DNA from: an uncultured Pelagibacteraceae bacterium
GTDB taxonomy: Bacteria > Pseudomonadota > Alphaproteobacteria > Pelagibacterales > AG-422-B15
Direction of reading: 5' to 3'
Length of the DNA: 56,289 bases
NCBI GenBank assembly: GCA_902523535.1
Contig: CABYZQ010000007.1
Coordinates: 1 to 56,289 of the forward strand
Position numbers and translations under genes: made by a program. The notes below the pieces were generated by a model that saw nothing but the letters and a program-made list of their open reading frames with translations, had not been told where the DNA came from and searched no databases. Every line of letters begins with the position of its first letter. Within the stretch, counting starts at the first letter, position 1. This document shows, one piece after another, positions 1 to 56,289 of this stretch.

Positions 1-1
1 G

Positions 2-370
2 AACCCTATGGGACCTGGTGCATTTCAGCAAGGGAGTGAAAGACCTGCCATCAATGCAAATGTAGATGTAAAAGCTACTAATAGAAAAGATACTGATATT
101 TATGAAGTTGAGTTAAACATTAATATAAGCGCTAAGCGTGAAGATAAAAATGTTTATATTATTGATTTAAAATACGTTGGTTTATTTGAAATTACTAATC
201 TTACAGAAGACATAAAGGAAGCTTATTTGTTGGTTGAATGTCCAAGACAACTGTTTCCTTTCGCAAGACGCATTGTATACGATATGCATGCAGATGGATC
301 TTTGCCTCCTCTAATGCTTGACCCTGTTAATTTTGCTGATCTTTATGAAAAAAGAAAAAAGACAAATTAA
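2..370 (+). CDS. secB: Protein-export chaperone SecB, 5' end cut off by the window
   Basis: SecB is a homotetrameric cytosolic chaperone that keeps precursor proteins unfolded and hands them to SecA. The C-terminal two thirds of the fold are visible: the YEVELNINISA strand, a GLFEI segment, then LFPFARRIVYDM and LPPLMLDPVNFADLY, which match the end of the SecB family. The reading frame is open to base 2, and the ATG at base 8 lies inside the conserved part (an NPMGPGAFQ context), so the true start is upstream of the window. The remaining part is about 122 codons against the usual 150-165. Its TAA overlaps the stop of the opposing Nudix gene by 4 bp. SecB beside dnaQ/coaE/aroE/maf is a common alphaproteobacterial order. 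Confidence 0.93.
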   Translation, partial: NPMGPGAFQQGSERPAINANVDVKATNRKDTDIYEVELNINISAKREDKNVYIIDLKYVGLFEITNLTEDIKEAYLLVECPRQLFPFARRIVYDMHADGSLPPLMLDPVNFADLYEKRKKTN

Positions 371-1191
371 TAACTTATAAGTTTAGGTTTACCATCCACA
401 ACATCAAACACAGGTTCGACTTTTGGGATGTCAGTAATCGATTTATCGTTCATTGAAAGTAGAAGTGTTTGCGTATTTTGAAAGTCTTTAATCAATTCAA
501 GATTTTTTATTGTTGGCATAATCATTGGAAACTCTCCAGCCTTGTATAAATCAAGTGCAACTTTGGGCTCCAGCCAACGACTTTCAACCCCCTCTACACC
601 ATCATGACTAGCAGGTTGGTTGGGACAGCGAGCAATAAAAAATCTTGTGCTGTATCTTCTTTTTTCAATCTTTGGCGTAACCCAATGGGAAATATAAGCT
701 ATTTCATTGGTAGATAATGTTAAATCAAATTTTTCAATTAACTCTAGGAAGACATCTTTTCCATTGAGCAATTTCTTTTTGTATTGATTGATATTATCTA
801 ATTCAGTTACGGTGAGACTGCCTAGACTTATTTTTCTTCTTTCGTTGTCGGCAAGAAGTATTCCGCTCTCTTCAAAACATTCTCTTATGCAAGCAATCCA
901 GTAGATTAATCCGCCAGATTTAATATCAAGTCTTTTAGAGGCCTCCTCGTCATTTAATAATGGGCTGTACTTGCTTATATTTTTAATATCATCACTGCTA
1001 TCTACTTTTCCTCCAGGAAATACCCACGCTCCCCCAAAGTTTGTTTTCATAGCACGTTTGATCATAAAGACTTCTATTTTAGAATTATGATCTCTAACCA
1101 GTAAAACAGTTGCTGCTGGTATTAATGGTTGCTTGCTTTCATTCGTATTTGATAATGTGTGATTAATTTTATAGTTTTGATAATCATTCAT
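367..1191 (-). CDS. NUDT19-like Nudix hydrolase with an expanded Nudix box
   Basis: Nudix enzymes cleave nucleoside diphosphates linked to another moiety; NUDT19-type members act on CoA derivatives. The signature is split. The FPGGK half is near residues 58-62 and the catalytic RECFEESGI half is near 103-111, so the usual 23-residue box is widened to about 50 residues, as in NUDT19/RP2-like proteins. The ATG at 1191 (MNDYQ) is chosen because an upstream in-frame start at 1245 would run deep into dnaQ. With this start the protein has 274 residues and overlaps dnaQ by 8 bp. It ends the leftward maf-aroE-coaE-dnaQ run. Substrate is unknown; a CoA or acyl-CoA role would fit coaE nearby but is only inference. 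Confidence 0.82.
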   Translation of the reverse strand: MNDYQNYKINHTLSNTNESKQPLIPAATVLLVRDHNSKIEVFMIKRAMKTNFGGAWVFPGGKVDSSDDIKNISKYSPLLNDEEASKRLDIKSGGLIYWIACIRECFEESGILLADNERRKISLGSLTVTELDNINQYKKKLLNGKDVFLELIEKFDLTLSTNEIAYISHWVTPKIEKRRYSTRFFIARCPNQPASHDGVEGVESRWLEPKVALDLYKAGEFPMIMPTIKNLELIKDFQNTQTLLLSMNDKSITDIPKVEPVFDVVDGKPKLISY

Positions 1192-1882
1192 TATTAAATT
1201 GCTCTTTCTTTTTCCAGATAGGGTTTTCACCAAGTGTCTCAACAAAAGCTTTGTGCAACTCTTTATCGTCGTCTGTCAGTCTTGTTGCGAGTTCTCTATT
1301 TTGAATCTTTTGAATATCAAAATTTGACTCAGAACTAGCTTTTTGATTATTAACGTTTAGATCAAGACTTAGCTCACGGGCATCCATGAGTTCTATGTAA
1401 ACTCTTGCAAGAAGTTCCGTGTCAATTGTAGCTGAGTGTATTTCTCTCTCTTTATTGTCGATGGAAAATCTCTTACATAAAGCATCTAGCGACACGCTTT
1501 GACCAGGAAACTTTTCTCTTGCAATAGAAACGGTATCCACTTTTTTATTTTTGATACTTTCTTTCCCGCATGCGCTAAGTTCATGGTTTAAAAAGCCGAT
1601 GTCAAAATCAACATTGTGCGCAATGATCGTATCTTGTCCAACAAAGTCGAGAAAATCGTCAGCAATTTTTTCAAACAACGGCTTATCTTTTAAAAACTCA
1701 TAACTCAGTCCATGAACTTTAAAAGAGGCTTCTGGAACGTCCCTCATTGGGTTGATATATTGTTGATAAACCCTACCTGTCGGCAAAAAATCAACTAATT
1801 CAATGGCTGCAATTTCAATCACTCTATGACCCTCAGAAGGTCTCAGACCTGTAGTTTCTGTATCTAGAACGATTTCTCTCAT
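1184..1882 (-). CDS. dnaQ: DNA polymerase III epsilon subunit (3'-5' proofreading exonuclease)
   Basis: DnaQ is the proofreading exonuclease of the replicative polymerase core. All three DEDDh exonuclease motifs are present: Exo I DTETTGL (D7, E9), Exo II AHNVDFDIGF (D94) and Exo III HSATIDTE (H149, D154). Its 232 residues match alphaproteobacterial DnaQ. The ATG at 1882 overlaps the coaE stop by 4 bp, so translation is probably coupled. The C-terminal 70 residues, beyond the nuclease fold, would be the part that contacts the alpha subunit by family analogy. Its place next to the candidate origin is typical for this class. Confidence 0.95.
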   Translation of the reverse strand: MREIVLDTETTGLRPSEGHRVIEIAAIELVDFLPTGRVYQQYINPMRDVPEASFKVHGLSYEFLKDKPLFEKIADDFLDFVGQDTIIAHNVDFDIGFLNHELSACGKESIKNKKVDTVSIAREKFPGQSVSLDALCKRFSIDNKEREIHSATIDTELLARVYIELMDARELSLDLNVNNQKASSESNFDIQKIQNRELATRLTDDDKELHKAFVETLGENPIWKKKEQFNNE

Positions 1883-2502
1883 TCCTTATAGAAGGCTTTC
1901 CATGCCTTAGGATTAATCAATTTTATTTTAGATACAACATCTTTTACTTCGAGTTTTGTCTCATCTAAAGTTTGATCTGTTGAGATTATGTAGTCTGCTT
2001 TCTTTAATTTTTCTCGGTCTGGCATTTGTTGATTCTTTATCGAGTTAAAAATTTCTAAAGGCACCTTTCTTTCTGCGACCACTCTTTCTTTTTGCTTATC
2101 TTCGGATGCTGTCACCACAACTGAAACATCGATATACTTTTCTCCACCTGTTTCAAATAATAAAGGAATATCCAGAATACATCCTGGGCTATCTTCGCTT
2201 ATTAATTTCTCAATGTATACGATTTGATACCGTCTGGTAGCTGGATGAACAATTTTTTCAAGATCTCTAAACTTCTCAGGTTCTTTATTAAGTATGTCTC
2301 TAAGCGCAATTCGATTTACTTTTCCCTCTGATTTAGTTCCAGGAAAAGACTCTTCAATTTTATTAATTACTTCTTCATCGTTTTCATAAATATAGTGAAC
2401 GGTATCATCTGCATTGTAGAGGCCAAAACCATACTCGGTAAACATCTTAGCGACTGTAGATTTTCCCATGCCAATGGATCCTGTTACACCTATCAATAAC
2501 AT
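1879..2502 (-). CDS. coaE: Dephospho-CoA kinase
   Basis: CoaE phosphorylates the ribose 3'-OH of dephospho-CoA, the last step of CoA synthesis. The N-terminus carries a P-loop, GSIGMGKS (residues 8-15). The middle has the EKIVHPATRR segment typical of CoaE and a DIPLLFE motif. At 207 residues it is normal for the family. It starts at an ATG whose first base is shared with the aroE stop codon (TAATG arrangement) and overlaps dnaQ by 4 bp, so aroE-coaE-dnaQ are probably one translationally coupled message. Confidence 0.95.
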   Translation of the reverse strand: MLLIGVTGSIGMGKSTVAKMFTEYGFGLYNADDTVHYIYENDEEVINKIEESFPGTKSEGKVNRIALRDILNKEPEKFRDLEKIVHPATRRYQIVYIEKLISEDSPGCILDIPLLFETGGEKYIDVSVVVTASEDKQKERVVAERKVPLEIFNSIKNQQMPDREKLKKADYIISTDQTLDETKLEVKDVVSKIKLINPKAWKAFYKE

Positions 2503-3329
2503 TACACGTTCTCCAATAGTGACATTAATTCGCCACTAACACCCACTTTGATTTCATGCCATATCTGAAAAGAACAAGCTGCTTGTTCAATTAGCATGCG
2601 TAATCCATTTTGAACTTTTAAACCTTTTGCTTCCGCTTGTTCTAAAAAGCTGGATCGCTTAGGGTTATAAATCAAGTCATAAATGAATGTTTCCGTTTCT
2701 ATATTTTCAAAACTCAAAATATTATTACGCTCTCCTGCCTTTTGCCCCAAGCTAGTTGTGTTAACAATGAACGATGAAGAGTTGGCGTAATCATCTAGCT
2801 CTTCTGTGCTAACGGGACTTGAGTTTATTGATAAATCATTAAGCAAAATCATTGCTTTTTCAGGTGTTCTGTTAAACAATCTCACCTGGCTTCCCAATTC
2901 GTTTAACGCATGAACCACAGACCTGGCGGAGCCCCCAGCGCCAAGAACAAGTGTCTTTTTGTTAGTAATGTTTTCTTCTATTGTTTTCTTATCTAAAGAA
3001 TTAATGAAACCAACCGCGTCAGTGTTGTCGGCATTTATTTTGTCAGGACTTAGGGTAAGAGTATTGGCCGACCGGAGTTTTTTCGAAACGTGAGATGTTT
3101 CATCGCTTATATTAAACGCGAGTTCTTTGAGGGGGACTGTAACATTAATACCTCCAAAGCCTTCGGCCTTTAAGTTATTCATCTGCTCTTCAAACTTATT
3201 TGGATCTACGTTTATTTTCTCGTATGGCTTTGTATCCAGTCCCAATTCCTTAATCCAATGATTATGAATAATCGGTGAAAGACTGTGGTCAACTGGAAAA
3301 CCTATAACCGCCGTTCTGTCAGTGGCCAT
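2502..3329 (-). CDS. aroE: Shikimate dehydrogenase
   Basis: AroE reduces 3-dehydroshikimate to shikimate with NADPH in aromatic amino-acid synthesis. The shikimate-binding HSLSP near the start, the catalytic lysine in NVTVPLKE, NADNTDAVGF, and the NADP-binding GAGGSARS turn are all present, and the C-terminus keeps the usual glutamine-containing helix (GLRMLIEQAA). The ATG at 3329 is preferred over an upstream TTG at 3338. It gives 275 residues and an 11 bp overlap with maf. The gene is read leftward from the candidate origin, between maf and coaE. Confidence 0.95.
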   Translation of the reverse strand: MATDRTAVIGFPVDHSLSPIIHNHWIKELGLDTKPYEKINVDPNKFEEQMNNLKAEGFGGINVTVPLKELAFNISDETSHVSKKLRSANTLTLSPDKINADNTDAVGFINSLDKKTIEENITNKKTLVLGAGGSARSVVHALNELGSQVRLFNRTPEKAMILLNDLSINSSPVSTEELDDYANSSSFIVNTTSLGQKAGERNNILSFENIETETFIYDLIYNPKRSSFLEQAEAKGLKVQNGLRMLIEQAACSFQIWHEIKVGVSGELMSLLENV

Positions 3330-3921
3330 TGTTTTCAAACAACATGCCGTTGTCCCATAAAAATTGTGTTAGTGGTATCATTGATATTCCTTGTATTGAG
3401 AATAAATCACTGCCGACACGCTCAAATAATTTTATACCTTCTTCTTCAATTGCATAAACCCCGACCAAGCCAAGTATCTTTTCATCAATGCTCTCTAAGT
3501 ATTCGTTGATGATTTCTTCATCGAGTATTCTCATTTTCATTTTTCCTCTATCAACATATTTCCATATTATATTGTTTTCTTTAGCTACTACCGTGGTTGT
3601 TATAAGGGTGTGTTCCTTTCCACTCATGCTCTTTAGTTGTTCGTGAGCTTCATCAAAGTTTTTTGCTTTATTAACCAGCTTCCCATTTAGGTCTAATCCT
3701 TGATCGGATCCTATAACCAAACCATCATTTGATATAGATGCCTTTAAAGCTTTCATCTCAGCCAGCTTTGTAACAATCTCTTCTGGTGAACTTTCTGACA
3801 TGGATAGTTTAATTTCATCCTCATCAACACCATGATCAACTGTTTTAAATTTTATTTTGGCATTTGTTAAAAGTCTTGAGCGTGTTTGACTTTTAGACGC
3901 TAGTGTTATTTGTGTGTTCAT
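3319..3921 (-). CDS. maf: Maf-family nucleoside triphosphate pyrophosphatase
   Basis: Maf proteins hydrolyse non-canonical or modified nucleoside triphosphates to monophosphates and are thought to clean the nucleotide pool. The N-terminal LASKSQTRSRLL is the family hallmark, followed by the conserved acidic stretch (DHGVDEDEIK). The position often written as ADT is GSDQGLDL here, as in many alphaproteobacterial members. At 200 residues it is full length. It is the first gene read leftward from the candidate origin and overlaps aroE by 11 bp. Nucleotide specificity cannot be read from the sequence. Confidence 0.9.
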   Translation of the reverse strand: MNTQITLASKSQTRSRLLTNAKIKFKTVDHGVDEDEIKLSMSESSPEEIVTKLAEMKALKASISNDGLVIGSDQGLDLNGKLVNKAKNFDEAHEQLKSMSGKEHTLITTTVVAKENNIIWKYVDRGKMKMRILDEEIINEYLESIDEKILGLVGVYAIEEEGIKLFERVGSDLFSIQGISMIPLTQFLWDNGMLFENNGH

Positions 3922-4196
3922 AAGCTATTAACAACCTGAGTAATCGGTGTGGATATATATTATATGTTTACTGTTTTTAAACATTTACAATATTTTGGCC
4001 TTTTTATCCTATATTTTCTTGCTTTTCGTCCACCTGTGGATAATGCCTCAAATATTATTCTACCTTGTGGGTAATGTCACAAATGCCTTAAATGTCTCCG
4101 TTAAAGACATGTATTGATTTGTGGGCAAGTAAGAGGTTTTTATATATACACATCATCACAGGTACATAAACTAATACTACCTTATATATATATTAT
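3922..4196. other. oriC: Candidate chromosomal replication origin (oriC)
   Basis: This 275 bp gap is the point from which genes diverge (maf leftward, hemE rightward). It contains one perfect and several near-perfect DnaA boxes, all in one orientation. TA-rich tracts lie on both sides (about 3953-3970 and 4138-4199) and could serve as unwinding elements. A 12 bp direct repeat (4042-4053 and 4082-4093, one mismatch, 40 bp apart) and a hairpin (ATGTCT 4092-4097 / AGACAT 4105-4110) lie among the boxes. Origin next to hemE, with parAB/rsmG close by, is the known alphaproteobacterial arrangement (Caulobacter, Rickettsia). The assignment is by motif and context only. Confidence 0.8.
3948..4128 (-). 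promoter_or_regulatory. DnaA box cluster (four sites, same orientation)
   Basis: A perfect DnaA box, TTATCCACA on the minus strand, lies at 4035-4043. One-mismatch boxes lie at 3948-3956 (ATATCCACA) and 4066-4074 (TTACCCACA), and a two-mismatch site at 4120-4128 (TTGCCCACA). Spacings of 31 and 54 bp between the last three are close to three and five helical turns, which would put bound DnaA on one face. DnaA bound here may also affect hemE, whose start is only 69 bp beyond the last box; that is inference. Confidence 0.78.
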
Positions 4197-5180
4197 ATGA
4201 GTATTCTTATAGAAACACTAAAAGGCAAGAAAACAAAAACCCCCATTTGGTTAATGAGACAAGCGGGGAGGCATTTACCTGAATATATTAAAATAAGACA
4301 AAAATATAAAGACCTTATGGAAATGTTTCTTGATCCTGAGGTGGTAACCAAAATCTCACTTCAACCTGTAAAGCGATACGGGTTGGACGCATGCATAGTG
4401 TTTTCTGATATATTAATGATCCCCTATGCATCTGGATGTGACGTTAGTTTTAAGGAGGGCGTGGGCCCTCAAGTTAAATTTAATGAGAAATTTAATTTTG
4501 CATCACATAAGCTGGACCCAGTTATAGAAGGTATTGAAAGTATCAAAAACGAATCTGAAGTTCCCCTAATAGGCTTTGTAGGCGGACCCTGGACAACGTT
4601 GTTATATTGTTTGTTTGATAAAGAAGAAAGATCACAAATGAACAAAAATCTCATTCATAAAAATGAAAAAAGAATAAACAATCACATCGAAGACCTAACC
4701 GACATAATTTCTAATTACGCAGTGCAACAAGTAAATGCGGGCATTGATGCATTTCAAATATTTGAGTCTGCAGCTGAAGATCTTGAAGACGAATATTTCG
4801 ATCGATGGTGCCTAAAGCCTACACAAAAAATTATTCATTCGATAAAAAGTAAAACAGATATACCTATTATTGGATTCCCAAGAAAAACAAGTAAAGAAGG
4901 ATATGTGAAATATTCAAATATAGATAAACTTGATTGTATAAGCTTAGATTGCGATTTTGATTTGGATCATATCAATAAACTAAACCCGAATGTTGCCTTT
5001 CAAGGAAACCTAAACCCAACAGCCTTATTGGCAGAGAATAATACCTTGCAAGAAGAGTTGGATAAAATATTAATTGCTTTTAAAAATAGAGCACATATTT
5101 TTAATCTTGGCCATGGGGTGTTACCAAACACCTCCATTAAGAAAGTAGAAGAACTCGTAAACACAATAAGAGCAAAATGA
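4197..5180 (+). CDS. hemE: Uroporphyrinogen III decarboxylase
   Basis: HemE removes four carboxyl groups from uroporphyrinogen III to give coproporphyrinogen III. The N-terminal RQAGRHLPEY (from R21), the FSDILMIPYA segment with the catalytic Asp near residue 71, and GFVGGPWT are family signatures. At 327 residues it is slightly short but intact, and the C-terminal NLGHGVLP is present. The ATG directly follows a run of TA repeats with no visible Shine-Dalgarno sequence, so the message may be leaderless or very short. It overlaps hemH by 4 bp (ATGA). Confidence 0.96.
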   Translation: MSILIETLKGKKTKTPIWLMRQAGRHLPEYIKIRQKYKDLMEMFLDPEVVTKISLQPVKRYGLDACIVFSDILMIPYASGCDVSFKEGVGPQVKFNEKFNFASHKLDPVIEGIESIKNESEVPLIGFVGGPWTTLLYCLFDKEERSQMNKNLIHKNEKRINNHIEDLTDIISNYAVQQVNAGIDAFQIFESAAEDLEDEYFDRWCLKPTQKIIHSIKSKTDIPIIGFPRKTSKEGYVKYSNIDKLDCISLDCDFDLDHINKLNPNVAFQGNLNPTALLAENNTLQEELDKILIAFKNRAHIFNLGHGVLPNTSIKKVEELVNTIRAK

Positions 5181-6193
5181 AAACAGCAGTAGTATTATTT
5201 AATTTGGGTGGACCCGACAAACAAGAAAGTGTGAAACCTTTCTTATTCAACCTTTTCAATGATCCTAACATATTCAAGTTACCAAATCCGTTTCGCTTCT
5301 TATTAGCAAAATTGATATCGACTTTGAGGACAAAGGAAGCAACTGAAATATATTCTGAAATTGGAGGTAAATCCCCCATTTTAGACATTACAAACGACCA
5401 GGCCGCTGCACTTGAAGAGGCCCTAGCAGCACAAGGGATATCCTCCAAGGTGTTTGTGTGTATGCGTTACTGGCATCCCATGACAGCCGAAATTGTCAAA
5501 GTGGTGAAAGATTACAATCCAGATAATATTTTCTTACTTCCCCTTTATCCTCAATACTCAACTACAACCACTAAATCTTCTTTAGACCTTTGGTTTAAAG
5601 AGGCAAAGAAACAAAACTTATCAGCTCCAACAAAATACACTTGCTGTTATCCGATGGATAAGAAATTCATTGAGTCTCATCAGCGTTTAATACAAAAGAA
5701 AATAGATCACATTAAAGATAAAAAGATCAGAATTTTATTTTCTGCCCACAGCTTGCCTGTCTCAATTATTAAAGGCGGCGATCCGTATCAATGGCAGGTT
5801 GAACAAACTGTAAGTGCTGTCATGACGGGACTTAAAGGGTATGATGATTACGTATTAGCTTATCAGAGCAAGGTGACACCTGTTAAGTGGCTTGAGCCAT
5901 CTACACCAAGTGAGATTGAAAAAGCGATTAAAGAAGATGCAGCTATTATTATCGTCCCGATTGCTTTTGTTTCAGATCATTCTGAAACTTTAGTAGAGCT
6001 TGATATTGAATATAAAGAAATGGCGGATGAAATGGGTTACAAACATTATTTTCGTTCAGAGTCTTTAAACATTGACCCTGTATTTATAGATAGCTTAGCT
6101 GAAATAGTTACCAAATCAGATCAGACGAACAATGAAAATATTGCTGAAAAAATTTGTCCAACGACATTTAAACGGTGCTATCAGCAAATATAA
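5177..6193 (+). CDS. hemH: Ferrochelatase
   Basis: HemH inserts ferrous iron into protoporphyrin IX. The N-terminal FNLGGPD, the catalytic histidine in FSAHSLP (H191) and the SDHSETLVELDIEY segment carrying the conserved glutamate are present. The 338 residues match bacterial ferrochelatase. The C-terminus ends CPTTFKRCYQQI, with two cysteines close together; no iron-sulfur role is claimed. The start ATG overlaps the hemE stop (ATGA) and the stop overlaps hemJ (TAATG), so hemE-hemH-hemJ should be coupled. Confidence 0.95.
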   Translation: MKTAVVLFNLGGPDKQESVKPFLFNLFNDPNIFKLPNPFRFLLAKLISTLRTKEATEIYSEIGGKSPILDITNDQAAALEEALAAQGISSKVFVCMRYWHPMTAEIVKVVKDYNPDNIFLLPLYPQYSTTTTKSSLDLWFKEAKKQNLSAPTKYTCCYPMDKKFIESHQRLIQKKIDHIKDKKIRILFSAHSLPVSIIKGGDPYQWQVEQTVSAVMTGLKGYDDYVLAYQSKVTPVKWLEPSTPSEIEKAIKEDAAIIIVPIAFVSDHSETLVELDIEYKEMADEMGYKHYFRSESLNIDPVFIDSLAEIVTKSDQTNNENIAEKICPTTFKRCYQQI

Positions 6194-6636
6194 TGAATAG
6201 TATATTTTTATATAATTTATTTTTGAGTTTGCACATCATCAGCGTGATCGCATGGATGGCTGGACTTTTATATTTACCAAGACTTTTTGTTTACCACTTC
6301 ACAAAAGAAATAGGCTCTGAATCATCTGAGACCTTTAAATTAATGGAAATACGTTTGCTCAGAGTAATTATGAATCCTGCTATGATATTCTCCTGGCTAT
6401 TTGGTATAGCTCTTATATCCACATTGGGAGTTGAGTCATTAAGCGCGCTTTGGCTTCAGTTAAAAGTAGCTTTTGTATTGCTTTTATCAGGAGTTCATGG
6501 CTATTTAGCTAAAATTACGAAGGAATTCCAGCAAGACAATCGTGCAAGATCAGAGCGTTTTTATAGAATAATTAACGAATTTCCAACAGTTTTGATGATA
6601 ATTATTGTGTTTTTAGTAATATTTAAGCCAATTTAA
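6193..6636 (+). CDS. hemJ: Protoporphyrinogen IX oxidase, HemJ type
   Basis: HemJ is a membrane protein that oxidises protoporphyrinogen IX to protoporphyrin IX and replaces HemG or HemY in many proteobacteria. The protein is about 147 residues and has four hydrophobic helices. The N-terminal LHIISVIAWMAGLLYLPRLFVYH carries the family's conserved histidines, and a later segment reads LKVAFVLLLSGVHGY. The ATG at 6193 shares a base with the hemH stop; an in-frame start at 6175 is less likely. With hemE and hemH it supplies most of the late haem steps. Confidence 0.92.
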   Translation: MNSIFLYNLFLSLHIISVIAWMAGLLYLPRLFVYHFTKEIGSESSETFKLMEIRLLRVIMNPAMIFSWLFGIALISTLGVESLSALWLQLKVAFVLLLSGVHGYLAKITKEFQQDNRARSERFYRIINEFPTVLMIIIVFLVIFKPI

Positions 6637-6719
6637 AACTTGCCAGATTCAGAAATTAAAGCTAGAAGTCACTCTCTTTTACACTTTCCAAAAAAAACTT
6701 ATCTAAAATTTAAAACAGT

Positions 6720-7979
6720 ATGAGCTTAAAATTAAGAGAACTTAAGAAAAAAACTCCACAAGAACTTCTACAATATGCTGAAGAAACGGGCGTTGAAAAC
6801 GCAAGTTCTATGCGAACACAGGATATGTTGTTTGAGATATTAAGATCTCTTGCATCAAATAAGAAGGACATAGATGGGGAAGGTGTACTTGAAGTTTTAC
6901 AAGACGGTTTTGGTTTCCTCAGATCAATGGAGGCAAATTATTTGCCTGGTCCAGATGATATTTATGTTAGTCCCAGTCAGATCAAAAGGTTCGGACTAAG
7001 ATCGGGAGATACAGTTGAAGGACCTATCAGAGCTCCTAAAGAAGGCGAACGATATTTTGCATTATTAAAAATTGACACAATCAATTATGAAGCAACTGAA
7101 AAAAGTAGAAATAAAATTAACTTTGACAACTTAACGCCTCTATATCCCGATGAACAAATTAAACTTGAAACAGAAAAGCCCGACAAAGATCAAAGCGCAC
7201 GAGTTATTGATTTGGTTTCACCAATCGGTAAGGGTCAAAGAGCTCTTATAGTTTCACCCCCAAGAACAGGTAAAACCGTATTACTACAAAACATTGCACA
7301 CTCCATTACCGACAACCATCCTGAATGTTACTTAATGGTATTGTTAATTGATGAACGACCTGAGGAAGTGACAGACATGCAACGCTCCGTAAAAGGTGAA
7401 GTAGTAAGCTCAACATTTGATGAGCCAGCATCACGTCACGTACAAGTTGCTGAAATGGTTATTAACAAAGCTAAAAGATTAGTAGAGCATAAAAAAGATG
7501 TTGTGATCTTGCTCGATTCTATCACAAGACTAGGCCGCGCATACAACACGGTTGTTCCAAGTTCAGGAAAAGTTTTAACAGGTGGTGTTGATGCCAATGC
7601 ACTACAAAGACCAAAGAGATTTTTCGGAGCCGCAAGAAACATTGAAGATGGCGGTTCTTTAACCATTATATCTACCGCCCTTATTGATACAGGAAGTAGA
7701 ATGGATGAAGTTATTTTTGAGGAATTTAAAGGAACAGGTAACTCAGAAATTATATTGGATAGAAAGGTCGCTGATAAGAGAATCTATCCTGCTATTGATA
7801 TAACCAAGTCTGGTACTCGAAAAGAGGAGATCCTTCTTGATAAGGACGAACTACAAAAAATGTATGTTCTAAGACGTATTCTTAATCCAATGGGAACCAT
7901 GGATTCCATTGAATTCTTGCTAGGTAAATTGAAAGAAACCAAAGATAATGCAGATTTCTTTCAATCAATGAATAAGTAG
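6720..7979 (+). CDS. rho: Transcription termination factor Rho
   Basis: Rho is a hexameric RNA helicase that ends transcription at sites lacking strong hairpins. The order is an N-terminal Rho helix bundle (about 1-48), a cold-shock-like RNA-binding domain (about 52-125, with DGFGFLR) and an ATPase domain with Walker A PPRTGKT (about 180-186) and the [14 protein letters not shown] segment. At 419 residues it is full length. It follows hemJ after 83 bp with no obvious terminator between them. The rho-hem linkage near the origin is known in alphaproteobacteria. Few intrinsic terminators are visible in this window, so Rho may carry much of the load. Confidence 0.97.
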
Positions 7980-7991
7980 CTTAAATATCAA

Positions 7992-8531
7992 TTACCCTTC
8001 AGCCTCTAAAATTGAAGACAGTTTAAATTTCTTTCCTAATTTCTGCGAACCTCCAACATTTTTGAGATCGATAATAAAATAAAATTCGATATTTTTTACT
8101 TTGCACTTGGAGATAAGCTTTGCTGAAGCTACAGCGGTACCACCGGTTGCAATTAAGTCATCAATTATTAAAACTCTATCTCGTGAAGTAATCGCATTAC
8201 TATGAATTTGGATTTCGTCGTTGCCGTACTCAAGAGAATATTTTTGCCGCAGAACCTTTCCAGGAAGCTTTCCTTTTTTTCTAATCGGAACAAAAGGAAG
8301 GCCCAGCTTAAAAGCAACAGCAGCACCGAAGATGAAACCCCTTGCCTCAACACCTGCAATTTTAGTAAACTTCTGCTTACTAGCATATTTTGAAATTTCG
8401 TTAATTACCTCAGTAAATAATTTTTTGTTATCAGTAATGGAAGTGATATCCTGAAAAAGAATCCCCTTCTTTGGAAAGTTGGGAATTACTCGAATATTTT
8501 TTTTTAATTTATTTACGAGTTTTTTGTTCAA
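7992..8531 (-). CDS. apt: Adenine phosphoribosyltransferase
   Basis: Apt converts adenine and PRPP to AMP in purine salvage. The PRPP-binding loop VLIIDDLIATGGTAVA and the GILFQDITSI and GVEARGF segments identify it; 179 residues is the family length. No in-frame ATG exists near the N-terminus. The only start that leaves the right number of residues before GILFQD is a TTG at 8531, which lies within the 3' end of ogt (23 bp overlap). The stop is 12 bp from the rho stop. The TTG start and overlap suggest translation coupled to ogt. Confidence 0.93.
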   Translation of the reverse strand: MNKKLVNKLKKNIRVIPNFPKKGILFQDITSITDNKKLFTEVINEISKYASKQKFTKIAGVEARGFIFGAAVAFKLGLPFVPIRKKGKLPGKVLRQKYSLEYGNDEIQIHSNAITSRDRVLIIDDLIATGGTAVASAKLISKCKVKNIEFYFIIDLKNVGGSQKLGKKFKLSSILEAEG

Positions 8532-8964
8532 CGTTTAACAATTTCTTTTTTGTTTTAATCCCACCGACTGATGAGAACCCTGTAAGCTTGCCGTCTTTGG
8601 ATACAACGCGGTGGCATGGGACTGACATCATTAAGTTATTTCGTCCTAGTGCTCCACCAACTGCTCGTGGAGATGTCCTTAACTTTTTGGCTATTTGCCC
8701 GTAGCTTGTAGTGCGGCCGTAAGGGACACGTCTTAAATGGTTCCAAACTCTATTTTGAAACCGAGTTCCCATCTGTCTTGTAGGAAAGGATAAAGATCTA
8801 CGCTTGCGTGCTAGATAGGCGTTAATTTGAAAAGCTGCTCTTAGTAAGAGCTTATCTTTAGTGCTGGTTATGCCTTTTCGAGTTCGGCTAATGCCGATGA
8901 TTTTATTATTACCTGAGATAACCTCTATATTGCCAATCAATGATTTGAAAACATAAGAACTCAT
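8509..8964 (-). CDS. ogt: Methylated-DNA--protein-cysteine methyltransferase
   Basis: This suicide repair protein transfers an alkyl group from O6-alkylguanine to its own cysteine. The active-site PCHRV (Cys117), the preceding SPRAVGGALGRN helix-turn-helix element and YGRTTSYGQIA are all present, while the N-terminal domain is short and basic. At 151 residues it matches stand-alone Ogt/AGT proteins. It is transcribed leftward and overlaps apt by 23 bp. Whether it is called ogt or adaB cannot be decided; there is no Ada regulatory domain. Confidence 0.9.
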   Translation of the reverse strand: MSSYVFKSLIGNIEVISGNNKIIGISRTRKGITSTKDKLLLRAAFQINAYLARKRRSLSFPTRQMGTRFQNRVWNHLRRVPYGRTTSYGQIAKKLRTSPRAVGGALGRNNLMMSVPCHRVVSKDGKLTGFSSVGGIKTKKKLLNVEQKTRK

Positions 8965-8995
8965 ATATATTTAAATATTATAATTTTTATTCAAT

Positions 8996-9316
8996 ATGAC
9001 TAACAAATTTTTCGAAAGACATGTTTTTTTCTGCACCAATCAAAGACCAGATGGTCATGAAAAAGGCTGCTGTGCTACAAAAAAATCTGTTTTACTCAGG
9101 GCCTACATGAAGAAAAAGACAAAAGAAATAGTAACAGATAAAAAAATTAGGATTAATGCATCGGGCTGCCTTGATCACTGTGAGTTTGGTCCGACAATGG
9201 TTATTTATCCTGACAATATCTGGTACACATGTAAATCTGAAGATGATGTTGATCTTGTCATTAATGAGCATTTGATCAATGATCGAGTTGTAGAAAATTT
9301 ATTAATAAAAAAATGA
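8996..9316 (+). CDS. Thioredoxin-like [2Fe-2S] ferredoxin domain protein
   Basis: A 106-residue protein with the cysteine pattern of thioredoxin-fold [2Fe-2S] ferredoxins: C13 in FFCTNQRPDG, C25/C26 in KGCCATK, then C58 and C62 in ASGCLDHCEFGP. The GCLDHCEFGPTMVIYP block followed by VINEHL is typical of stand-alone (2Fe-2S) ferredoxin-like proteins of alpha- and gammaproteobacteria, whose partners are mostly unknown. Its stop overlaps the mnmE start by 4 bp (ATGA), which suggests co-expression with the tRNA-modifying GTPase. A direct electron-transfer role with MnmE is only inference. Confidence 0.85.
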   Translation: MTNKFFERHVFFCTNQRPDGHEKGCCATKKSVLLRAYMKKKTKEIVTDKKIRINASGCLDHCEFGPTMVIYPDNIWYTCKSEDDVDLVINEHLINDRVVENLLIKK

Positions 9317-10614
9317 CAATTTTTGCTTTATCAACTGCAAATGGAATTGCAGGTCTGGCTGTAGTTCGTGTATCTGGTCACTTAGCGCTGACTGCACTCA
9401 AAACAATTTCTCGCAAAAGTCACTTTGATCCCAATGTATTAACAAGGACTAGCTTTTATGACTCTGAAAATGGAAACCTAATCGATCGTGGATTAGCTGT
9501 TTACTTCGTTAAGCCAAAAAGTTTCACGGGAGAGGACGTAGTTGAGTTTCATATACATGGTGGAAAAGCAACAGTTGATCTCCTCTTAAAAACTTTGTCA
9601 GGAATTAACCAGTTGCGACTTGCGGAACCTGGAGAGTTTTCAAAAAGAGCATTTATAAATAATAAGATGGATCTTACAGCTATCGAAGCAATGGGAGATT
9701 TAATCAATGCTCAAACAGAACTGCAACACAATCAGGCTATAAGTCAGATGGACGGCTCATTGAATAAGCTTTATTTATCTTGGAGAAAATCTCTTATTGA
9801 ACTCGTTGCTTATCTTGAAGCTGATATTGATTTTGCAGAAGAGGACATTCCTGATGACGTTTTAAAAAATATAAATGAAAAAATTGAAAAACTTTTATTT
9901 GAGATGAATGAGCATATCAATCAACGCAATCAAGGAGAGATTTTGAGAGACGGATACCGTGTAGCAATTGTGGGCACGCCGAATGTAGGTAAATCAAGTC
10001 TCATAAATTTATTAGCCAACCGCGATGTTGCGATTGTATCTGATAGAGAAGGGACTACGCGAGATGCACTTGAAGTAAGGCTAAATATTGCCGGATTTCC
10101 TGTAGTTTTTACAGACACAGCAGGACTGAGACAGACAAGTGATGAGATTGAAAAAAAGGGAATCGAAATCACTCAGAAGAAAATTGATGAAGCAAATCTA
10201 GTTGTTGAATTATTTGATGATCCAACCAAATTAAATTTTCACGATGATCGCTTAACTATTTTAAACAAATGTGATCTTCATAATAAGGAAAACAAAACAT
10301 ATGATAGGGCCATCAATATTTCTGTTTCAACAGGGGACGGCATTGATCATTTAATCAAACAAATTTCTGATAAAGTATCAAATAATTTTGGAAGTTACTC
10401 AGACACCATTCCAACTAAAACAAGGTACATCTTAGGTGTTCAAAATTCTATCCAGAGCTTGTTGAATGCAAAAACAATTGATTTAAAAAATAATTCAGAA
10501 CTCATGGTTGAAGAGTTGAGATTAGCAATTCAGGAAATTGGAAAAATAACAGGTCACGTTGACGTAGAAGAGTATCTTGAAGTCATTTTCAAAGATTTTT
10601 GCATCGGCAAATAA
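9313..10614 (+). CDS. mnmE: tRNA modification GTPase MnmE
   Basis: MnmE works with MnmG to install the (carboxymethyl)aminomethyl group on wobble uridine 34 of certain tRNAs. The N-terminal tetrahydrofolate-binding domain (GLAVVRVSG, then FTGEDVVEFHIHGG), the helical domain with NKMDLTAIEAMGDLI, and the inserted G domain (GTPNVGKSS 221-229, DTAGLR from 268, NKCDL near 318) are present. The essential C-terminal CIGK is intact. It has 433 residues. It overlaps the ferredoxin-like gene by 4 bp and is followed by mnmG after 49 bp. Confidence 0.97.
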   Translation: MTIFALSTANGIAGLAVVRVSGHLALTALKTISRKSHFDPNVLTRTSFYDSENGNLIDRGLAVYFVKPKSFTGEDVVEFHIHGGKATVDLLLKTLSGINQLRLAEPGEFSKRAFINNKMDLTAIEAMGDLINAQTELQHNQAISQMDGSLNKLYLSWRKSLIELVAYLEADIDFAEEDIPDDVLKNINEKIEKLLFEMNEHINQRNQGEILRDGYRVAIVGTPNVGKSSLINLLANRDVAIVSDREGTTRDALEVRLNIAGFPVVFTDTAGLRQTSDEIEKKGIEITQKKIDEANLVVELFDDPTKLNFHDDRLTILNKCDLHNKENKTYDRAINISVSTGDGIDHLIKQISDKVSNNFGSYSDTIPTKTRYILGVQNSIQSLLNAKTIDLKNNSELMVEELRLAIQEIGKITGHVDVEEYLEVIFKDFCIGK

Positions 10615-10663
10615 CAAAAATTATTGATTGCAATTAAGCTGAGTTAATTTATTTAACTTAGTC

Positions 10664-12532
10664 ATGTCTAACTTTGATGTCGTTGTCATTGGTGGTGGTC
10701 ACGCGGGTTGTGAAGCAGCAACAACAGCCGCACGAGTAGGCGCTAAAACCCTTTTAATCAGCCATAAATTTGAGACCATTGGTGAAATGTCTTGCAATCC
10801 AGCCATTGGTGGACTGGGTAAAGGTCACTTAGTTAGAGAAATTGATGCATTAGACGGTATTATGGGAAGAATTGCAGATCTCTCAAGCATTCAATATCGT
10901 CTCTTAAACCGTACAAAAGGCCCAGCTGTTCGTGGCCCCCGCGCTCAATCGGATCGGAAATTGTACAAAAAATATATGCAAGAGGAAATCCTTCAAACTA
11001 AAAATCTAGAATGTTTATTTGATCCCGTTGAAGATTTAATTTTTGACCAGGATAATCAAATAGCTGGAGTCTTATGCGAAAGTGGAAAGAAGGTTTCAAC
11101 AAAAAAAGTAATCATTACGACTGGCACATTTTTAAATGGACTTATTCATTTGGGTGAAAAAACAATACCTGCAGGAAGGCATGGTGATGCTCCATCAATC
11201 GGCTTAGCAAAATCTCTATATAAAACAGGCTTTAATATCGGAAGATTAAAGACAGGAACCCCTGCAAGAATTGATAAAAATACTATTGATTTTGATCGGC
11301 TTGAAAATCAGGATGCAGATGAAAAGCATTCATATTTTTCATTCTTAACGAACAAAACTTATAACAAGCAACTGCCTTGTCACATCACTCATACGAATGA
11401 ATCAGTTCATGACATTATCCAAAAAAATATAGCAAAATCAGCTATTTACTCGGGTCAAATCAGTGGAACAGGACCTCGATATTGCCCCTCTGTTGAAGAT
11501 AAAGTTGTAAAGTTTGCCGATAAATTAAGACATCAGATTTTCCTTGAGCCAGAAGGTTTAGACAGTGATTTGATATATCCAAATGGAATATCAACCTCAT
11601 TACCTGCCAATGTTCAAGACGAATTTATAAGTAAAATCAATGGTTTAGAGAAGGCAAAGATTGTAAGACATGGCTATGCTATCGAATATGATTTTATTGA
11701 TCCACAAGAACTTTATCAAACTTTGGAGACTAAAAGAATAAAGGGCCTTTACCTTGCAGGACAAATTAATGGCACAACGGGATATGAAGAAGCTGCAGCT
11801 CAAGGATTGGTTGCAGGCTTAAACGCTGCAATTTCTCTTAAAAATAAAGAACACATTTTTTCTAGAAATGATTCTTATATTGGAGTGATGATTGATGATT
11901 TGACTCTTAAAGGAGTTACAGAGCCTTATAGAATGTTCACATCAAGGGCAGAATACCGCTTATTGTTAAGAGCCGATAATGCTGATTTGAGACTCACAGA
12001 AACCGCTAATACATTAGGACTGGTTTCAAAGAACAGATATGAGCATTTTACTAATAAACAAACTAATTTGAAAGCGCTGTTAAATATTGTTAAAAATCAA
12101 TATGTTACACCAAATAAAGCTGAAAAAATGGGTGTCAAAATCAATAAAGATGGTAAAAAGAGGTCTGCATTTGACTTATTGGCCTACCCAGATATTGATA
12201 TCAACACTGTAGGTGACATGTTTGAGATAAATTTAAATAATTTTTCAGATGAAATATTAGAACAAGTCTCAATTGAAGCTCACTATAAAGGTTATCTTAA
12301 AAAGCAAGAAAGTGAGATCATTTCAATAAATAAAGAAGAAAAAATAAAGATACCTGAAACAATGAACTATGATGATTTGTCTAGTTTATCCAATGAAATT
12401 AAGGAAAAATTATCAAAAATTAAGCCAAAAAACATTGCCCAGGCTTCAAGAATTGACGGTGTCACTCCTGCAGCTTTAGGGGTAATATTGGCCCATATAA
12501 AAACTCAAGCAAAATTAAAAAAACTGGCTTAA
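10664..12532 (+). CDS. mnmG: tRNA uridine-5-carboxymethylaminomethyl(34) synthesis enzyme MnmG
   Basis: MnmG (GidA) is the FAD- and NADH-dependent partner of MnmE in wobble-uridine modification. The N-terminal dinucleotide-binding [10 protein letters not shown] (from residue 10), [15 protein letters not shown], the [11 protein letters not shown] segment, the catalytic-region DYCPS-like [11 protein letters not shown], and [18 protein letters not shown] are all conserved. At 622 residues it is full length, including the C-terminal helical domain ([14 protein letters not shown]). It lies 10 bp upstream of rsmG. The mnmE-mnmG-rsmG-parA-parB order is the classical bacterial origin cluster. Confidence 0.97.
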
Positions 12533-12542
12533 TATCTTCATT

Positions 12543-13166
12543 ATGGAGGATTCGCCAGAAGCTCTTATGGAGCTAAAAAGTAATGTTTCACGTGAAACAA
12601 TCAATAAACTCGATGTTTACAGATCATTGATACTAGCTGAAAAGCAAAGTCTCATATCAAAAAAGGACAAAAACCTTCTTTGGATTAGGCATTTTTATGA
12701 CTCGTTGCGAATAAGTGATTTGATTCGTGAAAATAAACAAAACATAATCGATATTGGCAGTGGATCAGGTCTTCCAGGAATTCCATTATCATTGTTTTAT
12801 AATGGCGAAAATTCAATATTTTTGTGCGAAAATCGAAGGAAAAGAGCAGAGTTTCTAGAGTACTGTATAGATGCTCTAAAACTGAAGAATACCTATGTGA
12901 TTCCTCATAAAGCTGAGAAAGCAACAAATCAAAAATTTGATGTTGTTTTGGCTAGAGCAGTTGGACGATTAAATGATCTATTATCAATAAGTTATAATAT
13001 ATCGAAAAAAAGTACTACATTCCTTTTTCATAAAGGTATACATATAGATGATGAGATTGCTGAAGCCACTAAATATTGGATTTTTGATTATAAATTACAT
13101 GAAAACAGTGTTGAAAAAGGATCTTATATTTTGGAACTAAATAATGTAACAAAATCAAGTACTTAG
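12543..13166 (+). CDS. rsmG: 16S rRNA (guanine-527-N7) methyltransferase
   Basis: RsmG (GidB) methylates G527 of 16S rRNA in the 530 loop. The NVSRETINKLDVY opening and the SAM-binding IIDIGSGSGLPGIPLSL are family signatures, and VLARAVGRLNDLL is the conserved downstream block. Length is 207 residues. The codons for the VSRE stretch also form a perfect parS palindrome at 12584-12599, so the peptide sequence and the segregation site share the same bases. An internal ATG at 12567 is a possible alternative start. The stop is 1 bp from parA. Confidence 0.95.
   Translation: MEDSPEALMELKSNVSRETINKLDVYRSLILAEKQSLISKKDKNLLWIRHFYDSLRISDLIRENKQNIIDIGSGSGLPGIPLSLFYNGENSIFLCENRRKRAEFLEYCIDALKLKNTYVIPHKAEKATNQKFDVVLARAVGRLNDLLSISYNISKKSTTFLFHKGIHIDDEIAEATKYWIFDYKLHENSVEKGSYILELNNVTKSST
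12584..12599. promoter_or_regulatory. parS: parS centromere site inside rsmG
   Basis: TGTTTCACGTGAAACA is a perfect 16 bp palindrome and an exact match to the bacterial parS consensus. It lies near the 5' end of rsmG, about 0.6 kb before parA and 8.4 kb from the candidate origin. ParB would load here and spread with CTP, and ParA would move the complex. No second copy was noticed by eye in the window. The site is seen directly; its function follows from the family. Confidence 0.93.
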
Positions 13167-13167
13167 T

Positions 13168-13956
13168 ATGAAAAGGAAAATAATTGCTATTTCTAATCAA
13201 AAAGGAGGGGTCGGAAAGACGACCACAGCTATAAACTTATCCACAGCCCTCGCGGCTACAGGCCAAAAGGTATTAATCATTGATCTAGATCCTCAGGGTA
13301 ATGCAAGCACAGGTTTAGGGGTCGATTATGGTCAGAGGGAAAATTCTATTTACGAAGTATTAGCGGGACAAGCAAACATTTCAGATTCCATTCGAAAAAC
13401 CGAAATTGATAATCTTTTTTTAATTCCTTCAACAGTTGATTTGTCTGGAATTGAACCTGAACTTGCTGATGTTAATGATCGAGCTTTTACATTAAAAAAT
13501 ATTTTTAACGCAAATGAAAAATTAAATGATTTTGATTTTATTTTTATTGATTGCCCACCCGCGTTAAGTTTATTGACTGTCATGGCAATGACGACAGCCA
13601 ATGCAATTATTGTTCCATTGCAATGTGAATTCTTCGCACTCGAAGGCCTCAGTCAATTAATTAAAACAATTGAACGTGTAAGACAGAATCTAAATCCTGG
13701 TTTATCTATTGATGGGATTGTGTTGACGATGTACGACAGCAGAAACAAATTATCCTCTCAAGTTGCAACAGATGTCAGGAATCATTTAAGGGAACAAGTT
13801 TATGAAACCATTATACCTCGTAATGTAAGAGTTTCAGAAGCCCCATCATTCGGTATGCCTGCTTTAATCTATGATCAAAGAGCATCAGGCAGTCAGGCTT
13901 ACTTAAGTCTTGCAAACGAAGTCATTAAACAAAACAAAGAACAAGAGGCAGCATAG
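13168..13956 (+). CDS. parA: Chromosome partitioning ATPase ParA
   Basis: ParA (Soj) is a Walker-type ATPase that binds DNA non-specifically and drives origin segregation with ParB. The deviant Walker A motif KGGVGKTT (residues 12-19), LIDLDPQGNAS and the FIDCPPALS Walker B region are clear. At 262 residues without an N-terminal DNA-binding extension it is the chromosomal type. The stop TAG shares its G with the parB GTG start. Its place downstream of parS in rsmG completes a ParABS system. Confidence 0.97.
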   Translation: MKRKIIAISNQKGGVGKTTTAINLSTALAATGQKVLIIDLDPQGNASTGLGVDYGQRENSIYEVLAGQANISDSIRKTEIDNLFLIPSTVDLSGIEPELADVNDRAFTLKNIFNANEKLNDFDFIFIDCPPALSLLTVMAMTTANAIIVPLQCEFFALEGLSQLIKTIERVRQNLNPGLSIDGIVLTMYDSRNKLSSQVATDVRNHLREQVYETIIPRNVRVSEAPSFGMPALIYDQRASGSQAYLSLANEVIKQNKEQEAA

Positions 13957-14816
13957 TGGTTACAAACACAACAAAAAAAGGTTTAGGTCGCGGTCTTTCA
14001 TCTTTAATGGGAGATACAGAAACTACTCAAACAAAAAATACCAACGTTGGTCAAGAAACTAAAATACCAATTGCGAATTTAAAACCAAGTCCTTCTCAAC
14101 CAAGAAGATTGTTTAATAAAAATAGTATTAATGAATTGGCTGACTCCATAAAAGCAAAAGGTTTAGTTCAGCCACTGGTGGTGAGGCCTTCACCGTCTGA
14201 TGCCAATAGTTATGAAATTATTGCGGGTGAAAGAAGATGGCGCGCAGCACAAATTGCACAACTGCACGAGGTACCTGCAGTTATAAGAAACTTTAATGAT
14301 ACTGAAGCACTTGAAATTGCGATCATTGAAAATGTTCAACGATCAGATCTGTCACCAATTGAAGAGGCTGCAGGTTACAAAAGATTGATTGAAAATCATG
14401 GTCATACCCAAGAGGATTTGTCAGGAATTGTAGGAAAAAGCAGGAGTCATATAGCAAATATTATTCGATTATTATCTTTGCCACAATCCATACAAGACAT
14501 GATAACTGAGGGAAAAATATCATCGGGCCACGCGCGCGCAATCATGAACAGTGCATTTCCAGAGCAATTAGCAGAAAAAATTATTAATGAAAATTTAAGC
14601 GTGAGGGATGCAGAAAATTTAGCAAAAGATAAAAAAGGTATTATAAAAAAATTAAAACTCAAAGATCCTGATACAATTGATCTTGAAAATAAAATTTCAG
14701 AAAAACTTGGCATGACCATCAACATCAACCATAAAGGTAAAAAAGGCGGCAGTATAAAAATTGATTACAAAACCCTTGATCAATTAGACATGATTACTCA
14801 AAAGCTTAAAAATTAA
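13956..14816 (+). CDS. parB: Chromosome partitioning CTPase ParB
   Basis: ParB (Spo0J) binds parS, clamps DNA with CTP and stimulates ParA. The N-terminal GLGRGLSSLMG (9-19) is the ParA-interacting tail. The CTP-binding GERRWRA (91-97), ENVQRSDLSPIEEA (from 125) and the helix-turn-helix around 151-172 (QEDLSGIVGKSRSHIANIIRLL region) follow in the usual order. Length is 286 residues. The start is a GTG overlapping the parA stop by one base. Its TAA shares the palindrome TTAA with the holA stop on the other strand. Confidence 0.96.
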   Translation: MVTNTTKKGLGRGLSSLMGDTETTQTKNTNVGQETKIPIANLKPSPSQPRRLFNKNSINELADSIKAKGLVQPLVVRPSPSDANSYEIIAGERRWRAAQIAQLHEVPAVIRNFNDTEALEIAIIENVQRSDLSPIEEAAGYKRLIENHGHTQEDLSGIVGKSRSHIANIIRLLSLPQSIQDMITEGKISSGHARAIMNSAFPEQLAEKIINENLSVRDAENLAKDKKGIIKKLKLKDPDTIDLENKISEKLGMTININHKGKKGGSIKIDYKTLDQLDMITQKLKN

Positions 14817-15838
14817 TTTTGAAAGTGCTGTTTGCCCTCGTGACAAATCGTCAGTATCGAATGCTCACAAAGAATGCTGGATAATTTACTATTGGTTTTA
14901 CAATCAATTTCAGCATCAAGAAGTTTTGATAGATTATTTTCAATTTTATTTAATGGCCAGCGTACGCAATGTTGCTGAAAACTGTCCTTATCTTTCCAAA
15001 ATAAGGGAGGTCTTAAAAACTTTATTGCGGCATCAAAATTACTTCCTTTTTTCATTTCTACTTTTACTTTTTGTACTCTTTTGAGGTAATTAATGAGGCT
15101 GCGCAATACAGAAATGGGATTATTTCCCTCAGATAAAAGTTTGCTAATAATATTTGAGCTCTTTGTGGTGTTTCCATACATCACTGATTCATTCATCTTT
15201 TGAAGATTATTCGAGCTTGTATCATTAAGTAAATTTTTTATTTCTCCAAGATCCGGGACAGTGTCAGCATTAGCATAAAACAAGCTGATCTTTTGGAGTT
15301 CATTAAAGCTGATCATTCGATCAGTGCTCAACGTTTGCACGAGATAATTTTTAATATCCCGGTCCAATGCAATATTATTTTCTTTTACAAAATTATCTAT
15401 CAACCTCATCATTGATTTGGTATCATCCTCATAACACGCTAGAGCATAACATTGTGCATTGCTTTCAAAAAATTTCCTAAGTTTAGAAGTTTTTTTGAGA
15501 TTATCAGCTTTGACTATCAGCATAGTCTGAGTGGGAGCTGAATTGATGACATTCTCAAGCTCTGACATATTCTTATCTTTAAGAGACTCTAGAATAATGA
15601 GTTTATAACTATTAAACATTGAAATTGAATTTGCCGAGGTTTCAAGGATATCAGGATTTAGATCTAGACTTTTTGCTGTTAAAGAGACCTCTTCAAAATC
15701 AACATCACTTAAATAATCACTTTTAATTTTGCTGATATGATCTCTTATTAATCCTTCGTTTGGCCCGTAAATTAAAAAAGGTAAAAAACCCTCATTACCA
15801 TTTACTATTTTCTCAATTTGAAAATCTTTAATTATCAT
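14813..15838 (-). CDS. holA: DNA polymerase III delta subunit
   Basis: HolA is the clamp-loader delta subunit that opens the sliding clamp. The FLIYGPNEGLIRDHISKI opening is typical of delta proteins, which have an AAA+ fold without a functional P-loop; the rest is divergent, as usual. The ATG at 15838 (MIIKDFQ) is chosen over a GTG at 15856 because it leaves the normal N-terminus and a smaller overlap with lptE (11 bp). Length is 341 residues. lptE-holA is the standard pairing downstream of leuS in alphaproteobacteria. Confidence 0.9.
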   Translation of the reverse strand: MIIKDFQIEKIVNGNEGFLPFLIYGPNEGLIRDHISKIKSDYLSDVDFEEVSLTAKSLDLNPDILETSANSISMFNSYKLIILESLKDKNMSELENVINSAPTQTMLIVKADNLKKTSKLRKFFESNAQCYALACYEDDTKSMMRLIDNFVKENNIALDRDIKNYLVQTLSTDRMISFNELQKISLFYANADTVPDLGEIKNLLNDTSSNNLQKMNESVMYGNTTKSSNIISKLLSEGNNPISVLRSLINYLKRVQKVKVEMKKGSNFDAAIKFLRPPLFWKDKDSFQQHCVRWPLNKIENNLSKLLDAEIDCKTNSKLSSILCEHSILTICHEGKQHFQN

Positions 15839-16331
15839 TCGTAATTGAAGTATCACTTTGGATTTTAGAAAACATCATTTGTATTGCATTATTTGTTGCA
15901 ATCCGGCTCATTCTATTTTTCTTTTCATTACTCTCAATTTCAGATGTCTCAACAGTATACTGAGCAAAGCCTCTGACCATATCTTCAATTAAGTAAGAGT
16001 TATTATTCTTATCTCTCACTTTAAAGTTTAACATGATTTCAATTCTGTATTTTGCAACAGTTCCATCAGTATTTGTAATGAGAGGATCTAAATTTTCTAC
16101 TATATCAATTTCAATAACATAATCTTTTTTTACTTCAGAACGTGAGTTAAAAGATTTTTTAATTTCTTCTTTAATTTCCCTAGAGACATCAGTCTCATTC
16201 ATCAATAGTAACGAATAACTTCTAAAATCGATGCTGCTTTCAGACAATTTATACACAGGCTTAAATCCACAATTGTTAAAAATGAAAAGTAAGAAGATAA
16301 GTGCACCAATTTTAAATTTTATATTTCTCAT
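15828..16331 (-). CDS. lptE: LPS-assembly lipoprotein LptE
   Basis: LptE plugs the LptD barrel that inserts lipopolysaccharide into the outer leaflet. A short basic N-terminus, a hydrophobic stretch (about 9-18) and a cysteine at 21 form a lipoprotein signal, though the residues before the cysteine (IFNN) are not a textbook lipobox. The mature start CGFKPVY is the alphaproteobacterial LptE hallmark. The remaining 140 residues fit the small alpha/beta fold. It overlaps holA by 11 bp and the sulfotransferase gene by 4 bp, so it belongs to the leuS-led unit. Its presence implies an LPS-bearing outer membrane. Confidence 0.85.
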   Translation of the reverse strand: MRNIKFKIGALIFLLFIFNNCGFKPVYKLSESSIDFRSYSLLLMNETDVSREIKEEIKKSFNSRSEVKKDYVIEIDIVENLDPLITNTDGTVAKYRIEIMLNFKVRDKNNNSYLIEDMVRGFAQYTVETSEIESNEKKNRMSRIATNNAIQMMFSKIQSDTSITNDN

Positions 16332-18034
16332 TTTAAACCTGATACAAGATCCTGAAGATAAGTTTCATATTTTTTCCACGCGCCTAGGGATTTATTATTC
16401 ATTGGTTTCCTAACTTGTTCAATACTTGCTGTTCTTACCTGCCTTTTTGTTTTATAAAATTCAAGGCATTCTTTTTCCCATTTTAAATCGCAGAATTCTA
16501 CAAGTTGTTTTGAAACCTTTTCTTGATTATTTACCAGTTTCTCATTATCTAAAATGAAAATATCATTTTTTGACTTCTTTAGCCAAAAATCCATTAGTTT
16601 TGTATGCATTTTATAGTAATGCGCTAATACCTTTTGATCATAAGAGTATTGATGAGATGTTTCGACAAACTTATGTGAATAGAGTGAAAAACAGTTATCA
16701 ATAGGGTCCCTTTTGCAGTATATGATCTTAGCCTCTGGTAAAATTATCCTTATTAAACCAATAAATATAAAGTTATGAGGCATTTTATCGCAAATATAGT
16801 TCGAGTTTTTTTGATCATGTAGTGCCAATTTCTCTAGATAAAGTTTCCTAACATTCATTAAACTCTTTTTATCATTTAAAGTGTTTTCAAAATCATTCAT
16901 CTGTTGATTATTTGGAGATATTGCACTGCTTATATTAGATATATCTGCAAGGTAATTAAGTTCACCAGCCCCAGTTATTTTTGAATGTGAAGAGAGAATT
17001 TGTTCACATAAAGTTGTTCCTGAACGTGGCATACCACAAATAAAGATAGGTATGCGATTGGTAGCTCTATCTTTACAAATAAAATCAATTTTTTTTGAAA
17101 ATAAACTTTTCATTTTTTCAAAATATTGTTCTTCCCGTTCTAAGTTGAATTCTCTGGTTGAATAGTGGGTATTATTTCCACTTACAAGATAACCTCCAGC
17201 TTTTTGATAATCCTTTTGATTTTTATAATATTCAAAAAAAGAATGGCTAATTGAAGTTCTATCATCATGATGCAGATCATCCTTTTTTAGAAGAGTCTCG
17301 TAATAAGTTATTTGTTCTGCACTTAGTTTATTGCCTTTATCTTTTGTGTAACCTAATAAAAATGATATTTTTTTAAAATCCCTTTTGAAATTTTCTGAAG
17401 CTAACTTGTTCGATTTTTCAATTTCTCCTATTTCTCTATAGGCTGACGACAAATTAAATTTAAAATTGTCATTATCAGGATACTCCAAGCACAGTTCCTC
17501 GAGTATTTCAATTGCTTCCTCAAGTCGATTATTATCTATTAGAGCCTTGCCGTGCTGATTTCGAGCGAGGGGATTATTTGGCTGAAGGCTTAACGATTTA
17601 GATGAAAATTCTAATGCTTTCTTAGGTTCATGAACTTTATGATAATAGCCTGCAAGGTTATTAATTGTTGGTACATAGTTTCCATTTATTTCCAAAGATC
17701 GATTCAAGCATTTTAGTGCGAGGTCATAATTTTTATTGTTGATATGAATTGTTGCTAAGTTATTTATAGCTTCAAAGCCTTGTGGATTAATTTTAACTGC
17801 TTCAATAAAAAAGTTATATGCTTCTTCATATTTCTCTAGGTCTTGATTAAGAATTCCTAGGTGCCTGATCACATCATAATTTGCAGGTTCTGATGCCAGT
17901 GCTTTCTTATATAAAATTTCAGCTTTTTTATAATCTTTGTTGGTATGAAATTTTATACCCTCAAGAAGATCACGATTTACTGCCTGATTTAGTTTATTAT
18001 TTTTTTTTAGCCGCCTTCGTTCTTGTCTATTCAT
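16328..18034 (-). CDS. TPR-repeat protein fused to a sulfotransferase domain
   Basis: The N-terminal half (about residues 25-230) is a string of tetratricopeptide repeats (for example [49 protein letters not shown]). The C-terminal half is a PAPS-dependent sulfotransferase domain: the 5'-phosphosulfate loop [10 protein letters not shown] near residues 330-339, and a later [13 protein letters not shown] block resembling the 3'-phosphate site. The pair is common in marine alphaproteobacteria; acceptor substrates are mostly unknown. The gene overlaps leuS and lptE by 4 bp each, so it is embedded in a translationally coupled housekeeping run. A surface-glycan acceptor is only inferred. Confidence 0.86.
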
Positions 18035-20601
18035 GTTTCGATGACAATATTTAAAATTTTATTTGGAACATAAATCGATTTTAATATATTTTTTCCAGAT
18101 AAGGCATCTTTTATATTTTTAATGTTTTGTATTTCATCATATATATCTTTCTCGGATGCTCCTTTCGAGACAACGACTTCTCCCCTGCGTTTGCCATTTA
18201 TTTGAATGACCACTGTGGCTTCGTCATCTTCTAAATACTTATGATTAATCTTTGGCCAGGGCTCTTTTGTTAGAGAATTTTGACCACCTATCGAAGACCA
18301 GCATTCTTCCGCTAGATGAGGGACCATAGGTTCAATTACACGAATTAGAATAAGAAGACATTCCGAGATTGCTTGTTCATCATCTTTACTACTGACATTG
18401 AACTTTGAAATTGCATTAACAATTTCAAATACCTTAGCTATCGATACATTCATTTGAAATTTCTCAATACTCTGAGTTATTGTATTGAGATTTTTGTGAA
18501 CTAGTCTCATTAATTCAAGTGTGTTGTCTTTGTATTTAATTTGATCATTATTCATATTTAATTTTAAATATTTTTTGTTGAGCTCAATAATAGTCCATAT
18601 TTTTTGACAAATTTTCCATGCCCCATTGATACCTGACTCAGACCAATTGATATCTTTTTCTGGTGGACTGTCAGAGAGCATGAACCATCGAGCAGAATCT
18701 GCTCCATAAGTTTTAATGATTATCTCAGGATCAATAACGTTTTTTTTGGATTTTGACATCGACTCAACCTGCCCCTCGACAACTTTTTTTCCAGTTGAAA
18801 TTTGAATATGTCTACCGTCTTTTTTCTCAACATCGTCAGGAAAAACCCACTCATTATCCTCATTTCGGTAGGTATTGTGACAAACCATTCCTTGTGTGAA
18901 TAGACTCTCAAACGGCTCATGAACTTTTTTCATATTTAGGGCTTTCGTGAAGAAACGCGCATAAAGCAAATGAAGGATTGCATGCTCAACCCCTCCAACG
19001 TATTGGTCAACAGGCATCCAATAATCTATTTCATCTTCATTAAATGCTTCGTTTAACTTAGATGGTGAACAAAACCTAAGAAAATACCAAGCTGAGTCGA
19101 CAAATGTATCAAGAGTATCTGTCTCTCTAATAGCCTTCATGCCCGTTTCAGGACACGTTGTATATTTCCATGTTGGATGATTATCAAGAGGGTTACCCGG
19201 TTTACTTAGATCAATATCGTTTGGAAGAGTGAGTGGTAACTGATTTTCAGGAACCTTAATAATTTCTCCATCCTCTCGATACATTATTGGAATTGGGCAA
19301 CCCCAGTATCTTTGTCTAGAAATTCCCCAATCGCGCAATCTATAATTAACTGTTTTCTTGCCTAATTTAAGTTCTTCAATTTTTTTTATCACTTCTTTTT
19401 TTGCATCCTCAATTGAGAGTCCATTTAGAAAATCAGAATTCATAAGTTTTCCAATACCAACAAAAGCTGTAATGTTATCGAATGAAGAATTGTCTGAAGG
19501 ATTAATAACCTGAATGACTTCAAGATTATATTTATTAGCAAAATCTAGGTCTCTCTGGTCATGCGCTGGGCAACCATAAATTGCGCCTGATCCATAATCC
19601 ATAAGAATAAAATTTGCAATATAAACAGGTAAAAGTTTATTTTCTATAAACGGATGTTTAATAAATAATTTTGTGTCAATTCCCACCTTTTCATTTTTTG
19701 CAATAGACTCCTCGCTAATTTTTTGGGATCTCAAGTCATCAACTTGATTTTTGATTGCTTGATCATGATTAATTAATTTGTCTACAAGTGGATGGAAGGG
19801 AGATAGAGCACAAAACGTTGCTCCAAAAATAGTATCTGGTCGTGTGGTAAATATTTTAATCTTTTCTTTATTAAGAGGTGATTCCTCAGAGGTAATTTCA
19901 AAATCTATTTCACATCCAAGTGATTTACCAATCCAGTTTTTTTGCATGGTTTTGACTTTATCAGGCCAATTTTCCATGTTTTCTAAGCTTTTTAACAAAC
20001 TTTCAGCGTAGTCTGTAATTTTAAAAAACCATTGCGATAATTTTTTTTGCTCAACCTCTGCGCCAGAGCGCCATCCTTTACCGTCAATTACCTGTTCATT
20101 TGCAAGAACTGTATTTTCGATAGGATCCCAATTCACAAGAGACTCTTTTTTGTAAATTAAATTTTCGTTATAAAATTTTAAAAAAAGTTTTTGCTGCTGT
20201 TGATAATAAATTTCATCACAAGTTGCAAGCTCACGTGACCAATCAAGTGAAAGACCCATTTGCTTTAGTTGAGCCTTCATTGTTGAAATATTTTCATACG
20301 TCCATGTTTTTGGCGATGTTTTATTTTCAATTGCTGCATTTTCTGCGGGCAAACCAAAAGCATCCCAACCCATTGGATGCATAACATTGTATCCTTGCGC
20401 TCTTTTAAATCTTGCGATGACATCCCCTAGCGCATAATTTCTAACGTGGCCCATATGAATTCTTCCTGATGGGTATGGAAACATTTCAAGTATGTAATAT
20501 TTTTTCTTATCTCTTATAATGTGGCTTTCGAAAAGCTTATGTTCACTCCAAAAAGACTGCCACTTCTTTTCAACTACTTTCGGATTGTATTTCTCTGACA
20601 T
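18031..20601 (-). CDS. leuS: Leucyl-tRNA synthetase
   Basis: LeuS charges tRNA-Leu and proofreads through a CP1 editing domain. The class I HIGH-type motif is HMGH (residues 49-52 within [17 protein letters not shown]) and the KMSKS loop is SMSKSKKN near residue 625. The editing-site [12 protein letters not shown] segment, the [11 protein letters not shown] block and a C-terminal anticodon-binding domain are present. The 856 residues match bacterial LeuS. It lies between the DUF3576 lipoprotein gene (18 bp upstream) and the sulfotransferase gene (4 bp overlap). Confidence 0.97.
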
Positions 20602-20619
20602 AAAAAAAGAATTTGGGTC

Positions 20620-21177
20620 TTATAGTTCAGAAGCAATTTTTAAAGCACGTGCAGAAGATAGTATGCTTTTTTTTATTTTCTGACTTTGCTCAGCATTTAT
20701 TCCATCATCTACCCAACGATTTTCTTTTAAAGTTTGAGTAAACAATGAAACCATTAAACTCTGATCTGTCATCTCCTGATCAACAACTCGAATATTAATT
20801 TTCATTCTTGTTTTGCCGTCATCGATGCTGTACCAGTCAGTTATAATAACACCTGAAACTGAGTCTACAGATACCAAAGGCATAAAATTTACTTTATCTA
20901 AAGCGACTTCAAAAGTAACAGAAGTAATATTCAACTGGTCCCTGTCATCAAAGCCAAATAACTTACCAACTGTCAAACCCGCCCCTTCTTCCAAGATTGT
21001 GCTTCCTGGTGGTAAATTGATATCCCTTTTCTCAATTTGTCTTTCCATGGCTTCTACCTTGTTTGATTTATTATTATCAGGCTTTTCGCTGGCATTTTGC
21101 AGCTGAGCGCAGGAAACAGCAAAAAATGCTAACAAAATAGGAATTAGAACTTTTAAGAAATTTGGTAAAAATTGCAT
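20620..21177 (-). CDS. DUF3576 family lipoprotein
   Basis: A 185-residue protein with a hydrophobic leader and a lipobox ending in Cys23 (FAVSC). It matches the DUF3576 family, found almost only in alphaproteobacteria and usually upstream of leuS, as here. The mature part begins low-complexity and polar, then has GAGLTVGKLFGFDDRD and a two-layer alternating-strand pattern. The ATG at 21177 is preferred to an upstream GTG at 21186 because the leader then begins normally. The function is unknown; its constant linkage to leuS-lptE makes an envelope role likely but unproven. Confidence 0.82.
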   Translation of the reverse strand: MQFLPNFLKVLIPILLAFFAVSCAQLQNASEKPDNNKSNKVEAMERQIEKRDINLPPGSTILEEGAGLTVGKLFGFDDRDQLNITSVTFEVALDKVNFMPLVSVDSVSGVIITDWYSIDDGKTRMKINIRVVDQEMTDQSLMVSLFTQTLKENRWVDDGINAEQSQKIKKSILSSARALKIASEL

Positions 21178-21346
21178 GTTATTCACAAATAATATACTTT
21201 GTTTGATATTAGAAAACTAATTACTTCATTTTTCCCAATTTTTCAATAATTTCTAGGTGTTGTAAATATGTAACATATTTATAAAAAACGTGACATTAAT
21301 GAAAATTCTACTCAGTGATTTTTGATATTTTTGATAAAAGAACTTT

Positions 21347-21360
21347 AGTTAAATTTAACT
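21347..21360. promoter_or_regulatory. 14 bp perfect palindrome before the porin gene
   Basis: AGTTAAATTTAACT is a perfect palindrome 31 bp before the porin start, in the 214 bp gap shared with the divergent DUF3576-leuS unit. A -10-like TATGAT overlaps its last base (21360-21365). TTGATA elements at 21322 and 21331 are too far away for a standard spacer. It could be an operator overlapping the porin promoter, but A+T-rich palindromes also arise by chance. Confidence 0.35.
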
Positions 21361-21391
21361 ATGATCAACTCTAATATGAAAGGAAATTATT

Positions 21392-22276
21392 ATGAATAGA
21401 TCAAAACTAATCGGAGCAACTGCTTTAGCTTCAGTTATGGCTGCATCTGCAGCGCATGCTGAAATGTCTATCAGTGGTTTGTATGCCGGTACATTAAGTG
21501 ACTCAGACGGTGGCGGATTAGCACATGCGTTTTCTACTAACTCTATATACGTTAGCTATAGTGACTCTATGGATAACGGTATGGGAGTAAGTGTAAACAT
21601 GTCTGTTACAGATGCTGCTATTAAAACTGATGTCAACATTGACACAGGTATGGGTACTGTTGCTCTTGGTAACGGTGTTGACTCAGCTGTTGATGGCATG
21701 GATGGTTCTCCAGCATGTTTCTCACTAAATCTATGTGGTTCAGCTTTGAACGCTAACTATAATGATGGTGATTCAATATCTGGTAACTCAATTGGTTATA
21801 AAAACTCAATTGGTGGAGTAAGCTTTAACATTACTAGAGGTATGGAAAATACAGACGCAGCGACTGGTAATAGTCCTGTAATGTCTTATGCAGCAAGTAC
21901 TTCAATCATGGGCGCAACTGTAAAAGCAGGTGTATCTCAAATTGATTACAAAGCTGCTGGTACTGCTGACGTCGATCCTTCATTTGTAACTGTTGGTTAT
22001 TCACTAGCTGGCCTAAGCTTAGGTTATGCTATGTATGACGGTGACAACGGTGGTGAAGAAACTCAAATGGGTGTAGGTACATCTATGATGGGTATGGATG
22101 TTGGCGTTACTTTTGCTACGGCTGACTTAGCTACAGATGTTGACTATACTAGAATATCTGTAGGTAAAGGTATGGGAGCGGCATCTTTTGGTGTTGACTA
22201 TACTGAAACTGACGAAGCTGGTGGAACCGATAACGATTCCGACGCTTGGCAGTTCACTTACGTTGTAGGATTCTAA
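21392..22276 (+). CDS. Outer-membrane porin (alphaproteobacterial general type)
   Basis: A 294-residue beta-barrel protein. The signal peptide (about 1-23, cut after SAAHA) is followed by EMSISGLYAG, a typical first strand of Rhodobacter-type porins, and then by alternating glycine- and aromatic-rich strands. It ends WQFTYVVGF, with the terminal phenylalanine needed for barrel assembly. Two cysteines lie close together in a loop (PACFSLNLCGS). A good ribosome site (AGGA, 7 nt spacing) and a strong terminator flank it. Base and codon use is visibly richer in G and C than its neighbours, as expected for a very highly expressed gene. Substrate is unknown. Confidence 0.88.
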   Translation: MNRSKLIGATALASVMAASAAHAEMSISGLYAGTLSDSDGGGLAHAFSTNSIYVSYSDSMDNGMGVSVNMSVTDAAIKTDVNIDTGMGTVALGNGVDSAVDGMDGSPACFSLNLCGSALNANYNDGDSISGNSIGYKNSIGGVSFNITRGMENTDAATGNSPVMSYAASTSIMGATVKAGVSQIDYKAAGTADVDPSFVTVGYSLAGLSLGYAMYDGDNGGEETQMGVGTSMMGMDVGVTFATADLATDVDYTRISVGKGMGAASFGVDYTETDEAGGTDNDSDAWQFTYVVGF

Positions 22277-22306
22277 TTTACAATTAATTAGAAACTCTTT
22301 TAAAAG

Positions 22307-22337
22307 CACCTCGCATTAATTTGCGAGGTGTTTTTTT
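22307..22337 (+). terminator. Intrinsic terminator after the porin gene
   Basis: CACCTCGCA (22307-22315) pairs perfectly with TGCGAGGTG (22322-22330) around a 6 nt loop and is followed by seven T (22331-22337). This is one of only two clear intrinsic terminators seen in the window. The yggS ATG lies just 6 bp after the T-tract. Confidence 0.95.
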
Positions 22338-22343
22338 ATTTTT

Positions 22344-22997
22344 ATGAGCTTATACAAAAATTTTTTTACTGAATTTATGTCAGCAGTATCTCAGGCGAAC
22401 AGAGATATTGATGAAATAGATCTTATTGCAGTCAGCAAAAAAAAATCATCTGATGACATTAGAAAAGTTATTAATTTTGATCACCTTTCTTACGGTGAAA
22501 ATCAAATACAAGAAGTTGAAAAAAAATGGGTAGATCTAAAGAAAGAATTTCCTTCACTAAAACTACATTTTATAGGAGGCATACAAAGCAGAAAAGTTAA
22601 AGCAATATATTCTCATTGTGATGTTATTCATTCACTTGACCGAATGAAAATTGTAAAACTATTTAGTGAATTAGAAACTTCACATGGTCTTTCAAAGGAT
22701 TATTTCATACAAATTAATACAGGGGATGAGTCACAAAAATCAGGAGTATTACTATCAGAAGCCGATCAATTTATTTCGTCCTGCATTGAAAATTATAATC
22801 TCAAGATTGTAGGATTGATGTGTATTCCACCATTTGATGAAGATCCACAGAAGCATTTTATGACTTTATCAAATATGGCTAAAAACTTTAATTTGTCTTC
22901 TCTAAGTATGGGCATGTCCAATGACTTCAAAGTAGCCTTAAAATGTGGAGCCACCCACATACGCATTGGAACAAAGATATTCGGAGAACGCCCTTAA
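22344..22997 (+). CDS. yggS: YggS/PLPBP-family pyridoxal phosphate homeostasis protein
   Basis: YggS-type proteins bind pyridoxal 5'-phosphate and buffer vitamin B6 and amino-acid pools without known catalysis. The PLP-lysine strand IDLIAVSKKKS, YGENQIQEVEKKW, LHFIGGIQSRKVK, GLMCIPP and the phosphate-binding LSMGMSNDFKVALKCGATHIRIGTKIFGER end are all conserved. Length is 217 residues. The ATG is 6 bp past the porin terminator with no Shine-Dalgarno sequence, so translation may be leaderless or depend on read-through. Its TAA forms a shared TTAA with the opposing transpeptidase stop. Confidence 0.92.
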   Translation: MSLYKNFFTEFMSAVSQANRDIDEIDLIAVSKKKSSDDIRKVINFDHLSYGENQIQEVEKKWVDLKKEFPSLKLHFIGGIQSRKVKAIYSHCDVIHSLDRMKIVKLFSELETSHGLSKDYFIQINTGDESQKSGVLLSEADQFISSCIENYNLKIVGLMCIPPFDEDPQKHFMTLSNMAKNFNLSSLSMGMSNDFKVALKCGATHIRIGTKIFGERP

Positions 22998-23488
22998 GAT
23001 TCAATTACAATTCTTGATTTATTAGTTAGGTTGGTTGTAATCTGTACTAACTCTTCTTTTTCAATAGCTATACAACCCTCTGTTCCCACAAAGTTTGGTC
23101 GAGCAATGTGCAAAAAGATAGCACTTCCTTTTCCAGGAATAATGGGAGATGTGTTGTAATCTAAAACACAAACAATGTCATAAATGTCGTCACTCCTATA
23201 TAAATGTTCAGCGCTCTCTTTGAAGGGAAATTGAATATATTGGTTGTACAACTTACTATCTTGATCATCGCACCAACCGTCATTTTCTTGAATAATAGAA
23301 GAATCAATTGCAAATTTTATTTTTCCTAATTTATCTGCTCTATAATAAATTTTATTAAAACTAAAGATGCCTGTGGGCGTTGATAAATCACCTTCTTTCT
23401 TGTCATTTGTTAGTCCATTATGCCCTACAGCACATTTCAATTTCTTGTCTCTCACAAATAAATGATTATTTTTTACCAATAAGTCCAT
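22994..23488 (-). CDS. L,D-transpeptidase catalytic-domain (YkuD-type, COG3786-like) protein
   Basis: YkuD-fold enzymes make 3-3 peptidoglycan cross-links or attach proteins to peptidoglycan. The KEGDLSTPTGIF and GWCDDQDSKLYNQ blocks, and the catalytic pair H127...C139 in HIARPNFVGTEGCIAI, define the COG3786-like branch. The ATG at 23488 gives 164 residues without a signal peptide. A TTG at 23563 would add a hydrophobic N-terminus (KGIILLPIRILFII) that could be a membrane anchor, but would overlap the divergent gene by 50 bp. Which start is used decides the location of the protein and is uncertain. Confidence 0.83.
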   Translation of the reverse strand: MDLLVKNNHLFVRDKKLKCAVGHNGLTNDKKEGDLSTPTGIFSFNKIYYRADKLGKIKFAIDSSIIQENDGWCDDQDSKLYNQYIQFPFKESAEHLYRSDDIYDIVCVLDYNTSPIIPGKGSAIFLHIARPNFVGTEGCIAIEKEELVQITTNLTNKSRIVIES

Positions 23489-23513
23489 TGATGATATTAT
23501 AAATAGTATTCTT

Positions 23514-24173
23514 ATGGGCAAAAGTATTATTCCTTTTATTTTAGAAAATCCTTGTTTAAGCAATATCTTCGTTGAAGTGGCAGGTAATAAGAATATTTCT
23601 AAAATCTTTGATTTTCAAACTTCAAATATTGAAAAGCTAAAAAGAAACAAATACAAAATTATAATAAGTGACCACTCCACTTTGCAAAAAATTTTAAATG
23701 AAAAGGTAAAGGTCCATCAAATATTTTTAATTGATGACTCAAATAAAAATAGTAGCAATTTTAAAATCGATGTAAATGTAATCAAAATAAATATACCTTT
23801 TAAAATGGATGATCTCTATCACAGGATAGAAAATTACCTAATCCAAAAAAATAAAAACATTAGAAGGTTGCTTAAATATAAATATTTTACCTATGATCCA
23901 TCGACAAGAGAACTGTCCAGTGACTCATTTTCTTTACGATTTACAGAAAAGGAAAGTCAGATTTTTCTTTGTTTAATTGAAAATAAAGATTCTCATATTT
24001 CAAAAAAAGATCTTTTACATAAAGTTTGGAGTTATGGTGAAGGAATTGATACTCATACTTTAGAAACACATGTTTATGCGTTAAGGAAAAAAATAGAGAC
24101 GAAGCTGAAAATGAAAGATTTGATTATGTTTGAAGAAAAAAAAGGATACTACTTAAATAATTCAATTTTATAG
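23514..24173 (+). CDS. OmpR/PhoB-type winged-helix regulator with a degenerate receiver-like N-terminus
   Basis: The C-terminal 95 residues form an OmpR-type winged helix: LRFTEKESQIFLCL, then KKDLLHKVWSYGEGIDTHTLETHVYALRKKI, then the wing EEKKGYYLN. The N-terminal 115 residues have the strand-helix rhythm of a receiver domain, ending NIPFKMDDLYHRIENYL where a normal receiver has KPF. The acidic pair after the first strand and the lysine before PF are missing, so ordinary phosphorylation is unlikely. It lies 25 bp from the divergent L,D-transpeptidase, which is an obvious candidate target. No histidine kinase gene is adjacent. Confidence 0.75.
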   Translation: MGKSIIPFILENPCLSNIFVEVAGNKNISKIFDFQTSNIEKLKRNKYKIIISDHSTLQKILNEKVKVHQIFLIDDSNKNSSNFKIDVNVIKINIPFKMDDLYHRIENYLIQKNKNIRRLLKYKYFTYDPSTRELSSDSFSLRFTEKESQIFLCLIENKDSHISKKDLLHKVWSYGEGIDTHTLETHVYALRKKIETKLKMKDLIMFEEKKGYYLNNSIL

Positions 24174-24176
24174 TGA

Positions 24177-25535
24177 TTAAACATTCAAGAGTAGATGTTC
24201 TCTTTCCCACGCACTAATAACGTTTTGGTATGCGTCATGTTCAGTTTGTTTTATCTCTGTGTACAAAGTTACAAACTCTTTGCCCAAACTTTCAGATAAT
24301 TCATTACTCACTTTAAGTCTCTTTAATGCATCAGGAAGATATTTAGGTATATTGTGTCTTCTTTCAAACGCATCCCCTGCAATAGGTTTTTCAGGTTCTA
24401 TTTTTTCTTTGATTCCTAACAATCCACAAGATAATGATGCGGCTATAGCAAGGTAGGGATTAGTATCAGCTCCAGGAATTCTATTTTCCACGCGTCTTGA
24501 ATTATTGTGAGAAGTAGGAACCCTGAAAGCTACCGTTCTATTTTCAATTCCCCAGTGAGTATTTATTGGAGCTGAGGCATCAATTACAAATCGTCGATAT
24601 GAATTAACATAAGGAGCAAACAAAAGCATAGCGTCAGGTAAGTATGTTTGTAAACCACCAATAAAGTGAAAAAACTCTTTTGAATTGTTACCTTCTTTAT
24701 CAGAAAATAAATTATCTCCCGTCTTTGCTGAAACTAAATTCTGATGAATGTGCATCGAACTTCCCGGCTGTCCCTGATATGGCTTAGCCATAAATGTTGC
24801 GTGAATGTTATGTTTAAGAGCCACTTGTCTAACAGCTCTTTTAAACATAAATGCCTGATCAGCAAGAGCTAGAGGATCACCGTGGTTTAAATTTATTTCA
24901 ATTTGTGACGGTCCTGACTCATGTACAAGAGTATCAACTCCGATCTTCATTAACTCGCAGTAATCATAAATATCATCTGTTAACTTATCAAATTCATTAA
25001 CAGCATCGATTCCAAAAACTCTACTCCCAGTTTCTCTTCTGCCAGATTTTCCAATTGGAGTTTTTAAAGGTAAATCGGGATCTAAGTTTTGTTCACAAAG
25101 GTAGAATTCTAGTTCTGGAGCAACCACTGCTTGAAGATCTTCATCGTTTAACTGCTTAATAATATTTTTTAAAACTTGTCGTGGAGCAATCTTAGAAGGC
25201 TCGTTCGATGGATAATTGAGATCACATATTATTTGTGCAGTCGGCTCTTTATTCCAAGGAATTTTTCTAATCGTTGAAAGATCAGGCGCCATAAAGAGGT
25301 CTTCTTCAACGTAATCAATTACTTCACTTTGATAAACCCATTTGCCTGATACGGTCTGTCCAAAAACAGAGTCTGCTAACCTTAAGCTTTGCTCCTCAAA
25401 GGATTTCACAAATCTCTCGACAGGTAAGATTTTACCCTTCGATGAGCCTGCCATATCTGGGAAAATACATTCTACTTCTGATATTTTATTTGACTCAAGC
25501 CAATGCTTGAGTTCACTAATGGAACCAACCGTCAT
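24177..25535 (-). CDS. Glutamine synthetase family protein, PuuA-like (gamma-glutamylpolyamine synthetase)
   Basis: Members ligate glutamate to an amine with ATP; the closest well-known relative is E. coli PuuA, which glutamylates putrescine. Shared blocks include AGSSKGKILPV, ELEFYL, SGPSQIEINL, HATFMAKPYQGQPGSSMHIH, NSYRRF, NRTVAFRVP and RVENRIPGADTNPYLA, in the same order as PuuA. Length is 452 residues. It stands alone, with no Puu pathway genes beside it, and ends 3 bp from the regulator gene on the other strand. The exact amine substrate cannot be assigned; marine bacteria often use such enzymes on polyamines or other alkylamines. Confidence 0.85.
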   Translation of the reverse strand: MTVGSISELKHWLESNKISEVECIFPDMAGSSKGKILPVERFVKSFEEQSLRLADSVFGQTVSGKWVYQSEVIDYVEEDLFMAPDLSTIRKIPWNKEPTAQIICDLNYPSNEPSKIAPRQVLKNIIKQLNDEDLQAVVAPELEFYLCEQNLDPDLPLKTPIGKSGRRETGSRVFGIDAVNEFDKLTDDIYDYCELMKIGVDTLVHESGPSQIEINLNHGDPLALADQAFMFKRAVRQVALKHNIHATFMAKPYQGQPGSSMHIHQNLVSAKTGDNLFSDKEGNNSKEFFHFIGGLQTYLPDAMLLFAPYVNSYRRFVIDASAPINTHWGIENRTVAFRVPTSHNNSRRVENRIPGADTNPYLAIAASLSCGLLGIKEKIEPEKPIAGDAFERRHNIPKYLPDALKRLKVSNELSESLGKEFVTLYTEIKQTEHDAYQNVISAWEREHLLLNV

Positions 25536-25578
25536 AAATTAAATAATGAAAACTATTATTTTTTAACCTGCCTGTAGT

Positions 25579-26160
25579 TTAGTTATCTCTATACCTAACT
25601 ACGAATAAATTTTGGCTTATCAATATATTCTTTTTGATTTTTGTAAACTCTAAAACAGTTTTATTATTCAATTCATCAGAAATTTCCCATTTTTTAAGCT
25701 CTATAGTGTCTTTGTTAAAGGTGAGAACAATATTATTTATATTTTCTCCATTTTTATCACTAGCTTTAATTTCATAGTTGGATTCATTCTCAATAGCATA
25801 ATCTACCCTAAACTCTTGTTTAATATCTAGGTTATTTGAGAGAAGTTTTTTGAGAACGTTACCTCCTATGGCATAGCTATCAATCTGAAAACCCTCTTTA
25901 TCAACTATGCGCAACAAGCTTTCGTTAGTAATAATATCCTCTTTTTTATTTATATAAACGAACTTTGATTGGTATGGCTTAGAAAAGTAAAATTTCCCAT
26001 TTTCTAGATTACCATTCATATCTAATTGAGAAAATTCTCCAGACATTGTCTGTATTTCATTCCAGCCATTTTGAATTTTAGAAATAATTGACTCAGTCTC
26101 GGCGCTTGAAACTTGCCACGGGACCAAAGTTAAAATCAAAAAAATAGTTATACGAATCAT
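25579..26160 (-). CDS. lolA: Outer-membrane lipoprotein carrier protein LolA
   Basis: LolA ferries lipoproteins across the periplasm from LolCDE to the outer membrane. A signal peptide (about 1-20, cleaved near VSSAE) is followed by SIISKIQNGWNEIQTMSGEFSQ, then NGKFYFSKPYQSKFVY, the usual opening of LolA. The later strands are divergent but keep the concave beta-sheet pattern. Length is 193 residues. The start shares a base with the ftsK stop (TAATG). ftsK-lolA is a standard pair across proteobacteria, which strengthens the call. Confidence 0.88.
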   Translation of the reverse strand: MIRITIFLILTLVPWQVSSAETESIISKIQNGWNEIQTMSGEFSQLDMNGNLENGKFYFSKPYQSKFVYINKKEDIITNESLLRIVDKEGFQIDSYAIGGNVLKKLLSNNLDIKQEFRVDYAIENESNYEIKASDKNGENINNIVLTFNKDTIELKKWEISDELNNKTVLEFTKIKKNILISQNLFVVRYRDN

Positions 26161-28439
26161 TAATTCGTAAATTTATCATAATTGATTTCTCTTTTGCCTA
26201 CATGATTTGCTTCACTGATATATCCTTGCTCTTCTAATTGATCCATTATTCTTGCAGCACGATTGTAACCAATCTGAAGTTTACGTTGGAGCAGGCTTGT
26301 AGATGCCTTACCTTCTCTAGATATTATATCTATAGAATCTTTAAATAGGGCATCCTTATCATTGTCTGTCAAAGCATTGTCGATTTCATCACTTTCTTCC
26401 TCTTCTTTAGTTATTTCATCATCATACTCAGGCTGTCCTTGTTTTTGTAACGACTTCACAATATTTTCTATTTCATTATCTGAAATAAATGGTCCATGTA
26501 TTCGAGTTGTTTGTCCACCTGCTGTCATCATTAACATATCGCCTTTCCCAAGAAGCCTTTCAGCACCCTCTTCACCTAGGATAGTACGGCTGTCAAATTT
26601 AGAACTAACTTGAAAACTGATCCTGCTAGGGAAATTTGCTTTGATTGTGCCTGTAATAACATCAACGCTTGGTCTTTGCGTTGCCATGATTAAATGTATG
26701 CCTGCCGCTCTTGCCATCTGAGATAATCGCTGGATTGTGTGTTCAATTTCCTTTCCAGCAACCATCATTAGATCTGCCATTTCATCAACGACCACTACAA
26801 TGAATGGCATTTTTTTATTTTCAATTTCAATTTTTTTTGTTTCAGGCTGACCTGTTTCAGGATTTATGCCTGATTGAACTGACCTTATTATTTTTTCTGA
26901 TTTATTAATAGCATCCGCAATTCTAACGTTATAGTTTTCAATATTTCTAACTCCTAAAAGTGACATCTTTTTGTATCTGGACTCCATCTCTCTAACCACC
27001 CACTTAAGAGCAATTATCGCTTTCTTTGGATCAGTAACAACTGGCGTAATCAAATGAGGCACTCCCTCATAAACTGACAATTCAAGCATCTTAGGATCTA
27101 TTAAAATGAACTTACAATCATCCGGTGAATGCTTGTATAAAATTGAAGTAATCATAACATTAATACCAACCGATTTACCTGATCCGGTTGTGCCTGCAAT
27201 TAACAGGTGAGGCATATTTTCAAGATTTGCAAACACTGCATGTCCACTTATGTCTTTGCCTAGCGCCAATATTAAATTTTTCTCATTTGTAACAAACCTC
27301 TCGTTTTTAAAGAGCTCGCTTAAGTACACAGGGTTTTTAACAGAATTTGGTATTTCTATGCCAATAACATTTTTCCCTGGAATAATTGCTACCCTTGCTG
27401 ACATTGCGCTCATATTTCTTGCAATATCATCTGACAATGAAATAATTTTAGAAGCTTTAATTCCTGGAGCAGGTTGTAATTCATACATGGTGACAATGGG
27501 ACCAGGTGAAACGTTAATGATCTCTCCTTCAATTTTAAAGTCAATAAGTACATTTTTAAGCTTTTCAGCATTAATTTTTAATTCTTCCTGATCAGCTGAA
27601 GTTTCTGACTTTGAGTCAGGACGCGTTAGAATATCAATGCCAGGAGCTTTATAATTAATATCATCTATAAATATTTCATTTTGTTGTTCTACGAGTATGT
27701 CTCTCTTGGCTTCACTAATAAAATCATTTACAGGCTGATCTTTTATGTCGTCAAAATTAATTTTTGGTTCAAGCTTTTGATTATTAACTTCTTCCTGATC
27801 AAATCTTTTTCTGAAAGGAAGATTAAAAGAAAAGTATTTTTTAAAAAATTCAAGTTTACCTTTTGGCCTGATTAAAAAATTAAAAATAGCTTTTAAAAAA
27901 AGATAAATGCTACCCCACTCATTTATATTTAAACCCATTGATCCATAAAAAAATAATAAAAATAAAAGGAAGAAAAATGAGACGAGCGCATAAAAGAAGT
28001 AATTATTTTCAATCAGGTTAAAGCTAATTAAGTACTGAACTATTTGATTAGCAATAACTCCATTGAAGCCCGATAATTGAATAAATTCTGAAAAAACTGA
28101 CAGCGCAATTATCATTAATGGCAGCAATAATAAATTAAGTGCAAAAAATCGAAGTCTTTTTGTAAAAAATATTTTATAGGACCAACTGATCAAGACAGGA
28201 CAAATTAATAAGCTAAAGTACCCAAACATTTGGAGAAGAATATTAGAGATATTAGCCCCAATTAACCCAGTAAGGTTTCTCACCTCAGAACTATTCAAGT
28301 TATTTATATTTGGATCAAAAGGAGAGTAGCTAATAATGGATGCAAAAACAAAAATACTCAGGACAGCGAATAATAATCCTGACAACTCTAGAGCACGATT
28401 AATAACAAAAATTCTTAATGAATCTGGTAAAAGCTTCAT
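26160..28439 (-). CDS. ftsK: DNA translocase FtsK
   Basis: FtsK pumps chromosome dimers through the septum and activates XerCD recombination. Four N-terminal membrane helices (within about the first 180 residues) are followed by a short charged linker. The alpha-beta motor has Walker A GTTGSGKSVGIN (near 418) and Walker B FIVVVVDEMADLMM. A C-terminal gamma winged-helix domain (LLQRKLQIGYNRAARIMDQLEEQGYI) would read KOPS. At 759 residues the linker is much shorter than in E. coli, as in many alphaproteobacteria. It is divergent from the UbiH-like gene across 105 bp. Confidence 0.97.
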   Translation of the reverse strand: MKLLPDSLRIFVINRALELSGLLFAVLSIFVFASIISYSPFDPNINNLNSSEVRNLTGLIGANISNILLQMFGYFSLLICPVLISWSYKIFFTKRLRFFALNLLLLPLMIIALSVFSEFIQLSGFNGVIANQIVQYLISFNLIENNYFFYALVSFFFLLFLLFFYGSMGLNINEWGSIYLFLKAIFNFLIRPKGKLEFFKKYFSFNLPFRKRFDQEEVNNQKLEPKINFDDIKDQPVNDFISEAKRDILVEQQNEIFIDDINYKAPGIDILTRPDSKSETSADQEELKINAEKLKNVLIDFKIEGEIINVSPGPIVTMYELQPAPGIKASKIISLSDDIARNMSAMSARVAIIPGKNVIGIEIPNSVKNPVYLSELFKNERFVTNEKNLILALGKDISGHAVFANLENMPHLLIAGTTGSGKSVGINVMITSILYKHSPDDCKFILIDPKMLELSVYEGVPHLITPVVTDPKKAIIALKWVVREMESRYKKMSLLGVRNIENYNVRIADAINKSEKIIRSVQSGINPETGQPETKKIEIENKKMPFIVVVVDEMADLMMVAGKEIEHTIQRLSQMARAAGIHLIMATQRPSVDVITGTIKANFPSRISFQVSSKFDSRTILGEEGAERLLGKGDMLMMTAGGQTTRIHGPFISDNEIENIVKSLQKQGQPEYDDEITKEEEESDEIDNALTDNDKDALFKDSIDIISREGKASTSLLQRKLQIGYNRAARIMDQLEEQGYISEANHVGKREINYDKFTN

Positions 28440-28544
28440 ATTTTATACCCGCGAAAATATTTAATATATTCTGTTGGCAATTGATTCACGTGGCCATTAT
28501 ATAACTTCTTAAATAATATAAGGACAAAATAATTTTTATAAAAA

Positions 28545-29705
28545 ATGAACTATGATTTTATTATATATGGCGGGGGAATGTCCTCTCAGATCGCAGCATT
28601 AGCACTTGCTAAGGATAACTTTAAAGTATGTTTCATTGAAAATTCCACCATTAAAAAGAGTGACTCTAATTTAGTTACCTTCTTGTCTCAGGGCTCAATA
28701 AACTATTTATGCAGCATTGTAGACGACGCAGCAGTTTTCGAAGAATATTTAGATATCACAAAAATTACATGTGATATGGCAAAAAAAAATAAGAATTCAA
28801 GTATTACATTTGATAGCGAACCCAATTCAGTAATGGGAAAAATATTACCCAATAAAATCATTAAAAATAAATTAGACTCAGGTCTAAAGGAAAATAAAAA
28901 TATTGATACTTTAGTCAAAAGAAAATCTATACACAAAGAAACAAATTCGAATAAAGTTTCAATAGTAATTGATAGGCAAAAAGAAATATTTGCTAGCGTC
29001 TTCATCTTATCTATAAATGATCAAACATTATTAGATCGCAAAAAGATAAAGTTTATATCTCACGATTTAAATCAAACAGCTTTATCAATGAATGTTTCTG
29101 GAGATTTTAAAAAACAAAATCATGCATTTCAAATTTTTACAACAAGTGGACCATTAGCTTTTTTGCCTTATTCAAAAAATCAGGCATCTTTAGTTTGGTC
29201 TTTAAAAGATGACTCAGAAGAACTTCATTATGTAAAAAATGATTTTGAACGTAAGATCAATAATTATTTTGAAAAAGAAATAGGCACTTTAAAAATTAAA
29301 AATATTGAAACACATAAACTAAATTTTAATTTTGCAAAAAAATTATATGATGAAAGTACAGTTATCATTGGAAATATTGCTCATAATATTCATCCGATAG
29401 CTGGGCAAGGTTTGAATCTAAGTATTAAGGATATTTCTTTATTTTCAAAAATAATTTCAAAATATACATCTATAGGATATGAGTTGAATAATAAAATATT
29501 ATTTAAAGAATTTGATCAACTTAGAAAAATAGATAATGCGGCATATTCTTTTGGAACATTAGCATTGGACAAATTTTTATCGAGTAAAAATAGTTTAGTA
29601 AGTAAGATTGCGAATATGGGTATTAAAGTTCTAGAAAAAAGCAGCTTTGCAAAACAAAAAATTGTTAAAAATGCTACAGGTGCAGAGTATTTTAAATCAC
29701 TCTAG
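28545..29705 (+). CDS. UbiH/UbiF-family FAD-dependent hydroxylase (ubiquinone synthesis type)
   Basis: This family hydroxylates the ubiquinone ring. The N-terminal FAD fold IIYGGGMSSQIAALAL and the C-terminal HPIAGQGLNLSIKDISLF are the two signatures. Where most members read GDAAH this protein reads GNIAH, so the ribityl-binding aspartate is replaced by asparagine. The middle is lysine- and asparagine-rich and poorly conserved. Length is 386 residues, in the normal range. No other ubi gene is near. Position-specific roles (C1, C5 or C6 hydroxylation) cannot be assigned, and the altered aspartate leaves activity a little uncertain. Confidence 0.8.
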   Translation: MNYDFIIYGGGMSSQIAALALAKDNFKVCFIENSTIKKSDSNLVTFLSQGSINYLCSIVDDAAVFEEYLDITKITCDMAKKNKNSSITFDSEPNSVMGKILPNKIIKNKLDSGLKENKNIDTLVKRKSIHKETNSNKVSIVIDRQKEIFASVFILSINDQTLLDRKKIKFISHDLNQTALSMNVSGDFKKQNHAFQIFTTSGPLAFLPYSKNQASLVWSLKDDSEELHYVKNDFERKINNYFEKEIGTLKIKNIETHKLNFNFAKKLYDESTVIIGNIAHNIHPIAGQGLNLSIKDISLFSKIISKYTSIGYELNNKILFKEFDQLRKIDNAAYSFGTLALDKFLSSKNSLVSKIANMGIKVLEKSSFAKQKIVKNATGAEYFKSL

Positions 29706-30349
29706 TGCAGTTGATCACTTTTTTCGCCGGGGGAGTCAAATATATACGATTGATAAAGAGCTTCCAAAACATGGCTCCTTGTTATAATTGTTTTTGATTC
29801 AAGAAGTAGCTGTTTCTCTTCAGCAGTAAAGGGAACAAGAATTCCTGAGTAATTAATGAGTTGCTCTGTAGGCGTGTCTTTAATTATTTCCCAATCAGCC
29901 ATTATTTTTCTATTCTCAAGATACCTTTTTACAAGAGCCAGCAGCCTTGATCGATCGATGGAGTCGACCTCTTGAGGTTTAAGGTCTGTTTCATATTGAT
30001 TATAATCAGGTATGATTTGTCTATAGGGAGTGGTTGTATTCAATTCTTCTTTTACTTCGAATCTGATTGATCCTGATAATGTTATCAGATAGCGATTATC
30101 TTCAGCTTCGTTAAATGTAGATATTCTTCCTAAACAACCCACTTTCTTCAGTGTTGTTTCACCAGGCTTACTCGGCTGAATCATGCCTATGACCCGACCA
30201 GGAGAGGCTAATGCATTGTCAATCATTTGAACGTATCTGGGCTCGAAGATATTCAATGGAAGTTGAGTACCTGGGAATAATACAGCGCCCGTGAGGGGAA
30301 AAATTGCAACTTTCTTAGGAAGCATATCAATATTTGAAAAGTTAGACAT
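29702..30349 (-). CDS. LON substrate-binding domain protein (COG2802-like)
   Basis: The protein matches the N-terminal domain of Lon protease without ATPase or peptidase parts: KVAIFPLTGAVLFPGTQLPLNIFEPRYVQMI, then GMIQP, GCLGRI and YLITLSGSIRFEV. Such stand-alone proteins (about 215 residues, as here) are conserved in alphaproteobacteria next to thioredoxin or UbiH genes; their job is unknown, perhaps substrate recognition or scaffolding. The C-terminal helices are present. Its stop shares the palindrome CTAG with the UbiH-like stop on the opposite strand. Confidence 0.88.
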   Translation of the reverse strand: MSNFSNIDMLPKKVAIFPLTGAVLFPGTQLPLNIFEPRYVQMIDNALASPGRVIGMIQPSKPGETTLKKVGCLGRISTFNEAEDNRYLITLSGSIRFEVKEELNTTTPYRQIIPDYNQYETDLKPQEVDSIDRSRLLALVKRYLENRKIMADWEIIKDTPTEQLINYSGILVPFTAEEKQLLLESKTIITRSHVLEALYQSYIFDSPGEKSDQLH

Positions 30350-30514
30350 TTAAATGAAGTTTATAATATATTATTAAAAATATAAATAATCTGCTTATCT
30401 TGAAATACAAGGATTAACTATAAATTTTGAGCTTTTTATAGAGTTTAAATAAGGATTTATCCATTTTATGAGGGCTTATATTCATGTTTTAAAAGTGCTA
30501 TAGAGGATGGGTTT

Positions 30515-31471
30515 ATGAGTGGAAATACTGCAGTTCTTGCTCCTGGAAAAGGATGGGGCAATTTTGTTTCATATGTTTCATGCTTCAAAAAGATTTCAGA
30601 TGTTAAAAGAAAAAAAATAATCCTCATAACAAAAAAATTCTCTAGCGCAGAAGCATACTTAGGTGATCAAAATTTTATATCAGATTTTGTGGATATTCAA
30701 GACAGTAGCAGGGGAGCTTTAAGACAGTTTAAACTCATTTTTGATCTCACATATAAATTAAGATCTTTAAACATTTCAGAAATTTTTATTTTTCACTCAT
30801 CCGCACTTTTGGTTATCTTATGTTATTTGAGTGGAATTAAAAAGGTCTATGCGCCTGGAATTGGAATTCAAAATTTTTTTTTAAAAAAAGATTACAAGTT
30901 TTATGAAAACTATAAATCAAATTTAATTAATCAAATTGATGAGAGTATGGAGTTAACAAACAAGATATTAGGAATAAATGACTGTTCTTTTACCACCCTA
31001 GAATACAATGAGGCAGTTGATTCATCAAAAGTAATGGTATGCATGGCATCTTCTGGACCTTCAAGGCAATGGGGCTTAAAAAATTTTATAAAGCTCGTCA
31101 ATTTTTTGAAGTTAAAAGGCTTCAAGAAATTTGTTATTTTATCTGGATTGGATCAGGTTGATGAAGAAATAAAGATTTCGGCAGAGGTTGGAAATGACGT
31201 GGAATTAATTCTAACATCACAAAATACGATCAGGGAAGTTATTCCACATATTAAAACCAGTTCTTTTTTTATAGGTCACGATACAGGCTTCTCTCACCTA
31301 GCTTTAGCTTATGGCAAAAAAAGTTACATTCTTTTTGGTGATTGTGAGCCAAGTATTTATACAGATTTAATTGTACCTATTGATAAAGATGACGATGTTC
31401 CCAGATCAGATGAATGCATAAGAACCATTACTTTTGAGAAAGTAAAAGAAATATATGAAGCTAATCAATAA
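30515..31471 (+). CDS. Glycosyltransferase family 9 (heptosyltransferase-like)
   Basis: GT9 enzymes add heptose or related sugars to lipopolysaccharide core. The C-terminal nucleotide-sugar block IGHDTGFSHLALAYGKKSYILFG matches the family's DTG..HLA signature, and the N-terminal APGKGWGNFVSY has the glycine-rich first loop. At 318 residues it is a little short. A good ribosome site (AGAGGA, about 7 nt before the ATG) supports the start. The 165 bp upstream gap is A+T-rich with no feature I can name. It sits before a tRNA and a FkbM methyltransferase, suggesting a small surface-glycan segment. The donor and acceptor are unknown. Confidence 0.75.
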   Translation: MSGNTAVLAPGKGWGNFVSYVSCFKKISDVKRKKIILITKKFSSAEAYLGDQNFISDFVDIQDSSRGALRQFKLIFDLTYKLRSLNISEIFIFHSSALLVILCYLSGIKKVYAPGIGIQNFFLKKDYKFYENYKSNLINQIDESMELTNKILGINDCSFTTLEYNEAVDSSKVMVCMASSGPSRQWGLKNFIKLVNFLKLKGFKKFVILSGLDQVDEEIKISAEVGNDVELILTSQNTIREVIPHIKTSSFFIGHDTGFSHLALAYGKKSYILFGDCEPSIYTDLIVPIDKDDDVPRSDECIRTITFEKVKEIYEANQ

Positions 31472-31510
31472 CTTTTGCTGTAAAAAAAAATTCAACAAAT
31501 ATAGATACTG

Positions 31511-31539
31511 TTGCAATTACAATACTTTAATGTCATAAC
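31511..31539 (+). promoter_or_regulatory. Possible promoter of the tRNA-Gly gene
   Basis: TTGCAA (31511-31516) and CATAAC (31534-31539) are separated by 17 bp, and each matches four of six consensus bases. Transcription would begin shortly before the tRNA 5' end at 31553. The match is modest and the region is A+T-rich. Confidence 0.3.
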
Positions 31540-31552
31540 CTTTTAATAATTC

Positions 31553-31627
31553 GCGAGTGTAGCTCAGTGGTAGAGCGAAACGTTGCCAACGTTTAGGTCG
31601 AGGGTTCGACTCCCTTCACTCGCTCCA
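31553..31627 (+). tRNA. tRNA-Gly (anticodon GCC), CCA encoded
   Basis: The cloverleaf can be drawn by hand. The acceptor stem GCGAGTG (31553-31559) pairs with CACTCGC (31617-31623). A D-arm GCTC/GAGC, an anticodon stem AAACG/CGTTT with loop TTGCCAA (anticodon GCC at 31585-31587), and a T-arm containing GGTTCGACTCC follow. The discriminator is T, and CCA (31625-31627) is encoded. It reads GGC and GGT codons. The FkbM methyltransferase start follows 8 bp later. Confidence 0.97.
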
Positions 31628-31635
31628 AAGTGATA

Positions 31636-32397
31636 ATGGCCAAGCTCTTTAATCGAAAAAAAACTGAATTTTTTCTAAAAAAATTTCTTAAACTCTCTGA
31701 TTCTTTTTTATTAAAACGAAGGGCAATGAGGTATCTAAAAAAAGGGGAGAGAGAAATGCGAGTTCTCAAAGATCTAGTGGATAAATCAATAGCATCAATA
31801 GACATTGGTGTTTACAGAGGCGTTTATGCATTTCATTTATCTTATCTCTCCAAATTTGTATATGCCTTTGAGGCTAACTCATTATTGCATTCCAGACTTC
31901 TTTCAGCGTTTGGAAATAAAAAAAATGTCAAGGTAGAAAATCTTGCAATCTCTTCATCTAGTGGTCATACAGATCTCAGAATTCCAATTAGGGATGATGA
32001 GGCTGAGTATGACGTCGAGCAAAAATATGCACTTGGTACAGCTACTATTCATGATAATAATGACCTTGGAAAACTAAGATTCCATACAATTAAAAATATA
32101 AAAAAAATAACCCTAGATGAATATGATTTTAATCATAAAGTTGGGTTTGTTAAAATTGATGTTGAGGGTCATGAACTAGATATAATTCGTGGAGCAACTA
32201 ATTTTTTAAAAAATAATAAGCCAGTATTGCTAATTGAAATTGAAGAACAACACACTGGTATGGATCCAAATTTGATTATTTCAGAAATAAAAAACTTTGG
32301 GTATGATTGTTTTTATGTGAATGAAGAATATGAGATAAAGCCTTTGGTTGACGCCCAGTCTGTAAAAAATAATAATTTTATCTTTTTACCTGATTAA
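31636..32397 (+). CDS. FkbM family SAM-dependent methyltransferase
   Basis: FkbM-type enzymes O-methylate sugars or other hydroxyls. The SAM-binding IDIGVYRGVYAFHLS, the acidic end of the second strand in VYAFEANSLLHSRL, and the family block VGFVKIDVEGHELDIIRGA followed by LLIEIEEQH identify it. The ATG at 31636 (MAKLFNR, 253 residues) is preferred to a GTG two codons upstream. It begins 8 bp after the tRNA CCA, so its message is probably released by tRNA 3' processing and would be nearly leaderless. With the upstream glycosyltransferase it may decorate a surface polysaccharide, which is inference. Confidence 0.85.
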   Translation: MAKLFNRKKTEFFLKKFLKLSDSFLLKRRAMRYLKKGEREMRVLKDLVDKSIASIDIGVYRGVYAFHLSYLSKFVYAFEANSLLHSRLLSAFGNKKNVKVENLAISSSSGHTDLRIPIRDDEAEYDVEQKYALGTATIHDNNDLGKLRFHTIKNIKKITLDEYDFNHKVGFVKIDVEGHELDIIRGATNFLKNNKPVLLIEIEEQHTGMDPNLIISEIKNFGYDCFYVNEEYEIKPLVDAQSVKNNNFIFLPD

Positions 32398-32441
32398 AAA
32401 TTTCACATACATATCAATGCTAATTGTGTAGAGTATTACAC

Positions 32442-33785
32442 ATGAGAGCTTCACCACTAGCCAGGTATTCATGGTCAATGTTTGACTGGGCAAACCAACC
32501 CTTTTATACATTAATTACAACATTTGTATTTTCATATTATTTTTCACAGGTATTCATTGGAGATGATGTTCGTGGTCCAGAACTTTGGGGTTATACACAG
32601 ACCATTGCTGGATTATCTGTAGCTTTATTAAGTCCTATACTCGGTTCTATTGCTGACTTAAGAGGTAATCGGAAACCATGGATTTTGTTTTTTTCAATAG
32701 TATTTGTTATTTCTATGTGCTTTCTTTGGTTCGCTCTCCCTGGTGCCCCTAATGGTGTTTGGTTAATAATGATCGCAATGACTGCTGCAACCGCAGCAAT
32801 CGCATTCGCTGAAGTTTTTAACAATGCCATGCTCCCCTCGATTGAAACTGAAGATAAGGTTGGTTATCTTAGCGGATTAGGATACGGCCTCGGTTATTTT
32901 GGGGGGTTGGTGGCATTAATTCTCTTTTTAATTTTTTTTGTAAATGCTGAAGTTCCACCGTTTGGATTAGATGCAGAAACTTTTGAAAATATAAGAATAG
33001 TGGGACCAATAGGTGCTTTTTGGTATGCACTATTTATTGTTCCATTTTTTTTATTTACCCCCGATGTAAAGTCTATTCAAATATCGGTTGTCAATTCAAT
33101 TAGACAAGGTCTGCAAAATTTTTTTGATACACTTCGAAAAGTAAGAGATTTCAAAAACGTCATCACTTTTTTGTTTGCTCGGATGTTTTATCAGGATGCT
33201 CTTAATGCCATGTTTATATTTGGAGGCATTTATGCAGCTCAAGTTTTGGATTGGGGTTTTCAGGAGCTACTTATACTTGGGATTATTGTAAATATTTTTG
33301 CTGCCCCTGGCGCTATCTTGGGAGGATGGTTTAATGATAAAATTGGTGCCAAGCGAGTTGTGATGTTTTCTGTTGTTGGACTAATGGTCACAGCTGTTAT
33401 GGCAGTATCTATAACTCGAGACACATTATTTTTTGTAATTCCAGTCGATGCCTATTCTTATACAGTTAATGAATATACATTTGGTCTTTACGAGTCTATT
33501 GGAGAGGTTGTATATGTCCTAGTTGTAATATTTCTTGGAACATTTTCAGGTCCCGCTCAAGCTGCTTCAAGAGCCTTAATGTCTAACATAGCGCCAAGAA
33601 AATATATTACTGAATTTTTTGGCTTGTTTGCTTTCGCGGGCAAGGCTACCTCGTGGTTGGCGCCGGCGATAATTGCCTTTTTAACCGCTTACTATGAAAG
33701 TTTAAGAATTGGGATGGGTGCAATTATTGTTTTTACCATAATCGGCTTAATAGCTTTGATGTATGTCAAGGAAACTAGAGAATAA
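32442..33785 (+). CDS. Major facilitator transporter, UMF1/Atg22-like
   Basis: A 447-residue inner-membrane protein with about twelve hydrophobic helices. The opening YSWSMFDWANQPFYTLITTFVFSYYF is the hallmark of the UMF1 (Atg22-like) branch of the MFS, and a loop reads SPILGSIADLRGNRKPW like the MFS motif between helices 2 and 3. The ATG at 32442 is chosen because the family's conserved start follows directly. Yeast Atg22 exports vacuolar amino acids; substrates of bacterial members are unknown. The stop lies 4 bp from that of purH on the other strand. Confidence 0.87.
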   Translation: MRASPLARYSWSMFDWANQPFYTLITTFVFSYYFSQVFIGDDVRGPELWGYTQTIAGLSVALLSPILGSIADLRGNRKPWILFFSIVFVISMCFLWFALPGAPNGVWLIMIAMTAATAAIAFAEVFNNAMLPSIETEDKVGYLSGLGYGLGYFGGLVALILFLIFFVNAEVPPFGLDAETFENIRIVGPIGAFWYALFIVPFFLFTPDVKSIQISVVNSIRQGLQNFFDTLRKVRDFKNVITFLFARMFYQDALNAMFIFGGIYAAQVLDWGFQELLILGIIVNIFAAPGAILGGWFNDKIGAKRVVMFSVVGLMVTAVMAVSITRDTLFFVIPVDAYSYTVNEYTFGLYESIGEVVYVLVVIFLGTFSGPAQAASRALMSNIAPRKYITEFFGLFAFAGKATSWLAPAIIAFLTAYYESLRIGMGAIIVFTIIGLIALMYVKETRE

Positions 33786-33789
33786 GTTT

Positions 33790-35355
33790 TTAATGTCTAA
33801 AATGTCTTATTCCAGTAAATACCATTGATATGCCTGCATCTTCTGCTGCTTTAATAACCTCATCATCTTTAACAGAGCCGCCTGGTTGAATAACCGCTGT
33901 AGCCCCTGATGATATCGTGACTAAGAGACCGTCAGCAAACGGGAAAAAAGCATCTGAGGCAACAACTGAATTTTTGAGAGAATTTTCATCACTGCTTTCC
34001 ATTTCACTATTTTTTTGAGACGCAATTTTGGCACTATCAACTCTACTCATCTGACCTGCACCTATACCAATTGTCTTTTGATTTTTTACATAAATGATGG
34101 CGTTTGATTTAACATGTTTACACACTTTGAATGCAAACAACATATCATCCATTTGGTCACTCGTTGGCTCTTTCTGAGTAACAATTTTTAAATCTGATTT
34201 TTCAGTTTGTTTAATATCACCTGACTGCACAAGAATACCACCTTCAATACTTTTAAAATTTTGTGAAATGTGTTTCTCATGCAAAGAAGGCAAAACTAAA
34301 ATACGTAAATTATTTTTTGTTTTAAAAATCTTCTCTGCTTCATCACTAATTCCAGGCGCAATGATAACTTCAGTAAATATTTTAATAATTTCTTTTGCAG
34401 TATCTTCATCAATAATTTGATTAGCAGCAATAATTCCCCCAAACGCACTTGTGGTATCACATGAGAATGCCTTTAAGTACGCATCACTTAATGAACTTGC
34501 ACTTGCAACACCGCAGGGGTTTGCATGTTTGATGATCGCAACAGTTGGAACATTTTGATCAAATTCTTTGATCAATTGTAAAGCCGCGTCAGAGTCATTA
34601 ATATTATTATAACTCAGCTCTTTTCCTTGCAGTAACGTTGCATAAGGAATGCCTGATTGGTGTTGTGATGATTTATAAAGTCCAGCTGATTGATGAGGGT
34701 TTTCACCGTAGCGAAGTGTTGATGATAATTTACCCACTGATGAAAAATTATTAACCTGATCACTTTGATCTCGATGAAACCAATTGCTGATCATAGAATC
34801 ATAATAAGCAGTCATCGAAAATGTCTTGGCAGCTAACTTTTTTCTAAAGTCTAAAGTTGTTGATCCTTTGTTTTCCTTCATCTCATTGATCACATCTGAG
34901 TAGTCGTTTACGTCAGTAACTACTGTTACAAATTTGTGATTCTTTGCAGCTGAGCGCAACATCGCGGGTCCGCCAATGTCTATGTTTTCGATGCAAATTT
35001 CCTCATTTTCTTGAGTATTTATAGTTTCTTCAAAAGGATAAAGATTAACAACGATCAAATCAATATCTTCAATGCCATGTTCTTTTTGAGACTGAACATG
35101 GTCTTTATCATCTCTTTTAGCAAGTAATCCTCCATGAACATTGGGATGTAATGTCTTCACACGTCCGTCCATCATTTCTGGAAAACTTGTTAATGTGGAG
35201 ACATCCATGACGTCCACACCCATTTCAGCAATAGCTTTTGCAGTACCACCTGTTGAAACAATCTTCACTCCATGTTCTTGTAGTGAGCGAACAATTTCTT
35301 CTAAACCTGATTTATCTGAAACAGATATCAGAGCCGTTTTTATTTTGACGTCCAA
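33790..35355 (-). CDS. purH: Bifunctional AICAR transformylase / IMP cyclohydrolase
   Basis: PurH performs the last two steps of IMP synthesis. The N-terminal MGS-like cyclohydrolase domain opens ALISVSDKSGLEEIV and has STGGTAKAI and GRVKTLHPNVHGG. The C-terminal transformylase domain has the catalytic KHANPCGVA and the ending DDEVIKAAEDAGISMVFTGIRHFRH. Length is 521 residues. The only reasonable start is a TTG at 35355. It is preceded by AAGAGG with about 8 nt spacing, the ribosome site lying in the last codons of rpe, so rpe-purH translation is coupled. Confidence 0.96.
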   Translation of the reverse strand: MDVKIKTALISVSDKSGLEEIVRSLQEHGVKIVSTGGTAKAIAEMGVDVMDVSTLTSFPEMMDGRVKTLHPNVHGGLLAKRDDKDHVQSQKEHGIEDIDLIVVNLYPFEETINTQENEEICIENIDIGGPAMLRSAAKNHKFVTVVTDVNDYSDVINEMKENKGSTTLDFRKKLAAKTFSMTAYYDSMISNWFHRDQSDQVNNFSSVGKLSSTLRYGENPHQSAGLYKSSQHQSGIPYATLLQGKELSYNNINDSDAALQLIKEFDQNVPTVAIIKHANPCGVASASSLSDAYLKAFSCDTTSAFGGIIAANQIIDEDTAKEIIKIFTEVIIAPGISDEAEKIFKTKNNLRILVLPSLHEKHISQNFKSIEGGILVQSGDIKQTEKSDLKIVTQKEPTSDQMDDMLFAFKVCKHVKSNAIIYVKNQKTIGIGAGQMSRVDSAKIASQKNSEMESSDENSLKNSVVASDAFFPFADGLLVTISSGATAVIQPGGSVKDDEVIKAAEDAGISMVFTGIRHFRH

Positions 35356-35356
35356 T

Positions 35357-36013
35357 TTAATGGCCTCTTAATTTTTCAATATTATTTGCGTATTCACCTG
35401 GACCCCCTTTGAATGTCGTGGTGCCAGCCACAATCATGTTTGCCCCAGCGTCAATGACTGATTGAATATTTTCAAAATTGATTCCCCCATCAATTTCTAA
35501 ATCAATTTCCCTACCCGATTGATCGATTTCTTTTCGAAGATTTTCAAGTTTATCAAGTGCAGTTGGAATAAATTTCTGTCCGCCAAAACCTGGATGCACA
35601 CTCATCACCAAAATAAGATCTAGTTGATCCATAAATGGTTTTACAACTTCCCATTCCGTATCAGGATTAATCGCAAGTCCCGCTTTCACATTCAAAGATT
35701 TTATTTTATCAATGCAAGCTTGCGTATCGTCATTGGCTTCAGGGTGAACGGATACAATATCAGCTCCTGCTTCAACAAACTTTTCAATATAAGGTTGTAC
35801 AGGATCGATCATTAAGTGAACATCAAAAGGCAGTGATGATTTATCTCTGATTGATTTTACAATGTCAGGTCCGATGGTTAAGTTTGGCACAAAGTGTCCA
35901 TCCATGACATCAACATGAATATAGTCAGCACCTGCTTTGGTGATGTTGACGACTTCCTCGCCCAATGATGAAAAATCAGATGCTAGTATCGAAGGTGATA
36001 TTTTAACCGACAT
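35357..36013 (-). CDS. rpe: Ribulose-phosphate 3-epimerase
   Basis: Rpe interconverts ribulose 5-phosphate and xylulose 5-phosphate in the pentose phosphate pathway. It is a TIM barrel with PSILASDFSSLGEE, HVDVMDGHFVPNLTIGP, VMSVHPGFGGQKF and the phosphate-binding EIDGGINFENI and GANMIVAGTTTF blocks. Metal-binding histidines and aspartates are in place. At 218 residues it is normal. It starts the rpe-purH pair and lies 99 bp from the divergent SDHAF4-like gene. Confidence 0.96.
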   Translation of the reverse strand: MSVKISPSILASDFSSLGEEVVNITKAGADYIHVDVMDGHFVPNLTIGPDIVKSIRDKSSLPFDVHLMIDPVQPYIEKFVEAGADIVSVHPEANDDTQACIDKIKSLNVKAGLAINPDTEWEVVKPFMDQLDLILVMSVHPGFGGQKFIPTALDKLENLRKEIDQSGREIDLEIDGGINFENIQSVIDAGANMIVAGTTTFKGGPGEYANNIEKLRGH

Positions 36014-36112
36014 GTGTAAGAAGCATTATTTCTCTGTATAACAGAAACCCCATTTGTTTCCCACTATTTTTCATGCTTTGATAACTCAAAATTTAAGATT
36101 AAATTAAGTTCT

Positions 36113-36268
36113 ATGAGCGATAAAAAAACTGAGGTTGTTGAGGATACAGAAGACAAGAAAACTGCTTCAAAACTGCCCAAAAAGAAAAAGGAAATAGGCG
36201 GCACTGATGGTCCAGAACCTACTCGCTTTGGCGATTGGGAGAAAAAAGGAATTACCTCAGATTTCTAA
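36113..36268 (+). CDS. DUF1674 / SDHAF4-like succinate dehydrogenase assembly factor
   Basis: A 51-residue open frame that is easy to miss. A lysine- and glutamate-rich N-terminus is followed by EIGGTDGPEPTRFGDWEKKG and ITSDF, the signature of DUF1674, the bacterial form of mitochondrial SDHAF4. In mitochondria SDHAF4 binds flavinated SdhA and promotes its assembly with SdhB while limiting oxidant damage. The family is common in alphaproteobacteria and the hallmark ends exactly at the C-terminus, as here. No sdh genes lie in the window. The stop is 12 bp from the cytochrome c stop on the other strand. Confidence 0.9.
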   Translation: MSDKKTEVVEDTEDKKTASKLPKKKKEIGGTDGPEPTRFGDWEKKGITSDF

Positions 36269-36280
36269 GACTGGTGTCTT

Positions 36281-36736
36281 CTATGACCCAAATCTATTTT
36301 CATAGACTTCTTTAATTTCGTTAGGCCATACTTCTTTCATATACGATACCAATTCCCAAACTTCCTCATCAGAAAGTCCTGAGTTGCCAAGCATCTTTCC
36401 CTTATAATTCGGATCAAAACTTGTGAAGCCATATTTTATGACCCTGTATAAATATTCTGGTGAATGATGCCATGTATGAGCTGTGCCATTTAACGGGGGT
36501 GCAAGTCGATGACCGTCTTCATCAAGTTGATTTTGCCACCCAACTTGACCTTGTAAATTTTTACCATGACACGACGCACAATTATTTTGATAGAGAGATA
36601 CGACAGCAGGAGATGTCTGCGCATTAACAATATCTACCCTATTTTGTGTATTATTGTTGTTGGGCATCATCATAAAATACAAGCCAATGATGATTATTCC
36701 CGTAATGAGTATGAAGAGTAAATTCCTTTTAGTCAT
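36281..36736 (-). CDS. Membrane-anchored mono-haem cytochrome c
   Basis: An N-terminal hydrophobic helix (about 5-23) would anchor the protein in the inner membrane with the rest in the periplasm. The haem attachment site is CASCH (C53, C56, H57), and the likely distal ligand is the methionine in GKMLG (M115). A YMKEVWPNEI segment closes the class I cytochrome c fold. At 151 residues it resembles small c-type cytochromes near copper or oxidase genes, but no such partner is adjacent. The redox partner is unknown. The 56 bp upstream hold nothing I can identify. Confidence 0.85.
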   Translation of the reverse strand: MTKRNLLFILITGIIIIGLYFMMMPNNNNTQNRVDIVNAQTSPAVVSLYQNNCASCHGKNLQGQVGWQNQLDEDGHRLAPPLNGTAHTWHHSPEYLYRVIKYGFTSFDPNYKGKMLGNSGLSDEEVWELVSYMKEVWPNEIKEVYENRFGS

Positions 36737-36792
36737 TTATTATTAATTAATTTGTTTAAACCCAACATCAAGACATTTTTATAAGGGCTACA

Positions 36793-37209
36793 TTAAAGTT
36801 GCTGATCAAATGTTGACGGCTTCCAGTCTTTGGGAGCGAGTTCTAAATCTTCAAATTGGAAAGCAGGTGCTACTGTGCAACCAATTAAGCTATAAGAACC
36901 AGTAGACTTTAAGGCAAACCAAGTACCTTTTTCAACAGTATACATAAAATTATTATTGGACCCTATTTCATCAATCTGAAATTCTACCCCATCTCTTGAG
37001 GTGTATACGTTAAGGGGACTACCAGAGTAAAAGTGTAACGTTTCTGTTTTGGTTATTCTGTGCCAATGAGAGTTTTCATGTTCTTCTAATAAAAAATATA
37101 TATGAGTGACATCATCATTTCTAAAAATCTCGACATAATGTCCACCCTCAGGATGAGGTTCCATTTTATGTTCTTTTATTAAACTCTTAATAAGATCTTT
37201 ATCACTCAT
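36793..37209 (-). CDS. Cupin family protein (DUF985)
   Basis: A 138-residue single-domain cupin of the DUF985 family. MEPHPEGGHYVEIFR is the family opening, followed by THIYFLLEEHENSHWHRITKTETLHFYSG, which holds the histidine and glutamate ligands of the usual cupin metal site, and by VEKGTWFALKS and SLIGCTVAPAFQFEDLEL. The ATG at 37209 is preferred over a TTG at 37218. Function of this family is not established; sugar or small-molecule binding has been proposed. It stands between a cytochrome c gene and a broken gene. Confidence 0.87.
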   Translation of the reverse strand: MSDKDLIKSLIKEHKMEPHPEGGHYVEIFRNDDVTHIYFLLEEHENSHWHRITKTETLHFYSGSPLNVYTSRDGVEFQIDEIGSNNNFMYTVEKGTWFALKSTGSYSLIGCTVAPAFQFEDLELAPKDWKPSTFDQQL

Positions 37210-37238
37210 GATGAGCAAGCTTACACAAGAGATATAAT

Positions 37239-37820
37239 TTATCCAACTATCTTTTCGGCACTTATCTCAAACATTTTTTCACATTCTCCAAGGCCAACAA
37301 AAATTGAGTCCGTAAATGGAATATTCCCTGAATGGTAAGTTCGCGTAAAATATCCTGAGTAATAATTCAATATGATCTGCCCGTAGTGGTCAGAGCAGAC
37401 TGAATATATTTGTTGATCATTATCACCAACTGTTTCACATTGCGCATTAAATATTTGATCCTCAACACCAGAATCCCAACCTTATCTAATGCCAGATATT
37501 GTATGAATGGTCTCACTCTCAGTATCCACTTCTATGACGAACGTTTCGTTTTCAAATTCATACCCTTGAACATTGCCATCCATAAGTCCTCCAAGGCCGA
37601 CCACATTGGTATCAGTACATTCATACCGAATGGTTTTGGCCTCAACATTAAGGGAGAAAAACATGAGTCCAATCAGACCAGAGGCTATAACAAAGCTCGA
37701 TAAAAGTTTGGGTGTTCTAGAAAGTTTTGGCTTTGTTTTTGAAGGATTAATCACCAAGGTCGAGTCCGCTAGATAGGATTTTCGACTTATGTACTGTGGT
37801 TTAAAATTAGACTTCGTCAT
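37239..37820 (-). pseudogene. Secreted hypothetical protein gene interrupted by one in-frame TAA
   Basis: From the ATG at 37820 the frame encodes a 40-residue polar N-terminus, a hydrophobic signal-like stretch (LSSFVIASGLIGLMFF, about 41-56, with VEA as a possible cleavage site) and a secreted part beginning KTIRYECTD. A TAA at 37482-37484 ends it after 112 codons. The same frame then stays open for another 80 codons to a TAA at 37239-37241. That second part has protein-like composition with several cysteines (for example NAQCET, YSVCSDHYG, GLGECEKMF). I read this as one gene of about 193 codons with a nonsense change, a recoding event or a base error. The product family is not recognised. 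Confidence 0.6.
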
Positions 37821-37902
37821 GTTAAGTCAAAGAATGTCTCAAAATCAAGTCTGAAGTTGGTTAAAAATATGTTTAAAAAAAGATTTAATGAATTTAGTTA
37901 AA

Positions 37903-39843
37903 TTACTTGTTCATTCGATTGTCGATTAGATCATCGACTACTGCTGGTTCGGCTAGAGTAGATGTATCGCCAAGATTGCTATATTCATTTTCAGCAATCT
38001 TTCTTAAAATTCTTCGCATGATTTTACCAGACCGTGTTTTTGGAAGACCGGGTGCCCATTGAATAAGATCAGGTGATGCAATAGGTCCGATTTCTTTTCG
38101 AACCCAAGCAACTAATTCTTTATATAATTCATCAGATGTTGCTTCACCCGCGTTTAAGGTTACGTAAGCATAAATTCCCTGACCTTTAATGTCATGAGGA
38201 TAACCAACAACCGCTGCCTCACTGACTTTTGGATGCGCAACCAAAGCGGATTCAACTTCGGCCGTCCCCATGCGGTGACCGGAGACATTAATCACATCGT
38301 CAACACGTCCGGTGATCCAATAGTAACCATCTTCATCACGCTTGCACCCATCACCGGTGAAATACTTTCCATCAAATTGTGAAAAATAAGTTTCAATAAA
38401 TCTCTTGTGATCGCCGTATACGGTTCTCATTTGTCCCGGCCATGAATCTGCAAGACACAATGATCCTTCACAAGCGCCTTCTAATATATTTCCTTCAGCA
38501 TCCATGATCTCAGGCTGGATACCAAAGAAAGGCTTTGTTGCTGACCCTGGTTTTTGAGCAATAGCGCCAGGAAGAGGTGAAATTAAGATGCCTCCCGTTT
38601 CTGTTTGCCACCATGTATCGACGATGGGACATTTTTTTTCACCAACGACATTATAATACCACATCCAAGCCTCAGGATTGATCGGCTCACCCACAGTGCC
38701 AAGTAATTTAAGAGAAGACCTACTTGTTTTTGTTACCGGCCCTTCGCCTTCACGCATAAGTGCACGAATAGCCGTTGGTGCTGTGTAGAAAATATTTACT
38801 TTGTGTTTATCAACCACCTCCCAAAATCTAGATGCACTTGGATAATTAGGGACCCCTTCAAACATTACGGTAATTGCGCCATTTGCGAGCGGTCCATATA
38901 CAATGTAACTATGTCCTGTGACCCAACCAACATCAGCCGTGCACCAATAAACATCACCTGGTTTGTAATCAAATACATATTGATGTGTCATGGACGCATA
39001 TACCATGTAACCACCAGTGGTATGCATCACGCCTTTTGGTTTTCCTGTAGAGCCTGATGTATAAAGAATAAATAATGGATCTTCCGCACTCATTTCTTCT
39101 GGTGGGCAGTCATCTGATGCGTCGCTTAATAGTTCATGATACCAAACATCACGGTCATCATGCCAATCGATTGCACCACCTGTTCTTTTGACAACAATAC
39201 AATGTCTCACACCACCTGAGATGTTGATGGCATCGTCTGTATTCTTTTTTAATGGAATTGGTTTGCCGCCTCTTAATCCTTCATCAGCTGTTATCACAAT
39301 ATCTGATTTACAATCACTGATGCGTCCTGCAAGTGAGTCAGGAGAAAAGCCACCAAAGACAACTGAGTGAATAGCACCAATGCGTGTGCAGGCAAGCATT
39401 GCATAAGCCGCTTCAGGAATCATTGGCATATAGATCGTTACGCGGTCACCTTTTTTTACACCAAGGGATTTCATGCCATTAGATAATTTTGAAACTTCTT
39501 TATGAAGTTCATTATAAGTAATGTGTTTTGAATCTTTTGGATCATCGCCTTCCCAAATGATAGCTGTCTGATCCCCTTTATCTTTTAAATGTCGATCGAT
39601 GCAATTGGCGGACGCATTAAGCGCACCATCTTCGTACCATTTGATTGAAAAATTATCTTTGTTGAATGATACATCTTTCACTTTTGTATACGGCTTCATC
39701 CATTCGATGCGTTTGCCGTGTTCGTTCCAAAAATCTTCATTGTTGTTGAATGATGTTTCATACCACTCATTATATTTATCTTGATTAATCTGCGCGTTGG
39801 CAGACCAATCGGCACTGACATCAAATTTTTCATTGTCGCTCAT
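37903..39843 (-). CDS. acs: Acetyl-CoA synthetase
   Basis: Acs activates acetate through acetyl-AMP to acetyl-CoA. The AMP-forming motif [14 protein letters not shown] (near 262), [28 protein letters not shown] and the C-terminal [11 protein letters not shown] are all present; the lysine of RSGK is the acetylation site in characterised enzymes. At 646 residues it is full length. It follows the EVE-domain gene by 12 bp in the tsaD-gpsA-EVE-acs run typical of alphaproteobacteria. It would allow use of acetate or overflow products. Confidence 0.97.
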
Positions 39844-39855
39844 AGACCGAATATC

Positions 39856-40272
39856 TTATTTGATACCACCTAGATTGCAAATAATAGTCCAGGACTTTTT
39901 GTCGATGGGCATTACTGATAATCGAGACTGTTTGACTAATGCGAGGTGATTAAGCCTTTTGTCACTTTTTATTTGATCGAGATTCACTCTTTTTTTTACG
40001 GGTTTCACTGCACTTACGCGAACCATACCAAAACGTTCAGACTTATCGGTTGGATCAGGGTGATACTCTTTAACAACTTTAACAATGCCCACAACATCAC
40101 GCTCTTTTACTGAATGATAAAAAAAACATAGGTCGCCTTTTTTCATTTTTTTCATGTTGTTGGATGCTTGATAATTTCTTACACCATCCCAGCCTTCACC
40201 TTTGGCGCCAGCTTTGACTTGCTGTTCCCAGGACCATGTTTCAGGCTCAGATTTCATTAACCAATATTGCAT
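39856..40272 (-). CDS. EVE domain-containing protein
   Basis: A 138-residue stand-alone EVE domain, related to PUA and to human THYN1. The opening YWLMKSEPETWSWEQQV, then WDGVRNYQASNNMKKMKKGDLCFFYHS and VGIVKVVKEYHPDPT, are signature blocks. EVE domains bind modified bases in DNA or RNA. This gpsA-linked version is very conserved in alphaproteobacteria, but its target is not established. It starts 1 bp after the gpsA stop. The small YciI-type gene often found between gpsA and EVE genes in relatives is missing here. Confidence 0.92.
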   Translation of the reverse strand: MQYWLMKSEPETWSWEQQVKAGAKGEGWDGVRNYQASNNMKKMKKGDLCFFYHSVKERDVVGIVKVVKEYHPDPTDKSERFGMVRVSAVKPVKKRVNLDQIKSDKRLNHLALVKQSRLSVMPIDKKSWTIICNLGGIK

Positions 40273-40273
40273 A

Positions 40274-41272
40274 TTATTCTTTCGTTATGGGTCTATTTAA
40301 AAGTTCTTGAATAGCAAGATCAATATTTTTTTTTCGGTACAAAACTCTATAGACAGCTTCATTAATTGGTAAATCTAATTTTTCTCTATTCGCAAGTTTT
40401 TTTAATGCTCGAACAGTAAACACACCTTCAGCAATTGAAAATTTTTTTTGAATAATTTCATTTAGTGTTTTTCCTTTTGCTAAATCAATTCCAAGAGAAA
40501 AGTTTCTGGATTCTTTAGAAGAACATGTAAGAAATAAATCGCCCATACCTGAAAGACCAGCAAGCGTACTTTTTTTTGCATTCATCGATTTTGCAACAGT
40601 CGTAATTTCTGCAAAGCTTCTTGAAATGATTGAGGCGACTGCATTCTCGCCGTATTTTTTTCCAACGACAATACCACTCGCTATGGCGTATATATTTTTT
40701 AGTGCACCTGCAATTTGTGATCCAATAATATCATTGGATAAATAAGGTCTCAGCGTTGGTGACTTAATAAGGGCTGCAATTTTTTTTGATACTTCTTCGT
40801 GCTTGGACGCAACAGTAGTTGCAGCGGGTAATCCCTTTGCAATTTCTGCAGCAAAGTTCGGTCCAGAGATAATGGCAATTTTATTTTTTGGAAACATTGA
40901 AGATACAATTTGGCTTGGCAATTTTAAGCTGTTCATTTCAAGTCCTTTTGAACAACAAACAAAAATTGTTTTTTCATCTAAAGAATTTTTTAATTTGTTT
41001 AAAACTCCAGAGAGATATTGAACGGGAATCACTAAAAATAATATCTCACATTCAAAAACATTATTGATTTCAGTCGTACAATTTATTTTTTTGCTTAATT
41101 TAATTTTTGGAAGAAATCTCTTATTTTCTCTATGCTTTTCAATGTTTTCACAGACACTTTTTTCTTTGGCCCAGAGTCCTACATTTTGTTTTTGAGCCAA
41201 TATATTTGCAAGCGCTGTACCCCAGGCACCAGCTCCGATGACACCAATTTTAAATTCTTTTTTATTCGCCAA
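40274..41272 (-). CDS. gpsA: Glycerol-3-phosphate dehydrogenase [NAD(P)+]
   Basis: GpsA reduces dihydroxyacetone phosphate to sn-glycerol 3-phosphate for phospholipid synthesis. The N-terminal GVIGAGAWGTALA (10-22), the catalytic-lysine region (GALKNIYAIASGI) and GLSGMGDLFLTCSSKESRN are conserved. Length is 332 residues. The start fits a TTG at 41272 within the end of tsaD (11 bp overlap), preceded by AAAGGA about 10 nt away; no in-frame ATG exists before the nucleotide-binding loop. tsaD-gpsA coupling is common in this class. Confidence 0.95.
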   Translation of the reverse strand: MANKKEFKIGVIGAGAWGTALANILAQKQNVGLWAKEKSVCENIEKHRENKRFLPKIKLSKKINCTTEINNVFECEILFLVIPVQYLSGVLNKLKNSLDEKTIFVCCSKGLEMNSLKLPSQIVSSMFPKNKIAIISGPNFAAEIAKGLPAATTVASKHEEVSKKIAALIKSPTLRPYLSNDIIGSQIAGALKNIYAIASGIVVGKKYGENAVASIISRSFAEITTVAKSMNAKKSTLAGLSGMGDLFLTCSSKESRNFSLGIDLAKGKTLNEIIQKKFSIAEGVFTVRALKKLANREKLDLPINEAVYRVLYRKKNIDLAIQELLNRPITKE

Positions 41273-42344
41273 CGATTCTTTTTCCTTTCATGAATAAAGC
41301 ATCTTTATCAAGTGGCCATCTTGGTCTTGGTTTGAAATCAAGTTTGTCAAACATGTTTCGCTCAAATCTCTCTATTCCTGCAAGTGCGATCATCGCTCCA
41401 TTATCAGTACAATATTTTATGGACGGAAAAAGAAATTCACATTGATGAGTTGACTCTAATTTTGTAAGTGCGCCGCGAAGACTTTTGTTGGCTGCTACAC
41501 CTCCAGCAACTACGATTTTTGTAGTGTCTTTAGATTTATTAATTCTTTGAAAATGCTCAATGGCATACTGAGCTTTGGTAGATAAAATTTTATTAATGGT
41601 TTTTTGGAAAGAGGCCGACATATCCTTTTTAAACTTTTCTGTACATTTATTTTTTGCCACAACATTTGCAACTGCTGATTTGAGACCAGCAAATGAGAAG
41701 TGGCAATTCTTTTCATTGATGAGGGGTAAGGGTAACTTGTATTTATTTTCATCTCCTTCTTTGGCATATTTTTCGATTTCAGGTCCACCTGGATATGCCA
41801 TTTTTAAAAGACGCGCAGTTTTATCAAATGCTTCACCTAAAGCATCGTCAATGGTTGTGCCGATGCGTTTATAGCTATTAAATTTTTTGATTATTGTAAA
41901 TTCAGTATGCCCGCCAGATACTAATAATAAGAGATATGGAAATTCAATCTTTTGTTCGAGCTTAATAGACAGGGCATGGCCTTCTAAATGATTGACAGCG
42001 ATAAACGGTTTTTTAAGGGATGAAGCTAGAGTCTTTCCAGCAACGACACCGACCAATAACCCGCCTAGTAAACCAGGACCTGCTGTTGAGGCGATCGCAT
42101 GAATGCTCCGGAATGTAATTTTGGCCTTATCCAGAGCCATTTGAATTAATTTATGAATAACGTCTGAATGGGCTCTTGCGGCGAGCTCTGGGACAACCCC
42201 TCCATAATCTTTATGAACATCGAGCTGCGACTTCACAATGTTCGAAAGGACTTTTATCTTTTGCCCAGTCTTTTCGACAACTGAAACTGATGTTTCATCA
42301 CAGCTAGACTCAATCCCTAAGACGCGTATTATTTTTTTTGTCAT
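41262..42344 (-). CDS. tsaD: tRNA threonylcarbamoyladenosine synthase TsaD
   Basis: TsaD transfers threonylcarbamoyl to A37 of ANN-decoding tRNAs. The metal-binding H119 and H123 in NHLEGHALS, LGIESSCDETSVSVV at the N-terminus, LLLVSGGHTEF and VVAGGVAANKSLR are all conserved, and the C-terminal CTDNGAMIALAG is present. At 360 residues it is normal. It is read leftward and diverges from hemC across 44 bp; this tsaD-hemC divergence is a standard alphaproteobacterial arrangement. Confidence 0.97.
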   Translation of the reverse strand: MTKKIIRVLGIESSCDETSVSVVEKTGQKIKVLSNIVKSQLDVHKDYGGVVPELAARAHSDVIHKLIQMALDKAKITFRSIHAIASTAGPGLLGGLLVGVVAGKTLASSLKKPFIAVNHLEGHALSIKLEQKIEFPYLLLLVSGGHTEFTIIKKFNSYKRIGTTIDDALGEAFDKTARLLKMAYPGGPEIEKYAKEGDENKYKLPLPLINEKNCHFSFAGLKSAVANVVAKNKCTEKFKKDMSASFQKTINKILSTKAQYAIEHFQRINKSKDTTKIVVAGGVAANKSLRGALTKLESTHQCEFLFPSIKYCTDNGAMIALAGIERFERNMFDKLDFKPRPRWPLDKDALFMKGKRIVGE

Positions 42345-42388
42345 ACGATTTAATAATGTATCATATATACATTTACGAATAATTATTT

Positions 42389-43357
42389 ATGTCAACTTTA
42401 AACAAAATCTCAGTTGGAATTAGAGACAGTAAGCTATCAAAGGCGCAAACTGACATCTTGCTTAATCAATTAATAAGTGTTTCTGATAATATGAGTAATG
42501 AGGCATTTGATATTAAAACCATAAAAACCAAAGGAGACATTCATAATGTTCAGCGGCTCGATCAAATTGGTGGCAAAGGTCTGTTTATAAAGGAAATTGA
42601 GCAACATATAATTAATGGCCAGGTCGATGTTGGAATCCATTCTATGAAAGATGTCCCAGCAGAAGAAAGCTCTGATGAGCTTGATATCATTTGTTGGCTC
42701 AAGAGGGAAAATCCAGGTGAAGCTTTACTGACAAATTCAGGTCACAAATTTTTTGATTTACCACCTGGATCAGTCATTGGCACAAGCTCAATTAGAAGAC
42801 GAGCTCAAATTCTTAACATGAGAAAAGATCTCAGGATAAAATTGCTCAGAGGCAATGTAGATACTCGTATTAAAAAGCTTAGGGAAAATAATTATGACGC
42901 TATCATCCTTAGTCTTGCGGGCCTCAAACGGCTAGGATTACTCGATCACGTAACTGAAGAGCTTGATAAAGAACAATTTCTTCCCGCAGGTTGTCAAGGG
43001 ACCGTGGGAGTGCAGTCAAAGCGGGGCAGTAAGTTAAAAGAAGTATTTGTAAGGATAAATCATTACGAAACAGAAATTGAGTCACTGACTGAAAGACAAG
43101 TATTAAAAAATATTAATGCTAACTGTAACAGTCCCATCTCTGTTTACGCAAAAATTTCGGATAATATGATTTTAGTGAAATGTGATATTTTTGATCATGA
43201 TGGCACTAAATTATTTTCAAGAAAAATTTCTGATGAAAAAGATAATTATGCAATAATAGCTAACACACTTGCTGAAACAATTTTAAATGATATTGGTCAA
43301 GAAAAAATAAATAAACTTAATGAATTAAATGATTTTGATTACTCGCCCTCAACTTGA
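42389..43357 (+). CDS. hemC: Hydroxymethylbilane synthase (porphobilinogen deaminase)
   Basis: HemC joins four porphobilinogens on a dipyrromethane cofactor. KTKGD, GGKGLFIKEIE, VDVGIHSMKDVP, GTSSIRRRAQI and LRGNVDTRIKKL are present, and the cofactor-binding cysteine lies in NANCNSPISVYA near residue 247. The sequence around this cysteine differs from the usual GGC but keeps the position. Length is 322 residues. Its 3' end overlaps hemD by 29 bp in another frame. Together with hemE, hemH and hemJ in the same window it covers a large part of haem synthesis. Confidence 0.95.
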   Translation: MSTLNKISVGIRDSKLSKAQTDILLNQLISVSDNMSNEAFDIKTIKTKGDIHNVQRLDQIGGKGLFIKEIEQHIINGQVDVGIHSMKDVPAEESSDELDIICWLKRENPGEALLTNSGHKFFDLPPGSVIGTSSIRRRAQILNMRKDLRIKLLRGNVDTRIKKLRENNYDAIILSLAGLKRLGLLDHVTEELDKEQFLPAGCQGTVGVQSKRGSKLKEVFVRINHYETEIESLTERQVLKNINANCNSPISVYAKISDNMILVKCDIFDHDGTKLFSRKISDEKDNYAIIANTLAETILNDIGQEKINKLNELNDFDYSPST

Positions 43358-44060
43358 AGCAGAAGAACTTAAGGCAAAACTTTTAGATAATAAAATTGAT
43401 GTGCATTGTGACTCCTTAATCTTTTTTCGTCATGATGATGCATGGGCTGATCACCAAAATATGTTGGATGTAAATTCTGTTTGTTTGTTCACAAGTATTC
43501 AAGCAGCTTTGTCGATTGAGAAGAAATATTCACTTAATGATTATTTAGAGAATGTGAGGGTTGTTTGCGTGGGTGAAAGAGTTTCAAATTATTTAAAAAG
43601 TAAATCTGTTAGTAATATTATAAATGTATTTCGAGACAGCGATCAATTAATAGCGGAGTTCGATTTTAATAATTTTAGACAAAACTCGCTAATTTATTTT
43701 TGTGGCAACAATTATAACTTTGACTTAGTTGAACGAATAAAATTAGCAAATATTAAATGTAAACCAATAGTGGTTTATTCTGTCAATACTGTTGAAGAAT
43801 TAAGTATAGAAACACAGGAGATGATAGAAAAAAATAATATACATTCTGTTGCTCTCTATTCTCAGTTCAGTGCAAAAATTTTTATGGATTTGCTTCAAAA
43901 AGCAAATCTTTCAGACTCATTTCGGAATAGGAAAATATTTTGTTTGAGTAAAAATATCGCAATGAATGTAAAGTCTAGAAACTTTAAAAACATCATAATC
44001 TCTCCGTCACCGAATGAAGTATCCATGATTAATGTGATAAAAAAATCACTTTTAGTATAA
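43329..44060 (+). CDS. hemD: Uroporphyrinogen III synthase
   Basis: HemD closes hydroxymethylbilane to uroporphyrinogen III. The family is poorly conserved. The call rests on the opening ILITRPQLEAEELKAKL, on VCLFTSIQAALSI and VVCVGERVSNYL in the first domain, on VALYSQFSAKIFMDLL in the second, on the length of 243 residues, and on its place directly after hemC. The ATG at 43329 overlaps the last nine codons of hemC. Both proteins end naturally, so the overlap is real coupling and not a frameshift. Confidence 0.88.
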   Translation: MILITRPQLEAEELKAKLLDNKIDVHCDSLIFFRHDDAWADHQNMLDVNSVCLFTSIQAALSIEKKYSLNDYLENVRVVCVGERVSNYLKSKSVSNIINVFRDSDQLIAEFDFNNFRQNSLIYFCGNNYNFDLVERIKLANIKCKPIVVYSVNTVEELSIETQEMIEKNNIHSVALYSQFSAKIFMDLLQKANLSDSFRNRKIFCLSKNIAMNVKSRNFKNIIISPSPNEVSMINVIKKSLLV

Positions 44061-44352
44061 TAATTAAGTATTAAATCTCTATTATAGGCTCATCGATACA
44101 AATTAACTAAAAAACCCCCATTTACTGGGAATTCGTGAGTAATAAAATACAAAATTAAAATTAAAATAATAACTTTAAGACCTTGACTAATTTGTAGATT
44201 CTTGTTGAATACTCTAAATTATTAAGATTAAAGAATTCTATTATTAATGATAAATTTTTAATAGTCTTAATAATAATACGTTTTTTACGTTACGCTTATT
44301 TTAAAGATTAACGTATATTAAAAATGAACTATTTAAACAGGGGGAAATGTTC
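44061..44352 (+). promoter_or_regulatory. A+T-rich leader region of the DUF1302 gene
   Basis: This 292 bp gap is one of the two longest in the window. It holds no plausible open frame. It contains short A/T runs, two related ACGTT motifs near 44278-44290 and a strong ribosome site (GGGGGA ending at 44345) 7 nt before the ATG at 44353. No clear -35/-10 pair, hairpin or riboswitch was recognised. A long leader before a large outer-membrane protein gene suggests the promoter, and perhaps regulation, lies here. Confidence 0.45.
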
Positions 44353-47289
44353 ATGAAAAGTATGAGAAGAAATATTACAGCTTTATTAGCAACTACGTTG
44401 TTAGTTTCACTAACTACGTTTTCTGCGAAAGCATTAGACATCAATAATGAAATGTTTAGCGGTACTGTTAATACAACAGTTACTTCTGGTTTATCAGTCA
44501 GAGCATCTGAGAGAAATTGTATGCTTCAGGCTGGTGAAAGTTACACTACTTCAGCTGGCGAACATGTATTAAATGCTACTGGTCTTGGAGGCGCTGCCCT
44601 TAAAGCCACTGGTTATGGTGTTGATGCATCAATGTTCCTTAATGGTGGAACCAAGAACTATGCATACAGTGGTGTATGTTCAAAAAGATTGGCCGATGCT
44701 TATGGCAACACGTCAACTGACCCCCTTGATCTTGGCTCGCAAAACTCTGATGATGGCAACTTAAATTATAAAGACGGTGAAATAATTGATGCTACTAATA
44801 AAATATTTACTGAGATAGACGGTACGCTCCCTAGTGGTGTTGGCGTAACTTTATCTTTCATTGGTAACTATAACCCTGTTAATGACTTTGCTGGTGCCAA
44901 CTTCGTAGCTTTAAGTGAAGCTGCACAAGATGAACTTGAAAGTGACGTAACTTTACTTAATGCTTACATTACAACTGGATTTGACGCGGGTGCTGCAGGT
45001 TACATGGACGTTACTGCAGGTCGTTACATTACGAGTTGGGGTGAAGCAACTTTTATTCCTGTTGGTGCAAACGGTTTAGTAACAAACGCACTTGACTTAA
45101 CAGCTCTAAGAGCTCCTGGTGCAAGCATCAGGGATGCTTTATTGCCTACGGAACAAATTACACTTAACGGTTCTATAAGTGATAACCTCGGCTTTGAAGT
45201 TTATTATCAGTTTTCTAATGATAGTGTAGAGGTTGATCCAAAAGGTAGTTTCTTTGGAAATGATGTAGTAGGAACTGGTGGAGATCGTATTCTTGCAAGT
45301 GGTGGTTATGATAATGAGGAGCAAGGTCCTTCTTACTGTACTTACACTTACAACGTAGCTCTAGGTAACGCGTGTGATGCAGATTCTAAAGCATACCATT
45401 TAGCTGAGGCAACTCGTGCAAATAATGACACTGAAGCTATTCTTAGCACAGCTTTCGGTAATGCAACTCTAACAGACTGGGCTACTTGGACAGCAACCGC
45501 AGCCGCCGGTGATCATGGTCAATTGCTAGCTCCTCAGGGTTTATTAGTTAACAATACGCTTGAAAACTTTACAACAGCAGCAGCTGATCTTGCTGGCTTA
45601 AATACAGTCTGGGGTACGAATGTAGTGGCTCCGCAATTTGATAACGCAGCCAGTGTTCAGTTAATGGTAGACGACGCAAAATTTGTTGACTCCAAAGATG
45701 ATGGCCAATTTGGTATTAGATTGAATACTTACTTAGAAAATGTTGGTACTGGAGTAGACGTAAACTTCTACTACGCTAACTATCACTCAAAAGTTCCATA
45801 TCTTCAAATCGTTGGAGAAGGCGGAGTGCTAGCTGGTGATGTTATGGGAGCATACAATTATGCGCTTGCTGACTTGCAAGGTGAAATTCTTGACGGTGGT
45901 AACGATGCTGCAGGTTTTATGACGGCAGAAGATGGGGCAACAGCATCTCAACTATTATTGCAACAAGCTCTACTTGAAGGTGGTTACAGCAGCGGATTGT
46001 GCGCTGGTCTTGGTGCTTCTTTAGGTGCGGCCGCTTTTGCACCTGATGGATCAGCAAGCTTTGAGCAAAAAGCTGCTTACAAAAATATTACACATAAAGT
46101 GGTAATAGATGGTGAATTAGTTCATGATCCAAGTACGTGTTCGGTTTATGGTTCAAGTATCAACACAATCATTGGTGTAACACCAGCGATTGCAGGTGCG
46201 GTTGTCCCGTTAAACGAAGCTAGATACAGATTTATTTATCCTGAGGATAATGAAATCTTTGGATTAAGCTTTAATACAAATGTTGGAGGCACGGTTTTTC
46301 AGGGTGAACTTTCTTATCGTCCTGACTTCCCACTTGCAACGAATGGAGGCGATCAGATCAATCAAATAGCTGATGCAGCTGGCGTATCCGCAGCACTAAC
46401 TGCGTTTGCCCATGATACTTATGCATTGACTGCGTCTAACGCAACAGCAGGTGTGGTAATGCCAAACTTGGTTGATACAGTTCTAGGAGCTGGAACGTTT
46501 GAAAGCCTTCTAAAAAATGTTAGAAGATCTTCACTACCGTTCATAACTGACACGGGAAGTGCAACATCTGATTACTACTCTAATGCCTTTGTAAATTATG
46601 ATGTTATGTCTCTTGATATTGGTACTACAACATCATTCAGTGCATCGCATCCAATAACTCAATCTTTAGGGGCAGATAGTGCTGTGTTGTTAACAGAACT
46701 AGCCATGGTTGAAATAGACGGCATGGATAACATGACTAACGGTTTTGTTGCTCGTGGTGGTGCAGGATTTAACGAAGGTGCAGGAGAACACTTATGCTTA
46801 GGTATCTTCCAAGGTCTTACAGGCACTCAGCTTTCTGCTTTAAACGATGTCATCGCTGCTAGTGGCGCTTCTGGCCTAGGTGAAGATTGGCAAATTGACC
46901 ATGACCTTTCAAATGGTGCAGGCGTGAGTAACGTAGGCGCAGGAATTGTTGATGCCGTATTTGGTAATGGTAGTTATTGTGAAGGTCAAATGGGCGCTGA
47001 TGAAAGATCTTTTAGTTACAGACTTGTTGGATTTGCTACCTACAATAACTTTGCAAATTCGCCTTGGTCTGTTACGCCAAACTTTGCTTGGTCTTCTGAT
47101 CCGTCAGGATACGGACCTGCTTCACTTGGAGGATTCTCTGAGGGCAGATCAAGTCTTTCAGTTGGTGTCTCAGCTCAAAGTGGTGATGTATCGACTTCAT
47201 TGAGTTATGTTGATCAAATGGGCGACGACATGGATAACCTTAGAAATGATATGGACTTTGTTTCTGCATCATTATCTTACTCATTTTAA
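44353..47289 (+). CDS. DUF1302 family outer-membrane beta-barrel protein, enlarged
   Basis: A signal peptide (about 1-27, cut near SAKALD) precedes a very large predicted beta-barrel. The block AGRYITSWGEATFIPVGANGLVTNALDLTALRAPGASIRDALLP is the DUF1302 signature and YEVYYQFSND-like strands follow. The last residues SASLSYSF end in phenylalanine, as barrel proteins do. At 978 residues it is much larger than the roughly 500-700 common in the family, with alanine- and glycine-rich inserted loops and eight cysteines. The ATG at 44353 is chosen for its ribosome-site spacing. DUF1302 is usually paired with DUF1329, as here; the function is unproven, with hydrophobic-compound or lipid handling suspected. 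Confidence 0.88.
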   Translation: MKSMRRNITALLATTLLVSLTTFSAKALDINNEMFSGTVNTTVTSGLSVRASERNCMLQAGESYTTSAGEHVLNATGLGGAALKATGYGVDASMFLNGGTKNYAYSGVCSKRLADAYGNTSTDPLDLGSQNSDDGNLNYKDGEIIDATNKIFTEIDGTLPSGVGVTLSFIGNYNPVNDFAGANFVALSEAAQDELESDVTLLNAYITTGFDAGAAGYMDVTAGRYITSWGEATFIPVGANGLVTNALDLTALRAPGASIRDALLPTEQITLNGSISDNLGFEVYYQFSNDSVEVDPKGSFFGNDVVGTGGDRILASGGYDNEEQGPSYCTYTYNVALGNACDADSKAYHLAEATRANNDTEAILSTAFGNATLTDWATWTATAAAGDHGQLLAPQGLLVNNTLENFTTAAADLAGLNTVWGTNVVAPQFDNAASVQLMVDDAKFVDSKDDGQFGIRLNTYLENVGTGVDVNFYYANYHSKVPYLQIVGEGGVLAGDVMGAYNYALADLQGEILDGGNDAAGFMTAEDGATASQLLLQQALLEGGYSSGLCAGLGASLGAAAFAPDGSASFEQKAAYKNITHKVVIDGELVHDPSTCSVYGSSINTIIGVTPAIAGAVVPLNEARYRFIYPEDNEIFGLSFNTNVGGTVFQGELSYRPDFPLATNGGDQINQIADAAGVSAALTAFAHDTYALTASNATAGVVMPNLVDTVLGAGTFESLLKNVRRSSLPFITDTGSATSDYYSNAFVNYDVMSLDIGTTTSFSASHPITQSLGADSAVLLTELAMVEIDGMDNMTNGFVARGGAGFNEGAGEHLCLGIFQGLTGTQLSALNDVIAASGASGLGEDWQIDHDLSNGAGVSNVGAGIVDAVFGNGSYCEGQMGADERSFSYRLVGFATYNNFANSPWSVTPNFAWSSDPSGYGPASLGGFSEGRSSLSVGVSAQSGDVSTSLSYVDQMGDDMDNLRNDMDFVSASLSYSF

Positions 47290-47312
47290 TTTAGGAGAGG
47301 AATAAGAATAAA

Positions 47313-48545
47313 ATGATTAAATTAAATTTAAAAAACTTACTGATAACTTTTGTATCTGCATTAGTTATGTCTTCTTCAGCTGCTCTAGCTGATGGACATG
47401 TTAAGTACTCAATAACATCATCAAATGTTTCTGAGTATGCAGATATGTTAAACCCTGGACAGATCCAGATGTTTGCACAGTATCCTGACACGTATAGAAT
47501 TGACGTATCAGAAAATGGTGCATCGTGTGCTACAGATCCAGACGTTGCTGCCATAAGTCAATCTAATGGCACAATGATAAACGATAACGAAGGACTTGAA
47601 GTTCCAAATTATGGTCAGACACCTTTCCCTGATCCAAGTCAAGCTCAACACTTTGTATGGAATTATCGAATGTATGCGGGTCAAATCAGTGCGGTGGATA
47701 GAATTCAAACATCAACAAACGTTAAGGCCGATGGCTCAATTACTTTAGGGCAACAAGAAACATCAATTTCTTTTCCTACAAACCCAAGAACTAAAACAAT
47801 GTATGCAGATAAAAACTTGTTTGCATTGTTCATGCAGAAAAACTTAGGCCCACCAAGAACTGCGGGTACAGTAACTCTTGTGCATGACTTCATTGATAGT
47901 TATATGCAACCACGTAAAGCATGGCAGTACAGTCCTGCTACAAGACGTGTTCGTAGGGCACCTAATATTTCTTATGACACATTAACAACCGCTGGTGGCG
48001 GTATTGTTACTGTTGATCAGTTCGGTGGATTCAACGGAGCACAAGATCGTTATGATTGGTCTTATGAAGGCAAGCAAAAAATGATTGTTCCTTTCATGAA
48101 CGATGCTTTAGCTGAAAACCCTATCGCAGACACACACGGTATTGGACATTTAAATCCTGATTATGTTCGATTTGAGGAACTTGATGTGCATGTTGTTCAT
48201 GCGCAATTAAGTCCAGGACAAAGACATCTTTACGAGTCTAGAACGTTCTATTTCTTAGATGGTCAACCAGGCCTTCTTGTGTACCAAGATATGTATGATG
48301 GTAATCAAGAGTTAATGCGTACATACATGCAAACGCATGTACAGGGTCAATTTGGTGGAACTGGAATGATGTCTGATGATATCTGCAATGTTCAAGGTGA
48401 ATTTACTTTTGACTTTGCTACGAGAACTTATTCTGGTGGCAGTATCTTGGGTGCAGCAGTTCAGCCAAGGGCTCCAATCTTTAATGGTGAAGAAAAAGCT
48501 GTTAGCTTCTACACACCAGATGGTTTAAGACGTTACGCAAGGTAA
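47313..48545 (+). CDS. DUF1329 family periplasmic protein (LolA/LppX-like fold expected)
   Basis: A 410-residue protein with a signal peptide (about 1-25, SSSAALADGH). YRIDVSENGASCATDPDVAAI, then FVWNYRMYAGQISAVDRIQT, the RKAWQYSPATRRVRRAPNISYD block and YDWSYEGKQKMIVPFMND are DUF1329 signatures. The family is thought to have a lipoprotein-carrier-like fold and is nearly always encoded next to DUF1302. An AGGAGAGG ribosome site precedes it. A strong terminator follows. The most economical guess is a periplasmic carrier working with the DUF1302 barrel. Confidence 0.9.
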   Translation: MIKLNLKNLLITFVSALVMSSSAALADGHVKYSITSSNVSEYADMLNPGQIQMFAQYPDTYRIDVSENGASCATDPDVAAISQSNGTMINDNEGLEVPNYGQTPFPDPSQAQHFVWNYRMYAGQISAVDRIQTSTNVKADGSITLGQQETSISFPTNPRTKTMYADKNLFALFMQKNLGPPRTAGTVTLVHDFIDSYMQPRKAWQYSPATRRVRRAPNISYDTLTTAGGGIVTVDQFGGFNGAQDRYDWSYEGKQKMIVPFMNDALAENPIADTHGIGHLNPDYVRFEELDVHVVHAQLSPGQRHLYESRTFYFLDGQPGLLVYQDMYDGNQELMRTYMQTHVQGQFGGTGMMSDDICNVQGEFTFDFATRTYSGGSILGAAVQPRAPIFNGEEKAVSFYTPDGLRRYAR

Positions 48546-48575
48546 TACACTTTTACCATTAACAACTTTTAACAT

Positions 48576-48614
48576 AAAACCCGACTTGAATTATTTAAGT
48601 CGGGTTTTATTTTT
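48576..48614 (+). terminator. Intrinsic terminator after the DUF1329 gene
   Basis: AAAACCCGACTT (48576-48587) pairs perfectly with AAGTCGGGTTTT (48597-48608) around a 9 nt loop, giving a 12 bp stem. It is followed by an A/T-rich tail with a five-T run. The A/T ends make it able to act in both directions. The next gene's ATG lies only 10 bp after the tail. Confidence 0.93.
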
Positions 48615-48624
48615 ATATAAGCTT

Positions 48625-49755
48625 ATGTTCCGTATTTTTATATTACTAGGTACACTTTTTCTCTTACCCATAAGTTCTGTTTCATCATCAAATTTTAATT
48701 ATGGATCAGGATTTGCTGCTCAATCTGCTCTTGCGGAAAAATCTTTAATCAATGCAATGGAAAAAGTTGATGATAGAATTTATGCAGCGGGAGAGCATGG
48801 AATTATAATTTATTCAGACGATCTAGGAGATTCTTGGACTCAGGCAGAGATCGTTCCTTACACTAGCACTATTACTGATCTTAGTTGTCCTACTAAACAG
48901 TCTTGTTGGGTGGTGGGTCATGATGCTGTTATTCTTCATTCAAATGATTACGGCAAGACATGGGTTAAGCAGTATGAAGATATTGATTGGGATGCGCCTT
49001 TATTATCTATCCATATGTTTGATGAAAATGATGGAATCGCATTAGGTGCCTTTGCTTTATCACTCAGAACATCTGATGGAGGCAAAAGTTGGGGTTATCT
49101 ATTTGTAGATGACGACGAATTTCAACCTCATTTAAATTATGCATATGCTGATTCTCAGATTTGGAGAAAGTCAGCAATGAATGAAGCTTACGCAGTAGGA
49201 GAATTAGGAAAATATTATCTCTCAGATGATAGGGGTATGTCGTGGCTTGCTATTGAAACAGGATATGAAGGTTCGTATTGGGCAGGTATAAAGGTTGATG
49301 AGGGACAATCACTTTTACTAGGTATGTCTGGTAACCTTACATTAATAAGCGATTATGGAGCTGAAGATATTATACCCAGCGATAAGATTACAACACTGGC
49401 TTGCTATGAAAGTGGAATATATGCGGGTGAGTGTAAAACCTTGGCCTTTGAAAGATTATTCATCGGCTCTAAAAACAGTTTAACCAATGCTATAATCTTA
49501 GATGATGGACGTATTGCTATAAGTGGTAATGGTGGTTCTGTCTCGGTGGTTGATCTCTTTAGAAAGAAAAATATTGAAACTTGCGTCAGATCTGATCGTT
49601 TAAGCAATACATCAATAGTATATCTTGGAAGTGATGAGTTTTTATTAGCAGGTGAAAATGGTTTTCGAAAACACAGTATGACCGAGTGCTATGAAAACTT
49701 TACGTCAGAAGACTCAACTTCTCAGGATAGTTATTTCACAGTAGATTTAGGATAA
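48625..49755 (+). CDS. YCF48-like beta-propeller protein (photosystem-assembly-factor fold)
   Basis: A 376-residue protein with a signal peptide (about 1-20) and repeated propeller blades of the YCF48/BNR kind: MEKVDDRIYAAGEHGIIIYSDDLGDSWTQ, VVGHDAVILHSNDYGKTW, RTSDGGKSW, AVGELGKYYLSDDRGMSW. In cyanobacteria Ycf48 helps assemble photosystem II; in heterotrophs relatives are encoded with DUF1302/DUF1329 and an RND/MMPL transporter. The ATG at 48625 is chosen because the upstream TTG at 48586 lies inside the terminator stem. There is no clear ribosome site. The stop is 1 bp before the SDR gene. Confidence 0.85.
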   Translation: MFRIFILLGTLFLLPISSVSSSNFNYGSGFAAQSALAEKSLINAMEKVDDRIYAAGEHGIIIYSDDLGDSWTQAEIVPYTSTITDLSCPTKQSCWVVGHDAVILHSNDYGKTWVKQYEDIDWDAPLLSIHMFDENDGIALGAFALSLRTSDGGKSWGYLFVDDDEFQPHLNYAYADSQIWRKSAMNEAYAVGELGKYYLSDDRGMSWLAIETGYEGSYWAGIKVDEGQSLLLGMSGNLTLISDYGAEDIIPSDKITTLACYESGIYAGECKTLAFERLFIGSKNSLTNAIILDDGRIAISGNGGSVSVVDLFRKKNIETCVRSDRLSNTSIVYLGSDEFLLAGENGFRKHSMTECYENFTSEDSTSQDSYFTVDLG

Positions 49756-49756
49756 A

Positions 49757-50527
49757 ATGGGACGTGTACAAGACAAAGTTGCAATTATAACTGGTGCAGC
49801 TTCTGGACTTGGATTTGCTGCAGCGCGTAAGCTTCTTGAAGAAGGCGCAAAAGTTATTCTTACCGATGTAAACCGTGAAGTATTAGATTCAATGCCAGAG
49901 CGATTAGGTGATTTTAGTGAGACGCAATTTCAATCGACTTTTCATGATGTAACTCAAGAAGAGTCTTGGATTGAATTAATTAACAAAACTGAGAGTGATC
50001 ATGGTAAAATCAACATTTTAGTGAACAGTGCAGGCATCAGTCTAGGCGCCGATGTGGTTTCAACCGATTTTGATATCTGGAAAAAAGTACATCAAGTCAA
50101 CCTTGATAGTGTTTTTCTAGGATGTAAATATGCTGTTCCCGTCATGGGTAAATATGGTCATGGCTCAATCATTAATATCTCATCTATTTCAGGTATAGTT
50201 GCAGGATGGAACACTGCTGCTTATAATTCTTCAAAAGCAGGCGTACGTCATCTCTCTAAATCTGTCGCTCTATTTTGTGCAAAAAAAGGATTTGAGGTTC
50301 GCTGTAATTCTGTTCATCCAGCATTTGTAAATACGCCTATTCTTGATCCCATTAAGCAGGCTTTTGGTGCAGATGAAGCAGTTGCTAAATTAGCCAGACA
50401 AATCCCAATGAATAAAATTGGAGATACAGATGATGTATCGTATGCCATTTTATATTTAGCATCTGATGAGTCCAAATTTATGACAGGGGCAGAAATTGTT
50501 CTTGATGGTGGCTTAAGCGCGATGTAG
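49757..50527 (+). CDS. Short-chain dehydrogenase/reductase
   Basis: A classical SDR of 256 residues. The cofactor loop is ITGAASGLGF (11-20), followed by TDVN at the end of the second strand (an acidic residue favouring NAD), NSAGIS, the catalytic serine in SSISGI, and the YNSSK pair (Y156, K160). The C-terminal LASDESKFMTGAEIVLDGG is typical of steroid- or alcohol-type SDRs. It follows the YCF48-like gene by 1 bp and so is probably part of the envelope module. The substrate is unknown; a hydroxysteroid-like or hydrophobic alcohol would fit module guesses. Confidence 0.88.
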   Translation: MGRVQDKVAIITGAASGLGFAAARKLLEEGAKVILTDVNREVLDSMPERLGDFSETQFQSTFHDVTQEESWIELINKTESDHGKINILVNSAGISLGADVVSTDFDIWKKVHQVNLDSVFLGCKYAVPVMGKYGHGSIINISSISGIVAGWNTAAYNSSKAGVRHLSKSVALFCAKKGFEVRCNSVHPAFVNTPILDPIKQAFGADEAVAKLARQIPMNKIGDTDDVSYAILYLASDESKFMTGAEIVLDGGLSAM

Positions 50528-50543
50528 TTTCATAGCTTGAGCT

Positions 50544-51242
50544 ATGAATAAAAAAACTGCATTAATGGTCGTTCATCAACCAAGATCAAGTACAGGAGAT
50601 GTTGGCATTAAATTAAGAGAGCGTGGCTACACACTGGATGTCAGAAGGCCAGTAATTGGTGAAAAACTTCCAGAAAATATGGATGAGCATGATCTAGCGG
50701 TCATCTATGGAGGACCACCGAGTGCTAATGATGATCTTGATTATATAAAATACGAGATAGACTGGATATCCAAAGTACTTGAATCCAATAAGCCCTTCCT
50801 AGGTATATGCTTAGGTGCACAAATGCTGGCCAAGAACCTTGGTGGTTCAGTTCAGAAATCTCATGACCTTACGCTTGAAATTGGTTTTTTTGACATCAAT
50901 CCCACAGGAGATGGCCATAAGATGTTCCAAAGTCAGAAAAAGTTTTTCCAGTGGCACCGAGAAGGCTTTACTGTACCCCAGTCATGCGAAATTCTAGCTA
51001 AGGGTGATCTATTTAGAGAGCAGGCATTCCGATATAAAAATGCCTTAGCTATTCAATTTCATCCCGAGGTAAATTTAAAGATGCATCTTCGTTGGTTGTA
51101 TTATGCAGGATATATGTTGAAAGAAAAAGGTGCACAAAATCGACGTGAACAACTTACTCATCGACTTAAACATGGTAAAAAAATAAATTTATGGTTAGAC
51201 TCTTTTTTAGATAACTACTTATTGAAAGATATTAATTCATGA
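50544..51242 (+). CDS. Class I glutamine amidotransferase-like protein (GuaA N-domain type)
   Basis: A stand-alone glutaminase-type domain of 232 residues. The nucleophile C89 lies in FLGICLGAQMLA, and the His-Glu pair in IQFHPEVN completes the triad; VIYGGPPSANDD is the oxyanion loop. Such proteins resemble the amidotransferase half of GMP synthase but lack the ATP-pyrophosphatase half, and their true substrates (for example gamma-glutamyl compounds) are often unknown. A basic C-terminus (REQLTHRLKHGKKINLW) is distinctive. It overlaps yggT by 4 bp and follows the SDR gene after 16 bp. Confidence 0.83.
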   Translation: MNKKTALMVVHQPRSSTGDVGIKLRERGYTLDVRRPVIGEKLPENMDEHDLAVIYGGPPSANDDLDYIKYEIDWISKVLESNKPFLGICLGAQMLAKNLGGSVQKSHDLTLEIGFFDINPTGDGHKMFQSQKKFFQWHREGFTVPQSCEILAKGDLFREQAFRYKNALAIQFHPEVNLKMHLRWLYYAGYMLKEKGAQNRREQLTHRLKHGKKINLWLDSFLDNYLLKDINS

Positions 51243-51532
51243 ATTCACTCATTATTCTCTTTGACCAAGTTATCAATCTTTATACATGGGTATTGATCAT
51301 CAATGTCATTTTTAGCTGGTTAATAGCCATGAATATATTTAATACACAGAATAGAATTATTATTGCCGTTTATTATGGAACAAAAAAGTTAACTGATCCA
51401 CTGCTTAACCCCATAAGAAACTTTCTGCCAAATCTTAGTGGGATTGATTTATCTCCGGTGGTTTTAATTTTGATTTTGTACTTTATTAGAAATCTACTGT
51501 TTGAATATTTTTATATGACAATTGCATTGTAA
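51239..51532 (+). CDS. YggT family membrane protein
   Basis: A 97-residue protein with two hydrophobic helices (VINLYTWVLIINVIFSWLIAMNIF and VVLILILYFIRNLLFEYF regions) and the intervening PLLNPIRNFLPNLSGIDLSPV, the hallmark of YggT. Members are inner-membrane proteins linked to osmotic or septal functions, with no firm mechanism. The ATG overlaps the amidotransferase stop (ATGA) and the stop lies 3 bp before folD. YggT next to folD is seen in many alphaproteobacteria. Confidence 0.9.
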   Translation: MNSLIILFDQVINLYTWVLIINVIFSWLIAMNIFNTQNRIIIAVYYGTKKLTDPLLNPIRNFLPNLSGIDLSPVVLILILYFIRNLLFEYFYMTIAL

Positions 51533-51535
51533 ATT

Positions 51536-52423
51536 ATGGATGAAAATAAATTAATTGATGGAAAAAAAATTGCTGCTGATTTGCGTGCAGAAACGGCTGT
51601 TAAGGTAGAGGCCTTTAAAAAAGATTTTAACAAAGTGCCAACCCTTGCAGTAGTCTTGGTGGGTGAAGATCCAGCTAGTCAAGTTTATGTAAAGACAAAA
51701 ACAAAAATGGCTAAGGAAATTGGCATGGATGTAGAAGACCATTTTTTAGATACCAGCGTTGCTGAGAGCGATTTATTAAAGCTTATTGATGATCTTAACA
51801 AAGACGACAAAGTGAATGGCATACTGGTTCAATTACCTCTCCCTTCTCATATAGATTCAAGAGCAATCATCGATTCAATTGATCCTATTAAAGATGCAGA
51901 TGGGTTTCATGCAGTAAACGTCGGCAGAAACTCAATTGGTGGTGAACTTTTAAATAAAACATTTACCCCATGCACTCCTCTTGGGTGCTATCTTATGTTA
52001 AAGAAATCCATTACTGATCTAAAAGGGATGCATGCTGTTATTATTGGTAGATCCAATATTGTTGGTAAACCTATGGCACAATTGCTTTTAGAGGAGTCTT
52101 GCACAGTGACTATTGTTCATTCGAAAACAAGAAATATTGAAGAGCTTACCAGGCAAGCGGATATTGTTGTTGCAGCGGTGGGAAGACCACTGATGGTAAA
52201 AAAAGATTGGATTAAAAAAGGGGCTGTCGTTATTGATGTTGGAATAAATCGTGTTGATCACCCAGATAATCCAGGCAAAACAAAACTTGTGGGCGATGTT
52301 GATTTTGATGACGTATTGAGTGTAGCCTCAGCTATTACGCCTGTACCAGGAGGTGTTGGACCTATGACAATCGCATGTTTGTTGAAGAACACAGTTGATG
52401 CTGCCATACGACAGCAACAGTAA
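51536..52423 (+). CDS. folD: Methylenetetrahydrofolate dehydrogenase/cyclohydrolase
   Basis: FolD interconverts 5,10-methylene-, 5,10-methenyl- and 10-formyl-tetrahydrofolate. [17 protein letters not shown] with the catalytic lysine, [22 protein letters not shown], the NADP loop [15 protein letters not shown] and [16 protein letters not shown] are all conserved. Length is 295 residues. It supplies 10-formyl-THF that PurH, also in this window, consumes. The stop abuts the argG stop on the other strand with no base between them. Confidence 0.96.
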
Positions 52424-53617
52424 TTATTTTTTCTCTCTTAATCTTAAAGCATTCAATTTGATGAAGCCTTCAGCATCTTTTTGAGAATAAATATCATCTG
52501 ACTCAAAAGTTGCTAGATTAGGATTATATAAACTCATTGAACTCTCACGACCTGTAATCATGGTATTGCCTTTATAGAGTTTTAGCCTGACTTTGCCTTC
52601 TACATTCGCTTGAGATTTATCAATCATGGATTGCATCATTTCTCTTTCTGGTGAAAACCAGTAGCCGTTGTAGACTAACTCTGCATATTTAGGTGACAGT
52701 TCATCTTTCATGTGAGCTGCTTCTTTGTCTAATGTGATGCTTTCTATGGCTCTGTGAGCGTGATAGAGGATTGTTCCACCAGGTGTTTCGTATATGCCCC
52801 TAGATTTCATTCCAATATACCTGTTTTCAACCAAATCGACCCTACCAATACCATGTTTTCCACCTAGCTCGTTCAAAGCTTTCAACAATTTAAAGGGTGT
52901 CATGCTTTGTCCGTTTAAAGCACAGGCATCGCCTTGTTTAAACTCAATAGTGATCTCTTCTGGAGTATCGGGAGCATTTTCTGGTGACACAGATCTTGTG
53001 TATACATAATCAGGAGCTTCTTCCCATGGATCTTCAAGGACTTTACCCTCAGCAGAGGAGTGCAAAACATTTTCATCAATACTGAAAGGCTGTTCACCTC
53101 TTTTATCTTTCGCAATCTCAATGCTGTGTTGATCAGCATACTCAACCAAAGATGTTCGAGATGTAAGATCCCATTCTCTCCATGGACTGATGATTTTAAT
53201 ATCTGGTTTATGATAATAATAACCCAACTCAAATCTAATTTGATCATTGCCTTTGCCTGTTGCGCCATGCGATACGGCGTCGGCACCCACTTTGTTTGCA
53301 ATTTCAATTTGTTTTTGTGCGATCAAAGGTCTTGCAATTGATGTACCTAAAAGATAGTAGCCTTCATAAAGTGGATTGGCTCTGAACATAGGAAAAACGT
53401 AATCACGGACAAACTCTTCTTTGAGATCTTCAATGAATATTTCTTTAACACCCTGCTGAGTTGCTTTTTTCTTAACCAAGTCATAATCTTCATCTTGGCC
53501 TAAGTTAGCGGTAAACGTAACGACCTCGCACGAGTAGGTTTCTTTAAGCCATCTTAATATAACGGATGTGTCGAGCCCACCTGAGTAAGCAAGAACAACT
53601 TTATTTACTTTATCCAT
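52424..53617 (-). CDS. argG: Argininosuccinate synthase
   Basis: ArgG joins citrulline and aspartate with ATP in arginine synthesis. The PP-loop AYSGGLDTS (10-18), [15 protein letters not shown], the citrulline-binding SPWREW region, [12 protein letters not shown] and the C-terminal [12 protein letters not shown] are present. At 397 residues it is normal. It overlaps the rlmN stop by 8 bp, so rlmN-argG are co-translated. It is the only arginine gene in the window. Confidence 0.97.
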
Positions 53618-54707
53618 GATTTCTTAGTTCACTTTTTCTTACTTTTATACTTGAGGACTTGAGCTGACCGCACGCAGCCATAATATCTTGTCCCCTTGTT
53701 TTTCTAACAGGGCTTGCATAACCTGCATTTTTAATGATGTCACTAAATTTCTTAATTTGCTCTTTGTCAGAGCATTCATAGGGCGAATTAGGCCAAGGGT
53801 TAAAGGGAATAAGATTAATTTTTGCGGGAATTCCTGAAATTAATTTAACCAGTTTACGTGCATCGGCCACGCCATCATTGATACCTTTGAGCATAACATA
53901 TTCAAAAGTTATACGTTTTGCATTTTTAGCTCTTGGATATTCTCTGCACGATTTTATTAAATCTTTTAAGGGAAACTTTTTGTTTATTGGTACGATCTCA
54001 TTGCGTAATTCATCATTTGTTGCATGCAACGATATCGCAAGCCTTGAGTCTACTTCTTCTCCCCATTTCATTATTTCAGGAACTATACCTGATGTACTCA
54101 GCGTTATTCTCTTTGTTGATAATTGAATTCCCTCCTTATCGCCCATAATTTCTGCAGCTTGTTTGACATTATTATAATTATAGAGAGGCTCCCCCATTCC
54201 CATGAAAACAACATTTGAAATCTTTCTTCCGTGTGTATTTGACCAATCAGATAATTCATCCTTAGCCACAAGTAATTGTGAAACAATTTCTTCACTGGTT
54301 AAATTACGTACTAACTTTTGTGTACCTGTATAACAAAATGTACAATTCAATGTACAGCCTACTTGTGATGACACACACAAAGTTCCTCGATTATCTTCGG
54401 GAATAAAAACTGTCTCTATGAGATTTCCATCGCTGAGTTTGAATAACCACTTTTGTGTTCCATCAATAGATTTTTCATGTGTTTGTATTGTTGGTCTTTT
54501 AATTTTATAAAATTGAGGGAGTAATGATCTTAATTCTTTAGAGATCGAACTCATTTTCCCAAAATCAGTCTCACCTTTATTATAAATCCAATGCCATATT
54601 TGTTTAGCACGAAATTTATCTTTTGATTCTATGAGATCATTCGCGATCAAAGATTCATATATCTCCGATTGACTTAGTCCAATTAAGTCTGATTTTTCAT
54701 CTGTCAT
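53610..54707 (-). CDS. rlmN: Dual-specificity RNA methyltransferase RlmN
   Basis: RlmN is a radical-SAM enzyme that methylates C2 of A2503 in 23S rRNA and A37 of some tRNAs. The radical-SAM cluster is C118, C122 and C125 in [13 protein letters not shown]. The second conserved cysteine, which forms the protein-RNA adduct, lies in DIMAACGQL near the C-terminus. [12 protein letters not shown] and [12 protein letters not shown] are family blocks. Length is 365 residues. It precedes and overlaps argG. Confidence 0.95.
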
Positions 54708-54713
54708 GATTGT

Positions 54714-55232
54714 TTATGAGCAGGCTTCGTCGATCGCCGCTAATGCTTTTGTAAATCCAATAAGTGAATATGTATCTGTTATTTTGGTTCCTCTACTTGA
54801 GATACTCTTGACTTTGACACGTGCTCCATTCTTCAAATCTTTTATGAGTTTCTGGTCATTTTCGCCATCTGCGAGCCAGGCTCTTGATTCAACAGTGAAA
54901 AACTTGTAGTTGCTGTTGTTGATGCTGACTTCTACCATGCTCTTTGGCTTGAAGGTAAATCCAGTATCGACACTGGCTTCATGAGAAGTCCCATCTTCCT
55001 GGAAGTTTGTGATCATGAACGCATGCTCACCGCGATTTAGATCTGAGGGATTGGTCGCGATCGGCTTTGAAATGATGTAGCAAATTTTAGACGCTCCATC
55101 TTTAAATTCTTTTGCTTGCCACGCTCCACTTTTGCCAAAAGAGCCAAGGTGCACGACATCGATGACCGCAAAAGCATTTATTGAACTCAGCAGTAATATT
55201 GATAGAATAAGTTTGAAATTAATAAATTTCAT
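54714..55232 (-). CDS. IalB-like (invasion-associated locus B) periplasmic protein
   Basis: A 172-residue secreted protein. The signal peptide (about 1-22, cut near AFA) is followed by an IalB-type domain: WQAKEFKDGASKICYIISKP, then EHAFMITNF, the GFTFKPKSMVEVSI strand and RGTKITDTYSLIGFTKALAAIDEACS. The two conserved cysteines (in KICYI and EACS) may form a disulfide. IalB was named from Bartonella, but the domain is widespread in free-living alphaproteobacteria, where no invasion role is implied. It lies 6 bp upstream of rlmN in the same direction. Confidence 0.85.
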   Translation of the reverse strand: MKFINFKLILSILLLSSINAFAVIDVVHLGSFGKSGAWQAKEFKDGASKICYIISKPIATNPSDLNRGEHAFMITNFQEDGTSHEASVDTGFTFKPKSMVEVSINNSNYKFFTVESRAWLADGENDQKLIKDLKNGARVKVKSISSRGTKITDTYSLIGFTKALAAIDEACS

Positions 55233-55262
55233 AGCCTGTAATTTATATCGAGATTCATAATT

Positions 55263-56279
55263 ATGAAAGCAATTGTTTGTAAAGAATTCGGACCTCCAAG
55301 TTCATTGGTTTATGAGGATGTTGAAGTCCCTGAATTAAAAAAAAGTCAAATACTGGTAGATGTGCATGCTGCTGGTGTTAATTTTCCAGATACTTTAATT
55401 ATTCAAGATAAGTATCAAGTAAAGCCACCGCTTCCTTTTTCACCAGGAGGTGAAATATCAGGAACCATTAGTGCAGTCGGTGAAAGCATTACTGATTGGA
55501 AAGTTGGTGACGAGGTAGTTGCCATGACTGGGTTTGGAGGCTTCAGAGAACAAGTGATTGTCAGTGCGGGACAAATTTATAAAAAGCCAAGCAGTATGGA
55601 TTTTACTACGGCTTCTTGCTTTACATTAACTTATGGTACATCACAGTACGCATTAAAAAATCGAGGCCAACTCAAAGCAGGTGAAACGTTATTAGTTCTT
55701 GGAGCAGCTGGAGGTGTTGGTATATCAGCCGTTGAAATAGGCAAAGCTCTTGGCGCTAAAGTTGTAGCAGCCGCATCATCTGATGAAAAATTAGAAGTGT
55801 GCAAACAGTACGGTGCAGATGAAGTCATTAATTATGGTGGTTATGATTTAACAGATCGTGATCAAGTTAAACAATTTAGAAGTGAAATCGCTAAAGCAAC
55901 AGGTGGCAAAGGACCAGACGTTATTTATGATCCTGTTGGTGCTGACTTTACTGAGCCTGCGTTAAGAAGTATTGCATGGAATGGACGTTTCTTAGTTATC
56001 GGTTGGGCAGCTGGTCATATACCTAAAATTCCTATGAATCTTTATTTGATCAAGGGATGTTCAGCTGTAGGAGTATTCTGGGGACAGTTTACAGCTTTAG
56101 AGCCACAAAATCATTTGGATAATATGAACCAACTGACGAGTTGGTATGAAGAGGGCAAATTAAAAGCGCCTGTTACACAGGTTCTCCCACTTGAAAGAGG
56201 ACAAGAAGCTCTTGAAACAATTCTTGCACGTAAAGCTACCGGGAAGATTGCTCTGACGACTTCTTTCTATCAGACCTAG
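55263..56279 (+). CDS. Zinc-free MDR family NADPH:quinone oxidoreductase
   Basis: A 338-residue medium-chain reductase. AGVNFPDTLIIQDKYQVKPPLPFSPGGEISG is the quinone-reductase signature, lacking the zinc ligands of alcohol dehydrogenases, and the cofactor loop GAAGGVGISAVEIGKALGA (near 150) precedes a cofactor strand with AAASSDEK. Close relatives reduce quinones or act as enoyl reductases in propanoate or fatty-acid routes; the substrate is not decided here. It is divergent from the IalB-like gene across 30 bp, so the two promoters must overlap. The stop lies just inside the window. Confidence 0.88.
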   Translation: MKAIVCKEFGPPSSLVYEDVEVPELKKSQILVDVHAAGVNFPDTLIIQDKYQVKPPLPFSPGGEISGTISAVGESITDWKVGDEVVAMTGFGGFREQVIVSAGQIYKKPSSMDFTTASCFTLTYGTSQYALKNRGQLKAGETLLVLGAAGGVGISAVEIGKALGAKVVAAASSDEKLEVCKQYGADEVINYGGYDLTDRDQVKQFRSEIAKATGGKGPDVIYDPVGADFTEPALRSIAWNGRFLVIGWAAGHIPKIPMNLYLIKGCSAVGVFWGQFTALEPQNHLDNMNQLTSWYEEGKLKAPVTQVLPLERGQEALETILARKATGKIALTTSFYQT

Positions 56280-56289
56280 TAATTTTTAA

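Follow-up and report, generated by a model that had tools for sequence, protein, structure and literature searches.

The 275-bp gap between maf and hemE (positions 3922-4196) is almost certainly the replication origin (oriC) of a SAR11 genome, and its sequence places it with the hemE-linked origins of Alphaproteobacteria. This kind of origin is known and its assignment here is well supported; its delimitation for SAR11 is new. From the anatomy, conservation, and origin-typical neighborhood of the gap, we infer DnaA binding, unwinding at DnaA-trio triplets, and use as an origin. A single origin that combines an array of DnaA boxes, a DnaA filament on triplets, and an opening AT tract is very probably the best explanation of the gap as a whole. 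The host genome is a SAR11 draft of 25 contigs (84% complete), and the window, meaning the whole 56-kb stretch analyzed, is its contig 7. A sequence-only reading had already taken the gap for an origin, and synteny, gap length, conserved box columns, a profile search, nearby parAB and parS, and a box-poor dnaA locus support that view.

Gene neighborhood of the gap

Genes to the left of the gap are read leftward (dnaQ-coaE-aroE-maf) and those to the right are read rightward (hemE-hemH-hemJ-rho), in agreement with an earlier statement that gene polarity flips here. The flank that characterizes hemE-linked origins (COG1806, maf, aroE, coaE, and dnaQ opposite hemE) is present, with COG1806 itself gone. 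The AT content of the gap is 70% compared to 65% for the window (GC 30% vs. 35%), consistent with a hemE-linked oriC. The genes mnmE, mnmG, rsmG, parA, and parB all lie within 11 kb of the gap. The main features are:

3319-3921, minus strand: maf (Maf-like nucleotide pyrophosphatase), left neighbor, reading away from the gap (NCBIfam PRK02478.1, E = 1.3e-46; TIGR00172, E = 2.5e-31; both below curated cut-offs)
3922-4196, no strand: putative oriC, the entire maf-hemE intergenic region (about 263-277 bp in 45 of 45 family relatives read)
4197-5180, plus strand: hemE, right neighbor, marker of alphaproteobacterial origins (NCBIfam TIGR01464, E = 4.5e-93, above cut-off)
12543-14816, plus strand: origin-proximal segregation genes rsmG (12543-13166; Pfam GidB), parA (13168-13956; AAA_31), and parB (13956-14816; ParB_N/HTH_ParB/ParB_C)
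12584-12599, plus strand: perfect parS TGTTTCACGTGAAACA inside rsmG (0 mismatches; sole site in the window)

The RP001-type gene (PF03618, COG1806) had been reported as absent from this locus, and it is absent from all 53 family genomes searched, many of which are incomplete; control matches were obtained in E. coli, Bacillus, and Caulobacter. At all 3 sister-family loci checked, the PF03618 gene adjoins the gap, and wherever the scan took in maf as well, the gene separates maf from the gap. Because the gene is missing in the family and kept in the sister family, the family or its ancestor appears to have lost it and the origin stayed.

We searched about 1.26 Mb (the window, 400 kb of the same-genus contig G037, and sampled stretches of genomes G055 and G060) with a profile of the 88 letters on the hemE side, whose training sequences came only from other genera and the sister family. 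Window positions 4120-4194 ranked first (E = 0.0026, 18.2 bits), followed by the gaps in G037 (E = 0.0064) and G060 (E = 0.031); the next match had E = 1.7. These top three matches are the hemE-adjacent gaps present in the sample. When only sister-family sequences were used for training, the window was not among the best matches.

GC skew was sampled in four complete sister-family genomes (20 stretches of 20 kb per genome). The cumulative minimum fell about 37, 57, 70, and 30 kb from hemE, and a two-arm fit beat all 100 permutations in each genome. In the large contig G037 the minimum was 38 kb from hemE, and the two-arm fit that scored best in G060, as distinct from its cumulative minimum, was 190 kb away. 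Skew in SAR11 mostly tracks gene strand, and its minima are broad. Fourfold-site skew, tried for removing gene-strand effects, was too noisy for use. Given the gene-strand effect, the broad minima, and the distant fit in G060, skew backs the region rather than the base.

DnaA boxes and conservation across relatives

Candidate DnaA boxes in the gap occupy six columns on both strands:

3948-3956, minus strand: B1, ATATCCACA, one mismatch; present in 15 of 15 near relatives, degenerate in the sister clade
4026-4034, plus strand: B2, TCGTCCACC, abutting B3 in head-to-head orientation; relatives have TTATCCACC or TCATCCACC
4035-4043, minus strand: B3, perfect TTATCCACA; in 11 of 15 near relatives, with TTATCAACA in 4
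4066-4074, minus strand: B4, TTACCCACA, one mismatch; conserved column, TTATACACC in the sister clade and TTATACACA in other genera
4119-4128, minus strand: B5, TTGCCCACA (4120-4128), two mismatches, within invariant TTGTGGGCAA; TTATCCACA in genus g2
4137-4152, plus strand: B6, ATATACACA (4144-4152), within invariant TTTTTATATATACACA; at most one match per genome, none for the reversed control

The sequence-only reading had listed one perfect, two one-mismatch, and one two-mismatch box, and these are indeed found at 4035, 3948, 4066, and 4120. It had placed all boxes in one orientation, but opposite-strand boxes occur at 4026-4034 and 4144-4152 and are conserved in position family-wide. Its 12-bp direct repeat is real in part: AATGCCTCAAAT at 4042 has a copy 40 bp away at 4082, but the copy is imperfect (92%). 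A further copy lies at 4073 (83%), 31 bp from 4042. No CtrA motif (TTAA-N7-TTAA), strict IHF consensus, or GANTC occurs in the gap.

Across the 56-kb window, three boxes with at most one mismatch fall within 275 bp only in the maf-hemE gap, which also holds the window maximum of boxes with at most two mismatches (six in 275 bp). From sequence alone, the chance of such a cluster is P = 2e-4 for one named gap; that an equal cluster turns up in any 275-bp stretch of the window has a chance of 0.11, or of 0.02 if the boxes must lie as close as observed (127 bp). Genome-wide, there is no enrichment of the exact box (14 vs. 12 for the reversed control). On sequence alone, the case for the cluster as more than chance is modest and only suggestive; the comparison with relatives decides the origin question. 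A second exact TTATCCACA is located inside parA (13237-13245) and could be chance. The host DnaA bears the box-binding signature GRDHTTV.

The order of maf, gap, and hemE is kept in all 45 family relatives read, and gap length is near-constant though HemE identity drops to about 48% in the most distant genus. Each alignment column was scored for likeness to TTATCCACA, with the window's clade left out. Such an alignment had been suggested as a check on the boxes, and in it weak boxes on either strand keep to the same columns. The top columns in the sister clade and other genera are 4066 and 4120 (minus strand) and 4026 and 4144 (plus strand), the same as the window's own; 4026 is the top plus-strand column in other genera and only one of several tied at three mismatches in the sister clade. 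Four of the six box columns are conserved across genera. The perfect box B3, earlier emphasized as the key element, is lineage-specific: it is lost in the sister clade, which has TCTCTAACA-like letters instead, and it was ruled out as the origin core.

The best-conserved stretch (4110-4190) is on the hemE side and had been overlooked. It contains TTGTGGGCAA, TTTTTATATATACACA, CACAGG, CTAATACTA, and an AT tract. Its identity reaches 75-85% at best between clades with HemE at about 58%, compared to 15-55% for most of the rest of the gap. Of the 53 family genomes, 37 have exactly one match to the pattern TTGTGGGCAA-N8-TTTTTATATATACACA and none has several, and the reversed control of this pattern never matches; among the 16 genomes lacking an exact match, some assemblies miss the locus and others differ in letters. 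By this comparison, selection apparently acts on the letters of the weak boxes and of the opening element beside hemE, rather than on those of the perfect box.

In some near relatives (loci L023-L026), maf is about 92-95% identical where complete and the gap 93-96% identical in nucleotides, and HemE is only 73-75% identical. To judge by these identities, the pattern (window 3319-5180) marks a putative edge of recombination or gene replacement where the origin meets hemE. Comparable breakpoints are known from Wolbachia (PMC1914354). Across loci L074-L087, the hemH gene that follows hemE matches the window's hemH at 67-77% identity in some family genomes and at only about 27% in others (G042-G044, G046, and G047), indicating two versions with a patchy distribution.

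The hemE-side element and its putative DnaA triplets

In the basal unwinding system (BUS), DnaA starts at boxes and moves on to 3'-GAT-5' triplets on a single strand (PMC6669920, PMC8287927, PMC8235120). Toward hemE, box ATATACACA is followed in order by:

4153-4162, plus strand: TCATCACAGG, a degenerate box with GG; the sister clade and many other Alphaproteobacteria have TCCACAGG
4168-4181, plus strand: DnaA-trio-like repeat AAA CTA ATA CTA CC; opposite strand 3'-GAT TAT GAT-5'
4182-4196, no strand: AT-only tract TTATATATATATTAT, abutting hemE; presumed first melted and extended stretch

The strict published BUS rule asks for a box with at most two mismatches no more than 16 bp from at least three NTN triplets. 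The window has three triplets with middle A on the bound strand (CTA ATA CTA, 4171-4179), and it narrowly fails the strict rule, as the spacer from ATATACACA to these triplets is 18 bp and the adjacent box is degenerate. Five loci from genera g2, g3, and g4 (L082, L083, L085, L087, and L088) pass it. Clearer versions are seen in L083 (ATAACCACAGG-AACAA-CTACTACTA) and L085 (TTAACAGGAT-CTACTACTACTACTA-TTCTATATATA). By analogy, the hemE-side element probably works like BUS; membership in BUS is not claimed.

In the proposed mechanism, DnaA-ATP would bind the boxes arrayed on both strands at 3948-4152, most of which are weak. Tandem sites close to hemE, ATATACACA and then degenerate TCATCACAGG, would guide DnaA onto the triplet repeat CTAATACTA, where a filament would form on the opposite strand (3'-GAT-TAT-GAT-5'). 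The filament would open the AT tract against hemE and the helicase would be loaded. ParA, ParB, and the nearby parS would then pull the copied origins apart.

Sequence upstream of hemE was surveyed in one genome per alphaproteobacterial family. The element seen in SAR11 also precedes hemE in many families (TCCCCG, TTATCCACAGG, CAT, (CNA)n, CCTTT). Both for these loci and for the DnaA comparison below, reading was confined to the loci that scored best in each search, so the samples are non-random. The hemE strand carries runs of at least five CNA triplets at 6 of 30 loci and the other strand at none (mean of 0.02 in dinucleotide shuffles), and 13 of 30 strict-pattern loci sit 53-216 bp before a hemE. 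In 289 alphaproteobacteria, the genome-wide count of the strict pattern CACAGG-N0-9-(CNA)4 was not above that of the reversed control; only the position of its matches is informative. The middle base of the triplets is free (3'-GNT-5'; top strand A 31, T 18, C 12, with a pattern that fixed C and A and left the middle base open).

In Bacillus DnaA, Asn187 binds the middle adenine, and Arg202 and Glu228 bind guanine (PMC10721633). The aligned SAR11 DnaA has Phe, Lys, and Glu at these positions. All 30 alphaproteobacterial DnaAs sampled have an aromatic residue at the Asn187 position (28 Tyr, 2 Phe), which makes 32 of 32 with one more and the window's own; of 28 DnaAs from other Pseudomonadota, none has one (A 11, Q 10, T 4, S 2, N 1). 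The host DnaA is encoded on the minus strand at L001:1489-2901, and Tyr/Phe at this position appears to be a class-wide alphaproteobacterial mark. We tentatively suggest that Alphaproteobacteria, including SAR11, might open their origins by a variant DnaA-trio (3'-G-N-T-5') located between a box-GG anchor and hemE, paired with a DnaA whose Tyr/Phe stacks any middle base while Lys and Glu228 read guanine. The free middle base and the aromatic residue are correlated class-level traits, and shared ancestry may explain both. The BUS authors themselves suspected triplets without a middle adenine (PMC8287927). Among the papers searched, which did not include the original 2016 trio paper, none treats such a variant trio in Alphaproteobacteria. 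One locus (L236, in the 0.8-Mb genome G345) has TTATGCACAGTTTGCACAGGCCCTACAACTACTACCTCTC followed by an AT tract and no hemE within the locus; it is likely an origin unlinked to hemE.

Alternative explanations and known origins

The gap separates divergent genes and TATATA-rich blocks adjoin hemE, as would be expected if it were a maf/hemE promoter region regulated through DnaA boxes, with the true origin elsewhere. A promoter scan did no better than shuffles, however (3 promoter-like sites vs. 2.2, none directed at hemE), and a divergent promoter was rejected as a candidate. It is also very improbable given that relatives whose proteins have diverged to about 50% still share the gap length, the box columns, and the box-GG-triplet-AT element, that the same element stands before hemE across Alphaproteobacteria, and that skew minima of relatives lie near hemE. 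Those minima also argue against an origin at dnaA. Many bacteria have their origin there, and dnaA, dnaN, and recF can be read as adjacent on contig 13 (mutM-rpsT-dnaA-dnaN-recF). A better box cluster near dnaA, named earlier as a reason to abandon the maf-hemE gap, was looked for; upstream of dnaA there is just one box, with one mismatch, and the lack of a cluster ruled out this location and makes it scarcely credible.

It is unlikely, to a lesser degree, that the gap is the origin and opens in its maf-side AT-rich part (3955-4000), with triplets that are not a DnaA-trio. The maf side is AT-rich too, and the window fails the strict BUS rule. Against this, most of the maf side is 25-55% identical between clades and the hemE side is best conserved, and CNA runs before hemE are far above shuffles and confined to a single strand. 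We therefore favor an origin that opens on its hemE side.

The origins of Caulobacter crescentus (Cori) and Rickettsia lie between hemE and RP001/COG1806 (PMC1914354; PMC4285127). The SAR11 origin resembles them in having hemE on one side, DnaA boxes including weak ones, and high AT content (PMC1914354; PMC4285127). Unlike them, the SAR11 family has no COG1806 (PF03618), so maf abuts the origin, and the gap has no CtrA motif (TTAA-N7-TTAA). Pelagibacter had no ctrA ortholog in a published survey (PMC2877005), and CtrA sites are not universal, as some alphaproteobacterial origins lack them (PMC1914354). Wolbachia/Anaplasmataceae origins are AT-rich gaps of 385-620 bp between hemE and COG1253 with a few DnaA boxes (PMC1914354). 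There, as in SAR11, hemE is kept and COG1806 is not at the origin (PMC1914354); the SAR11 origin differs in its neighbor (maf, not COG1253) and shorter gap, and in having no CtrA sites, which are reported for Wolbachia/Anaplasmataceae. The sister SAR11 family Pelagibacteraceae has a gap of 270-286 bp (three read) by hemE with a weaker hemE-proximal element, and unlike in the window's family, the kinase-PPPase gene (PF03618) is still between gap and maf. The window shares with the Bacillus subtilis BUS (DnaA-box 6/7, GC stretch, DnaA-trios) the order of box, GG, triplets, and AT tract, and 3'-GAT-5' on the matching strand (PMC6669920, PMC8287927, PMC8235120). It differs in its degenerate adjacent box and 18-bp spacer, and many other Alphaproteobacteria differ from B. 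subtilis in their 3'-GNT-5' triplets and DnaA Tyr/Phe at the Asn187 position.

Metagenomic peak-to-trough estimates of growth depend on the positions of replication start and end. The terminus has been fixed from read coverage (PMC9589681), and an origin located at base level would be an independent anchor for such estimates. Natural triplets with any middle base, together with a class-specific change in the reading pocket, would allow an inexpensive test of the way in which DnaA recognizes triplets in single-stranded DNA.
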